Shown piece by piece: positions 1 to 64,000 of a DNA stretch of 64,000 bases. The DNA is from Rugalucina vietnamica (taxonomy: Eukaryota; Mollusca; Bivalvia; Lucinida; Lucinidae): contig OZ024869.1 of the NCBI GenBank assembly GCA_964017185.1, positions 68,294,315 to 68,358,314 of the forward strand, written 5' to 3'. Numbering within the stretch: the first letter of the stretch is position 1; every line of letters begins with the position of its first letter. The translations under genes were made by a program, and so were the position numbers. Under the pieces are notes generated by a model. The model worked only from the letters and a program-made list of their open reading frames with translations, searched no databases and was not told where the DNA came from.

Positions 1-310
1 TAATTATAATTACTTTCAAATACTTTCAAATACATTTCACTTTCCCACTGCAAATTAAGCCACAACTAGAAACTAAATGGTACAGATAGTGAAAGTTGAG
101 CAACAACTAGAAACTAAGTTGTACAGATAGTGAAACTTGAAAAACAAAAAATAAGTAAAGCAAGCAAGCACAGTAATTGTACAATCAAATTTAAAATCCC
201 AACACAGACATTCACAACCAAGATCAGAAAACACCACAAAAATTAAAACATGCATGAAGAGCAAAATGACTAAATCTTTCCCATTCCCAACAAGGTAGCT
301 GCTATTAAGA
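1..310. repeat. Copy of a dispersed repeat shared with 31985-32165
   Basis: ATTTAAAATCCCAACACAGACA (178-210) and TCTTTCCCATTCCCAACAAGGTAGC (near 275-300) recur in similar form at 32040-32065 and 32145-32160. Bases 1-45 are the inverted form of the GAAAGTAATTGTAATGTATTTG block seen at 1260-1300. No gene is seen in 310-1000. Confidence 0.5.
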
Positions 311-1019
311 CTTGGTTATTCAATTAAAACCAAATTTAAAATATTTTGTCACTTGCCGAACTCAGATGTTTTAGATGCCAGATGCATTAGAAAAAAAATA
401 ATAAAAATAAATATATTAATCCTACTATAGGAAATTCTGGAAGATGATGTTGTATTTTTGCCTCAGTATAGTTAACACTGACAGCTCATAAAAATTTCCC
501 CTTTATTTGCTGGGGGGTTTAAAGAAATTGGACAAACAATGATTAGTTCTACTCATGTCTTCATGCATAGCTGATTTCACAGGTAAATTCATTAAGCCGG
601 CCAGAGCATAAAAATGTGTTCTTATTTGTTTGTTTTTTACATGAATCTCAAGTGTAGCATTTGAGTATTCTACATGATGAATGACTTGTGAAGTTCTGAA
701 GTTAGAAATCAAATGGTCTACAGGTTATAGAGATTACAAAAATCAAGAGCAAAACTAAACAAGATTTTATGGTTAAAATGACATTTTCCTGTGCCTTGTC
801 CTACATCACAAAGGTGTAAAAAATCTTTTGTTAAAATAGTCAGCCCATGTGAAAAGTACCTTGGGCATCCAAATTGCTACCTGTTGTTAGTATATACTAT
901 TGAGCTTTGTCACAATTATGACAAATGGATCTTCTTATGAAATGGCTAGTCTCTAAATAACAGTTTACATGCCATAGTGAGATGTGAATGTTAATTTGTA
1001 TCAAGGCACTCATTCCGCT

Positions 1020-1163
1020 CAATTTGAAATGGTTGCACCAGTTTTAAGCAATTTTGAAATTCCTCCTGACACAACGGGAAATGTTAAAGCCAAATGCAAG
1101 CACTGTGCGTCATGGATATCGGGGAGGACAGATTCCACATCAAACTTTTTGACACACATTTGA
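1020..1163 (+). pseudogene. BED zinc-finger fragment of a hAT-type transposase (copy 1)
   Basis: The frame reads QFEMVAPVLSNFEIPPDTTG, then NVKAKCKHCASWISG and STSNFLTHI, then TGA. The CxxC...H pattern plus STSNFLTH is the BED finger typical of hAT transposases. The last zinc ligand is lost after the stop. The fragment is a relic inside a 312-bp repeat unit. Confidence 0.7.
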
Positions 1164-1331
1164 AAAGTAATTGTAATTGTAATCATTATTGTTCTAAATT
1201 GTAATCATTACATTTCCTATGGTCTGGTAATTGTAATGTAATTGTAATCATTCATCACTGAAAGTAATTGTAATGTATTTGAATACTTTTGAAAGTATTT
1301 GACTCCAGCCCTGCAAGGCACTCATTCCGCT

Positions 1332-1475
1332 CAATTTGAAATGGTTGCACCAGTTTTAAGCAATTTTGAAATTCCTCCTGACACAACGGGAAATGTTAAA
1401 GCCAAATGCAAGCACTGTGCGTCATGGATATCGGGGAGGACAGATTCCACATCAAACTTTTTGACACACATTTGA
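1332..1475 (+). pseudogene. BED zinc-finger fragment of a hAT-type transposase (copy 2)
   Basis: This is a near-identical copy of the fragment 312 bp upstream, with the same premature TGA after FLTHI. Confidence 0.7.
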
Positions 1476-1634
1476 AAAGTAATTGTAATTGTAATCATTA
1501 CTGTTCTAAATAATTGTATTTGTAATCATTACATTTCCTATGGTCTGGTAATTGTAATGTAATTGTAATCATTCATCACTGAAAGTAATTGTAATGTATT
1601 TGAATACTTTTGAAAGTATTTGACTCCAGCCCTG

Positions 1635-2799
1635 TAGGTCATTCATATGAGGTGAATTCCTCGGTGTTTATCGCTGTAACCTTACTGAATTAAAATCAGA
1701 AAATATGAGATAAAAAAAAAACATATTAATAAAAGCTTTGCATGTCTTTTTAGATCTTCATTATTTATTCAACTCAAGGTATGAACCCCGTTATCAGCCT
1801 GACAAATTATGATTTTATAAGCGTCTAAATATTATTAAATCACAGCGATATTGACCGAGATATATGTACCCTCGATAGTATGAGCGAAGAGGCGGGAAAT
1901 GTGCAGTTCCAGTAACCAATATTGATTTTTTCAAACGAAAGAGTAGCTTGCTGACCGAGTCAATAGACGGGTTGCGATCTGGCGATTTATGTTGTTCTCC
2001 CGGTTGAACCATCCAACATGAAAAAAAAAAAAAACAGTTTTTTTTTGTTTTGTTTTTTTTTTTCATTGGTCTTTTTCACCAGACGGTAAATTGTTGAAAG
2101 TTGCCACCGGTTTACATTTCATTTTCAAGACATTAGTCTGTTAGTCATGTTACAGACACAAGTGTTGCAAATTGGTCATATAGGTAGCTTAATTAGTAAA
2201 CATATTCGCTTAATCACTCAATTAAATTAGTAAAAATAAATACAATTCAAGACAACCTAAATGTGTTTACACAACAAAACACAAAAGAAATTGGCAATCT
2301 GCAATCACGGGAAAATTAATTGTGTTTAATAGCTCCGGCGTTTATATACGTTTCCGGTTTAGTGCGTAAGCGCTACCTGGTGGCGAGAATGGTTTTCAGT
2401 GCACCTAAAAGTGTTTTTTTACAATATTCGATAATGAAGAGATACAGTATCGGGGAAAATCTCAAAAATGAAAAATATGTCTTCAATTTTCTGCAAATCA
2501 ATTTAATTTTAATAAAATAACAGGTAGTCTATATTATAGCGATATGATATGTATGTTGTACATGCAACCTGTCAGCACTGGAATTGTGAAAGACTGTTTT
2601 GACATGCGTCTGGTCAGGAATATACACTTGAAATTACTATCGATGGGGGTAAACATGACTTTAATAATGGAAAATGAAATTAGAACCTGACGGTCCGCGA
2701 ATGCTTTTCAAAGTGCCTAAAAATAATAGTATAAATAGTGGACTCACCCAAATAATAATGATGGGCAAGTCCATTCGTCATAAAATCGGTTAATTTCAG
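1635..2799. other. Region upstream of the kelch-like BTB exon, no gene recognised
   Basis: It holds A/T-rich sequence, homopolymers at 2018-2064 and small unsupported open frames. The missing first exon of the kelch-like gene may lie here or further left. I could not identify it. Confidence 0.4.
2738..2796 (+). repeat. Dispersed 60-bp repeat abutting the kelch-like BTB exon
   Basis: AGTGGACTCACCCAAAT...GTCCATTCGTCAT...GGTTAATTT aligns with 44391-44447 (+) and, inverted, with about 61628-61675. It runs into the TTTCAG acceptor. Confidence 0.55.
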
Positions 2800-2801
2800 A
2801 C

Positions 2802-2918
2802 AAAGAAAGTTGCTGTCAGAGGTCGTTTGCAGCGGACACCTTGGAACAAATGCACAAGTTCTATCAGGAGGAGCAGTTCTGTGATTTCAACATCAAGGTC
2901 GAGGGCAGGCTTTACAAG
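2802..2918 (+). CDS. Kelch-like exon encoding the first BTB strand
   Basis: This encodes ...FAADTLEQMHKFYQEEQFCD and FNIKVEGRLYK, the usual start of a BTB domain (phase 0 at the GT donor, 2919). The acceptor is probably TTTCAG ending at 2799, with CAG at 2819 as an alternative, so the left edge is uncertain by up to about 20 bp. Confidence 0.8.
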
Positions 2919-5900
2919 GTATATTCTGCAAATAACTAAGCTGCGCAGCTTTTACTAGTGGTGCATATGCTTTTCAGTTCATACATAGTTAACCCTTAAT
3001 CCGCAGCAAAATATTTTACCGATTCACGGATTGGGCACTGCTGACAAATTCAGAGCGCTTTTATGATTTTCTACTGTTTGCGTTTAAAACCATATAACTT
3101 TGTCACAAACAAGCTTCATCGAAAAACCAAATGGAAGATCAAAAGGCCATTGAATTATCTATCAAATAAACCAAAAATCATAAATGATGTTTGTGAATAA
3201 TACTTGAAGCAATGACAAAACGAGTCAAAAAACACACAAAATTTTCTATTTCAAATCTGTTACGAGAGTCAATTTTGTATGAAAAAATTGACAATGGGGG
3301 ATATTGTCAACTCAGTTTACCTTATTCACCCCCTAACACCCAAAATGCAAGAATTCCTCATCAGAGTCTTTTTTTGAAGTAATATTCAACTTTTTATCTC
3401 TCCGGTGTCGGTATAGTTCCTTTGTGTCGGCCATTGCAAAATCTTGAAAACAAGATTATATTGTTTTCATTTAGCATAATAAAAATTCCCATTAAATGTT
3501 CCATATAAACTAAACATATGCTCAGTACAGGGCCTTTTGGGAAAGTCTTTATGACATAATGTGTCCTCCCATTGAATTTCACTGTTGGACTCGATCGAAA
3601 AGGAAAGAATGTACAAAAACAACATATGAGCCGCCCCGTGGGAAAACCAACAATCTGCATATGCGAAAACAAAGGCGCAGATCAGCTTCGTGGTAACCCC
3701 GAAGCTGATCACGCCTTTGTTTTCGCTACTCGGATAGTGCAATTCCTCCTCTACTTAACTCCAAAATTTCAAGCTTCTAGCCTGCTTCTGTAGCTGTACA
3801 GGCCGGTTTGTGTCGGACCTGTTCGGAAACCACATTGTTGGTTTTCCCACGAGGCGGCTCATATGTTGTTTGCGGCATTGACAGACTTTACAGCTGGGGT
3901 TTAAGGGTTAAAACACTTTATATTTTAGTGAGTAGCTAGCAGGTTTGTGTCTGTGCTATAGCTATACGCATAATACCAAAAACAAGACTTTTTTTTTTTT
4001 CAGATCAAACTTTTAAATCAGACTGATATAACAATAAATATAACTCAACTTTTGATGTTTCTTTAAAGGTGTTTAGTGATGGTATTGATTAAAACAACAA
4101 ATGCTAAGATGTCTGCTGTGATTGGGGATTAAAAATTTTGTTTGTATGTTTGTATTTAGGTTTTGCATTCCAGTTAACATTTTTCAATCATGTTGGGACG
4201 GAGCCATGTTGAGCCACCTCTTCCTGGGTACATGTATTTACTAGTATTTGTATATGTGTCTTTCTCAAGGATGCATGATGATGGCTCGGGAGCCTCCTTA
4301 GTGGGGTTGTGCAAATTTTGCCATTCTGATGGCTCTTTGATGCAGCAACTTTTTCATATCCTTAAAGTCATGGAACTTTATTTTAGGTTCATCGTCTTGT
4401 CCTTGCAAGTTGTAGCGACTACTTCAAAGCCATGTTGTCGCATGATATGATGGAAACCAGACTTGATACAACTGACCTCAAAGGGGTCACGGTGAAAGGC
4501 CTTGACCCGCTTATCCATTATGCATATACGGGTGATCTCAAATTGACGCTAGAAAATGTACACGAAGTGATGTGTGCCGCTATGTTCCTACAGATAGAAA
4601 AAGCAACCAAGTTGTGTATAGCATTTCTAAAGGAAAAAATGACCTTTGAAAATGCTGAAGAATTGTTGAATATAGGAGAGATATTCTCTATTCCAGAGTT
4701 AAAGGAGTATTATAGGAATTATATTCTTAAGAACTTCCTTCAGTTCGTAGAGACGGATATGTTTCTAAATTTAGATGCGGAAACTTTAGCGGATTACCTG
4801 GAGGATGATGCCTTAGTGACTACCTCTGAATCTATTCTGTTCCATCACTGTTTACGTTGGTATAATCATGACAAGGAAAACAGAGAAAATGATGCCTTTA
4901 CTGTGTTTGAAAAGGTTCGAATGTGTGTTGATGGTTGGGGTGTACTTGGTTTCGCCCCAACTGTTGAACCCTTTATATCAAATGAGCAGTGCAAAGGCCT
5001 TCTTGAAGACTGTCGGCACTACATGCACGAAGCTACAAAACGTTACATAACAAACAATCACAGAACTCGTGTCCGTTCCACTCAACAGACAATTATCCAA
5101 ATGGGTGGCTTGATTCGAGGATTGGAATTTGACGATCCTTTCGAAGAAATGTTAAGCATTCCAGAGAATGAACTCCGTGGCTGGGACCGCAATCATTACT
5201 TCCACCCCAGTCTCAAACAGTGGTATCCCCTGGGGATTCTGGGTAATTGGATTACCCGGCTCTCTCACCAGAAAGCCGTTGAAGTGAACGACTGTGCTAT
5301 TCTGACGGGAGGGTACGACTACGTTCTTGACGATACGGTACAGAGGATCTGTGTTAAGGACGTGAAAATGTTCTCAGCTCAGGGCCACTTTCAGTTCTGG
5401 GACATGAACCCTATGCAACATGGCAGAGCTCACCATGCTGCCGTGTACCTAGAACGTAAGTGTATTCTATTCTTCTAGTGACCCACATACATGTAGTTTT
5501 GGTTGTATGTGTTACTTTCAAGATAACTTTTTCACATATCTCTAAAATAATAATACATGGACAATCAACTCAAACATAGGTTAAAGAAATATAGGATTTG
5601 TTTTCTGTTTCTACTTTTAAGAAAATAGCAATATTTCAGCTGAAAAAAGGTAGTCAAAAATGGCATTTGTTCGAAAATAAATGAAAGTGTAATGTTTAAA
5701 GAGTAAAGTCACTTACAGTGGGGGAACACTAAGTATGGGCAACATAACACCTAAGTTCTTTCTAATGTTGCAAACATTCTCTAGAAATTCATTGATGGAT
5801 TGTTAACTTCTTTGTGAAGTAGTGAAGAGATTACCCTATCAACTTGCCAACATAAAAATAATTTTCCTAACAATTTTCATGTGGTGATTGATTCATAAAG

Positions 5901-8900
5901 CAAGTTAGATTGGTACACAATTGAAATTAGCAGATTTGGCCATCTATTATTGGTTCTCTCCAGGGTTGTCAACAGTTGACCAGAGCAATTTGCAATTGAT
6001 TTGAATTGTGGAAAAGTAGGAAATTTAAGTTTGGCCACCCTAGCCAATTTAAAGATAAAGTAGTACGAAAAGAACCATTCAGTCACTTTTCCCATAGTTT
6101 GTCTTCTTTAGCTGTAATCATTCACCATTTCCAACCATTCCATATGACTGAATTTCAGGTTGCATCTATGTGATAGCTGGTAAGGATGATCGTCAGTCAT
6201 TGTCGTCCGTCGAGAAGCTCACCTGTGATACTGAAACCTGGAGTTACGTCAAGGCTTTACCGCAGAAAATATGGGATCATGCTGCGGTGACATGTGAAGG
6301 AAAGGTATATTAAATGCTTGGATTTTCCTCACAAATATATCAGAACTGCATTGTTCACAAGTTTGTTCCACTCTATTTGACATCAAACAAAACGGTCATG
6401 GCAAGTTGTTCCCATACAGGTATTTGCATCCCACAGTCTTATATTGGTTTCATCTGTATTTGAGCCGCCTCGTGGGAAAACCAACAATGTGGTTTCCGAA
6501 CAGGTTCGACACAAACCTGCCTGTACAAGCACAGAAAAGAGCTAGAAGCTTGAAATTTTATATTTAAGTAGAAGAGGAATTGTACTATCCGAGTAGCGAA
6601 AACAAAGGCGCTGATCAGCTTCGCGGTTACCGTGAAGCTGATCTGCCTCTTTGTTTTCGCATATGCAGATTGTTGGTTTTCCCATGAGGCGGCTCATTTA
6701 TTATGGCGTATTTATTTTGGTTGTCTCTGGATAATCATTGTGAAGATAGTGTAGCGGGATAGCCTCCCTTGAAAAAAATAGGTTGGTGCAACGTATTAGT
6801 GGCATATTTAGTGCTTGTAATATGCAGATTTCAAACTCGAAACTTTGTGAATCGAGTAAGTGTTGAGTATATAGCGCAGTAAACCACCCTTGGTGGATGA
6901 GCATGCTTTTCCACCGACGAGATTTGCTGTGGCTTGGTTCGGCTGCAAGTTACATTTGGAGGCAGTGGTGGGATGATGACAACTGCCAGAACGGAGTTGC
7001 CTTACCCATGTAGTCCCCAGGCCAAGACTCCGGACGATACTTCTCGGAGGGGGAAGTAAGTTCATGACTGGATAGCCTCCCTTGGAAAAATATGTCGGTG
7101 CAACGTATTAGCGGCATATTGAGTGCTTGTAATATGCAAATTTCAAACTCGAAACTTTGTGAATCGAGTAAGTGTTATATAGCGCAGTAAACCACCCTTG
7201 GTGGATGAACATGCTTTTCCACCGACGGTTTGCTGTGGCTTTACTCGGCTGTTTGTTACAACAGTAAAGATACTGATCAATATAAATACATGTAGGCAAA
7301 ATCTTTGAATTTGCTGGCTCATGATTGTTGTGTCCTCTGTTCACAGATCTATGTATGTGGTGGGGTAGACAGACTTGAAGTGAAGAAGAATGTCTGGTGT
7401 TATGATCCTGCTAGGAATAACTGGTCTAAGAGGGCGCCACTCAATAGTGGTAGGTGCAGGAATGGGGTACATTTGAGTACCCGGAAGAAATTTGCCAAAA
7501 TGATTGATGAAATAAAAATCTGTGGACTCTTTGAGCATACTGATAGTCACCAGTTCTGATATTAATGGGGTGGTACATGTAAATTATTTATAACCCTGTA
7601 TACCTGTGTCCTGTGATGCAACCAAGTTTGTTAAAGCTCAGATTGATGCAACATCACACATGACAAAATGGAGTGCATTAATTATAAGCCTGATCCATTG
7701 GGCAACAAGCTACAACAAAGCCATATTGATTTGGCAACAACCTATAGGGAGGCAATGAATTCTTCACTGTAGGTTGTTGCCCAGTCAATCATGTTTCCAA
7801 TCACAGCACTCCACTATGTCACATGATATTATTTTCATCAATCTGTAAGAAGTTTGGTTGCATCAGGGGTATATACAGTGTCAATCATCGTATTTTGTTT
7901 ACTGGCATGTCAAGTGTCAAATTTAAAAAAGAAATTGCTCTTTCCCAGAACATAGTCTCCTTAGGAAGGTTTTGTGTTGATTATTTTGCATATTTTACAG
8001 CTCGTGCAGGCCATGGTGTAGTGTGTATAGGCAAGTTTCTGTACACAGCTGGTGTCTACAACAGTATCTCAATCAGGAACAGGTGCCTTGTATCGTCGGA
8101 GAAATATTAATGATTGTTGTATATTTTACAGCTTGTGCAGGCCATGGCATGGTGTGTATAGGGAAGTTTCTGTACACGGCAGGTGGCTACAACAGTATCT
8201 CAATAAGGAATAGATGCCTTGTGTCGGTAGAGAAATATTGATAATTGTTGTATATTTTACAGCTTGTGCAGGCCATGGCATGGTGTGTATAGGGAAGTTT
8301 CTGTACACGGCAGGTGGCTACAACAGTATCTCAATAAGGAATAGATGCCTTGTGTCGGTAGAGAAATATTAATGATTGTTGTATATTTTACAGCTCGTGC
8401 AGGCCATGGGGTGGTGTGTATAGGGAAGTTTCTGTACACGGCCGGTGGCTACAACAGTATCTCAATAAGGAACAGATGCCTTGTGTCGGCAGAGAAATAT
8501 TCTGTAGAGACTGATCAGTGGACAAAAATCACTGGCCTGGACTCTGGCATAGCTCACTTTGGAATGTTAGGTAACTATTCAGAGGGATTTCTATGAGCCG
8601 TCGTGAGAAAACCTATAGTCATAAACAAAGACGCAGACCAGCTTCGCAGGAACTGCGAAGCTGATCAAAGCCTTTGTTTTCGCTACACGTATAGTACAAT
8701 TCCTCTTCTTTCTAAATCCAAAATTTCCAGTCTCTAGTCATCTTCTGTACTTGTACAGCTCTTTTTGTGCCAGACCTGGTCAGAAATCCTGAAGACTGGT
8801 TTTCTCGCATTGTGGCTCAAATTATAGGACCATTTCGGTATACCTTATAGGTATATTTTTGGCAGAAAACACTATTAAAGCATATAGAACATTAATCGGC

Positions 8901-11900
8901 AAATTTCAGTTTATATAATGCCACTTGTTATAATCGTTTTGATTCAGTGTGAAAATGTCCTTCATGGCATACAGCCCTTAATTCTTGCCAGATTTTCAGT
9001 CTGTGAAAAATGAATTGTGAAATTTTAGTAGGCTTGACAGTAAGTGTGGTTATGGTATTCAAAGGAAGAAAAAAATAACAATTTTCAATATTTTGTGTAT
9101 CAAATATCACTACATGTATTTTGAATTTTTTCCTTACATTGTTTTTCCAGCGCTCAACAAGAGAATTGTGATACTAGGTGGGGTAGACACTGCAGTCTCT
9201 GTCATTCACAATGCATGAATATGACCCTGAGCAAAAAAACATGACCTTATAGCCTCTATATCTCAACAAGGTTTTATTGAACCAGTTTTTGCGACACTGC
9301 AGTCTCTGTCATTCACAATGCATGAATATGACCCTGAGCAAAAAAACATGACCTTATAGCCTCTATATCTCAACAAGGTTTTATTGAACCAGTTTTTGCG
9401 ACACTGCAGTCTCTGTCATTCACAATGCATGAATATGACCCTGAGCAAAAAAACATGACCTTATAGCCTCTATATCTCAACAAGGTTTTCTTGAACCAGT
9501 TTTTGCGATCTCACCATGGCGAGAGTGCATATATTATTGAACAGGGCTGGAATCTTGTTGTTAATCGACCACACTTCCGGTCGTACTTGATTGGACAAGG
9601 CAGCTTCGATTGGGTCACCCTAAATATCGCATGCCGGCTTTGGTATGAAAGCTCACGTTGAACCGGCCTGTCAGAGTCTTTTCGGTCTGTGGTTATCCCC
9701 GTGGGTTTATACGTGGTCATACAGTGAAATTAGTGCTGAGAGATTGCAAGCGTTTTGGAAATGCTTATACTTGTGTTTATATATTTATACATATTTCATA
9801 AAATGTTTCAGTGCTCAACAAGAGAATTGTGATATTGGGTGGTGTAGACACTGCAGGCTCTCTGTCGTCTACAATGCATGAGTATGACCCTGAGAAAGAC
9901 AGGTGGAAGGTGTTTGGGGAGCTGCCTAGACCAATCAAAAGTAAGTACAATATGAGCCGCGTCAGGAGAAAAGCGGATATTTGCCATTATATAAACAAAA
10001 ACGCAGATGTGCAGTAACTGCTCAGCTGATCAGCGCCTTTGTTTTTGCTACTCGATAGTACCTCCACTTAAATCCAAAATTTCAAGCTTCTAGCCTTATT
10101 CTGTGACTGTACACGCCGTTTTTTGTCGGACCTGGTCGGAAACCCCGAAGATCGTTTTTCTCGTGTAGCAGGTCATGTATTTAATTCAAAGGTATTCTGA
10201 GCTTAGCAAGGACTCGAATGATTAATTTATAGTCTAAGCAACTGCCAAATATCTTCACTGCCTTGACATGGATTTGTCACATTTTCAGTTAGGTTAAATT
10301 AACCTAACTGAAAATGTGACAAATCCATGTCTTCTACCCTGTTGTATGGTTAGGTTTCTTCTACCCTGTTGTATGACCTGCAATGCATGGTGACTGAGTG
10401 TTCAAGAATGTGTTCAAACCGTTCTGTTGCATTGTAGTTTTTCCGCAACTCGCGAGTACAGGCATCTCCACTCTCTTTACGGATTAAGTACTGAGGAACA
10501 GTGATCTATGTGGACAGAATCATTATGTTGATTGAGAAGTTGTGCTGCAAACTTATTCAAGTATAATAAATGAAAGTGTGACTTATTCAAGTATAATTAA
10601 TATAAGTGTGTTGTAATATTGTTGTAAATCCTCTTTATGATATGAGCCCGTGCATGAGAAAACCAACAATTTGGGTTTTGAACAGGTCCGACACAAACCA
10701 AGCTGTACAGTCACAGAATAAAGCTTGAAGCTCGAAATTTCGGATTTAAGTAGAAGAGGGATTGTACTATCTGTGTAGCGAAAACAAAGGTGCTGATCAG
10801 CTTCTTGGTTACCGCGAAACTGATCTGGGCCATTGTTTTCACCTAAGCATTTGGTTGATTTTCTTATTCAGTGGCTCATATTCAAAGAGATATACTGATA
10901 TTTCAGACATGGCCTGCTGTGCAGTGACAGTAAAACTGACAGACACTGGCTGTATGGAAGACGAATCCGATGAAATCTCAGACCATTATAATCATATGTA
11001 AGTTGTCAAAGCCTGTGATATCTTGACATAAACTGTGACACAGATCATATTGACAAAGGTTTGTATGAAAGCAAATGATTGAACTCCACTAGTAGTGCAG
11101 TTCTAGCATCAAGATTGCTTGCAGAAACATTACTGTTCTCTTATTGCTTACATTATGAAAACATGCCTATGCATTGTACAGATTTTTATTGTAAAACTTA
11201 AAATTTTCAGTAGAAAATTCTTTAATTTCTTATTTTTAGCTCACCTGAGCCATTAGGCTCACAAGGTGAGCTTATAGGATGGCCATGATCCGGCGTCCGT
11301 CCGTCGTCGTCGTCGTCCACCATTTTCAAAGATCTTCTTCTCTGAAACGGCTTGGCCAATCAAAGCCAAATTTTATATGAAGCATCTATAGGAAGGGGGA
11401 ACCAATGTGTATATAAATGATCCAGGTCACATGACCAAGATGGCTGCCATGCCCATATATGGTAAAAACCCTTCAAAAATCTTCTCCAGAACCAGTGGAC
11501 CAATTTCAACGAAACTTGGCATGAAGCATGGATGGCTCAAGCACTACAATGTGTATATAAATCGTGACCCTGTGATGACCTTGACCTATTTTATGGCAAG
11601 GTCAACATAGGTCGCCAATGCATTTGAATGGGGAAAAATTTTAAAATGTCATTTCAAGTGAACATCTTGCAGGAAATGGGCAGTAGGACTGAATATTGAT
11701 GATTCTGAAAAACATTTGACCCCAGGGGCTCATGTGCCCCCACTCCGGGGCAATATACCTGTACATTACCATAATATTCAAACATCATCTCCTCTGAAAC
11801 CGCTTGGCCAATCAAAGCCAAATTTTATGTGAAGCATCAATAGGAAGGGGGAACCAATGTGTATATAAGAAATCCAGGTCACATGACCAAGATGGCCACC

Positions 11901-14900
11901 ATGCCCATATATGGTAAAAGCCCTTCAAAAATCTTCTTCTCCAGAACCGATGGACCGATTTCAACAAAACTTGACATGAAGCATCGATGGCTCAAGCACT
12001 ACAATGTGTATTATAAATCGTGACCCTGTGATGACCTTGACCTTCTTTACGGCAAGGTCAACATAGGTCACCAGTGCATTTGAATGGGGAAAAATTTTAA
12101 AATGTCATTTAAAGTGAAAATCTTGCAGAAAATGGGCAGTAGGACTGAATATTGATGATTCTGAAAAATTTTGACCCCAGGGACTCATCTGCCCCCACCC
12201 CGGGGCAATATACCTGTACATTACCATCATATTCAAACATCATCTCCTCTGAAACCGCTAGGCCAATCAAAGCCAAATTTTATGTGAAGCATCAATAGGA
12301 AGGGGGAACCAATGTAAATATAAGAAATCCAGGTCACGTGACCAAGATGGCCGCCATGCCCATATATGGTAAAAACCCTTCAAAAATCTTCTTCTCCAGA
12401 ACCGGTGGACCAATTTCAATGAAACTTGGCATGAAGCATTGATGGCTCAAGCACTACAATGTATATATAAATCATGACCCTGTGATGACCTTGACCTTTT
12501 TTACGGCAAGGTCAACATAGGACACCAATGCATTTGAATGGGAAAAACTTTTAAAATGTCATTTAAAGTGAAAGTCTTGTAGGAAATGGGCAGTAGGACT
12601 GAATATTGATGATTCTGAAACAAATTGGATGCCAGGGGCTTATTTGCCCCCACCCCCGGGCAATATACATGTATATTTCCATAATATTCAAATGTCTTCT
12701 CTGAAACTGCTTGGCCAACCAAAGCCAAATTTAATATGAAGCATCCTTAGGAAGGGGGAACCAATGTGTATATAAAAAATCGAGGTCACATGACCAAGAT
12801 GGCCACCATGCCCATATATGGTAAAAACCCTTCAAATATCTTCTTCTCTTAAACCGATAGATTGACTTCAATGAAACTTGGCGTGAAGCATCCATGGCTA
12901 TAGTACTACAAGGTATATATAAATCATGACCCTGTGATGACCTTGACCAAGTTTATGGCAAGGTCAACATGGGTTGCCCATGCATTTGAATGGGAAAAAC
13001 TGTTAAAATGTCATTTGAAGGGAAAAACCAGCAAGAAATTGGCAAATGGACAGACAGTGATGTAGATAATTATTTTTCACAATGCGTACTGTACGCATCA
13101 AAATAAATGCACACTGCGTACCGACAATACAACTGTGTACACGTTTTCTGAGGATTCTTATTCTAACCACTCCTTTAGAAGCAATTAAACTTATAGATAC
13201 ATGTATGTGTACACGTATGGATAAGACAATTTCTTCAAGTAATGAAAACTCAAGTAAATTGGCTACCAATCCTGTAATTACATGTTATTCTAATATTTAG
13301 GCGTGTTAAACCATACTTTTGTCCCCAGCATAGATAATAAGAGAAAAAAAAAATAGGAAAACATGATAAACTGGGCTGGCTGTAGAACATGGAATACATC
13401 AAGTTTAAATTAAAAACAATGACCGGAAATCGATGCAAAATGCCTATTCAATAAACAAAAGTGACACACTAAACTTCGTGAATAAATCTTTGGTAAACGG
13501 TTTGTCTGGCCAAGGAACTGAACGGAGAGCGCGTGAAGATACATTCTATATTGCATGATATGTAAATATGGAACGAGCAAAAGCTACATTAATAACTACT
13601 TTTCCATTGTTGACAGAGCAGCCAGACAAACCTAGTTGAAGAATTGTCATTTTGTGACAATTTTATAGATTTTTTTTTATCTGAGTATGCATAAAACTGA
13701 AAAATGTTTGCGCACCGCTGATTTTTACTGCGTACATGGTACGCACAGGTCCGAATTTTCTATGCGTACAGAGCGAAAAATCGTGCGTACATTCGCAGTA
13801 CGCATCGTTATCTATTTTGCTGGACAGAATATTGATTATTATGAAAAAAGAAAATGGCCCAAGGGCTTCATCTGCCCCTGCACTGGGGTTAAATACCATA
13901 ATATTCAAACATGTTTATTGGTATATGCAGCAGACTCAGGTGAGCGTTTACAGGACCATTGGTCCTCTGGTTTCTCAAAACATTTATTGTTGGTACACTT
14001 AAGAACGAGGCGGTTCTATAGAGTACCCACAATTAATGTTTTGGATCATAAATAAGGAAAATAGGTTTACCCCTGCAAACCCCATTTTCACTATATAAAA
14101 GTAGGGTTAAAGGTGTATTTATTGCACAGACATGTTATCCTGATTATTTAGGTTTGTGAATGTGCTACTGTGAGGCTAGCCTAGGTACAGTATGAACAGT
14201 CCATACATGGCCTCTCTGATACTCCTTTACCATGGAGTCTACAAATCAAAGTTCTACAATACCTGATAGGCAGATAGTTTTTAGTCAGCAGCCTGAAAGT
14301 AGAATTAACCACAACAAAATTAAATTAAGGATCCAGGTCTCGAGGTTATAAAACTTTTTTCATGCTCAGCTCAGTAGATCGTAAAATTCAAACTGCTTAT
14401 AAATGCTGATATAGCCAAAGTAAATTGAAATTACAGTTCTAGATCACCAAGGCCTGTAATTTATCCTGCTTATGAATGTTAAAATGCAACAGTTGTTGGC
14501 ATTTTAACATTTATGAGCAGGATAAATTTTGGCTCAGCTGAGCTGAGCATGAAAAAAGTTTTATAACCTCGAAGCCTGATCAGAGGAGCAGTCTCATCAT
14601 TGGCCATGTGTTTGATCTCAGTAAACAATCTGTTGGTTGTGTCAGGATGAGACACTACTTCCTGTGTACTAACTTGTACTATGGACAGAAATAATGTGTC
14701 TTCCTCAAGGGCACAACAAATGGGGAGCGCCATGGCCTAGTGGTGGAGTGTCAGACTTCAAATCAAGGTCCGGGGTTCCATCCCTGTTGCACAGTTTTAT
14801 GTCCATGAGCAAGACACATTAGTACTGGTAAATACCTAGGTAGCAGTGGCACCCCACGGACGTGACTGAAAAATTGTTGACTGGGACGTTAAATCACAAA

Positions 14901-15451
14901 AACAAACAAGCTGAACAACTTGGTGCTGGGTTTCATGGTCCAAACCCACAACAATATGAGCCGCTTCATGAGAAAAACAGATTTTTGCCTATGCAATAAC
15001 AAAGGCGCAGATCAGCTTCTTAAACTGCGAAGCTGATCACGCCTTTGTTTTCGCTACATGGATAGTACAATACCTCTACTTTCTAAATCCAGAATTTCCA
15101 GTCTCTAGCCATCTTCCCTGCTTGTACAGATCAGTTTGTATTGCACCTGGTCGAAAACCCTGATGACAGTTTTTCTCATGTTGCGGCTCATATTATTAAG
15201 TAAACTGATCATGAGTTTCTTGCGTTGTTCAAATATTTATCCTCTAAATCTTTTCATTCTACAGAATGGACCTTGAAGACGAACGTCAGGCTGAAGAACT
15301 ACATCGCCAGCAGTACGAGCAGAACCTGAGAGTCATGGAAAACTTTGACCCTGGCGATTACATCATTGATGATGAGGCTGATTACCACGATTACCATGAT
15401 TACCTGGATGATGATGATGATTACTATGATCCTAACGGAGAACCATGCTGA
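2802..15451 (+). CDS. Kelch-like protein (BTB-BACK-kelch), CUL3-adaptor type; 8 exons, 5' end missing
   Basis: Exons: 2802-2918 (start uncertain), 4387-5455, 6159-6304, 7347-7449, 8394-8570, 9812-9940, 10907-10997 and 15265-15451. All internal introns are GT/AG and the phases join; exons 2-8 sum to 1902 bp, or 633 codons plus stop. The product has a BTB fold (FCDFNIKVEGRLYK, then VHRLVLASCSDYFKAML), a BACK domain (MTFENAEELLNIGEIF onwards) and about six kelch blades with GG and spaced Y/W signatures (YVIAGKDD, YVCGGVD, YTAGGYN, VILGGVD). A very acidic, Tyr/Asp-rich tail ends in NGEPC. Family knowledge: such proteins bind CUL3 through BTB/BACK and present a substrate through the propeller. The paralogue within the family cannot be named. 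The start codon is not found: the frame upstream of 2802 reaches a stop at 2781 without a Met, so at least one exon lies further upstream. Three exons have tandem duplications. Confidence 0.9.
3627..3861. mobile_element. M1 MITE copy
   Basis: A complete 235-bp copy. The ends TGAGCCGCC...GGCGGCTCA are perfect inverted termini extending through GTGGGAAAACCAACAAT. An internal hairpin is centred on GATCAGCTTCG...CGAAGCTGATC. The flanks read ATA|TGAG...CTCA|TAT, consistent with a TA target duplication. Confidence 0.88.
4387..5455 (+). CDS. Kelch-like large exon: rest of BTB, BACK, kelch blades 1-2
   Basis: The acceptor is TTTTAG at 4381-4386 and the donor GTAAGT starts at 5456 (phase 1). It opens with VHRLVLASCSDYFKAML, the conserved BTB helix after the first strands. 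It then gives a complete BACK domain, a linker (RTRVRSTQQT) and the first kelch blades (IIQMGG; ILTGGYDYVLDD). An open frame starting at Met 4432 is only the internal part of this exon. Confidence 0.93.
6159..6304 (+). CDS. Kelch-like exon: kelch blade 3
   Basis: After AATTTCAG, the split Arg codon gives RCIYVIAGKDDRQSLSSVEK, then ETWSYVKALPQ and DHAAVTCEGK. This is a textbook kelch motif with GK in place of GG. The donor GTATAT follows in phase 0. Confidence 0.9.
6461..6696. mobile_element. M1 MITE copy
   Basis: Full-length, with TGAGCCGCCTCGTGGGAAAA at one end and CCCATGAGGCGGCTCA at the other. It lies in the intron after kelch blade 3. Confidence 0.88.
6740..7235. repeat. Direct duplication in the kelch-like gene intron
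   Basis: GATAGCCTCCCTTG...GGTGCAACGTATTAG...GCTTGTAATATGCA...TTCAAACTCGAAACTTTGTGAATCGAG...ACCACCCTTGGTGGATGA...GCTTTTCCACCGACG occurs at about 6759-6920 and again at 7071-7228, a step of about 312 bp. Confidence 0.8.
7347..7449 (+). CDS. Kelch-like exon: kelch blade 4
   Basis: The frame after TTCACAG reads IYVCGGVDRLEVKKNVWCYD, then PARNNWSKRAPLNS. The donor GTAGGT at 7450 leaves a phase-1 G, which joins CT of the next exon to give Ala (NSARAGHG). Reading past the donor gives an 84-residue open frame that is not the spliced product. Confidence 0.88.
8001..8393 (+). pseudogene. Three truncated tandem copies of the kelch blade-5 exon
   Basis: Units start after TATTTTACAG at 8001, 8132 and 8263, an exact 131-bp step that continues to the intact exon at 8394. 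Each repeats the exon's first part through the residues EKY and then runs into TAA, TGA and TAA respectively, followed by the next unit's acceptor. None has its own donor. The second and third copies look nearly identical, and the first is more diverged. Using any of these acceptors would stop translation within about 36 codons. Confidence 0.9.
8394..8570 (+). CDS. Kelch-like exon: kelch blade 5 (the intact copy of four)
   Basis: The acceptor is TATTTTACAG. The frame reads RAGHGVVCIGKFLYTAGGYN, then SISIRNRCLVSAEKY, SVETDQWTKITGLDSG and IAHFGML. The donor is GTAACT at 8571. It is the fourth member of a 131-bp tandem array and the only one continuing past EKY to a proper donor. Confidence 0.88.
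8594..8819. mobile_element. M1 MITE copy
   Basis: TGAGCCGTCGTGAGAAAA...TTTTCTCGCATTGTGGCTCA, diverged termini. It starts 24 bp past the blade-5 donor. Confidence 0.8.
9152..9506 (+). pseudogene. Broken extra copy of kelch blade-6 exon, with 107-bp triplication
   Basis: After TTTTTCCAG, the sequence gives LNKRIVILGGVDTA as in the true exon at 9812. It then frameshifts and reaches a stop within NA*. From GACACTGCAGTC onward, the exon's 3' half plus following intron is repeated three times at 9186, 9293 and 9400, each step exactly 107 bp. No usable donor is present where the true exon has one. Confidence 0.85.
9812..9940 (+). CDS. Kelch-like exon: kelch blade 6
   Basis: After ATGTTTCAG, the frame gives VLNKRIVILGGVDTAGSLS, then TMHEYDPEKDRWKVFGELP and RPIK. 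The donor GTAAGT is at 9941 (phase 1). An M1 MITE starts only 12 bp beyond the donor. Confidence 0.9.
9953..10175. mobile_element. M1 MITE copy
   Basis: TGAGCCGCGTCAGGAGAAAA...TTTTTCTCGTGTAGCAGGTCA. It starts 12 bp after the blade-6 donor at 9941. Confidence 0.8.
10265..10331. repeat. Perfect 67-bp palindrome
   Basis: A 32-base arm (GACATGGATTTGTCACATTT...) and its exact reverse complement are separated by AAT. It lies in an intron of the kelch-like gene. Confidence 0.95.
10643..10878. mobile_element. M1 MITE copy
   Basis: TGAGCCCGTGCATGAGAAAA...TTTTCTTATTCAGTGGCTCA. It ends 28 bp before the exon at 10907. Confidence 0.78.
10907..10997 (+). CDS. Kelch-like exon: end of propeller
   Basis: After GATATTTCAG, the frame reads NMACCAVTVKLTDTG, then CMEDESDEISDHYNH. 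The donor GTAAGT is at 10998 (phase 2). It closes the last kelch blade (ACCAVTVK) and begins the acidic tail. An M1 MITE ends 28 bp upstream. Confidence 0.85.
11238..13970 (+). mobile_element. P1 element A (monomer array, hairpin ends)
   Basis: It starts AGCTCACCTGAGCCATTAGG (self-complementary with CTCACAAGGTGAGCTTA) and a GTCCGTCGTC microsatellite. It then has about four monomers of roughly 450 bp, each opening near GAAACCGCTTGGCCAATC. It ends with CTCAGGTGAGCG, then the hairpin AGGACCATTGGTCCT followed by CTGG. A foreign insertion occupies 13055-13822. There is no transposase frame. Confidence 0.88.
13055..13822. mobile_element. 768-bp insertion inside P1 element A
   Basis: The sibling monomer at about 26492-26505 reads straight through (ATGGACAGAATATTG), defining the empty site. 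The insertion is flanked by GACAGA on both sides. Its ends are CAGTGATGTAGATAA and TTATCTATTTTGCTG, a short imperfect inverted pair rich in GCGTAC motifs. No coding frame is recognised. Confidence 0.7.
13985..14150. repeat. Dispersed repeat K (TACCCACAAT...ATGTTTT family)
   Basis: GGCGGTTCTATAGAGTACCC...ATGTTTT...TATATAAAAGTAGGGTT recurs at about 37510-37650, 49315-49500 and 50279-50450. Better copies carry AACATAGATTGTGG and its inverse at each end. Confidence 0.6.
14335..14576. mobile_element. Fold-back element
   Basis: The outer arms CTCGAGGTTATAAAACTTTTTTCATGCTCAG and CTGAGCATGAAAAAAGTTTTATAACCTCGA are inverted. Inner arms (TATCCTGCTTATGAATGTTAAAATGC and its inverse) surround a short loop near 14491. 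The whole could fold into a long two-part stem. Confidence 0.8.
14722..14910 (+). mobile_element. tRNA-derived SINE
   Basis: A box A-like TGGCCTAGTGG lies 46 bp upstream of a box B-like GGTTCCATCCC. A central body follows, then a tail ending GACGTTAAATCACAAAAACA. This layout (tRNA head, conserved body, GACGTTAAA A-rich tail) is typical of invertebrate SINEs. The internal boxes could drive RNA polymerase III, though box B lacks the usual central A. Confidence 0.75.
14957..15190. mobile_element. M1 MITE copy
   Basis: TGAGCCGCTTCATGAGAAAA...TTTTTCTCATGTTGCGGCTCA. It lies 74 bp before the terminal kelch-like exon. Confidence 0.85.
15265..15451 (+). CDS. Kelch-like terminal exon: acidic Tyr/Asp tail and stop
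   Basis: The acceptor TTCTACAG ends at 15264. The frame gives MDLEDERQAEELHRQQYEQN, then LRVMENFDPGDYIIDDEAD, repeated HDY units, five Asp and YYDPNGEPC before TGA. The joining phase (AT + A) agrees with the previous exon. The Met at 15266 is internal, not a start. A poly(A) signal AATAAA follows at 15586. Confidence 0.85.
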
Positions 15452-15585
15452 TGTTGTTGTGTCGCTATAGGGACTGAATCTGAAACTTTCTGATAAATAT
15501 GAATCACAAGGTGTCAGTGTAGGAATTGAACTTTGTCAAAATGTTTGAATTTATTAGGTTACAAAGAATGAGATTGAATATGGAC

Positions 15586-15591
15586 AATAAA
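15586..15591 (+). terminator. Poly(A) signal of the kelch-like gene
   Basis: AATAAA lies 135 bp after the stop codon and before the first decayed copy of the terminal exon, so those copies probably lie outside the transcript. Confidence 0.5.
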
Positions 15592-15602
15592 ATGTTTTGT
15601 AA

Positions 15603-16165
15603 TCAGATTACATCATCTATGATAAGGCTGATAACATCAATGATTATGATTACTAATGGCGAAGTATGCTAATGTTATTGTTCTGTAGGGACTAAATTTT
15701 TACACAATATTGTGAATTTACTAGAACAAATGGGGGCAATTTAAGTAAGTGTAATGAGATTACATTATTGACAAGGCTGATAACCTAGTGTACCTTGATG
15801 ATGATGATTATAGTAATCCAAATTGAGAACCATGCTGATGTTATTGTGTTATTATGGGAACTAAAATTTAAAAATTATTTTGAACACATTAAAAGTTTGT
15901 GTAATCAAATAACAGCATTAATGACTAGGCTGATTGATATGATTACTCAGGTGTGGATGAGTACTATGGGGAGCCTTGTTTATGTTATTGTGTTATTATA
16001 GGGATTCAAATTTGTGTATTCAGATTACATCATTGACAACGAGGCTGGTTACAATGAACTAATGATGATGATGATGATGATGATTACTTTGACCCAAATG
16101 GGAAACCATGCTGATGTTGTGTCGCTATATGGACTGAATCTGCTGATAAAGGGGCTGAACTTTAT
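15603..16165 (+). pseudogene. Four decayed tandem copies of the kelch-like terminal exon tail
   Basis: Blocks starting near 15604, 15760, 15902 and 16024 repeat the coding tail. Each has GATTACATCAT-like sequence, GAGGCTGAT, runs of GATGAT, an AACCATGCTGATG-like stop region, then TGTCGCTATAGGGACT of the 3' UTR. They carry frameshifts and stops. The last copy is closest to the real exon at its 3' end. The step is roughly 120-155 bp. Confidence 0.75.
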
Positions 16166-17660
16166 TTCAGGGATGTGAATGAAGGGAACAAAATTTGAAA
16201 ATTAACTTCCTGAAATTTACAGATGAGATGTGGGTATTCTGAGAATAATTAACAAAGGATTGTCTTAGTATCCATGAAAATAAAATTTTTGGAATCTCAT
16301 TAAGACCGACCTAATGCTTAAACACTATTTTACACAGAAAGATATAGTACAAAAGAAAAATTAAAAGTTGTTTGAGTGGTCTTGCATGGTGGCAACTTTA
16401 GGTAAACCACTGATCTAGCAGCATACTCTGACCCCTACATTGATAACAGGAGCAGCTGCTGGGGTAAATGTCAAGCAAGCAATTTTTGTTTGCTCAACAC
16501 CATATTTGTAGCTATTTGTTAGGCAGGTTGTTGCTATTCAATAATAGTATCGTTTCTGGAATATAATCTCTATGGCAATTTGGTGCATTTCTAGTTTATT
16601 AAATGGCTATGTAAAGCCAGAGATACTGTCTTAAGATTATACTGGAGATTTGTCTGCTAGTCGTAACGAGTTCATTCTGTATACCAAACAAAAGAGAAAC
16701 TTGTATGCTAAAATTCTCTATTTATCTTTAGAGACTAGAATAAAATAGGTCATAAATTCTTTTATTTATTCAAATTTTGCTAAAACTCAAGTAAAACAAA
16801 GATGTAAGCCTGTGAAAATGGATTGCTGGACTCATTCGATCTGCTCCTTGGGAATTGTATTCTTCCTTGCAAAAAGCAAACCCGTCTTTCTTGCTAAAAC
16901 CATAACTATGTCTTAACTGAGTATTACACCTTAACCACTTTATAACACTTTTGTTTGGATTCAAGCCAATTTCCGTGTTAGCTATCCAATCTGTGCTATA
17001 ATGACAGTAAAATGTATAGACATAGCAAAAATAATCTAAAATGACCAACTTGGGTCCAACAATGATCAGTGTTATATCCAAAATTGTTATAATGATTTGT
17101 GTTATAAAGAGGTCCAGGTGTACATACAAAGTTTTTGATGTTTTCTTGAATGGCAAGAATACACGCATATTTGTACAAGTTAATTTTTTCATTAAAAACA
17201 TTTGGTCTTCATGAATACACATATTGATATTAAACATTTGGTCTTCATGAATATTGATATTAAAGTCATCGGACAAGATTCTTTGACATGGGAATAAGAA
17301 GTGAAGTTTTCTAGTTTACTTGTCCCTGGACCAGTGAATTTTTGTAACATTTTCAAAGCCCTAACAGATGTAATTTTTTTGATTAAAATGTAGAAAAATC
17401 AAAATGTGAGCATGTGTTGCAGGCATGTTTTCAAAGGTACTGTCCCCAAAGATTTAGAGTTTGCATTTCCTACTGCAAGTTGCAAAATCTGTTTGAAACG
17501 TTTTTAAAGTCCACTCATGCCTTTTTGTCTGTACAGAACAAATTTTGATAAATTCGATAAATAATGCTAAATTCTTTTCATAGTTTGTTATTAAAGTTTA
17601 TCTCTAGTCTGCAAGGCTATACTGTAGGTAGCTTCTGCAATAACTCTATTTGCAAAAAGA
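16166..17660. other. Intergenic stretch downstream of the kelch-like gene
   Basis: No gene is supported. Bases 16925-17125 are the inverted counterpart of 56993-57172 (GTTATAAAGAGGTCCAGGTGTA and AACACTGATCAGTGTTGGA-like blocks), so the long minus-strand open frame here overlaps a dispersed repeat. Confidence 0.5.
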
Positions 17661-17666
17661 TACATA

Positions 17667-17902
17667 TGAGCCACCTCGTGGGAAAACCAACAATGTGGTT
17701 TCTGAACAGGTCCGACACAAACCGACCTGTCCAGCTACAGAAGCAGGCTAGAAGCTTGAAATTTTGGAATTAAGTGGAGGAGGAATTCTACTATCCGAGT
17801 AGCGAAAACAAAGGCGCTGATCAGCTTCGCGGTTACCGCGAAGCTGATCTGCGCCTTTGTTTTCGCCTATGCAGATTGTTGATTTTCCCATGAGGCGGCT
17901 CA
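17667..17902. mobile_element. M1 MITE copy
   Basis: Full-length with near-perfect TGAGCCACC...GGCGGCTCA ends and the internal hairpin AAGGCGCTGATCAGCTTCGC / GCGAAGCTGATCTGCGCCTT. Confidence 0.9.
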
Positions 17903-17951
17903 TATATATATATGTACCTTTGTAAGAGAACTGCCTTAAATCTCCTCTACA

Positions 17952-18455
17952 TGGTAAGAAAACACTCTCCTCTACATGGTAAGAAAACACTATCACAAGA
18001 ACACTACCAGAGCAGTAACTATCACAAAGATTTGTCATATTAATGTAGTAAGAAAACACTATCACAAGAACACTACCAGAGCAGTAACTATCACAAAGAT
18101 TTGTCATATTAATGTAGTAAGAAAATACTATCACAAGAACACTACCAGAGCAGTAACTATCACAAAGATTTGTCATATTAATGTAGTAAGAAAACACTAT
18201 CACAAGAACACTACCAGAGCAGTAACTATCACAAAGATTTGTCATATTAATGTAGTAAGAAAATACTATCACAAGAACACTACCAGAGCAGTAACTATCA
18301 CAAAGATTTGTCATATTAATGTAGTAAGAAAATACTATCACAAGAACACTACCAGAGCAGTAACTATCACAAAGATTTGTCATATTAATGTAGTAAGAAA
18401 ACACTATCACAAGAACACTACCAGAGCAGTAACTATCACAAAGATTTGTCATATT
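17952..18455. repeat. 69-bp tandem repeat, about seven units
   Basis: The unit (GTAGTAAGAAAACACTATCAC...CATATTAAT) recurs exactly every 69 bp with very few changes (AAACAC versus AAATAC). Because 69 is a multiple of three, both strands carry long artificial open frames of 23-residue repeats. Confidence 0.95.
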
Positions 18456-18681
18456 GCCTTAGTGCTCAATTTGTTTATTATTGTGTTGTTTTCATTATAA
18501 CTTGAATAAAAATCTTCTGTATAGACAACTGTCTCTCAATTTACTGTCATGTTTTCTACCATTATTTTACATTTATTTTATGGGGCTGTGTTGACTTTGT
18601 TTTTTGTGTACAAGAAATTGTGTTGTATGTTAACTGTTGTTATTAAGGTTTGTCAACCATTTGAATTATTTCACATCATTT

Positions 18682-18900
18682 AGGTTGCAATGTGAGAAAA
18701 CCTTTCTTCAGGGATTCCAACAAGGTCAGACACAAACCAGCCTGTACAGTCTCGGAAAAAGGCTAGAAACTTGAAATTTCAGATATAAAAGAAGAGGGAT
18801 TGTACTATCCCTGTAGCAAAAACAAAGGCACTGATCAGCAGCTGATTTGCATCTTTGTTTTCGCATATGCAAAAATCTGGTTCTCTCATGAGGCGGCTCA
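18682..18900. mobile_element. M1 MITE copy, diverged
   Basis: The core (GTCAGACACAAACCAGCCTGTACAG ... GCATATGCAAAAATCTGG) and the right terminus ATGAGGCGGCTCA are clear. The left terminus is decayed. Confidence 0.75.
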
Positions 18901-19058
18901 TTTGGGCATGGCCAATCAACCACTGTTCCTAGTCTACACATGCTTCCCTCATGCTGTCTTATGCACATTCCTTCCACCATGAACAACCACTCTTTAGTGC
19001 AATAGTCCATCACTTGCCTCATAAGCCAGGGTTTGGGCTCCTTTGGAATAAGACTAAA

Positions 19059-19738
19059 CCAGAGGACCATTCCTCCTGAGAACGCTCACCTGAGATTTTT
19101 TGCCTTTGAAAAATGACCTTAGACAAAAATGACCTTGACCTTGACTCCTAACATAACTTATAGAGCGTGTGTTTGGGATTCTCCAATGGTACCATTGGTT
19201 GGTAACATTTGTACCATTGGTACCAATTTAATTGCCAATGGTACCAATTTAATTACCAATGGTACCATTGCTAAAGAAATTGGTGCAAATGGTAATGCCA
19301 ATGGTACCAATGAAAAAAAAAACAAAACAACTCCCTGAAAAAAACCAACATTTTCACTTTTTTTCCATTTCCATTAAAAAGCCTAATGTAGTATGTGACC
19401 AAATTTGACCTTACCATAAAATAGGTCAAGGTCAACCCAAGGTCATGATTTATACAAACTATGATGGGCCAGAGTCCCTGATGCTATATATTAAGTTTCT
19501 TTGAAATCTGTCCATTGGTTCCAGAGAAGGTTTTTGCTATTTATAGTCATGGCAGCCATTCTGGTCATGTGACCTGAACCATTTATACAAACTTTCCTCC
19601 CCCCCCCCCCCCCCCCAGGATGCTCCACATGAAGTTTGGCTTTGAATGGCCCAGCAGTTTCAGAGGAGATGTTTGAACATTGTGGACAACAATGACAACT
19701 ACGACAGAGCATACTATAAGCTCACCTTCAGGTGAGCT
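19059..19738 (-). mobile_element. P1 element B, short and diverged
   Basis: In minus orientation it runs from AGCTCACCTGAAGGTGAGCTTATAGT (19738 leftward) to CTCAGGTGAGCG and ...CCTCTGG at 19059. It has about one monomer, with a run of C/G at 19599-19617 and an insertion of GGTACC palindromes at 19185-19311. Confidence 0.75.
19185..19311. repeat. Cluster of nested ATTGGTACCAAT palindromes
   Basis: TGGTACCATTGG, ATTGGTACCAATTTAATTGC, CCAATGGTACCAATTTAATT and similar blocks alternate in both orientations. Six GGTACC or near-GGTACC cores occur within about 125 bp. Confidence 0.85.
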
Positions 19739-19904
19739 AAAAATGAAGTCGAGGGTTTCTTCTCATTCTCATTGTTTAATAATGTACAAAATATGTACTT
19801 AGAAAGCACTAGCACCCTCCTGACATGACTGAAAAACAGTTGCATAGTTAAGCCTTGATCAAAGTCTTCTGTGCCTCTCTTTTACCATTGAGCTAAGTCT
19901 TAAA

Positions 19905-20111
19905 AAATCAGTCTTTGTGGTTTCCAACCAGAAATGATACAAACTGGCCTGTACAGTCACAGAAGAAAAACAGCAGCTTGTAATGTTGGATTCAAGAAGA
20001 GGAAATTTACTGATGTGTGAAACCAAAGGCGTGAATCAGCTTTGAAGCTGATCTGAGTCTTTGTTATAGCATAAGTAAGCAAAAAGCCATTTTTCTTGTG
20101 ATGTGGCTTGA
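19905..20111. mobile_element. M1 MITE copy, strongly decayed
   Basis: GTTTCCAACCAGAAATGATACAAACTGGCCTGTACAGTCACAGAAG and the GCGTGAATCAGCTTTGAAGCTGATCTGAG hairpin remain. The termini are poor. Confidence 0.6.
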
Positions 20112-20291
20112 TAAGCTGCTTTGACTGACACTTTTTCTGAGTTATGTATTCCAAACCACTTGCAATTCTTCTAACATTCACTGAAAAGCTTGCATAGATC
20201 TCTGAAGTTTCCATTTAAATGACATGAATGATTCTTAGCAGTTTTGAAGTCTACAATTTAAATCTGTAATGGATATCAGTGTTGAAATATT

Positions 20292-20529
20292 TGAGCCGCG
20301 TCGTGAGAAAATTGGATTTTTGCCTAGGCGAAAACAAAAGCGCAGACCAGCTTTGCAGTAACTGCGAAGCTGATCAGCACCTTTGTTTTTGCTACATGGA
20401 TAAAAAAATTTTCTCTTCTTCTTAAATCCGAAATTTCAAGGCTCTTGCCTGCTTCTGTGACTGTACAGGTTGGTTTGTGTCAGACCTGGTCGGAAACCCC
20501 AAAGATCCGTTTTCTTGTGTTGTGACTCA
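20292..20529. mobile_element. M1 MITE copy
   Basis: TGAGCCGCGTCGTGAGAAAA...TTTTCTTGTGTTGTGACTCA, with the internal hairpin intact. Confidence 0.82.
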
Positions 20530-20583
20530 TTTTATTTGCTTCATTATTTAGTTATATACAGATCAGCTTTTACCAGTGCAGGT

Positions 20584-20812
20584 ATGAGCCGTGCCATGAG
20601 AAAACTAACAGTGTGGTTTCCGAACAGGTCCGACACAAACCGAGCTGTACAAGCACAGAAGATGGCTCGAGGCTGGAAATTTCAGATTTAGAAAGAAGAG
20701 GAATTGTACTATCTGTGTAGTGAAAACAAAGGCGCTGATCAGCTTCGCAGTTACTGATCTGCACTTTTGTTTTCGCATATGCAAAATGTTGATTTTCTCA
20801 TGACACGACTCA
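20584..20812. mobile_element. M1 MITE copy
   Basis: TGAGCCGTGCCATGAGAAAA...TTTTCTCATGACACGACTCA. It lies only about 55 bp from the previous M1 copy, in the opposite relative orientation. Confidence 0.82.
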
Positions 20813-21395
20813 TGTGTGACATTTCTTTCCACATAATTGGTATTTGTTTCATGACATTTACAGAATGTTAATAAAATATACTTGATGACATTTTGAGTTT
20901 GTGCTGCTTTTTATTTCCATTGTAGAAAAAATCAGGAATATATTTTCAGTTTTCCAAAATCAAAAATCCTACAAAGAAAATGGTATGCCATGTATGAAAA
21001 AGAGAGAGTCAGCAGTGTCTCATCTTGGGAAATGTTGTTTGCTTGTGTCAAGTAGACAATTACTTGAGACTTGAGGAGAAAGAGCTTAACATTTCTTTCT
21101 AGATTTCCTATCCTTCATTAAGTGGGGTACCAAACAGGATTACCCTTGGGGTAAAAACGTCATCTGCATGCACAATTTTCTTGAACTCGCAACTGAGAAC
21201 TAACACAGTGATTTAAACCTACATGTTCTTGTTCACCCTATAAACAATATACAACAAGACGATGCATGTTCTATATGGAAAGCATTTCTTCTTCTTAAAC
21301 GATTGGTTTTTATACTCCTTTGAATCAAACAGTAAGAACTGTTGAATATAAAAAAGTAATATTTTACACTTATGTACAAGGGTCAACATAAACTG

Positions 21396-21675
21396 CTATC
21401 TAATATGAGCTTTCATATTAAACTCCGGACTCGTAAACTTTGGAAGCGTCAATAAAGAATTATTCTGCACAGGCGACCTAATTTTAATCCTACGCACATG
21501 AGTGTCTCTTCCATTCTGGTGATTGGATAGAATTGCAATTTGTATCATGAATGTCCTGATTGGTTTATCATTTGTGTCTTTAAGTGGGATACACACCCAG
21601 CCAACGGGTTCGTTTAACTCAACTTGTTCAAGTTCGACCAAGTCGTGAAACTGGCTACCAGCTCGCACTGAGATT
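21396..21675 (-). CDS. ANAPC10: ANAPC10 coding exon 3 (C-terminal DOC domain and IR tail)
   Basis: After TTTTTCTTCAG, the frame reads [66 protein letters not shown] and then ...KAHIR and TAG. The tail sequence matches the APC3-binding IR ending of the family. Confidence 0.96.
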
Positions 21676-24600
21676 CTGAAGAAAAATGAAAAATAAACAT
21701 GGTTTCAATTCAAGACGTTTATTGTTGTTCAAGCGAATTTCAGTAAAAAAATAATTTTTGTATTTTTCGATTTTTCGGGTTCCACTTCATTCCACTACCA
21801 TGTAGGCAATATTTATTCAATATGTAAAACATTTGTGCCAAAATTTCTGACATCGAGTGAAGCGAAATTAAGCGAGAGCATGTTAAAATTGTGGTCATCT
21901 TGTGGTCAGCTAAAATCTAATTATAGTCTATAGTCTGTTTCAGACAATCATTCATGGTAATGTTGGCTTGCATGTGCTTAATTGTGCTTCAATCTTGGCA
22001 GCTACTTTTTGCATAAAATGTTTACTTTTTGAATACATTTTGCCTACAATGTAGTGGAATGAAGTGGAACCCCAAAAATATCAAAACAAAACAGGCAATG
22101 AATATTCATCCCATATATGTTGAAAAAGACTATAGTTGGAAGTTCAAGGTCACCTATGATTTGTTTACATTTTTTCTTAAATTTTATTGCATATTTTAAT
22201 TATTTTTTATATACAAATGTTTGAAATCTATTTATTATAATGTTTAATTGGCAGTGCTAATGAAAATTTAAATATAACTAGAAATGCGTGTTTGTAAAAC
22301 ACTATGCCCCCAACTGTATGCTTGTCCCTAAACTGGCAGCTTGTATGATTCATTTATTTCATTTGAATGAAGTGAAATTTAATTTCCTAAAGAAGCTGTT
22401 CGGTTGCCTCTGTTTTTGACCTCGATCCAGAAACAGAATGTAAGCTTTTTGCATACAAGTTAGAAATGGAGTAAAAATTTCAAAATGGAGTTATTTTGTC
22501 AAAATTTGACGGAAAGTCCTCGAAAGTTAATCAGGTGATCTTCTCAGCCCCAACCAGTATACCAAATATGAAGGCTCTAGCTTAAATACTTTTTCAGATA
22601 TCTTGCACACAAGATTTTCAAATTTTGTTTTAAAAGGGGCATAACTCCAAAAAGGCGCATAACTTGAACATGAAAAAAATTACGGGTCAACTATTTTTAG
22701 CTCACCTGAGCCGTTAGGCTCACAAGGTGAGCTTATAGGATGGCCATGATCCGGCGTCCGTCCGTCGTCCGTCCACAATTTCAAAGATCTTCTTCTCTGA
22801 AACCGCTTGGCCAACCAAAGCCAAATTTTATATGAAGCATCTATAGGAAGGGGGAACCAATGTGTATATAAGAAATTCAGGTCACATGACCAAGATGGCC
22901 ACCATGCCCATATATGGTAAAAACCCTTCAAAAATCTTCTTCTCCAGAACCGGTGGACTGATTTCAACGAAACTTGGCATGAAGCATTGATGGCTCAAGC
23001 ACTACAATGTGTATATAAATCATGACCCTGTGATGACCTTGACCTATTTTACGACAAGGTCAACATAGGGCGCCAATGCATTTGAATGGGGAAAACTTTT
23101 AAAATGTCATTTAAAGTGAAAGTCTTGCAGGAAATGGGCAGTAGGACTGAATATTAATGATTCTGAAAAAAATTGGACCCCAGGGGCTCATATGCTCCCA
23201 CCCTGGGGCAATATACATGTATATTACCATAATATTCAAACATCATCTCCTCTGAAACCGGTTGGCCAATCAAAGCCAAATTTTATATGAAGTATCAATA
23301 GGAAGGGGTAATCAGTGTATATAAATAATCCAGGTCACATGACCAAGATGGCCGCAATGCCCATATATGGTAAAAACCCTTCAAAAATCTTCTTTTCCAG
23401 AACCGGTGGATCGATTTCAAAGAAACTTGGCATGAAGTATCGATGGCTCAAGTACTACAATGTGTATATAAATCATGACCCTGTGATGACCTTGACCTTT
23501 TTTTACGGCAAGGTCAACATAGGTCGCCAATGCATTTGAATAGGGAAAACTTTTAAAATGTCATTTAAAGTGAAAGTCTTGCAGGAAATGGGCAGTAGGA
23601 CTGAACATTAATGATTCTGAAAAAAAATGGACCCCAGGGGCTCATCTGCCCCCACCCCGGGGCAATATACATGTATATTACCATAATATTCAAACATCTT
23701 CTCCTCTGAAACCGCTTGGTGAATCAAAGCCAAATTTTATGTGAAGCATCTATGGAATGGGGGAAGTAATGTATATATAAATTATCTAGTTCACGTGACC
23801 AAGATGGCTGCCATGCCCATATAAGGTAAAAACCCTTAAAAAATCTTCTTCTCCGAATCTGGTGGACCGATTTCAAAGAAACTTGGCATGAAGCACCAAT
23901 GGCTGAAGTACTACAATGTGAATATAAATCATGACCCTGTGGTGACCTTGACCTATTTTAGGACAAGGTCAACATAGTTCGCCAATGCATTGGAATGGGG
24001 AAAACTTTAAACCAGAGGACCAATGGTCCTGTAAACGCTCACCTGAGATCAGCTGCATATACCAATAAACATGTTTGAATATTATGGTATTTAACTCCAG
24101 TGCAGGGGCAGATAAGCCCTTGGACCATTTTCTTTTTTCAGAATCTTCAATATTCTGTCCATTTGCCAATTTCCTGTTGGCTTTTTCCTTCAAATGACAT
24201 TTTAACAGTTTTCCCAATTCAGATGCACAGGCAACCCATGTTGACCTTGCCATAAACTTGGTCAAGGTCATCACAGGGTCATGATTTATATATACATTGG
24301 AGTACTTTAGCCATCGATGCCTCAAGCCAAGTTTCCTTGAAATCAGTCTATTGGTTTCAGAGAAGATGATTTTTGAAGGGTTTTTACCATATATGGGCAT
24401 GGCGGCCATCTTGGTCATGTGACCTAGATTATTTATATACACATTCAGATTCCCCCATTCTATAGATGCTTCACTTAAAATTTGGCTTTGTTTGGCCAAG
24501 CGGTTTCAGAGGAGAAGACGTTTGAATATTATGGAAATATACAAGTATATTGCCCCGGGGTGGGGGCACATGAGCCCCTGGGGTCCAATTTTTTTCAGAA

Positions 24601-26977
24601 TCATTAATATCCAGTCCTACTGCCCATTTCCTGCAAGACTTTCACTTTAAATGACATTTTAAAAGTTTTCCCCATTCAAATGCATTGGTGACCTATGTTG
24701 ACCTTCCCGTAAAATAGGTCAAGGTCATCACAGGGTCATGATTTATATACACATTGTAGTGCTTGAGCCATCGATGCTTCGTGCCAAGTTTCGTTGAAAT
24801 CAGTCAACCGGTTCTGGAGAAGAAGATTTTTGAACGGTTTTTACCATATATGGGCATGGCGGCCATCTTGGTCATGTGACCTGGATTTTTTATATACATA
24901 TTTGTTACCCCTTCCTATTGATGCTTCACATAAAATTTCGCTTTGATTGGCCAAGCGGTTTCAGAGGAGAAGATGTTTGAATATTATGGAGATATACATG
25001 TATATTGCCCCGGGGTGGGGGCAGATGAGCCCCTGGTGCCCAAATTTTTTCAGAATCATTAATATTCAGTCCTACTGCTCATTTTCTGCAACATTTTTCC
25101 TTTAAATGACAATTTAACAATTTTTCCCATTCAAATGCATTCGCGACCTATGTTGACCTTGCCGTAAAATAGGTCAAGGTCATCACAGGGTCATGATTTA
25201 TATACACATTGTAGTGCTTGAGCCGTCGATGCTTCGTGCCAAGTTTCGTTGAAATCGGTCAACCGGTTCTGGAGAAGAAGATTTTTGAACGGTTTTTACC
25301 ATATATGGGCATGGCGGCCATCTTGGTCATGTGACCTGGATTTTTTATATACATATTTGTTACCCCTTCCTATTGATGCTTCACATAAAATTTCGCTTTG
25401 ATTGGCCAAGCGGTTTCAGAGGAGAAGATGTTTGAATATTATGGAGATATACATGTATATTGCCCCGGGGTGGGGGCAGATGAGCCCCTGGTGCCCAATT
25501 TTTTTCAGAATCATCAATATTCAGTCCTACTGCTCATTTTCTGCAACATTTTTCCTTTAAATGACAATTTAACAATTTTTCCCATTCAAATGCGTTCGCG
25601 ACCTATGTTGACCTTGCCGTAAAATAGGTCAAGGTCATCATAGGGTCATGATTTATATACACATTGTAGTGCTTGAGCCATTAATGCTTCATGCCAAGTT
25701 TGGTTGAAATCGGTCCAGTGGTTCCGGAGAAGAAGATTTTTGAAGGGTTTTTACCATATATGGGCATGGCGGCCATCTTGGTCATGTGACCTGGATTATT
25801 TATATACACATTGGTTCCCCCTTCCCATAGATGCTTCATGTAAAATTTGGCTTTGATTGGCCAAGCGGTTTCAGAGGAGAAGATCTTTGAAAATGGTGGA
25901 CGACGGACGGACGACGGACGGACGACGGACGGACGGACGACGGAGCATGGGTATACTATAAGCTCACCTTGTGAGCCTGACGGCTCAGGTGAGCTAAAAA
26001 GTCATTTGAGGTGAAAATCTTGCAGGAAATGGGTAGTAGGACTAAATATTAATGAGTCTGAAAAAAAAAATGGACCTAAGGACTCATATGCCCACACTCC
26101 GGGGCAATATACATGTATATTACCATAATATTCAAACATCTTCTCCTCTAAAACCACTTGGCCAATTGAAGCCAAATTTTATGTGAGGCATCTATAGGAT
26201 GGGGGAACCAATGTGTATATTAATAATCTAGGTCACATGACCAAGATGGCCGCCATGCCCATATATGGTAAAAACCCTTCAAATATCTTCTCTGAAACCA
26301 ATAGATTGACTTCAATGAAACTTGTCGTGAGGCATCCATGGCTATAGTACTAAAATGTATATATAAATCATGATCCTGTGATGACCTTGACCAAGTTTAT
26401 GGCAAGGTCAACATGGGTTGCCCATGCATTTGAATGGGAAAAACTGTTAAAATGTCATATGAAGGGAAAAGCCAGCAAGAAATTGGCAAATGGACAGAAT
26501 ATTGATTATTCTGAAAAAAGAAAACGGCCCAAGGGCTTCATCTGCCCCTGCACTGGGGTTAAATACCATAATATTCAAACATGTTTATTGGTATATGCAG
26601 CAGACTCAGGTGAGCGTTTACAGGACCATTGGTCCTCTTGTTTCATGAAGAATTTGTATATGAAATTTCAAAACCCTAACATTCACTGTTCAAAAGTTTC
26701 AAATTTCACCGAAAAGTGGAAAAATCAATCAAAATTTCAAAATTCCGTATTTTGTCAAAATTTGACGGAAAGTTGTCAAAAGTTGATCAGGTTATCTACT
26801 CATCAGCCCCAACCAGTATACCAAATATGAAGGCTCTAGCTTAAATACTTTTTCAGATATCTTGCACACAATATTTTTAAATTTTGTTTTCAAAAGGACA
26901 TAACTCATAAAAGGGGCATAACTTGGACATGAAAAAAAATACGGGTCAACTTTTTTTTCATGAGAAATTTTTATATG

Positions 26978-27018
<41 letters not shown>

Positions 27019-29081
27019 CTGTGTGGATTTTATTCTGATTGTCCCCGTAACAATCACTCTTCTGGACCCGGGGTTTCCAGAAGTGTTACATATAAAAATA
27101 TTTCTCTCTCTCATTTGCTCATCTAATATACATGTGCACTATTCTTCCTCACTCCTTGTACACTGTAAAGTTTTTAAATACATAAACATAATGTTTTTAC
27201 TATCTTGTGGTAATAGTGCACCTTTCATACTATCTCTCACCCAATCAAGTATAATGTATAAACATTCTTACTTACTTACTATATACATGCATCTATATAC
27301 AAACATACACAGATTCAGGATTTTGTATTTAAAAAAATGAAAGCAAGAAGCAAAAAGCAAGAAGAATAGAGAATAAGGAACAGAATGTCAGAAGGAAGGG
27401 AAAGTACATGTAATAAACATATATAATAGAAGTGGCAGCCTTATTAAAGTGTTTTGGTACCCTAAATTGATATGCACTTGTCAAAATTTGACGGAAAGTT
27501 CTCAAAAGTTGATCAGGTCATCTACTCATCAGCCCCAACCAGTATACCAAATATGAAGGCTCTAGCTTAAATACTTTTCGAGATATCTTGCACACAAGAT
27601 TTTCAAATTTTGTTTTCAAAGGGAAATACCTCAGAAAAGGGGCATAACTCAGACAAGAAAAAAATACGGGTCAACTATTTTTTCATGAGGAATACACACA
27701 TGAAATTTCAAATCCCTAACATTCACCATTCAAAAGTTAACAGACGTACACACGCACACACAGACAGACAGACAGACAGACAAGCCGAAAGCAATATGCC
27801 CTTCCAACTTTTTCAAAGTTGGGGGCATAAAAAATATTTGAAGAAAAAAATTTGGTCACTTAGTTACAAATGCATGACCATAGCAACATTTGTTGTAGTG
27901 TGTTACTAAGGATTCGAATAAAGCAAAGCAGTGACCAATCAAATGTGATCATGATATTTTATTGTTACTCAAGGTCATATGGGTTCATAAAGCCAGTAAA
28001 ATCTTAATATTTTCTTGTTTGAAATTTCAGTTGGAGACACTACATAGTGACCACACTCCCCACTAGATGTGTATTCTAGATTGTAACAAACCCCACAAAT
28101 GAGCCGCCTCATGAGAAAACAAACAATCTGCATATGCGAAAACAAAGGCGCAGATCAGCTTCACAGTAACTGCGAAGCTGATCCGTGCCTATGTTTTCGC
28201 TACACGGATAGTACAATTCCTCTACTTTCTAAATCCAAAATTTCCAGTCTCTAGCCATCTTCTGTGCTTGTTCAGCCTGCATTGTGTCGGACTTGTTCGG
28301 AAACTACATTGTTGGTTTTCCCACGAGGTGGCTCAAATAATGTTTAATAAGCTTTCCTGTTCACATCCCTATGAAAGCATTCTCTAACCTGTTTGGGGTG
28401 TAACTCTCGTCAGCTTTGTAGTCTGTGTATACACACACATCCTGTACTGTCGTCTTCTTACGGAACTGTATGTTGACTAGATGAGGTTGAGGGCCGTCTG
28501 ACTGCCAGTAGGTATCGTAGGAACCGTCTCGTAGCTGGTCAACACCAAATGCTATAAATAGATTGAAACCAGAGACCCATTGGTCATGTAAACAACAACC
28601 ACCTGAGACTTAGTATATAATATGTTTGAATTTTTTCAATTCTTTCATACATGTCCTTATCACATGACATCACTATTATGATAACATATATCATATGACC
28701 ATGTGTAGTAATATTTGCATGATTTGTTACTGTCATAGCACTCATATGACAAAGTCGTAAGCAATGTTAAGTGTCAGTGAAAATATGTTCACTTTGAAGG
28801 CAACAGAATCTCATTTCAAAGGTCATATGATAAAACGAATCTTACTCTCATAGTCTTTTCATATGAATTTATTGAACTTGTCAAAGCCTCATTTTGTAAG
28901 CAATATCATTTCTTATAGCAGCATTTCTGTCAAACAAAATTACGACTTTTATGCAATCAAATATACCAGGTTTACATGACGACAGAGACCACACAGCCTG
29001 GTTCCCTACTTCTCTAACTTTGCCATCTTTTTCTTCTTTCAGTACATCTAGGTCAGGACTGGCAGTGAATTTGGTTGCCAT
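21396..29081 (-). CDS. ANAPC10: Anaphase-promoting complex subunit 10 (APC10/DOC1), complete in three coding exons
   Basis: Coding exons on the minus strand are 29081-28967, 28551-28389 and 21675-21396. They total 558 bp: 185 codons plus stop, the family's usual length. The product is a single DOC (galactose-binding-like) domain with the signatures [61 protein letters not shown] and [20 protein letters not shown]. It ends in Ile-Arg, the IR tail that in the family docks on APC3/CDC27. Known role: with the CDC20/CDH1 coactivator it forms the degron co-receptor of APC/C, driving mitotic ubiquitination. The start was chosen at CCATGGC (29081). A good acceptor (TTTCCTCCCCAG) just upstream suggests a 5' UTR exon further out. 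Intron 2 (6.7 kb) is filled with nested mobile elements. Confidence 0.96.
21777..22073. mobile_element. Small inverted-repeat element in ANAPC10 intron 2
   Basis: GGGTTCCACTTCATTCCACTAC.ATGTAGGCAA at one end and TTGCCTACA.TGTAGTGGAATGAAGTGGAACCCC at the other form a terminal inverted pair of roughly 30 bp around about 240 bp of non-coding sequence. Confidence 0.75.
22699..26640 (+). mobile_element. P1 element C (host of element D)
   Basis: It starts AGCTCACCTGAGCCGTTAGG and ends with the hairpin AGGACCATTGGTCCT followed by CTTG. Its monomers are interrupted at 24012-25995 by a second, oppositely oriented P1 element; the monomer sequence resumes with GTCATTTGAGGTGAAAATC. Confidence 0.85.
24012..25995 (-). 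mobile_element. P1 element D, nested inside element C
   Basis: In minus orientation it runs from AGCTCACCTGAGCC (25995 leftward) and a GTCCGTCGTCC run to AGGACCATTGGTCCTCTGG at 24012. The host reads GGGGAAAACTTTAAA | ... | AAAAGTCATTT, where an uninterrupted monomer has GAAAACTTTTAAAATGTCATTT. Two internal units (about 24750-25130 and 25130-25620) are almost identical over hundreds of bases. Confidence 0.85.
26978..27475 (-). mobile_element. Possible retro-insertion with poly(A) tail
   Basis: A run of about 35 T on + interrupts the second J-internal block, which restarts near 27478. The 460 bp after the T-run are not part of the J repeat. This fits a minus-strand poly(A) insertion, but no coding remnant is recognised. 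Confidence 0.45.
28100..28335. mobile_element. M1 MITE copy
   Basis: TGAGCCGCCTCATGAGAAAA...CCCACGAGGTGGCTCA, full-length with internal hairpin. It lies 54 bp from ANAPC10 exon 2's donor side. Confidence 0.88.
28389..28551 (-). CDS. ANAPC10: ANAPC10 coding exon 2 (core DOC domain)
   Basis: After TTTATAG, the frame reads [19 protein letters not shown], then [19 protein letters not shown] and [15 protein letters not shown]. The donor is AG|GTTAGA. It contains the invariant YWQSDG core. It is not a long open frame on its own and was found by reading the minus strand directly. Confidence 0.95.
28967..29081 (-). CDS. ANAPC10: ANAPC10 coding exon 1
   Basis: This encodes [20 protein letters not shown], then [18 protein letters not shown], with donor GTATAT in phase 1. 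Reading past the donor gives a longer open frame that is not the spliced product. Confidence 0.92.
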
Positions 29082-29099
29082 GGTTACCTGTTGTATGTT

Positions 29100-29119
29100 G
29101 TAAACTTCTGGACAGTACC
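29100..29119 (-). promoter_or_regulatory. ANAPC10: Probable 3' splice site of an ANAPC10 5' UTR intron
   Basis: On the minus strand TTTGTTTCCTCCCCAG ends at 29119, followed by about 37 bp to the start codon. This implies a non-coding first exon further upstream. An M1 MITE begins about 15 bp from the AG, at the edge of the pyrimidine tract. Confidence 0.45.
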
Positions 29120-29134
29120 TGGGGAGGAAACAAA

Positions 29135-29389
29135 TGAGCCGCCTTGGCGCCTTGTGGGAAAACCAACAATGTGGTTTCCGAACAGGTCCGACAAAAACTG
29201 GCCTGTGCAGCTACGGAAGATGGCTAGAGGCTGGAAATTTTGGATTTAGAAAGTAGAAAAATTGTACTATTCGTGTTGCGAAAACAAAGGGGCTGATCAG
29301 CTTCGCAGTAACTTCGCAGTTACTGCGAAGCTGATCTGCAACTTTGTTTACGCATATGCAGATTGATGGTTTTCCCATGTGGCGGCTCA
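29135..29389. mobile_element. M1 MITE copy at ANAPC10 5' end
   Basis: TGAGCCGCCTTGGCGCCTTGTGGG...CCCATGTGGCGGCTCA. The central hairpin is enlarged by a small internal duplication (CTTCGCAGTAACTTCGCAGTTACTGCGAAG). It lies 15 bp from a predicted 3' splice site of ANAPC10. Confidence 0.85.
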
Positions 29390-29410
29390 AATGATGAGTC
29401 AAACAAATAA

Positions 29411-29465
29411 TGAGCCACCGCATGGGAAAACCAACAATCTGCATAGGCAAAAACGAAGGCGATGT
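29411..29465. mobile_element. M1 MITE fragment
   Basis: Only the first about 55 bp (TGAGCCACCGCATGGGAAAA...CTGCATAGGCAAAAAC) remain, starting 21 bp after the previous copy. Confidence 0.75.
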
Positions 29466-31870
29466 GGCACATGATGCCGCACATCGTGTATATAGTTGAT
29501 CAGATTTGAGAATCAGAATAGTTTACTGGTAAAAAGTCAAATTGACAATACCACACCAGGGAAATGGAGCTTGACTGGAGAACCTACATCACTGCTTGCA
29601 TTAATTGATGGGACCATATATGCTTGCAAGTAAAATGATAATTTTGAGTTTTGAAATAGAACCAGGACCAGTCTATTCGAGTATATTGGGTCAACTCAGC
29701 ATTTGTTCTATCCTGGTGTTCTTGATAGCGTAAGAAAATCATTGGCCAATGTTCATAATACCTTGAACTCAATTCAATCATTCTCATTGTGCTGTCAGGT
29801 ACTCTTTCTCTATATGTTTTATCGGCGATTCTATGCCGATCTCCATGTTGGGTGTTTACCTAAGGATGTTGAAATTGACCAGTCAAATGACCCGTCATGT
29901 AATCTCGATAGTCATTTGCATATTGTATTTGGCATGTGACGGTTAACAGGAAAAAGTTCAACTATACAGGAGCGCATCATGGGAACATATATGCCTTTAA
30001 TATAAACTATGCAACACCACAGAATAAAGACAGTGAATATCGTAAAATGTGATTTTAAAGAAGTTCGAATTTTGACTAGACCACTAATGCACCGAGAAAT
30101 GGCTTTGTGCCGTAAATAGGTAGCCTTCTGTCAATCATGTCACTCAACAAAATCATTGGAAGTTACAGCACCTTCTCCAGCTGCCATTTACACCAGAACC
30201 TTACTTTATCACTACCGTATAAGCTCTTTCCAAAAACTAAAGGGTATATGCCCATAAAAATTGCTCTTTGGAAACTACTTCATATTCTTTTTATAATTTC
30301 TGAAAGCTTTTCTATAAACTGCAACGTATGAACCCATTTTTGCTCCTGTATTTTTAAAATGCAAGGAAGACATGCGCAATTTTTTTTATATGTAATTATA
30401 GCATCATGGTGTAATAAAACTGTTACAGACGAAAAGTGGATGTCTGTTCCAAGAGTCAGTTTACTTGAATCTTAGGGTTCAAATGCATAAGAAATTTGGA
30501 AATAGCGGAAAAGGCTTAATTGAATTCAATGTTGTAGCATCACAAAAATTTCCTTTTACTTTGAGCACTCTGATTGTTGAATTATGATAAAACTTTGAGG
30601 ACTTTAATTGTCCTGCAAAACAAGGGGTCAAAGCAATGTATGACGTCAATCATAGAGAAATCTTCGTGACAGAACGAAAGCTATCGAGAACATATTTCTC
30701 CCCCCTTTGAACCCCTGGTGAAATAATGTCATTTGGCGTGTCACCAGTCAACTATTCAGATTCAGAATCGAGAACATATTACGAGAAGATACTGGTGCAG
30801 TAACACTCTGGTCCAAGAAAGATTCAGATTCAGACCACCCTACAAAGACTGGTGACTCAAATATTCAGCACTGCAGTATATTATGCACTGAAATGCCGCG
30901 TGCTTTATTTGAATAGTTAAAGCCTGTTAAATGTGTGATACGCAGCATTATTTTTCCGAATCTAAAATCTATTAGTTATCCTGTTATCCACGAATACTAA
31001 TGACATTTAAAAACATAGTGTTTCCACAGATAAAAACTGTAAAAAATATTATGAAGCATGCTCTGTAGGTTATAGAAAAAAGTTTCTAATGCAAATAATT
31101 AACACAATTGGGCATAAACAGTACTTTTGTCCATCAAACCTTTTTTTGGTTCTACACATGTGTGTTTTCTATTCAACGTTATGGGCTACCTGGAAACTAA
31201 AAACCGGTACCAGAGCAAAAAATGTCGGCATTAATACAGGTATGTGCGTCACATCCTGCCAGAAATCTATTTTCACGATAACCTATATGATGATTAGTTG
31301 TAAATCAGTGCAATTAATAGCAATAGTGATAATGGTATTATCCTCTAAGACACAAGAATCAATGCGTATCGACGGGTAGTACTGAAATGCGAAATCGGCT
31401 TGATTTCGCGAAATCGTCTTGATTTCGCGAAATCGTCTCTACTGAATAGCGTAATCGTCCCTTAAATCTTCTACATACTTTTCAAAAGAACATTTGACTT
31501 TGCAATTATTCTATATAACCAAATTTTAATCAATAATATTTTAAATTTATTTTTAAATTGTGTTTTTGTGAGGACTTATAAGGTGAATTAAATATGACTT
31601 GTGATTTCTCGTGAATGGCGAACTCAATCCGCTTGTAAAAGGTCTGTTTTTCATCAAATGAAGGATAAACATTGAAAACTTACAGAAACATCTTGATTAT
31701 ATGTTCGAACATTAAATTTGATTTCTTCTCTGTTGGTAAAAACCGATGACCCTTAATAGCAAAAGGAGGGTGAATGCATTTCTTACATAAGCAGTCACCA
31801 GCTCCATTGCTCAAAGGGGTCATCGTGTATGTTGACCACTTCTTTATATTTTTGTCTGTTGGCTTATCAT
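29466..31870. other. Spacer between ANAPC10 and AASDH, no gene recognised
   Basis: Only short, unsupported open frames are seen. A TGACGTCA (CRE-type palindrome) lies at 30640-30647. Bases 31388-31432 hold two copies of CTTGATTTCGCGAAATCGTC. No repeat family was recognised otherwise. Confidence 0.4.
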
Positions 31871-31876
31871 TCCTGG

Positions 31877-32165
31877 TCGGTGTGTAGTACTCCCGCTAGA
31901 TACACCCCCTTACCGACATTTTTGCGGTTTTATTACATATATGATCGTTGTTTTAATGTTGCTTGGCTAATACATAGGGAGCACTGTTGACGGCGTTGTT
32001 TGAATGTAAGGTAAGAATAGAGGGACCAGGAATCGATGCAATTAAATTTAAAGTCCCAACATAGACAGCGGGTGGGAAAGAAAACACACAAAACACAACA
32101 AAACATTTTCCGACAACACACTCGAACAGCAGAATGACTAGCTCTTTCCCAACAAGGTAGCCATC
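31877..32165. repeat. Dispersed repeat shared with the left edge of the window
   Basis: GGTCGGTGTG...CCCCCTTACCGAC (31877-31918) matches the units at 34457-34930. ATTTAAAGTCCCAACATAGACA and AGCTCTTTCCCAACAAGGTAGCC match 178-305. Confidence 0.55.
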
Positions 32166-32275
32166 CGGCTAAGATTCAACAGGAACGAAAAGGAACGAGC
32201 ACGACAGAGAAGTAGGCACAATAAAAAGTAGTATAATGAAGATAAACCACTTTTCCTGGGACACCGATTATCATT

Positions 32276-33387
32276 AGCTCGCCTGCACGAAGTGCATAGA
32301 GCTATTGTAGTCACCTCGGTCGTCCGCGTTTACGTTTACGTTTACGTCCGCGTCACACTTTCGGTTAAAGTTTTTTAGAAGTCTATATCTCTTGACCATG
32401 TTGATGGACCAAGTTGATACTTTGCATGTTGATAGATATTGGTCTGAAGTTTTACGCAGTACCATCATGACCCACCCTGGGTGACCTTGGGGTCAAGGTC
32501 ACGGACTTAGAAATTTTGTGTTTAAGTTTTTGGTTAAAGTTTTTGTAAGTTAATATCTCTTGACCATATTGATGGATTGAGTTGATACTTTGCATGTTGC
32601 TAGATATTGGACTGAAGTTTTACGCAGTACCATCATGACCCACCCTGGGTGACCTTGAGGTCAAGGTCACGGACTTACAAATTTTGTGTTTAAGTATTTG
32701 GTTAAAGTTTTTGTAAGTCTATATCTCTTGACCATATTGATGGATTGAGTTGATACTTTGCATGAAGCTTTATGCAGTACCATTATGACCTACCCTGGGT
32801 GACCTTGAGATCAAGGTCACAGACTTAGAAATTTTGTGTTTAAGTTGTTGATTTAAGTTTTTGTAAGTCTATATCTCTTGACCATGTTGATTGATCGAGT
32901 AGATACTTTGCATGTTGGTCATGTTGGTAGATATTGGTCTGAGGTTTTATGCAGTACCATCATGACCTACCCAGGGTGACCTTGAGGTCAAGGTCACAGA
33001 CTTAGAAATTTTGTGTTAAATTTTTTGGTTAAAGTCTAAATCTCTTGAACATGTTGATGGATAAAGTTGATACTTGCATGTTGATAGATATTGGTCTCAG
33101 GTTTTATGCTGTACATCACAACTCACCTGGATGACCTTGATGTCAGGGTCACGGCCTTGGAAGTTTTGTGTTTAAGTTTCGGTTAATGTTTTTATAAGTC
33201 TGTATCTCTTGAAGTTGAACATGTAGATTGATCAAGTTAATACTTTGCATTGGTCTGAAGTTTTATGTTGTACCATCATGACCCACCTGAGTGACCTTGA
33301 GGTCAAGGTCATGGGTCATAGATTTTAACAGATGTAGTGGCAAAGCACAAGTCAGGCGAGCTACGCTGTCCTGCGACAGCTCTTATT
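32276..33387. mobile_element. P2 element (AGCTCGCCTGCACGAAGTGC family), long copy
   Basis: It starts AGCTCGCCTGCACGAAGTGC and ends GGCGAGCTACGCTGTCCTGCGACAGCTCTT, so the termini are inverted (AGCTCGCC/GGCGAGCT). Inside are about six units of roughly 165-185 bp, each with TATATCTCTTGACCATGTTGAT, GATACTTTGCATG and GTGACCTTGAGGTCAAGGTCAC. No protein is encoded. Confidence 0.85.
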
Positions 33388-34440
33388 TTTAACTGGGGAC
33401 AAGCATGATGAAGACAAATCACACTATCTGGAACACAACTTAACGTTTTTACCGGGCACAACGCCGAAAACCACTTCTCCTGGGGACGTTCTCGAATTCA
33501 TAAAGAGGAAAACTAAATAAAAACAAAAATAGTGTTCAACTGGCGAACACATGTAACAAAAACTTTTGATAAAATTAAGTTAAAATCCCAACCAAATACA
33601 CAAGAAATACAGAGATTATCATTATCAATAATAAAAACCTTTTACTGGGACAGCGAAATTACCATATCTATAAGTATAGCGAAAATGTAATTAGCGATTA
33701 TTAAAAACGGATTAGAATAAAAAATAAACCAATATCTCAACTGGCTAACACATGTATTACAAATGTTGCTGCAAATAAAGCCAAAATCTTAGACCCAAAG
33801 ACACTAGGCGGGAAGGAGAGCATTTCCACTGGTTCATCAAGATGATCATTCACGAAACTAAACAAGAGCCCAACAAGAAAGGCAGCAATTCGACCATATT
33901 AAGTATAAAACATCCTGACGAGCACAACAGGCAGACAAACGGACAAAACACGCAACATGAATATAAATATCAACAGAACCGCCTTAGAACGGTCAGTAAC
34001 GAATTACTGGGGGCTTAAATCGATTTTACAGAGCTCTAATCCTCGCCCTTGTTTGTTGATATTTATCACAGAAATAATTATTCGATTTAACCAAAAGCTT
34101 CCATATCTCGTGCAACTGAACGGTGATGAATCGGACATTGATTAATAGTTAAAATTCAAGCGCAAGCACCGAGATACACCAAAATCGAAGACTCAACAGT
34201 AATACAGACACTGGAATACTGGAGCAAAAGAAAGCGTATGTTTAAATCCCGGTGGACCCGACTAGAGACAAGAGTTTTAGTCCGTTATCCAAACTCAAAG
34301 TCAGGTCCCTCCCGTCTGTAAGACAGCTTTAAGTCAGGACCGTCATAGAGTCTGAGGTCCGACCCACCGGCGTGCAACGAAAGAGGAAAGCAAAGCATTT
34401 AACCAGGTCCTGGTTAAATTCTAAGCATGCAGTATGTTGC
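33388..34440. other. Intergenic sequence with repeat scraps
   Basis: AAAATCCCAACC and similar scraps of the 178-305 repeat recur around 33570-33900. No gene is recognised. Confidence 0.35.
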
Positions 34441-34454
34441 AAATACATTTAAAT

Positions 34455-34935
34455 TGTACACCCGGTGAGACCAGAAGATCCCCCTTGCCGACATTGCTAT
34501 GATGGCTGACGTACACATGTACAAAGAAGAATGTAAAATTGTTTAAATGTTTTGCATGGCGGTGTGTTGTACACCCGGTAGGACCCAAGGGTCCCCCTTA
34601 CCGACTTAGTGATGTTGTTTGAATATATTTATATATTGTTTAAATGTTGTTTGACCGATACCCAGAAGCACTTCAGTCAGAATTCACGCTTGACGACGTT
34701 GATTAGCATGTCGGTGTGTTGTACACCCGGTAGGACCAAAGGCCCCCCTTACCGACTTTGCTATGTTGTTTGAATGTTGGTTGACGTATATGTGTACACA
34801 GAAGCATGTTGTTTGAATGTTGTTTGACCATCCAGAAGCAATTTATTAGAAATCATGGTTGATAACGTTGATTTGCATGTCGGTGTGTTGTACACCCGGT
34901 AGGACCAAGGGTCCCCCTTACCGACTTTGCTATTT
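34455..34935. repeat. Four irregular copies of a hairpin-forming unit
   Basis: TTGTACACCCGGTAGGACC...GGTCCCCCTTACCGAC occurs at about 34455, 34569, 34720 and 34889. The inner part CGGTAGGACC/GGGTCCCCCTTACCG can pair. Between units, TGTTGTTTGAATGTTG motifs recur. Confidence 0.75.
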
Positions 34936-35154
34936 GTTCGGCATTGTTATGATAATGGAATTGACTGTCTAAAGTCTCCTCTTCGCGGATGGTGTCACCG
35001 ACCTCTCAGCTCGTTTTCGCTTCACTTGATGGGGTTTTCGACCAGCCGATGGTGTTCTCTGTGCAGTCCTTGTTCCGTCTGTCGAAACCACGGTGTTGGC
35101 GTTGGCTTTGCCACAGTCTGACAGAAACCGCTTCGTCCTCTTCTGTCTGTTTTC

Positions 35155-35215
35155 TTCTGTTCATTTCACCAAATTATCGACAGTTCATTTCACCACTGAT
35201 CGACCAAAACCAGTC
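35155..35215. repeat. Short dispersed repeat (ACAGTTCATTTCACCA)
   Basis: TTCATTTCACCAAATTAT.GACAGTTCATTTCACCA.TGATC recurs at 39046-39090. Confidence 0.6.
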
Positions 35216-35475
35216 AAATCGTATAAAAAAAGCTGCATAATTGACAACAAAAATAACCTCAGTAATACGTTCGTATCCTTGGATGAATAAGTCCATAAAA
35301 CGGGTCATGAGACTAATGCAGCGGGTTTATAGAAAATCGAAGCGGCCACCGATATAAGCAGCTCCAGCTTATAACGAAAACGGACACTTAGATGTTATAA
35401 TATCTGACCCCAGCACCCAATTTAAGAAGTACCAGGGCATCTCATGATTCACAATACACAAGAATTCTTTTTTCC

Positions 35476-35931
35476 CTACTGTCTGAACACCATCTTTCAG
35501 AAACTGTATTTTTCGAAATCTCACTTTTCTGAAACACCACAAGAAAAATATGACCATGTCATCCTTTTGCCACTCATGAGTCCTAAAAAGTGCCACAAAA
35601 AGTTTGAAATTCGGTTCACTAATAAGATAATTATGCCCAAAAATCTTTTTGAATAGGCATTTTGCATGTGCATGTCCAAACACCTTAAAACTGGAAATCA
35701 AGCATATCTATTGAATAATTTTAAGAGTTTTGCGCTCAGCTATGCATACAAAACAATTTTGTTTTGGTTTGGTGCATTTTAGATGAAAAATATTCAATTT
35801 AGATTTTTTCCGGGAAAATAGTTACTTCCTACAATGGAAAAGGTCCTATTCAAAAATATTTTCTTACATAATTTTTTTTATTTGTCAACCGATTTTCAAA
35901 ATTTTTGTGGCACTTTTTAAGACTTGGAATA
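35476..35931. mobile_element. Fold-back element, truncated copy
   Basis: CTACTGTCTGAACACCATCTTTCAGAAACTG... begins the left arm and ...CCGATTTTCAAAATTTTTGTGGCACTTTTTAAGAC is the start of the right arm. The copy then breaks directly into LINE sequence at 35932. Confidence 0.75.
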
Positions 35932-35990
35932 GTCTTCCCTCTTCAGTGTTCTCATCAAAGCCTGCGGAAGAGTTCAAGGCTCTTATTTAG
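35932..35990 (+). pseudogene. LINE reverse-transcriptase C-terminal scrap
   Basis: The frame reads TWNSLPSSVFSSKPAEEFKA, then LI and stop. WNSLPxxV...S...FK is the very common C-terminus of ORF2 in jockey/CR1/RTE-like LINEs. It is followed by a short tail and an AGAAGA-rich run, as at LINE 3' ends. Confidence 0.6.
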
Positions 35991-36168
35991 GTTCAGAGGT
36001 ATGCGTTTTAGTATGCCTCTGTTTGGCTTCTTGTAAAGAAGCCTGTAAGAAGAAGTAGAAGAAGAAGACTACACATTGGTCCCGTTGGTTCCGGGTTTTA
36101 TAAATATTCTCCCGATTGGTTCTTCCGTCCAGAACGTGCAATACTTGCAATAAAGTAGGCCTATTGTA

Positions 36169-36209
<41 letters not shown>
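36169..36209. repeat. Poly(A) run of about 40 bases
   Basis: Nearly uninterrupted A from 36172, perhaps the tail of an old retroposed sequence to its left. Confidence 0.6.
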
Positions 36210-36211
<2 letters not shown>

Positions 36212-36502
36212 ATGCTTCATAATTCATTTCGTTATTTCTTTTAGCTCTAGATAAGGTTTCGAAACATCGTTTTGTGATATTTAGACATTCACGGATCAAT
36301 GCATTTTCAGCATCTATTTTTACATTGAGATAAATGAAGTTTGTGTAAATGTCATTAGAATTCGCGACTAAGCTATTGAATGAAACTCCACATTTATTCA
36401 TTTAAAAGACTTGTATAACTCAGCTGTTACAATCTCCAGTGGCAGAATTGACCCAGAATTTATTCCTAATGAAACACAGCCTCGTATCCAGCCATAATGC
36501 AC

Positions 36503-37077
36503 TACTGTCTGAACACCATCTTTCAGAAACTGCATTTTTCAAAATCTCACTTTTGTGAAACACTACAAGAAAAATAAAACTATGTTATCATTTTGCAACC
36601 CAAAAGTCGTAAAAATAGCCGCAAAAAATTTGAAAATCGGTTCACTAGTAAAATAAATATGCCCAAAAATTATTTTGAATAGGCCTTTTTGCATGTGCAA
36701 GGGAGGTAATCCATACACCTGAAAATTGAAAATGAAGCGAATCTGTGGAATAATTTTAAGAGTTTGGTGCTCAGCTATGCGTAAAATACAATTTTGTTTT
36801 GGTTTGGTGCATTTTAAATGGAAAATAACCAATTTAGATTTTTTTCGGGATAATAGTTACTTCTCTTACTGACATTTTTTCAATGGAAAAAGCCCTATCC
36901 AAAATTATTTTCTGGCATAAAATTTTTATTTGTTAACCGATTTTCAAAATTTTTGTGGCAGTTTTTAAGACTTATGGAATGCAAAATGGTGACATGGTCA
37001 TATTTTTCTTGAGGTCTTTCAGAAAAGTGAGATTTTGAAAAATGCAGTTTCTGGAAGATGGTGTTTAGACAGTAGTC
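36503..37077. mobile_element. Fold-back element, complete copy
   Basis: The left arm starts ACTACTGTCTGAACACCATC and the right arm ends GATGGTGTTTAGACAGTAGT. The arms stay complementary for roughly 200 bp, including the TTTTTCAAAATCTCACTTTTGTGAAA / TTTCAGAAAAGTGAGATTTTGAAAAA pair. This matches the truncated copy at 35476. Confidence 0.85.
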
Positions 37078-37509
37078 ATTTGTAACCATGACCCCCATTC
37101 CCTCCGGTCAAGCCCATCCCCGGGGCCCCATCCTCCTGGTGTGGTATTGTCAGTTTGACGTTTTATAAATAAACTAACCTGATTTTGATGAGCAGGGCTT
37201 TGATCAAATGTCTTGCCACGGCAGTTACCCAGGGTTTGCTTTATATAGGCAAAAAAGGCTGTGAAATGAAAAGATAGGAGGCTGCTGGGGAAAACAGTAG
37301 TGGTTTTACTAAAGTAATGAGTAGTCTGAGCTTTTAGCGGGCATTTGCTGGACCAAAAGTCAAAGTCTCTGCTGTTCCCCAGGGATGGGGAGCCATGGTT
37401 ACAAATGATTAATGCATAAAACAATATGGTGAAAATAAACCTTTTTTTACACATTGTTTTACCAAGAATTCCATTGTTAATAATCATCAGGAAAACCCAT
37501 TTTAATATA

Positions 37510-37650
37510 GCAAAATGATGTACAGGGGTATACCTTTTTTCTTATTTTTAATGCAAAACATAGATTGTGGGTACTCGTTAGAAGCACCTCTGCAAGGTGG
37601 TTCTAACATGTACCCACAATCAATGTTTTGAGCAGCAATATTAAAAATAT
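37510..37650. repeat. Dispersed repeat K with inverted ends
   Basis: AAAACATAGATTGTGGGTAC (37555-37575) and GTACCCACAATCAATGTTTT (37611-37630) form an inverted pair with a CACCTCTGCAAGGTGGTTCT centre. Confidence 0.7.
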
Positions 37651-37710
37651 GATTTTTTTTTTCTAATGAAATTTTCAATTTTTATAGCTGGAAAAAATCT
37701 CTGTATATTG

Positions 37711-38235
37711 TACAGTCAAACCTCTATAAAAGCGTCACCTTTGGGAGTGAGCTAAGCTGGCTGTTATACACAGGTGGCTGTCTTATCAAGGTTCAGTCAG
37801 AGCAGTTGTCATGTAGAAAATATTTTTTACTGTCACAAGAAAAATCCTTTCAAAGGAAGGACTACCTGTATGTGTGTCATAAGTTGACATCATTTCATGC
37901 TTCGTTACACAAAAATATATACAAAGCCTCATGGGTATTAACTTAATTGATTTTTTTCCGCTAATTAACAGTTTAAATACAATAACGAATAATAATTGTC
38001 CAATTAACAGCTTGTAAATGGGAAATTTGACTTTAGGCAAGTATGATGTGGCTGTCTTATAGAGAGTTATAAGCATTTTGGAGATTGATTTTACTGGCTG
38101 CTGGTTGTCTTGTGGAGGTGGCTGTCTTATGCAGAGATGAAATATAGTGAAAATGATTGGGAATGTTTCAGACTGGCTCTCTTATGCAGGTGGAGCTCTT
38201 ATAAAGGTGGCTGATTCAGCAGGTTCAACTGTACA
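37711..38235. repeat. Degenerate short repeat array (GGTGGCTGTCTTAT)
   Basis: Variants of GGTGGCTGTCTTAT(C/G)(A/C)AG occur at about 37770, 38048, 38115, 38170 and 38200, flanked by the TCAAACCTCTATAAAAG motif. Not coding. Confidence 0.55.
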
Positions 38236-38239
38236 TGTT

Positions 38240-39565
38240 GTATGGGCATGTTTTCATTATTACAATGAAATCCTCACTGACACTTGGCTATTTGATGAAA
38301 CACACAGGGTTCAAACCAGACAAGAAATTAAGGGAGAAGTTAAGTCTTCTCCCCAAGAAAATTTAGAAGTTTGGAATGAATTTCCGGTTTGCCTATATAT
38401 TCTATACATTTTCACTTCTCCCTCAGCTGAAAATAAAGAGAAGTTTGTCCATTTAGGGAGACTATTTCTCCCTAGTCATCCTATAGGCTAATCCCTGACA
38501 CACATTTAACTTTCTAACAAGCATATTTTCTCCACAAAATAATGTGTCTTCTTTTTTAACAGATTTATTTCTATTGCTGTTTGTCAGTCGGGTTCAATAT
38601 TTTGTCCCAGACAGAGCTGAACTCATATGCTGACATTAGGGAAACTGACTGCAAACATTAATTTATTTCAGTTGAAAGACATTTTTTGGTCTTTTCCAGT
38701 CATCCACAGGCATTTCTAAATGATGTCAATGTCAGTCATTTTGATAAGTCATAGTCTGACGTCATTGTGACGTTTCAACACGCACTGCATTATACTAATT
38801 GATCAATTAACTTTCCATATACAGAAATGGTCGGAAATCAATTTTCCGTAAACCTACGAACATATACGGAGGGTTTAGTACACTGTTGTGTATTGGAAGA
38901 ATAAAAGCTGAGGGTTTTTAAACGAGAATAAAACTGCTAAAACGGGTTTGATTTTTTTTTTATCTGAAAACACAATATGTTTACAGTTAACACATCAGTG
39001 AAGTGTATTCTTCCTGATATATCTCGAAAAAGTTGCAATTATTGACAGTTCATTTCACCAAATTATTGACAGTTCATTTCACCATTGATCAACCAACTGG
39101 GGTCACAACGAAGCGATACGGAAATTGTGTATTATAGTACAGTGAGAGTTCTCAACTACTGTCGAGATCTAGCAGATTTTGACTAGGATCCAAACAGAGA
39201 CATATAATATACAGAGACTTGCAGCTCCACCTATCGGCCATAATTGCTTTGATACGCATGTACCTGTGGCCCCACCTACTGGTCCGCCATTGTTCCATTA
39301 CTCTTAAAAAATGACATCAGCAATTTTATACATCTAATGAGATTTAATTCGTTAAGAAGCAATAAGCATTTTATCATTCATTTACAAACGAGATTTTGAT
39401 GTTTATAGTGTTTTTGTTGGGTTTTTACTCCTTTATTTTACTGTGATAAAACATTGGAATCCTTGATTGGCGTTTCAAAATGGCGGCCAGTCAGAATTGA
39501 TAGTAGGCTACTTTTACATCAGAGAAGTCTCGGATTACTGTTTGACTTGAACATAAAACAAAAGT
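38240..39565. other. Spacer upstream of AASDH
   Basis: No gene is recognised. A TGACGTCA palindrome lies at 38758-38765. A possible promoter motif at 39470-39490 is listed separately. Confidence 0.35.
39470..39545 (+). promoter_or_regulatory. Possible AASDH promoter / 5' UTR region
   Basis: TTTCAAAATGGCGGCCAGTCAG has the AAAATGGCGGC core bound by YY1-type factors near many animal start sites. It lies about 1.5 kb upstream of the first coding exon, which begins with a splice acceptor and therefore needs an upstream exon. No TATA box was identified. This is inference only. Confidence 0.25.
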
Positions 39566-39668
39566 GAGCTGCGTCATGAGAAATCCTGGTTAAGCTGATA
39601 GGTGCCTTTGTTTTTGTTTCATGGATAGTACAATCCCTCTTCTTCTTGAATTGAAATTTCAAGACTAT
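39566..39668. mobile_element. M1 MITE fragment
   Basis: TGAGCTGCGTCATGAGAAAT is followed directly by the distal half (GCTGATAGGTGCCTTTGTTTTTG...ATGGATAGTACAATCCCTC). The central hairpin is deleted. Confidence 0.65.
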
Positions 39669-39925
39669 ATCCTTACTCTCTTATTTGGGAGGAGTTCTTT
39701 TTTTACAGTATCGAGTTTCTAGATAACAAAAGTGAGTTTCTAGACACTCGAAACTTACCAAAAGCGAAACTCCTCATTTGGTTCCTATTCGTGAACGATC
39801 TATTTTGTCACATTGTTCGCAGACTGGGGCTGGAATCCCTGGACAATGTGCTGGAGCTAGTTCCTGAGATGTTTGGAGAGTGGCCAACACTTTTCAAATT
39901 TTTTTTTCTGGGAAAATAGCTTTTC

Positions 39926-40885
39926 AGCTCACCTGACCCGAAGGCTCACATGTGAGCTTATGGTCTCTGGCGTCCTTCATTGTTGTTGGCGTTGTCCACA
40001 ATGTTCAAACATCTTCTTCTCTGAAACCACTGGGCCAATCAAAGCCAAACTTCATGTGGAGCATCCTTTAATAGGAAGGGAGAACCAAAGTTTAAATAAA
40101 TGGTCTAGGTCACATGACCAAGATGGCCACCAGGGCTATTGATAGCAAAAACCTTAAAAAAATCTTCTCCAGAACCGGTTGACCGATTTCAATGAAATTC
40201 GATGTGTTGCATCAGGGACTCTAGCCCATCATAGTTTTATATTATCATGACGCTAGGTTGACCATGACCTAATTTATTGCAAGGTCACAGGCTTTTCAAT
40301 GGGAAAATAGTAAACATTGGATTTTTCGAAACATTTTTGTGGCCTGTGACCTGAAAGTTGGTAGATACAGACAACTTGTGAGTATTCAAGGTCAGAGTCA
40401 TTAGTTGACCTTGGCCAAAGGTCATTTACATATTAAAATTAAAGTTTAATTGTCTTTGGGACCACTTTGCTAATCAAAGCAAAATTTTATCTGGAGCCTC
40501 CTTGGGAAGTGTGAATCAAAGTTTTTATAGATGATCCAGGTTACATGACACATGACCAAGATGGCTGCCAATCCCTGCCATGCCCATATAATTATAGTAA
40601 ATACATGTACCATAAAAAACTGATTTTAAGAGACTTGCTATGTAGCATTTGGGACTCTGTCTCATCATAGATCGTAAAAGTCATGACCTTGGGTTAACCT
40701 AGACCTATTTAAAGGCAAGGTCAAATTAGGTCACATAAGCTTTTTAATAGAAAAAAGTGAAAACATAATTTTTGAGAATGTTTTATAGCCTGTGATCTGA
40801 GAGTAAGTAGTTATAGACAACATACATGTATAGAGTTAATGAAGTTATGTGAGTGCTATTAAAGGTCAAGGTCATTTTGATCAAA
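39926..40885 (+). mobile_element. P1 element E, old and truncated
   Basis: AGCTCACCTGACCCGAAGGCTCACATGTGAGCTTA opens a diverged array of two to three monomers (GGCCAATCAAAGCC, AGGTCACATGACCAAGATGGC). The 3' hairpin terminus is not found. Confidence 0.7.
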
Positions 40886-41001
40886 TATGAAAAACTAATT
40901 AATTAAAAATTAATTTAAAAGTCTAGAAGTTAAAATATTAAAGGAGCTCTGCAATGCTGGAGAGTTTCAAGATGGTGTCATTCACCCATTTTTTATTCAG
41001 G

Positions 41002-41154
41002 ATGATGGCGATGGAGGGAGAAGGAAGAAATACACTTCATGGTCTTGTTGAAGAAAATCTGTCACAATATGAAGACAAGGTAGCCATACTGTACAATACT
41101 GGAGATTCCAAGGACTTTGTCACCTACAAGGAAATGTGGTCTGAAACCTCTCTG
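41002..41154 (+). CDS. AASDH: AASDH coding exon 1 (start of adenylation domain)
   Basis: The acceptor TTTATTCAG ends at 41000 and is followed by G and ATG. The frame reads MMAMEGEGRNTLHGLVEE, then DKVAILYNTGDSKDFVTYKE, with donor GTAAAT in phase 0. The usual acyl-CoA synthetase N-terminal pattern (LHxLV ... VAI ... TYxE) is visible. Confidence 0.88.
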
Positions 41155-44100
41155 GTAAATATTGTTCGGATAAAAAAAAGTAGAAGTAATAGTATAATTC
41201 TAGCAATAATTATGACTGAAAAATTGTTTAATCTCCTAAAATTTGTGACATAAGTATGGGTAAAAAAAAAAAACGCTTTAGACTTTAAGTGTTGGTACTG
41301 ATCATTCTATGTTTTCCATACTGTTAGCATCATTTGGATGTGTAACTTGGTTACCGGTTATGCTCGATACATTTCTTAGGCTAGTTTTCATCACATAGTC
41401 TTGAGAGAGTTTTCATCTGAGATGTCAGATCAACTTGGCAGACATTTCTACTGAAAAAAGTTTGCATTGTACAAATTGATATTTATTGTTATATTTGAGC
41501 TGCCACATGGAAAAACCAACAATTTACTTAGGCAAAAAGAAAGGCACAGATCAGCTTCGCAGTAACTGCGAAGCTGATCATTGCCTTTGTTTTCGCTACA
41601 TGGATAGTACGATTTCTCTTCTTTCTAAATCCAAAATTTCAAACATCTAGCCATCGTCAGTGCTTGTACAGCTCGGTTTGGGTCAGACCTGTTCGAAAAC
41701 AACATTGTTGGCTTTCTCATGACTTGGCTTATTTTGCAGATACGAGATGCTCTCAAGAAGTTCTCAGCGGCTGGAGAAGTAGTGGGGTTATGTTTAGAAC
41801 AGGATAAGCATATCCCTGCTGTTATTCTCGGGTAAGACATACAGGCGAAAAAAATCCAGTTTTTGATTGCTACCCAGTGTGGACCCTATTGGAATGCTAT
41901 GTTTGGATACTATCTAGTTTTTGATAGTGCTAAAACTGACTTAAGTATGGGATGAGGAACACTAACTGTTGTGTGTTCAAAGTTATATGGTAATGTGGTT
42001 ATAAAAATCCTACATTGTCAATGATATTCACAAATTAGCCGCCACATCAGAAAACCAACAGTCTACTTACGCGAAAACAAAGCTGCAGATCACCTGTGCA
42101 GTAACTGCTCAGCTGATCAGTGCCTTTGTTTTCGCTACACGGATAGTACAATTCCTCTTCTTCCTAAATCTGAAATTTCAAGCTTCTAGCCGGCTTCTAT
42201 GACTGTATAGGCTGGTTTGTGTCGGACCTGGTCAGAAACCCAGATTATTAGCTCACCTGAGCCGAAGGCTCACAGGTGAGCTTATAGTATACCCATGCTC
42301 CGGCGTCCGTCCGTCCGTCGTCCGTCGTTCACAATTTCAAAGATCTTCTCCTCTGAAACTGCTTGGCCAATCAAAGCCAAACTTCATGTGGACCATCCTT
42401 AGGAAGGGGGAACGAAAGTTTATATAAATGGTTCAGGTCACATGACCAAGATGGCCGCCATGGCTATAAATAGCAAAAACCTTTAAAAATCTTCTTCTCC
42501 AGAACCAGTGGGCCGATTTCCACGAAACTTGGTATGTAGCATCGGGGACGCAAGCCCATCATAGTTTATATAAATCATGACCCTAGGATGACCTTGACCT
42601 ATTTTACGGCAAGGTCAACTTAGGTCGCCAATGCATTTAAATAGGAAAAAATGGTAAAATGCTATTTAATGGGTAAAACTTACTGGGAATAGGCAAATGG
42701 ACAGAAGATTAATGTTAATGGAAAATTTTAGCCCCTCGAGGGTTGTCTGCCCCTGCCCCGGGGCTATATACATGTATATGACCATAATATTAAAACATCT
42801 TCTTCTCTGAAACCGCTAGGCCAATCAAAGCCAAACTTCATGTGGAGCATCCTTGGGAAGGGGGAATGAAAGTTAATATAAATGGTCAAGGTCACATGAC
42901 CAAGATGGCCACCATGGCTATAAATAGCAAAAATGTTTAAAAATCTTCTTCTTTAGAACCAGAAGGCCTATGATTTTGAAACTTGGTATGAAGCATCTGG
43001 GAATGGAGCTCTACAAAGTTTGTATAAATCATGACCCTGGGATGACCTTGACCTATTTTACAGCAAGGTCTACTTAGGTCGCCCATGCATTTGAATGGGA
43101 AAAAATAGAAAAATGTCATGTAATGGCATAAAACTTGCTAGGAAAAAATTTTATGCCAGGGGTTGTCTGCCCCTGCCCCGTAGCTATATACATGTAGATG
43201 ACCATAATATTCAAACAGCTTTTTCTCAGAAACTGCTTAGTCAGTCAAAGCCAAACTTTATGTGGAGCATCCTTAGGAAGAGGAAATGAAAGTTTATATA
43301 AATGGTCAAGGTCACATGACCAAGATGGCCGCCATGGGTATAAATAGCAAACATTTTTAAAAATCTTCTTCTTCAGAACCAGAAGGCCTATGATTTTTAA
43401 ACTTGGCATGAAGCATTAAGGAATGGAGGTCTACAAAATTTGTATAAATCATGACACTGGGATGACCTTGACCTATTTCACGGCAAGGTCAACTTAGATC
43501 GCCCATGCATTTGAATGGAGAAAATTGTTAAAATGTCATTTGAAGGACAAAACTTGCAGTTAATTGGCAAATGGACTGAATTTTTATGATTTGAAAAAGA
43601 CATTGACTCCAGGAGTTATTCTGACCCTGCCCTAGGGTTATATACATGCATTGTACCATTCTAGTCTAACAAGTTTATTGGTACATGTATATATCTCAGG
43701 TCTCAGGTGAGCGTTTACAGGACCATTGGTCCTCTGGTTTTCATACATGTGATACCTCCCTCATCATCAGGGAGACTCCAGGAAATGAGTGGCAAAATTT
43801 GTCTAAAATGTATCACTTTTTCACAAAAATTCAAAATCTCCCTGAAATGAACCAAGAACTTTCCTATATATTCTATACATTTTTCAAAAATCTCCCTGAA
43901 ATGAAGGAAAAATCTCCCTGATGCCCATTTCAAACTCATCACATGTATGGGTTTTGGTTTTCTCATGCGAAAGCTCAGATGACCTTAGAGTGAAACAACA
44001 AAATGTGAAAATGTCCTTAAATGCATGTTAGCAACTGCCATATAGAACAAATTGTAGCCTGTATTCTTGTTTTTCCAGTGTCTTGTGTTCTGGAGCTGCT

Positions 44101-47100
44101 TTCTACAACTTTGAACCAGCAAGCACAGGCTTTGTCATACAAGTTATTCAAGATATCCATGTTAGAATTCTTATTGTAGACATCAAATTTCTAAATGTAA
44201 GTTTGTATTATTAACTGATATAAGCCTGGCATCCTTTTTATGGGACATAGACAAACATTATAGCCCAGATGTGATGCCGCAGAAAGCGGCATCCCAGTTC
44301 TGCGGCATGCCATCTGGGGCTATTACGTTTGCTAAGAGGATTTTCATTGAAAAATGGAATAAAAATTCAAAATCACACTAAAAATTAAAGTGGACTCAAC
44401 CAAATGATACTGCAGGGTGAATCCATTTGTCATTAAATGGTTAATTTATAAATGCCTGTAGGACATGGGCATGACCAGCAGTCCATTTTTCTCATTAAAA
44501 GTGCTCTACAAAATTTTTCAAGTTCCTCATAATACACTTTACTTTACTTTTTTTTATTAAACAAGACTGTCAATAAAACATAATGCACAGTCCCATCATA
44601 AGCAATTCTGGGAAGTGCAGTTGATAGCTTTTCGCTGTTTGCCATCAAAATAGACATTCCAAGCCCAGGACTGGCACATTTTCTCATCAAAAGTCTTCTT
44701 TAGCCTATGTGCCTAATGTTTTAAACATATATTCTTCAATAATAGTGGCAATGTTTTTTTTTTCCTTTTATAATTTCAGACCCTTCAATACCTTATTTTC
44801 CAAATGAATGGCCAGTTATCTCCCTTCAGTATCCCAGGATGCCCTCACATTGTGTTGGTAGAACTACTTTCTGTTGCTAGGAAACAGCACTTCAGTGATC
44901 TGGCCTATTGTATTACTACATCTGGGACAACAGGCCAACCCAAAATAGTCCAGGTTCCACATCGTTGTATTGTGCCAAATATCACTGACATCAGGTAAGT
45001 AGCATGATTGCTTAGAAATTTTGTCTAATAGCCTTCTACTTTTAATATTTAGAATTTGAGAACTATAGTTAGAAACTTGGAACAAATGCTGGATATGCTT
45101 TCATCAATATGCGATTGGTTTGATAGAAGTAGCACCAACAGTAATTACACTGATCATCTGATGCTGCCAAATTCTCAAACAGATTTGGTAAACTGTGTAG
45201 AAGGAGATCAGGTTGATGTTAGAGAATCACTTTTGATCTTGTGTAGCTACTGAATTTTAGGTACAGTATTAAAGTTATACTTTACATATCCTTTTTCAGG
45301 AGTATGTACAATCTGACCCCTGTTGACCTAGTTCTGCTGTGCTCCCCTCTGACCTTTGACCCCTGTATAGTGGAACTGTTTACCAGTCTGAGTGTAGGAG
45401 CATGTGTTCTTATAGTACCAGGCCGAGTAAAAGCTAGTCCAAAGTTGTTGCTTGAGATGATCTATCACAGTAATAAAGTCACAGTGATGCAGGTATGCAG
45501 GTATCTTTCAATTCAAAGACTTAGGGAACCAGTTTTGATCCTGAGGTGCATCTAACAACGACTCTGTATACCCAACGCTCGCTTATATACATGTACTTTC
45601 TGAATACAGTCTTGCTTGCACATACAATAGTGAGCACTTGGATATTAGGCAGAGAGGTGTGTTTTCTGAGTATCCTCGACAACATTTCATGCCACTGTTG
45701 TTGTTGTTGTTTGTAATTTCCTCCAATGTCTGGAGAATTTCACGTTAGTGAATAAATGTCCACTAATGGAAACAAAATCAAAAGACTTGCTTGTTTCAAT
45801 TTCATAGAAATGTGTATTTGAAGAATAATTATTTCAGTGTACTCCATCATTGCTGAGACGGTGGGATCCTGTTAGATTAAGGGACACAATTCTAGGAAAT
45901 GGTTCCTCCCTAAGTGTTTTGTCCCTTGGTGGAGAGCGGTTCCCAGCATTCTCAGAGCTAGAGAGGATGAGAGACACTGGGAACCAGACAAAGTTCTATA
46001 ACTTGTATGGCATTACAGAAGTTTCTTCCTGGGCTACATGTTATGAAGTGACAGACTTGGGGTAAGATGTGGTTCAAAGTATTGTCGCGAAATGAACGAA
46101 GAACATGTTATTTAACTGAAAACTCTTATTACAACTAGAAAATGTGTTTATGAAACACTATGCCCCCAACTGGTAAGCCACTTTCAAGATGTAAAAATGT
46201 CCAAAAAATGACTAAGTTCAAATTGTAAAAAAAGTGACAAAAATTAATCTGAGGAGCATATCCCAACCACATGCATATCTTCAAAGCATGGTCACAATGT
46301 CTGCAAAGTTTCAATAGTATCGGTATTAAATTGTAGGAGGAGTTGCGCACACAAGTTACCCTCTATCCATCCATTAAAATGCCCGAAAAAAGACTAAGTT
46401 CAAATTGTGAAAAAAATGACAAAAAATAATCCAAGGATTATATCCAAACCACATGCATATCTTCAGACCATGCCCATAATACATGTAAAGTTTTAAATGA
46501 ATTGGCATGAAACTGTAGGAGGAGTTGCGCACACAAGGTACCCACTGCCCATTCACTTTCATTGTCAAAATGCCCGAAAAATGGCTAAGTTCAAATTGCG
46601 AAAAAAGTGACAAAAATTAATCTGAGGATTATATCCAAACCACATGCATATCTTCAAAGCATGGTTACAACATCTGTAAAGTTTCAAGAGAATCGGAATA
46701 AAACTGTAGGAGGAGTTGCGCACACAAGGTATCCACTATCTATTCACTTTATCAAGAATTAAAAAGGGAAATAACTCTCACAGAATTGGCCCCTAACCCC
46801 TTGAATTTACCTGAAAGAAAAAATACGGGTCCTCTTAATTTTCAAATACAAACTACATACCAAATTTCAAGATCCTAGCTCTAACGGTTCCTGACCAAGT
46901 GCTCACGCATCACAGACTGACTGACTGCACGCACGCACGCACTCACTCACTCACTGCACTGCACAGACAGACCCAAACCAATATGCCCCCTCAACTTCTT
47001 CGAAGTTGGGGGCATAAAAATTACATATTTATTAGCTCACCTGAGCCGTTAGGCTCACAAGGTGAGCTTATAGGATGGCCATGATCCGGCGTCCGTTCGG

Positions 47101-50100
47101 CGTCGTCCGTCCGTCGTCCACCATTTTCAAAGATCTTCTCTGAAAGCGCTTGGCCAATCAAAGCCAAATTTTATATGAAGCATCTATGGGAAGGGGGAAC
47201 CAATGTGTTTATAAATAATCCAGGTCACATGACCAAGATGGCCGCCACGCCCATATATGGTAAAAACCCTTCAAAATTCTTCTTCTCCGGAACCACTGGA
47301 CCGATTTCAACGAAACTTGGCATGAAGCATCGGGGACTAGAGTACAACAATGTGTTTATAAATTATGACCTTTGGATGACCTTGACCTATTTTATGGCAA
47401 GGTCAACATAGGTCACCCATGCATTTGAATGGGGAAAATCGTTAAAATGTCATTTGAAAGGCAAAACTTGCAGGAAATGGGCAAATGGACTGAAGGTAGG
47501 TAATTCTGAAAAAAATTTGGACCCCAGGGGTTGGTCTGCCCCCACCCCGGGGCAATATACATGTATATTACAAAAATATTCAAAGATCTTCTTCTCTGAA
47601 ACCGCTTGGCCAATCAAAGCCAAATTTTATATGAAGCATCTATGGGAAGGGGGAACCAATGTATTTATAAATAATCCAGGTCACATGACCAAGATGGCTG
47701 CCATGCCTATATATGGTAAAAACCCTTCAAAATTCTTCTTCTCCTGAACCAATGGACCGATTTCAGCGAAACTTGGCATGATGCATTGGGGACTTGAGTA
47801 CTACAATGTATATATAAATTATGACCTTTGGATGACCTTGACCTATTTTACGGCAAGGTCAACATAGGTCGCCCATGCATTTGAATGGGGAAAATTGTTA
47901 AAATGTTATTTGAAAGGCAAAACTTGCAGGAAATGGGCAAATGGACTGAAGGTAGGTAATTCTGAAAAAAATTGGGACCCCAGGGATCGGTCTGCACCCA
48001 CCTCAGGGCAAAATACATGTATATTACAAAAATATTCAAAGATCTTCTTCTCTGATACCACTTGGCCAATCAAAGCCAAATTTTATAGGAAGCATTTATG
48101 GGAAGGGGGAACCAATGTGTTTATAAATAATCCAGGTCACATGATCAAGATGGCTGCCATGCCCATATATGGTAAAAACCCTTTTAAATTCTTCATTTCA
48201 ACGAAACTTGGCATGAAGCATCGGGGACTGAAGTACTATAATGTGTTTATAAATTATGACCTTTGGATGACCTTGACCTATTTTACGGCAAGGTCAACAT
48301 AGGTCACCAATGCATTGGAATTCGGAAAACTTATAAAATGTCATTTAAAGTGAAAGTGTTGCAGGAAATGGGCAGTAGGACTGAATATTAATGATTCTGA
48401 AAAAATTGGACCCCAGGGGCTCATTTGCCCCAACCCTGGGGCATTATACATGTATATCACCTTAATATGCAAACATCTTCTCCTCTGAAACTGCTTGGCC
48501 AATCAAAGCCAAATTACATGTGAAGCATCTATAGAATTGGGGAATCAATGTGTATATAAATAATCAAGGTCACATGACCAAGATGGCAGCCATGCCCATA
48601 TATGGTATAAACCCTTCAAAAATCTTCTCTGGAACCGGTGGACCAATTTTCGAAGAAACTTGGTGTGAAGCATCTATGGCTTAAGTACTACAATGTATAT
48701 ATAAATCATGAACCTGTGATGACCTGTATAAATCATGACCCTGTGATGACCTTGACCCAGTTTATGGCAAGGTCAATATGGGTTGACCATGCATTTAAAT
48801 GGGGAAAACTGTTAAAATGTCATTTGAAGGGAAAAGCCAGCAGGAAATTGGCAAATGGATAGAATATTGATTATTCTGGAAAAAAAAATTCCCCAGGGGC
48901 TTCATCTGCCCCTGCACTGGGGTTAAATACCATAATATTCAAACATGTTTATTGGTTTATGCAGCAGATCTCAGGTGAGCGTTCACAGGACCAATGGTCC
49001 TCTTGTTCACCAAAGTCTGAAAAAGTGATTTTTTTTTTTTTTTTTTTACACAACCTTAAAGTAAAAGAAAGTCACCCACACACACTGAAAGTCAAAATTT
49101 CTTGACTGACAACTTGCCACATTTTATAGTGATGTGGAAAGAAGAAAATTGTCAATTAGCATAAAAGATATTCTTAAGAAATCATTTCACTGTCTGTAAT
49201 AAGGAGCCTATTTAGCACCTTTGAGGGATGGGAGGGAAGTACATGCCATCATAAAATAAGCAAATGCAGTACACAGTAATGTTATCAGCTGTAAAATGAT
49301 TATTTTCTGCTAAAAAATATACTTTTGCTCAAAACATAGAGTTTGGATGCCTATTGTTTTTGACACAAAATTAAGAAAAAGGTATACCCTTGTACACCCC
49401 AGTTTTATTTACATGAAAGTGGGTTGTAAGGGGTATACATTTCACACACATGTTAATACTGATGCACATACCATTTAAAGGATAGGCATCTGAAATTTTT
49501 CATGCCATTCATGGTGAATGTTAGTATACGTATCATGATACAGAATCTGTTCACCATCTTTAATGATTGGTGAATGTCATTACGAAAACTTGCCCATGCA
49601 ATATACAAAGATTTTTTCATTGAAATTTTCATTAAAAAAAAATATTTTTAGCTCGCCTGCACGAAGTGCACAGAGCTATTGTTGTCATCTCGGTCGTCCG
49701 CGTTTACATGTACGTCCGCGTCACACTTTCGGTTAAAGTTTTTGGAAGTCTATATCTCTTGAACATGTAGATGTATCAAGTTGATACTTTGCATATTGGT
49801 AGATATTGGTCTGAAGTTTTATGCAGTACCATCATGACCCATCCTGGGTGACCTTGAGGTCAAGGTCACAGACTTAGAAATTTTATGTTAAAGTTTTTCA
49901 TTAAAGATTTAAGAAGTCTATATCTCTTGAACATGTTGATGGATCAAGTTGATACTTTGCATGTTTGAAGATATTGGTCTGAAGTTTTATGGAGTACCAT
50001 CATGACCCACCCTGGGTGACCATGAGGTCAAGGTCACAGATTTAGAAATTTTTTGTTGAAGTTTTTCGTTAAAGTTGTTAGAAGTCTATATCTCTTGAAC

Positions 50101-53100
50101 ATGTTGATAGATCAAGTTGATACTTTGCATGTTTGTAGATATTGGTCTGAAATTTTATGCTTTTACGACCCACCTGAGCGACCTTGAGGTCAAGTCATGG
50201 GTCAAAGATTTTGATAAATTTAGTGGCAAAGCACAAGTCAGGCGAGCTACGCTGTCCTGCGACAGCTCTTATTAATATTTTTGCTCAAAACATAGATTGT
50301 GGCCTCGGTTAGGCGGTTCTAAAGAGTACCCACAATCTATGTTTTAAAGCAAAAATAAGAAAAATAGGTATACCCATGCATACCCCAGTTTTGCTATATA
50401 AAAGTGGGGTTTAAGGGGGTAAACATGGAAATGTTATCGTGATGTAGTCTGTATCTTTTTCAGGAAAGACTCAGATGTACATCTAGGTTTCCCACTATCA
50501 GGTACAGAGATAATGGTTTGTGATGACAGTGGCCAAAGGATTGAGGAAGGTGTTGGAAAAATTTACATAGGTAGATGTTTTTAACTGTCATTCTGACTAG
50601 ATCTAGCAACAAACCATGATTTTCTAAAACATTCTAAACTACTGACAGTGACAGTCCATCTTATTTCTGAATAACGCTTAGATGGTCTGAGCCTGCGCAG
50701 GAAAAGTGGTTCCAGTAAAACCATCCATACAAAAGTCTACACTATTTTGGGACAGTCTTTGTATAAGACATAGTTGTTTACTTTGGAGGTTACATTTTCT
50801 AGCACATTTTGGGTGTTATAAAAAGTCCCATAAAATGTAGCTGTTGATGTGTAGCAACAGAGCAAACAAACAAAATAAAAGATTCTAGATTTGTAGGACT
50901 AAACAGTAAGCATACTAATGATCTGATGAGATGACCGGTTTTGAGCAATCAGCTCTCTTTTTCCATATTACCCTAAACAATATTTGATTATTTGAGATAA
51001 ATAGAATCCATCATGGGTGTCCAGTGGAGATAGGAAAATCCCAACCCGAGGGTCCACCCGTTCCAGTGGGAAACGAGGCTTGCCGAGTTTCCCACTGGAA
51101 TGGTGGACCCGAGTGTTGGGATTTATTCTTTTTCTTACATAGGCCTACTCCGTTTAAATTTTCTTTACCGGTAATGTCACCTGGTACCGTGCTTTACCAC
51201 TAGTGACGTTGTGTGTATTGCGGAAATGATGTCAAATGTAAATAAATCGTCGTCACAGTCGATAGAGATGTAGTTTTGATTTGTTTTTATCTTAAAACGA
51301 GTGTGAATCAAGAATATTCGCTGTGAATTCACGCCAGTTTAGTCTGGTTTTGTTGAACACCATTGCTGAATGCAATTGCTTTGGCTAGAAATGATCGAAT
51401 TTAGCCTCATGTTTTTCTTATCTTTTATTAGGAACGTGACAGCGGTGTAAGATAGATTTTGCTACTTGTAAGAAAATCACTGAAAATCAGGGAATAAATC
51501 GATCTTTTCAGGTAAGGTATTTAAGAAAAAAAGATCTGAAAAATATGCGAAATTCAGCTTCACATGTTTTTGCACAATACATGTAATTTGTCTACAGTCC
51601 TGTACTATACTGACTTTTATAGGTGGAAAACAAAGACAATGTATAATAGGTGTGGAAGAAGAGACACAATATGACATATCACAGATCTTGTGGAGAGACA
51701 CTGGGGATAGAGGGAGAATAAAAGATTGCCATATTTATTATGTCGGCCGCGAAGATTCCCAGATTAAGAGACATGGGAAAAGGCTGAATCTGGAGGAAAT
51801 TAATCATGTGAGGATTTAGCAAGTACTCTATTTGAGCCGCCCCATGGGAAAACCAACAATCTGCATAGGCGAAAACAAAGGCGCAGATCAGCTTCGCGGT
51901 TACAGCTGATCAGCGCCTTTGTTTTCGCTACACGGATAGTACAATCCCTCTACTTCCTAAATACAAAATTTCATGCTTTTAGGTATCTTCTGTGACTGCA
52001 CAGCCTGATTTGTGTCGGACCTGTTCGGAAACCACATTGTTGGTTTTCCCACGAGGCGGCTCATTTTATGTTGTCTTTCATCCTCCAGCTTGAACTATCA
52101 GAAAATAAAGCTATATTGTAGCTTTAGCAACTTAATTTGTATAATAAACCATTATGAGACAGGACTTAGTGCTAGAGTGCCAAACACTGGGGATGAGATG
52201 TCTGATTCTGTAGAGCTCTCCCCAAAGAAATGTTGATTAATGATTAAGGATTCTGTTCTGAGCTGCCGCAGGTGTTATTTAAATGATATCCTACCCTCTT
52301 TAAGATTTTAAGTTAAGATCAAAATAGAAAGCTTAGGCTAATGTATACTTCTAAGCCTTTACATGTACTTAGACATGATGTCATTTTAGGTTTTAAGACA
52401 GTTAGAACACATCAGATGCTGTACCACTCATCTTATAGACAACAGTCTAGTTGTGTTTATCATGACACACCTACCTACTGATCATCTAACTCCTGCCAAT
52501 GACCATAATATACTGCCAGAGAATGCAAGATTTGATAATATATCTACTATAAAGACAGCTGTAATTGACAGAATAAGACGTCAATTACCTAGTCACTATA
52601 CACCAGATGATGTTGTGGTGATTGACAGTTTACCTGTCACTAAACATGGTGAGTTGGGATTAATTTAAAATATTTGTTTTTATTGGGGTTTATTGTTGCA
52701 GTCGCTTTTGAGTCCTGTTAGGACAGCGCCAGTGCTGCCTGTGTATGAAACAGTACTATGTTTAGTTAATCTTTAGCATGCTGAGCAATATTGTGGATCG
52801 ATATCGCATCCCATTGAAGTTTTTTCCCAATATTTTCCATGTTTTGATAATTTTGGAGCCACAAAAAAATCTGAATAATTTCAACAAACGAAGTAAACAA
52901 ATCTACTTTCGGTTTCGAAAGTCTTCGTTGTGCCAGTTTCTAGCATTAAAAATCAGCATACATACCATTATTGTGTCATATTTCGGGTGCAAATGCACCC
53001 AATTTTCCATTTACCAGCGGAAAAGTTCTGAAAATGCATTTCTAATGCAAAAATAACAAAATTCTGATTAAAATCTGCACAGAAATCGATCCCAATCTCC

Positions 53101-56100
53101 ATGCACGCCATGTTTGTTTATACGTGACTGTTTGCGCACAGCTCATTAATAGTCATAAGTAGGCAGTGGGCAAAAACTGCTGGAAATTTGAAAGCGTTTT
53201 TCTCGGTGACCGCAGTTGCCTCTAGTCGGCACAGATGGATATTCCACGGGCGATCGCAGTCACCTACAGCATGCTAAAAGTTACCGGTCCATAGTTTTGG
53301 ATATAACATGGAACTATACCATGGCCTGGTACCCAGCTTAAAAAAGATAATATATAATGGCCTGGTACCCAGTTCAAAAGATGTCAGAGCTATAGCAATG
53401 TTTCACTATGTCACAGGTTGGTCTTAACTGCGCATGCCTGGACCGGTCCATAGTTTTGGATATAACATGGGACTATACCATGGCCTGGTACCCAGCTCAC
53501 AAGATAATAAGGAATAAGCTGGTAGATGTAATAGAAAAACCAAATCAAATAATAGATAGGTGGTAATTGAAAACACAAATGCAGTCGACGAATGTGCCTC
53601 TAAAATACACTGAACAGTGTTTTTGATAGCAAATTGTCAACCTCCTCATTAATGACAGTGTGTCTTTCAAAGATGCTAAAGACCAATTTCATTTTGAACT
53701 GATATGGAGAGTCGGACGAATTGAATCTTCATGGTATCTTGTATATACATGTATGTTACCTGCACATAATCCTCGCGAGAGGGTGATGCAATAGTCCACC
53801 ATGGTCATCCTCGTCACCCCGGGGCAATAGTTTTGACTATTCACCAAACCACCATGAAATAACTGTTTATTATTACCCAACCCACTACATACAGAGTAAT
53901 TGCATATTTTTCGCTATATCATGAGTTGGTCTTAGACCGGTCCATAGTTTTGGATATAACATGGGACTATACCATGGCCTGGTACCCAGCTCAAAACAGT
54001 GCTATAAACAGTGTTTTGCTATGTCATGAGTTGACACCAACTACCCATGCTGGGATCGGTCCATAGCTTTGGATATAACATGGTACTATACCATGGCCTG
54101 GTACCCAGCTCAAAAAAGATAATATACAATGGCCTGGTACCCAGCTCAAAAGATGTCAGAGCTATAGCAATGTTTCACTGTGTCACAGGCTGTCCTCAAC
54201 TGCGCATGCCTGGACCGATCCATAGTTTTGGATGGGACTAAACCATGGCCTGGTACCCAGCTCACAAGATAATAAGGAATAAGCTGATAGATGTAATAGA
54301 TGAAACAAATCAGAGAATAGATAGGTGATAATTGAAAACATAAATGCAGTCGACGAATGAGGATCTACAATACACTGAACAGTGTTTTTGATAGCAAAGT
54401 GTCAACCTCATTAATGGCACTGTATCTTTTAAAGATGCTAGAAGTCCAATTTGATTTTGAACTGATATGGAGAGTCAGACGAGATTGAATCTTCATGGTA
54501 TCTAGTACATGTATATATGTTATTGTTAGGTAATAAAACAGTTATTTCATGGCTATTTGGTGAATAGTCAAACCATTGCCCCTCGGTGACTCGGATGACC
54601 CGATGGACTATTGCCCTCGGCCTTTGGCCTTGGGCCATAGTCCACCATGGTCATCCTCGTCACCTCGGGGCAATAGTTTTGACTGTTCACTAAACAGCCA
54701 TGAAAAAACTGTTTAATATCAACCTGAGAATATAAATATTGACCGAGGCGAAGCCGAGGTCAATATTGGTATTCTCGGGTCGATATCACATCATATCCAA
54801 TGCCTCAATAGTCATTAATTGTTTTATTATATTTGAAGTCTACAAATTTTCATATTAACTGGCTAGCGCGTGCTGGCAGGTCTATATTAGTTTCTAAATC
54901 AAGAGCTGATTGGAAACTTGCCATTTTTTTTTGTCATTTCCAATCAGCTCTAAATTTAGTAATTAATATAGACCTGCCAGCATGCGCTAGCCAGTTAATA
55001 TGACAATTTGAAGACTTGCCACGTGGGCGCTTTGGGCCAATGAAAAGCGAGATTTTCAGTAGCTTATATAATAATTATAGATGATTTATGATTAGAAATT
55101 TACATATACCTGTCTCATTAGTGTATAATATTGGTAAACAAACCATCCATGAGATGACTGTCTTTCTTGATTGTAAACTTTGACTGAAGAAAATATTTGA
55201 ATATCTTTATGCAATGCATTCTCACCTTCTGTTATTAGTGACTATCCAATTTGATGTTTTTAGCTCACCTGAGCCGAAGGCTCACACGTGAGCTTATAGT
55301 ATACCCATGCTCCGGCGTCCGTCGTCGTCCGTCGTTCACAATTTCAAAGATCTTCTCCTCTGTAACCACTTGGCCAATCAAAGCCAAGCTTCACATGGAG
55401 CATCCCTAGGAAGGGGGAACAAAAGTTTGTATAAATGGTCCAGGTCTCATGACCAAGATGGCCACCATGGCTATAAATAGCAAAAACCTTTAAAAATCTT
55501 CTCCTCCAGAACCAAAAGGCCTTTGAGTATGATTTTGAAACTTGGCATGAAGCATCAGGCAATAGAGCTCTACAAAGTATATATAAATCATGACCCTGGG
55601 ATGACCTTGACCTTTTATACGGCAAGGTCAACTTAAGCCGCCCATGCATTTGAATGGGAAAAGTAGGAAAATGTCAATTAATGGCAAAAAAACTTGGTAG
55701 GAATGAGCAAATGGACAGATGTTTTATGTTTATGAAAATTTTTTGGGCCTAGAGGGTTGTCTGCCCCTGTCCCGGGGCTATATACATGTGTATGACCATA
55801 ATATTCAAACATCTTCTTCTCTGAAACCGCTTGGCCAATCAAAGCCAAACTTTATGTGGAGCATTCTTAGGAAGAGTAAATGAAAGTTTGTAAATGGTCA
55901 GGGTCACATGACCAAGATGGCTGCCATGGCTATAAACAGCAAAAACCTTTAAAAATCTTCTTCTACAGAACCAGATGGCCTATGATTTTGAAACTTGGCA
56001 TGAAGCATCAGGCAATGGAGCTCTACAAAGTTTATATAAATCATGACCCTTGGATGACCTTGACCTTTTATACGGCAAGGTCAACTTAGGCTGCCCATGC

Positions 56101-59100
56101 ATTTGAATGGGAAAAAATTGGAAAATGTCATTTGGTGGCAAAAAACTTGCTAGGAATGAGCGAATGGACAGAATATTCATGTTGATGAAAATATTTTGGG
56201 CCCAGAGGGTTGTCTGCACCTGCCTTGGGGCTATATACATGTGTATGACCATAATATTCAAACATCTTCTTCTCTGAAACCACCAGGCCAATCAAAGCCA
56301 AACTTTATATGGAGCATTCTTAGGAAGAATGAATGAAAATTTGTATAAATGGTCAAGGTCACATAACCAGGATGGCCGCCATGGCTATAAATAGCAAAAA
56401 CCTTTAAAAATGTTCTTCTCTAGAATCAGAAGGCCTATGATTTTGAAACATGGCATGAAACATCAGGCAATAGAGCTCTACAAAGTTTGTATAAGTCATG
56501 ACCCTGAGATGACCTTGACCTTTTTAATGGCAAGGTCAACTTAGGTTGCCCATGCATTTGAATGGGGAAAATTGTTACAATGTCATTTGAAGGACAAAAC
56601 TTGCAGTAAATTGGCAAATGGACTGAACCTTTATGATTTAAAAAAAGAAATTGACTCCAGAGGTTGCTCTGACCCTGCCCTGGGGTTATATACATGTATA
56701 TTACCATTCTAGTCAAACAAGTTTATTGGTATATATCTCAGGTCTCAGGTGAGCGTTTACAGGACCATTGGTCCTCTGGTCTTCAGTACTCTAGCCATGT
56801 TTTGTTTTCTGATTTTTCATAGGTAAGGTGGATATAACTGAGTTGACCGAGATATATCGGAAGAAACAAGAGCCGTATTGTAAAAATAGTAAACCATTTG
56901 ATTGCCTTACTAAAGCTTGGAAGGTAATATCAAAGTTTTTATCAGAGCCATGAAGTCTATAGATTGCTGCCTAAATACTAGTGCTACATACACCTGGACC
57001 TCTTTATAACACGGTTCATTAAAACACGGTTTTGGATATAACACTGATCAGTGTTGGACCCCAATTAGACAATTTTTGCTATATGTCTATACATTTTACT
57101 CTCATTATAACATGGATTGGATAGTTAACACGGAAATCGGCTTGGACCCTAGCAGTAGTGTTATAAAGAGGTTGAAACCAAACCAAGTTTTAACCAACAT
57201 AGAAACGCCTGTGTTGCATATTGGTTAAGCAACATGCCATGTTAACCAAGTGTAGTGACTTCAAGCCCAAGCTTCTCCTGTTTTTAGGACTTAAGCCAAG
57301 TTTTTTTTTTTTGTTTTTTTTTTAGCTCACCTGAGCCGAAGGCTCACAGGTGAGCTTATAGGATAGGCAGGCACCCGGCGTCCGTCCGTCGTCCGTCTGT
57401 CGTCCACCATTTTCAAAGATCTTCTTCTCTGAAACCGCTTGGCCAATCAAAGCCAAATTTTATATGAAGCATCCATAGGAAGGGGGAACCAATGTATATA
57501 TAAGAAATCCAGGTCACATGACCAAGATGGCCGCCATGCCCATATATGGTAAAAACACTTAAAAAATCTTCTTCTCCAGAACTGGTGGACCGATTTCAAC
57601 AAAACTTGGCATGAAGCATCGATGGCTCAAGCACTACAATGTATATATAAATCATGACCCTTTGATGACCTTGACCTATTTTACGGCAAGGTCAACATAG
57701 GTCGTCAATGCATTGGAATGGGGAAAAATTTTAAAATGTCATTTTAAGTGAAAATCTTGTAGGAAATGGGCAGTAGGACTTAATATTGATGATTCTGAAA
57801 AAAATTGGACCCCAGGGGTTCATCAGCCCCCACCCCGAGGCAATATACCAGTACATTACCATAATATTCAAACATCATCTCCTCTGAAACCGCTTGTCCA
57901 ATCAAAGCCAAATTTTATGTGAAGCATCAATAGGAAGGGGGAACCAATGTGTATATAAGAAATCCAGGTCACATGACCAAGATGGCCGCCATGCCCATAT
58001 ATGGTAAAAGCCCTTCAAAAATCTTCTCCAGAACCGGCAGACCGATTTCAACAAAACTTGGCATGAAGCATATATGGCTCAAGCACTACAATGTGTATAT
58101 AAATCATGATCTTGTGTTGACCTTGACCTATTTTACAGCAAGGTCAACATAGGTGGCCAATGCATTGGAATGGGGAAAAATTTTAAAATGTCATTTTAAG
58201 TGAAAATCTTGCAGGAAATGGGCAGTAGGACTGAATATTGATGATTCTGAAAAAAAAAAAGGAACCCAGGGGCTCATATGCCCCCACCCCAGGGCAATAT
58301 ACATGTATATTTCCATAATATTCAAACGTCATATTTCCATAATATTCAAACGTCTTCTCCTCTGAAACCGCTTGGCCAATCAAAGCCAAATTATATGTGA
58401 AGCATCTATAGAATGGGGGAATCAATGTGTATATAAATAATCTAGGTCACATGACAAAGATGGCCACTTTGCCCATATATGGTAAAAACCCATCAAAAAT
58501 CTTCGCAGAAACCAATAGACTGATTTCAAGGAAACTTGGCCTGAAGCATCGATGGCTAAAGTACTCCAATGTATATATAAATCATGACCCTGTGATGACC
58601 AAGTTTATGGCAAGGTCAACATGGGTTGCCTATTTATTTGAATTGGGAAAACTGTTAAAATGTCATTTGAAGGGAAAAGCCAGCAGGAAATTGGCAAATG
58701 GACAGAATATTGAAGATTCTAAAAAAAGAAAATGGCCCAAGGGCTTCATCTGCCTCTGCTCTGGAGTTAAATACCATAATATTCAAACATGTTTATTTGT
58801 ATATGCAGCAGATCTCAGGTGAGCGTTTACAGGACCATTGGTCCTCTGGTTTTAAAAAGAAAGAAAACACCACCATCACCTTTGGAAGTGTCCAAAACCT
58901 CAGGTTTCCCCAAATAAACTAAATTGAAAAATTAATATGGAAGATTAAAAATGTGTTAAACAAAATTGAAATTTTAATATGGAATATTATAATATGTCTT
59001 TTGTTTCAGGAAGTTCTTTGTATTGATCGAACTGACTCCATATTGGATGGAAGCTTATTTCTGGAAGCTGGAGGGGATTCATTCAAAGCCATAAAGCTTC

Positions 59101-62100
59101 TGGATAACATTGAGTCACAACTAGAATGTAAATTTCCTAACTTTTTTGATTGGATAATGAACCAGCCTTTTGGAGTGTTGTGTGAATATGTCAAAACTGA
59201 ATGTGAAAAAGCTGTAAACCTAATCCCAAAGAAAGAAGAAAATTTAAATGGTGAAAGCAAATGGATTTTAAATTTTGATAAAGAAGATATGACTTCACAT
59301 TTGATTTATGAGAATAAAGAGGTACTCTGTACTAACAGGACTAAAGCAGTTACAACTGATGTCTTACGTAATGATGATAATGGAATTGCAAATGAAATTA
59401 CAGATGATATTGTTAAGTCTAAGTCTACACCTTCCGATATGACATACTCCAAGGAATTTAGAGACAAAACTGAAGTTTTAGCACCCAATATAACAAATTC
59501 TGATGCAATTGAAAAACATGTTTTAACCAAAAGTTTAAATCATGGAAGTTCCATATCAACTTTTCCTGATACTAATATGGTATCGAATGTTGATGATAAC
59601 TTTATCTCTTACAAAACTTTTAATTCTTTAAAAACGAATATAAAGAAGGCTTTTTTAGACAGTGTAGACTCATCAAAAGCAGGCCATAAGAGATTTTTTG
59701 AAATTGACCCTAATGCTTTTGAGGATAAGATGTTGAAAAATAGGAAAATTCTGGGACAGAAGTTTTACATGTTTATTCAGCGAGGCAATAGAATATACAA
59801 TATACCTGATGTAATTAATACTGATGATAATAACCAAGTAGAAACTAGTACTCAAGATAAGACAATTGAAATAGATCAAGACTCAGTTATGAATGCTGAT
59901 GAAATTAGAGAATCAAAAATAAGAAGAACAGCAAATGATTACAACATGCTTGAAAGGGATAGAAGTCTCGATAAAAATGACAGTACAGTTGATATAATGG
60001 TAGATTTGAAGGAGAGATGGAGTTATAACACAGGGAAATGTGTGGATGCATCTCCTCTACTGGCTGTTTCTAGGAAAAGTAGCTTGCAATATAGGGAAAA
60101 TATACATAGGTAATGATTTTGATTTTTTCAGTTACTGTTTACACATAAAGTCAACAGAAATAAAGTGTCATTACTAGGTGTACCAGCTCTGCTAAAGACT
60201 GGTTTTCACGTTATGTGACTTAAATGGTGATCATGGCACCATTGTAGAATGTTGATGTCAAGCAGATAAAGAACTTAAGGACATCCATTTAACTGAATTT
60301 ATAGTACTCTAAAACAAAGGTCGGTGATAATGTTCTTTACTCATTCAGAGGCATATCCTTTATCAAAAAGTTTTTAGAATCTTTTGCTTATCAGATAAAT
60401 GTTAAATAATGGCTATGAATTATTTTTATAGAATAGCATTTTTTTATGTTTTAGAGATGAAAGGGAAAATCTTGTATTCATTGGATCCCATTCTCACAAG
60501 TTCAGTGCTGTTTCCATGGCAACTGGCAATGCTATATGGGAGATAACTCTGGGTGATAGGATAGAATCTTCAGCTTGTATGAGTCGCTGTGGAAGTTATG
60601 TTATTGTAGGTAAGATATGTTTCTAGATATCATTGTGTTCTTATATTAAGAGTGTGCATGAAGTTGATGAGCCCTGATCTAGAAATGACTGTTTTTTTTC
60701 ATGTTACCTAACCAGTCAGGTTTAATTCTTGGGAGCTTGAAAACTTGGTGATGTGGACATTTGCCATGAATTAAGAGCAATTGTCAACTATCACAGCATA
60801 AGTGTTTTACAGGTTGCTATGATGGTAATATCTACACTATTGATGCTCAGTCGGGCCATATCCACTGGCAGTTCCAGACTGGGGCAGAGGTCAAAAGTTC
60901 ACCCACGGTTGACATGGTAACAGGACTGGTGTATGTTGGCTCACACAGTCACTGTCTTTATGCACTCGATATAGAGGTAAGATTATGATAACGACAAAGA
61001 GGGGTGACCACAACAAAAACTATTAAACTATTAGGTTTAGTCTGAAATGTTAAATTTACATGTGACGTCACCGTTGTGTACACAAAGGATAGCATACACA
61101 GAGTTTGTTTCCCGACAGTGACTTTCGTAAAATGTTGATTTCAAGCAAACATTTAATACAAAAAATGCATGTTGTTAACCATCAGAGGTAGCTAGAGTTT
61201 TGCTCGTTTTCCTGTGAAGCAAATGTTCTGGTACACAAAAATAGGAGAAATATGTGGTGGGTGTTTAAAATGTATCCCTAATAATTAGAAAAAGGGCTTC
61301 AAGGGCATTTTGGATCATTTATTTAGCTCACATAAAATGTAATGTCTGATCTAAGTTTTGTTTGTATTTGTCTCATAAATGGGATGCCTCAACTAGACTG
61401 AATTCTCACACTGTGAATTACGATTATTTCCCCGATTATTTCAGACAAGACAGTGTGTATGGAGAGCTACCCCAGGGTGTGGCAGTATTTTTTCCTCCCC
61501 CTGCGTTTGGCACAGTCCCCACAGGGTCTATGTGGGTACACTGGGAGGCTGCCTACTAGCTTTGCATGCTGTAAGTGATCTCTTGTTCTTAGCAGTTACC
61601 AGAGTCCAATTGTTAGACCCATTTGAAACAAATGGATTTGACCATTACTATCATTTGAGTGAGTTCACTTTCATGTTTAGAGGCTTCAGGAGTGATTTTG
61701 ATTTTTATTTCATCCCTGGATGAAATTCATCTAAGCAAACAGAATAGCCACAGATCAAAAGCTTCACTGTGCGTCGTCATATCTGAAGCTTAACTGTTTA
61801 CATGTGTCCAAAAGATTGGGCTCTAGGCTTAAATGAGTTAAAGCATGGCGCATGGTGGTTCAGTGGTTGAGTGTCAATTTCTTGAGCAAGCAGTTGGGGC
61901 TCAAAACCCTCCCAAGGCAAAGCTTATTGACTGACCACCTGGTTAGTGGTTAACTGCTCAGAAGGTTTGAGCCTGTCCAGGAAAAGTTATTCATGTTAAA
62001 CCATCCATACATATAAGCCTTATAATGCCATTTTGTAAACATTTCGTGGCAAAGGTCATACTGGTTCCGTGTTCGGTTAAATAAATAGTTTAAACAGGTT

Positions 62101-64000
62101 TAGCCGGTCTCGGGGAAGTGACCATAAACGTTGCAAGGATTATAGTGGTGTACATGGGTGGAAATATTTTCAAACACATCTTAATGACTTTTTTTCATGA
62201 CATCCTAATTTTGGGTAGAACTTCATAAAATGGAAGCAATGTCCCAATATGACCATAGCTGTTGACTGGGATGCTGGCCTGGCCATGTAGTGTGCTCAAG
62301 CAAGACAGATTGACAACCCATAATACTGGTTTTACACAGGTAGTGACAGCTCCAGTCGGATGTGACAGGGAAAAATGCACAAAATGCAGAGAAATGGTTT
62401 GAACCAAAGACCTCTAGCTCCACAGTCCTTCCTTTACCACCGGGACATCCTTCACCCCTTCTTACATATAGAATAATAGGGTAGGGCTAGGAATTACCAA
62501 TGGCTGGTTATCTTGGAAAACAAATTGTTTTACATTACAGCTTTCTGGTGAAGAAGCATGGCATTACAATGCAGGAAAACCTATTTTCTCATCCCCTTGT
62601 GTGACAGAGGATGGTATTATAGTGGGATGTGTGGACAACTATATCTACCAGCTCAGTCATACAGGAACACTGGTATGTATTATTCAAGTACACCACATAG
62701 TCTTTATAACACTATTGTTAACACTATATGCAGGAGATGATGTTTATAAGCATTTGCTTAATATCAAATCCTCTACCATATAATAATATGTATTGTACAA
62801 TGTATGTATGTCTTGATGAAATAAATATTGTTTAAAACAACACTATTGTTGGGGCTCAAGTCTATGTTATGATTAGAGTAAAATTTAGATAGAAATTGAA
62901 GCAAAACGAGTCTAAAATGTCCATTTTGGGGTCCATATGTCCATATGGTCTGTGTTATTACCAAAACATGCTATGAAGCCTATGATGAACCATGTTATAT
63001 AGAAGTTGATGTAAATAGTGCACTATATTAGAGCTGTGTCATGAGAAAACCAGATTTTTGCCTATGCGAAAACAAAGGCGCAGAACAGCTACTGCGAAGC
63101 TGATCAACACTTTTGTTTTCGCTACACGGATAATACAATTCCTCTTCTTAAATCCGAAATTTCAAGCTTCTAGCCTTCTTCTGTGTCTGTACAGCTTGGT
63201 TTGTATCTGACCTGGTTAGGACCCCAAATTGTTGATTTTCTCATGCGAAGGCTCATCATCTTTTCCAGACATGGAGGTTTGAGACTAAGGGGCCAGTTTT
63301 CTCCTCTCCCATCATTTGGAATTCTCACTCAGAAATATTGCATTATGGGAAGAAGGAACTTTCATCCAGTGACATGGAAACTGATGAAATTAATTCAAAA
63401 CCATGTAAGAAAATGTCATGTAGTGATAGAATGACATCTGATGTCAATTACTCACATGGAGATGAAATTTCAGCAACTAACAACAAAAGTGCAAGTCTAG
63501 AGTTACAACTAGTTTGTGAGATAGGGAAGAGAATTATTTGTGGTTGCCATGGCAACAGTGTTTATTGTCTAACTGCGGATGGGAAACTCATCTGGGAGAT
63601 AGAAACTGACTCCTCTGTCTATTCAACCCCTTTGGTAGACAGAATTTATATCACAAACCAAAATAGTGGTTGCCGTGCCATGAACAGGGTCCATTCTTCT
63701 GAAAATGAACCTAAAACTTGTTTAGAAGATTTTAAGAACAAAGGAAAGGAACAACTATGCAATAAGACATTTGGATTGACTTTGGATCCATCAAAAAATC
63801 CTGGCATGACAAAGTGTTGGCGCAACTGTAATTTTCAGGAAATTGAAGTGGTGGCATTTGCCTCAACCAAAGGATGTTTGTACTTGGTAAACACAGAAGA
63901 TGGGTCAGTTTTATGCAGGCGGCAAATGAAAGGAGAAATATTCTCATCACCTGTTTTGTATAGGAATTGCTTGGTTGTTGGTTGTAGGAACGATATGGTG
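41002..64000 (+). CDS. AASDH: Beta-alanine-activating enzyme / acyl-CoA synthetase family member 4, 16 exons, 3' end off the window
   Basis: Coding exons are 41002-41154, 41740-41831, 44079-44196, 44780-44994, 45300-45492, 45838-46061, 50464-50570, 51623-51807, 52390-52648, 56823-56923, 59010-60109, 60455-60609, 60813-60976, 61445-61570, 62541-62672 and 63269-64000+. They sum to 1352 whole codons. In order: an adenylation domain with P-loop TTSGTTGQPK, YNLYGITE, WRDTGDRGR, GREDSQIKRHGKRL and HGKVD; a carrier domain with the phosphopantetheine Ser in EAGGDSFKA; a long variable linker; and a PQQ-type propeller (IGSHSHKFSAV, VGCYDGNIYTID, VGSHSHCLYALD, VGTLGGCLLALH). Known family: AASDH adenylates beta-alanine and loads it on its carrier domain, but its physiological acceptor is unsettled. 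The product is longer than the human enzyme (about 1100 residues), mainly through exon 11. Start: ATG 41002 or 41005 just after the acceptor, implying an upstream non-coding exon. Confidence 0.94.
41496..41731. mobile_element. M1 MITE copy abutting AASDH exon 2
   Basis: TGAGCTGCCACATGGAAAAA...CTTTCTCATGACTTGGCTTA, with internal hairpin CAGATCAGCTTCGCAGTAAC / GCGAAGCTGATC intact. Only about 8 bp separate it from the exon. Confidence 0.85.
41740..41831 (+). CDS. AASDH: AASDH coding exon 2
   Basis: The frame reads IRDALKKFSAAGEVVGLCLE, then QDKHIPAVILG, with donor GTAAGA. The M1 MITE at 41496-41731 ends about 8 bp before this exon, so the acceptor TTTTGCAG directly abuts a mobile element. Confidence 0.88.
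42034..42249. mobile_element. M1 MITE copy truncated by a P1 element
   Basis: TTAGCCGCCACATCAGAAAA... runs to CGGACCTGGTCAGAAACCCAGATT, where the P1 element at 42250 begins. The last about 25 bp of the MITE are missing. Confidence 0.8.
42250..43737 (+). mobile_element. P1 element F
   Basis: AGCTCACCTGAGCCGAAGGC, then a GTCCGTCCGTC run, about three monomers, CTCAGGTGAGCG and AGGACCATTGGTCCT + CTGG. In this subfamily the monomers read GGCTATAAATAGCAAAAA instead of CCCATATATGGTAAAAA. Confidence 0.9.
44079..44196 (+). CDS. AASDH: AASDH coding exon 3
   Basis: After TTTTTCCAG, the frame gives GVLCSGAAFYNFEPASTGF, then VIQVIQDIHVRILIVDIKFLN, with donor GTAAGT in phase 0. It covers the conserved stretch where these enzymes have a G-x-L...GAAYxxxEP motif. 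Confidence 0.88.
44780..44994 (+). CDS. AASDH: AASDH coding exon 4 (ATP-binding P-loop)
   Basis: It contains AYCITTSGTTGQPKIVQVPH, the A3 core (Ser/Thr/Gly-rich ATP loop ending PK), followed by RCIVPNITDIR. The acceptor is ATTTCAG and the donor GTAAGT (phase 2). Confidence 0.94.
45300..45492 (+). CDS. AASDH: AASDH coding exon 5
   Basis: The frame gives SMYNLTPVDLVLLCSPLTFD, then PCIVELFTSLSVGACVLIVP. This is the A4 region (SPLTFDPxxxExFxxLxxGA). The acceptor is TTTTTCAG and the donor GTATGC in phase 0. Confidence 0.92.
45838..46061 (+). CDS. AASDH: AASDH coding exon 6 (A5 motif)
   Basis: The frame gives CTPSLLRRWDPVRLRDTILG, then LSVLSLGGERFPAFSEL and KFYNLYGITEVSSWATCYEV. The A5 motif YGITE and the family-typical TEVSSWAT are intact. 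The donor is GTAAGA (phase 2). Confidence 0.94.
46135..47025 (+). mobile_element. J element, compact copy
   Basis: The ends are CACTATGCCCCCAACTGG and CGAAGTTGGGGGCATAAAAA. Three internal units of about 185-190 bp (each with AAGTTCAAATTG, ATGCATATCTTCA and GTAGGAGGAGTTGCGCACACAAG) are followed by an ACGCACGCACTCACTCAC microsatellite. Confidence 0.8.
47034..49005 (+). mobile_element. P1 element G
   Basis: Starts AGCTCACCTGAGCCGTTAGG and ends AGGACCAATGGTCCT + CTTG; about four monomers. It lies 9 bp after the J element's end. Confidence 0.9.
49315..50450. repeat. Dispersed repeat K sequence flanking a P2 element
   Basis: TTGCTCAAAACATAGA... occurs at 49325 and again at 50281, followed by GTACCCACAATCTATGTTTT (50325-50344) and TATATAAAAGTGGGGTTTAAGGGGG. 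It ends 14 bp before the AASDH exon 7 acceptor. Confidence 0.6.
49650..50270. mobile_element. P2 element, shorter copy
   Basis: AGCTCGCCTGCACGAAGTGC...GGCGAGCTACGCTGTCCTGCGACAGCTCTT, with three internal units, otherwise like 32276-33387. It lies in AASDH intron 6. Confidence 0.87.
50464..50570 (+). CDS. AASDH: AASDH coding exon 7 (A6 region)
   Basis: The frame gives KDSDVHLGFPLSGTEIMVCD, then DSGQRIEEGVGKIYIG, matching the G-x-P-x-x-GTE...V-x-D-x-x-G...GxG pattern. The acceptor is TTTTTCAG and the donor GTAGAT. The preceding intron holds a J element, a P1 element and a P2 element. Confidence 0.9.
50683..50738. repeat. Short dispersed repeat shared with 61965-62017
   Basis: GGTCTGAGCCTGCGCAGGAAAAGT...AAACCATCCATAC recurs as GGTTTGAGCCTGTCCAGGAAAAGT...AAACCATCCATAC. 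Confidence 0.65.
51036..51124. repeat. Long imperfect hairpin
   Basis: AAATCCCAACCCGAGGGTCCACCCGTTCCAGTGGGAAAC... pairs with GTTTCCCACTGGAATGGTGGACCCGAGTGTTGGGATTT. The stem is about 38 bp with a few mismatches and the loop is short. Confidence 0.85.
51623..51807 (+). CDS. AASDH: AASDH coding exon 8 (A7-A8 motifs)
   Basis: The frame gives LWRDTGDRGRIKD, then YYVGREDSQIKRHGKRLNLE. The hinge region (GRxDxQIKxxGxR) is characteristic, and SQIKRHGKRL is typical of AASDH itself. The acceptor is TTTTATAG and the donor GTGAGG. Confidence 0.95.
51833..52063. mobile_element. M1 MITE copy
   Basis: TGAGCCGCCCCATGGGAAAA...CCCACGAGGCGGCTCA, complete. It lies 25 bp after the AASDH exon 8 donor. Confidence 0.9.
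52390..52648 (+). CDS. AASDH: AASDH coding exon 9 (A9 region)
   Basis: The frame gives VLRQLEHIRCCTTHLIDNS, LVVFIMTHLPTD and then RRQLPSHYTPDDVVVIDSL and PVTKHG. LPSHYTPDD..VIDSLPVT is the A9 motif. The donor is GTGAGT (phase 1). Confidence 0.93.
53281..54530. repeat. Direct duplication, two diverged units about 770 bp apart
   Basis: GGTCCATAG.TTTGGATATAACATGG...CTATACCATGGCCTGGTACCCAGCTC recurs at about 53286, 53446, 53939, 54058 and 54218. The block GATAATAAGGAATAAGCTG...GCAGTCGACGAATG...CACTGAACAGTGTTTTTGATAGC occurs at 53503-53630 and 54268-54398. Confidence 0.8.
54530..54712. mobile_element. Inverted-repeat element
   Basis: AACAGTTATTTCATGG.TATTTGGTGAATAGTCAAAC.ATTGCCCC (left) and GGGGCAATAGTTTTGACTGTTCACTAAACAGCCATGAAAAAACTGTT (right) are inverted around GGACTATTGCCCTCGGCC/GGCCATAGTCC. 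A half copy is at 53795-53870. Confidence 0.75.
54722..54790. repeat. Hairpin (GAATA...ATTGACCGAGGC)
   Basis: AATATTGACCGAGGC and GCCGAGGTCAATATT pair tightly around the GA/AG centre near 54750, extended by GAGAATA/TATTCTC. Confidence 0.85.
54844..55009. mobile_element. Fold-back element, about 166 bp
   Basis: AAATTTTCATATTAACTGGCTAGCG..GCTGGCAGGTCTATATTA pairs with TAATATAGACCTGCCAGC..CGCTAGCCAGTTAATATGACAATTT. Inner arms AGAGCTGATTGGAAA / TTTCCAATCAGCTCT surround a T-rich loop. Confidence 0.9.
55262..56779 (+). mobile_element. P1 element H
   Basis: AGCTCACCTGAGCCGAAGGC to AGGACCATTGGTCCT + CTGG; about three monomers of the GGCTATAAATAGC subfamily, like element F. It ends 43 bp before AASDH exon 10. 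Confidence 0.9.
56823..56923 (+). CDS. AASDH: AASDH coding exon 10 (catalytic A10 lysine)
   Basis: The split Gly codon gives HGKVDITELTEIYRKK; the Lys of HGKVD is the A10 catalytic lysine position. The exon then leads to the carrier domain (CLTKAWK). The acceptor is TTTCATAG and the donor GTAATA. It lies between two P1 elements. Confidence 0.9.
56993..57172. repeat. Dispersed repeat (TTTATAACACGG family)
   Basis: TACACCTGGACCTCTTTATAACACGG...GATATAACACTGATCAGTGTTGGAC...GTGTTATAAAGAGGTT is the inverted counterpart of 16925-17125. Confidence 0.6.
57324..58849 (+). mobile_element. P1 element I
   Basis: AGCTCACCTGAGCCGAAGGC to AGGACCATTGGTCCT + CTGG; three to four monomers of the CCCATATATGG subfamily. 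A small local duplication of TTTCCATAATATTCAAACGTC lies at about 58310-58345. It lies 160 bp before AASDH exon 11. Confidence 0.9.
59010..60109 (+). CDS. AASDH: AASDH coding exon 11 (carrier domain plus long linker)
   Basis: An 1100-bp exon. It begins EVLCIDRTDSILDGSLFLEA, then GGDSFKAIKLLDNIESQ, the 4'-phosphopantetheine attachment motif with Ser in GGDSF. About 280 residues of low-complexity, Asn/Asp/Lys/Thr-rich linker follow. The exon ends with TGKCVDASPLLAV, the conserved entry to the propeller. The linker looks fast-evolving, but the frame is open throughout. Confidence 0.93.
60455..60609 (+). CDS. AASDH: AASDH coding exon 12 (propeller)
   Basis: The frame gives NLVFIGSHSHKFSAVSMATG, then NAIWEITLGDRIESSACMSR and CGSYVIVG, a PQQ-type strand set (GSHSH...A...TG..W) with the family motif LGDRIESSAC. 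The donor is GTAAGA. Confidence 0.93.
60813..60976 (+). CDS. AASDH: AASDH coding exon 13 (propeller)
   Basis: The frame gives GCYDGNIYTIDAQSGHIHWQ, then VKSSPTVDMVTGLVYVGSHS and HCLYALDIE: two PQQ-like repeats. The acceptor is TTTTACAG and the donor GTAAGA in phase 0. Confidence 0.93.
61445..61570 (+). CDS. AASDH: AASDH coding exon 14 (propeller)
   Basis: The phase-0 frame reads TRQCVWRATPGCGSIFSSPC, then VWHSPHRVYVGTLGGCLLAL and HA. The exon is fully open only in this frame. Open frames in the other phases are shadows. The donor is GTAAGT. Confidence 0.87.
61845..62017 (+). mobile_element. Probable SINE, degenerate
   Basis: TGGTTCAGTGGTTGAG resembles box A and GGGCTCAAAACCCT resembles box B about 50 bp later. 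The segment ends in the AAACCATCCATAC block shared with 50683-50738. Confidence 0.45.
62170..62465 (-). mobile_element. Probable tRNA-derived SINE, minus strand
   Basis: Read on minus: GGATGTCCCGGTGGTAAAGG (box A-like) and, about 30 bp on, GGTTCAAACC (good box B), then a body containing TTTTTCCCTGTCACATCCGACTGG. No clear A-rich tail was seen. Confidence 0.5.
62541..62672 (+). CDS. AASDH: AASDH coding exon 15 (propeller)
   Basis: The frame gives LSGEEAWHYNAGKPIFSSPC, then VTEDGIIVGCVDNYIYQLSH and TGTL, a PQQ-type repeat. The acceptor is ACATTACAG and the donor GTATGT in phase 0. Confidence 0.9.
63030..63255. mobile_element. M1 MITE copy beside AASDH exon 16
   Basis: TTAGAGCTGTGTCATGAGAAAA...ATTTTCTCATGCGAAGGCTCA, with the central hairpin partly deleted. 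It ends 13 bp before the exon. Confidence 0.8.
63269..64000 (+). CDS. AASDH: AASDH coding exon 16 (propeller; continues beyond the window)
   Basis: After TTTTCCAG, the frame gives TWRFETKGPVFSSPIIW and a Ser/Asn/Lys-rich insertion. It then continues IICGCHGNSVYCLTADGKLI, WEIETDSSVYSTPLVDRIY, LYLVNTEDGSVLCRRQMKGE and FSSPVLYRNCLVVGCRNDMV. The frame is open to the last base, so the stop lies outside. An M1 MITE ends about 13 bp before the exon. Confidence 0.9.

Follow-up and report, generated by a model that had tools for sequence, protein, structure and literature searches.

A kelch-like gene of Rugalucina vietnamica carries an array of 131-bp units across the boundary of its fourth intron and fifth exon, and only the last unit of this array continues to the donor of the exon. 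The three units upstream of it are decoys, each with an acceptor, a stretch of open exon sequence, and an in-frame stop. At a probability of roughly 60%, the array is a tolerated duplication whose units exchange sequence with one another, a passenger of the gene and not an evolved switch. The window, defined here as the whole 64,000-nucleotide stretch of DNA that was analysed, was placed on contig C1 of a genome of 1.09 Gb in 47 contigs.

The Kelch Gene and Its Surroundings

The protein assembled from the exons is 595 amino acids in length and matches the Pfam families BTB (4.3e-26), BACK (8.9e-19), and Kelch_1 (8.4e-43), with four Kelch_1 stretches. By these matches the gene is a BTB-BACK-kelch (kelch-like) gene, in agreement with an earlier note on this DNA, which had spoken of a kelch exon and a kelch-like protein. 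The exons lie on the forward strand and were placed using frame and splice signals. The first three are at positions 2800-2918, 4387-5455, and 6159-6304, with a provisional 5' end. Upstream, the splice partner of the array is exon 4 (7347-7449), with a phase-1 end followed by GTAGGT. The working exon 6 is at 9812-9940 and a further exon is at 10907-10997; the last exon of the gene is provisional.

Several repeats surround these exons. A palindrome-like element (GCGAAAACAAAGGCGCTGATCAGC... and its complement) is present in several introns (6593-6660, 8620-8683, 10776-10845, and others), and intron 4 of the related locus described below holds a further copy of the GCGAAAACAAAGGCGCTGATCAGC element. 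A short way upstream of the kelch gene, positions 1002-1199 and 1314-1511 hold two copies of a fragment resembling a BED zinc finger (Pfam zf-BED, 7.4e-5), with 99% identity and a spacing of 312; this repeat is possibly a piece of a transposon. Five tandem arrays with units of 452-456 bp are found in the window (11325-13044, 22773-24008, 24133-25891, 47134-48725, and 55343-56719), and several of their consensus units resemble each other. Tandem Repeats Finder (TRF) arrays with a period of 60 or more (13 rows) make up 18% of the window, which counts in favour of the duplication reading preferred below.

Structure of the Array

TRF places the array at 7986-8501 with a period of 131, 3.9 copies, 93% matches, and a score of 864, far above chance expectation. 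Each unit joins the end of intron 4 to the start of exon 5. On the forward strand, unit 1 (8001-8131) is composed of an acceptor, 107 nucleotides of exon 5, and a 24-nucleotide intron tail, with a TAA stop at 8108-8110. Unit 2 (8132-8262) has a TGA stop at 8239-8241, and unit 3 (8263-8393) a TAA stop at 8370-8372. Unit 4 is the working exon 5 (8394-8570, 177 nucleotides), which ends at the donor TTAG/GTAACT at 8570/8571.

Exon starts preceded by AG are thus present at 8001, 8132, 8263, and 8394, where the earlier note had put them. Its reading of TAA, TGA, and TAA stops after EKY in units 1-3, and of unit 4 as the only one to reach the GTAACT donor, also stands. When the frame is carried from exon 4 (phase 1), units 1-3 read ...EKY and then a stop, with a second in-frame stop directly behind it, and unit 4 stays open to 8570/8571. 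The further description of the array as an exact fourfold repeat is right as to four units of 131 bp, but the copies are not exact, with 0-15 differences per 107 nucleotides. In this shared exon part, unit 1 differs from units 2, 3, and 4 at 15, 15, and 11 bases, respectively, and units 2 and 3 each differ from unit 4 at 6 bases. The units are 86-100% alike, and the only identical pair is units 2 and 3, with no differences.

The exon part of a decoy ends in ...GAGAAATATT (...TATAAATATT in unit 1 of the related locus) and abuts an intron tail with TTTTACAG at its end. Across this joint the triplet is TAA in units 1 and 3 and TGA in unit 2. Every decoy in the window ends the protein at residue 498, with the first Met in the assembled frame as residue 1. 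Exon 5 would be 570, 439, 308, or 177 nucleotides in length with the acceptor of unit 1, 2, 3, or 4, respectively. RNA folding of 7981-8590 gave a z value of −2.94, which was given no weight in the interpretation.

The in-frame stop triplet of each decoy coincides with the core of a yTRAy motif, matched by TTAAT at 8107-8111, TTGAT at 8238-8242, and TTAAT at 8369-8373. At all five junctions between a decoy and the unit after it, counting both loci, the A of this branch-point-like motif lies 22 nucleotides upstream of the exon start that follows. The tail of unit 2 has two bases unlike those of units 1 and 3, yet the pair of stops and the motif are kept. For several other acceptors of the kelch gene, the same scan found no yTRAy match within 50 nucleotides. 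If the motif reading is right, the stop triplet would double as a putative branch-point core. Because the motif core TAA or TGA is a stop in one of the three frames, a duplication that carries a branch point would tend to carry a stop as well.

A directly repeated exon segment was found in none of 38 other gene-centred loci with kelch or BTB matches, which total 133 kb (L018-L057, leaving out L028 and L029). This control is weak: most of the loci consist of one large open frame with flanks of 1.5 kb, and several overlap. Arrays with a period of 60 or more account for 3.6% of these loci. Even so weak a control suggests that the event is not commonplace, which counts against the preferred reading. 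No earlier report of such an array was found in the literature searched, which does not in itself prove that there is none.

A Second Locus with the Same Junction

A related array is present in the same assembly on C15, a different chromosome-size contig. It has three units with the same exon-to-intron junction and the same 131-bp period, and its flanking insertions differ from those of the window. Among the matches listed, the C15 gene is the one close relative in the genome, with a protein 99% identical over the BTB-BACK exon, and no single-unit ancestor is found elsewhere in the genome among those matches. Beyond the two loci, the genome search listed ten kelch matches with 27-39% identity, and only the best candidates were scored.

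Unit 4 of the window and the last unit of C15 differ by one base, and this difference is synonymous. Across 593 aligned codons of the two genes, 47 differences are synonymous and 5 are non-synonymous (dS 0.1395, dN 0.0036). The low dN relative to dS indicates that both genes are under strong constraint and are kept by selection, and that the full-length protein is evidently made. Since the same junction is found at both loci, the first duplication is older than the copying of the gene to another chromosome. The array lengths, four and three units, have diverged since that copying.

A possible last exon was seen at the C15 locus (L006 near 3884, minus strand), where LQLDWVELKV...KIV is followed by a stop. 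No counterpart of this exon was found in the window, and the proteins of the two loci may have different ends.

Both loci also have a decoy upstream of exon 6. In the window this partial copy of exon 6 is at 9151-9250 on the forward strand (the end is approximate), and has a high-scoring acceptor, a frameshift, and a TGA stop at 9216-9218. Its acceptor scores 10.4 versus 2.3 for the working acceptor at 9812; the corresponding values at C15 are 9.5 and 0.5. A 2-nucleotide frameshifting deletion is common to the exon-6 decoys of both loci. The window copy is itself partly multiplied, with three copies of 107 bp at 9186-9508 and 99% matches.

Differences Between Units and Probable Exchange Between Loci

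The decoys were compared to the working exon using window units 1 and 2 (the exon part of unit 3 is identical to that of unit 2 and was counted once) and C15 units 1 and 2. Synonymous changes make up 20 of the 29 differences. A neutral simulation based on the transition/transversion ratio seen in intron 3 together with the initial stretch of intron 5 has a mean of 6.9 synonymous changes, and 20 was not reached in any of its 5,000 runs. Purely neutral decay of the decoys was rejected on this pooled count. Third codon positions take 22 of the 29 differences (p 4e-6). Because some changes are shared by units, each derived state was also counted once, with 15 of 24 synonymous (p 6e-5); the count is 12 of 21 (p 0.001) when sites 18 and 48, possible changes of the working lineage, are left out. 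Taken singly, window unit 1 (P 0.0008), C15 unit 1 (P 0.026), and C15 unit 2 (P 0.007) have the excess, and window unit 2 alone does not reach significance (3/6, P 0.18). The open frame was discarded as a sign of selection, since 41% of neutral simulations likewise lack a stop.

Direct coding use of the decoys would yield the same synonymous excess. The simplest cause of the pattern is exchange of units, and the divergence between the two loci bears on the choice. Over the last unit and 578 aligned nucleotides of intron 5 (8394-9150), 12 of 755 sites differ. The part of intron 4 that precedes the array has 59 differences in 542 sites (10.9%), intron 3 has 54 in 1029 (5.3%), and the decoy of exon 6 has 11 in 89. 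This shift in divergence at the array makes a replacement tract between the loci likely, one whose boundary would lie within or close to the repeats. The units and their flanks have probably been exchanged between loci. The result of 12 in 755 supports exchange and weakens the case for coding selection on the decoys themselves. As the working exons are near-identical and perhaps homogenised, part of the synonymous excess could consist of changes in an older working exon.

Further observations touch on exchange. The identity of units 2 and 3 in their exon parts and the unequal lengths of the arrays are in line with it. The dS of 0.14 well exceeds the divergence of intron 3 and of the start of intron 5 (1.9%) but is close to the intron 4 value, a contrast that exchange may partly explain. 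Two of ten pairs of informative sites (five sites) fit no common tree, with 27 changes needed versus a minimum of 25, and these conflicting pairs could equally reflect recurrent mutation.

The preferred reading of a tolerated, exchanging duplication would run as follows. A tandem duplication copied 131 bp, the last 24 nucleotides of intron 4, with a branch-point-like motif, a pyrimidine tract, and AG, together with the first 107 nucleotides of exon 5. As the copies lack the last 70 nucleotides of the exon and its donor, a transcript that is spliced to an upstream unit and not cut again reads directly into the next intron tail, where the stop lies within the branch-point-like motif. Some transcripts would leak to the decoys in this way and be lost to nonsense-mediated decay. 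Slippage or unequal exchange, within and between loci, would keep replacing the units and the working position. Such ongoing replacement would account for the change in copy number, the mixed variants, the close match of the two working exons, and differences that fall as they do in protein-coding sequence.

Acceptor Choice

The last 19 intron nucleotides are identical in the acceptors of units 2-4. Unit 1 has the highest-scoring acceptor of the array (8.1 versus 5.5 for unit 4), a point against the preferred reading, although the matrix is generic and the acceptors assumed to work in this gene, seven in all, themselves score from 0.4 to 9.1. With units 2-4 alike and unit 1 higher, acceptor sequence alone fails to explain use of the last unit.

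The flanking introns are long at both loci. In the window, intron 4 is 551 nucleotides (to the first acceptor) and intron 5 is 1241 nucleotides; at C15 the lengths are 788 and 763 nucleotides, respectively. One study reports that upstream 3' splice sites are preferred overall and that, for near-equal sites, long introns on both sides lower this preference significantly; it concludes that the sites closest across the exon are favoured in that setting (PMC9225289). The last acceptor would be favoured here because both flanking introns are long: the exon would be recognised as one unit, and its donor would pair with the closest acceptor, giving an exon of 177 nucleotides and not one of 308, 439, or 570. 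We infer that exon definition favours the last acceptor, with some leakage to the decoys. The last unit need not be the preferred one, given the overall upstream preference in that study (PMC9225289).

The earlier note had offered a choice between a neutral accident, tolerated through strong preference for the last acceptor, and a ready-made poison switch. The neutral accident is the better supported of the two, with two amendments: the acceptor sequences do not favour the last unit, and the differences among units have a synonymous bias, which the mere decay of neutral copies would not produce.

Alternative Readings

The poison switch would consist of a regulated choice between the last unit and the decoys, with decay tuning the level of the kelch protein. 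A premature stop more than about 50 nucleotides before an exon junction is expected to trigger nonsense-mediated decay. The stops at 8108, 8239, and 8370 lie 462, 331, and 200 nucleotides before the exon end at 8570, and are in the position expected for decay under this rule. All five decoys at the two loci keep the AG, the open frame, and the double stop, and both genes that bear them are constrained. Against the switch, the stop is a by-product of duplicating a branch-point-like region, the open frame alone is no evidence of selection (as the neutral simulations above indicate), and the number of units is unequal between the loci. A ready-made poison switch is possible as a putative function of the array, but it is an unlikely account of it.

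The synonymous pattern (20 of 29 differences, with 22 of 29 at third positions) would also fit a translated short form, that is, a stable BTB-BACK protein ending in ...EKY with a cut propeller, in which selection keeps the codons of the decoys. The window decoys all end the protein at one residue (498), as such a product would have it. The propeller, however, would be cut inside a blade, decay of the transcript is expected, the number of units varies, and exchange of units accounts for the same pattern. The short form is considered improbable, somewhat more so than the switch.

About as improbable is the gain of an intron, in which units 2 and 3, and unit 2 of C15, would be spliced as 51-nucleotide in-frame mini-exons and the stop thereby removed. 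By motif score and frame, possible mini-exons of phase 1-1 are at 8132-8182 (unit 2) and 8263-8313 (unit 3) on the forward strand. The route would use an inner donor, CAG/GTGGCT, and the acceptor of the next unit, and would add 17 residues per unit. All four routes tested are open to the end of the assembled frame. A tandem duplication across an intron-exon boundary, the geometry from which such introns can arise, is present here. In potato, a gene duplicated in this manner acquired an intron of this kind, as RNA-seq supports (PMC4974935).

At 8182 and 8313 the inner donor keeps the phase of the next acceptor, and its score is close to that of a true donor (6.9 versus 6.4 for the true donor of exon 5), but GT sites that are presumably unused score as high. 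Two that are out of phase, at 8151 and 8282, reach 7.1, and another, at 8413 within the working exon, reaches 6.8, so the generic donor matrix does not discriminate. The working last unit has CCG/GT at the inner-donor site at both loci, in favour of this reading, yet C15 unit 1 also has CCG/GT. Unit 1 of the window has the best acceptor and a weak in-phase donor (3.8), and would therefore need to be skipped. Within the 17 mini-exon codons, 12 of 14 differences are synonymous versus 8 of 15 elsewhere, which is not significant (Fisher p 0.11), and the rest of the unit likewise has a synonymous excess (P 0.01). The 17 extra residues would sit within a propeller blade. In its fullest form, this reading would make the array an intron-gain factory in progress, with mini-exons separated by 80-nucleotide introns, selection retaining the inner donor as CAGGT in the middle units and having eliminated it, as CCGGT, from the last at both loci, and the stop serving as the branch-point core; that elaboration is slightly more doubtful still.

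The worry of the earlier note that the whole array is an assembly artefact is largely answered, and this is very improbable, as the units are not identical and the same junction recurs with another unit number on another chromosome-size contig with other flanking insertions.

Comparison with Known Systems

Mutually exclusive exons are whole copies with their own donors, and they give alternative proteins. The array copies lack the exon end and its donor. Units 1-3 stop 107 nucleotides into the exon without the donor at 8571, and their inner GT sites, some of which score like true donors, give no full exon copy; mutually exclusive tandem exons were rejected for this array. The likeness to tandem exon duplication and mutually exclusive exons (PMC9013439, PMC9741552) is in the tandem copies of a coding exon within a gene, each with an acceptor.

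The potato gene resembles the array in that an intron end and exon start were copied with branch site, pyrimidine tract, and AG, and in that the copies differ by point changes (PMC4974935). It has one extra copy, a GTAAG donor, and a new intron proven by RNA-seq. The array has two to three extra copies and in-frame stops, and splicing between its units is putative.

The polyubiquitin gene UBC has tandem dual-specific splice sites, and is like the array in having repeat units with AGGT inside, where splicing could act. The UBC sites mark the limits of the individual ubiquitin monomers, and splicing changes how many of these there are (PMC10809524). In the array, the units end in stops and CAGGT is present at the site only in units 2 and 3 and in C15 unit 2.

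Poison exons and alternative acceptors coupled to nonsense-mediated decay are like the array in that use of a decoy would give a premature stop well before a later junction. The array is unlike them in its origin by a very local duplication, and the use and regulation of its decoys are putative.

Significance

If the motif reading is right, duplications that bear a branch point would tend to bring their own stop, which is offered as a general idea. The two constrained genes have four and three near-equal acceptors, one donor, and a clear cost of the wrong choice. They provide a natural gene case for an old question, namely which of several equal 3' splice sites, the first in line or the last, is taken when introns are long, and here the choice of acceptor would be readable from ordinary RNA-seq.
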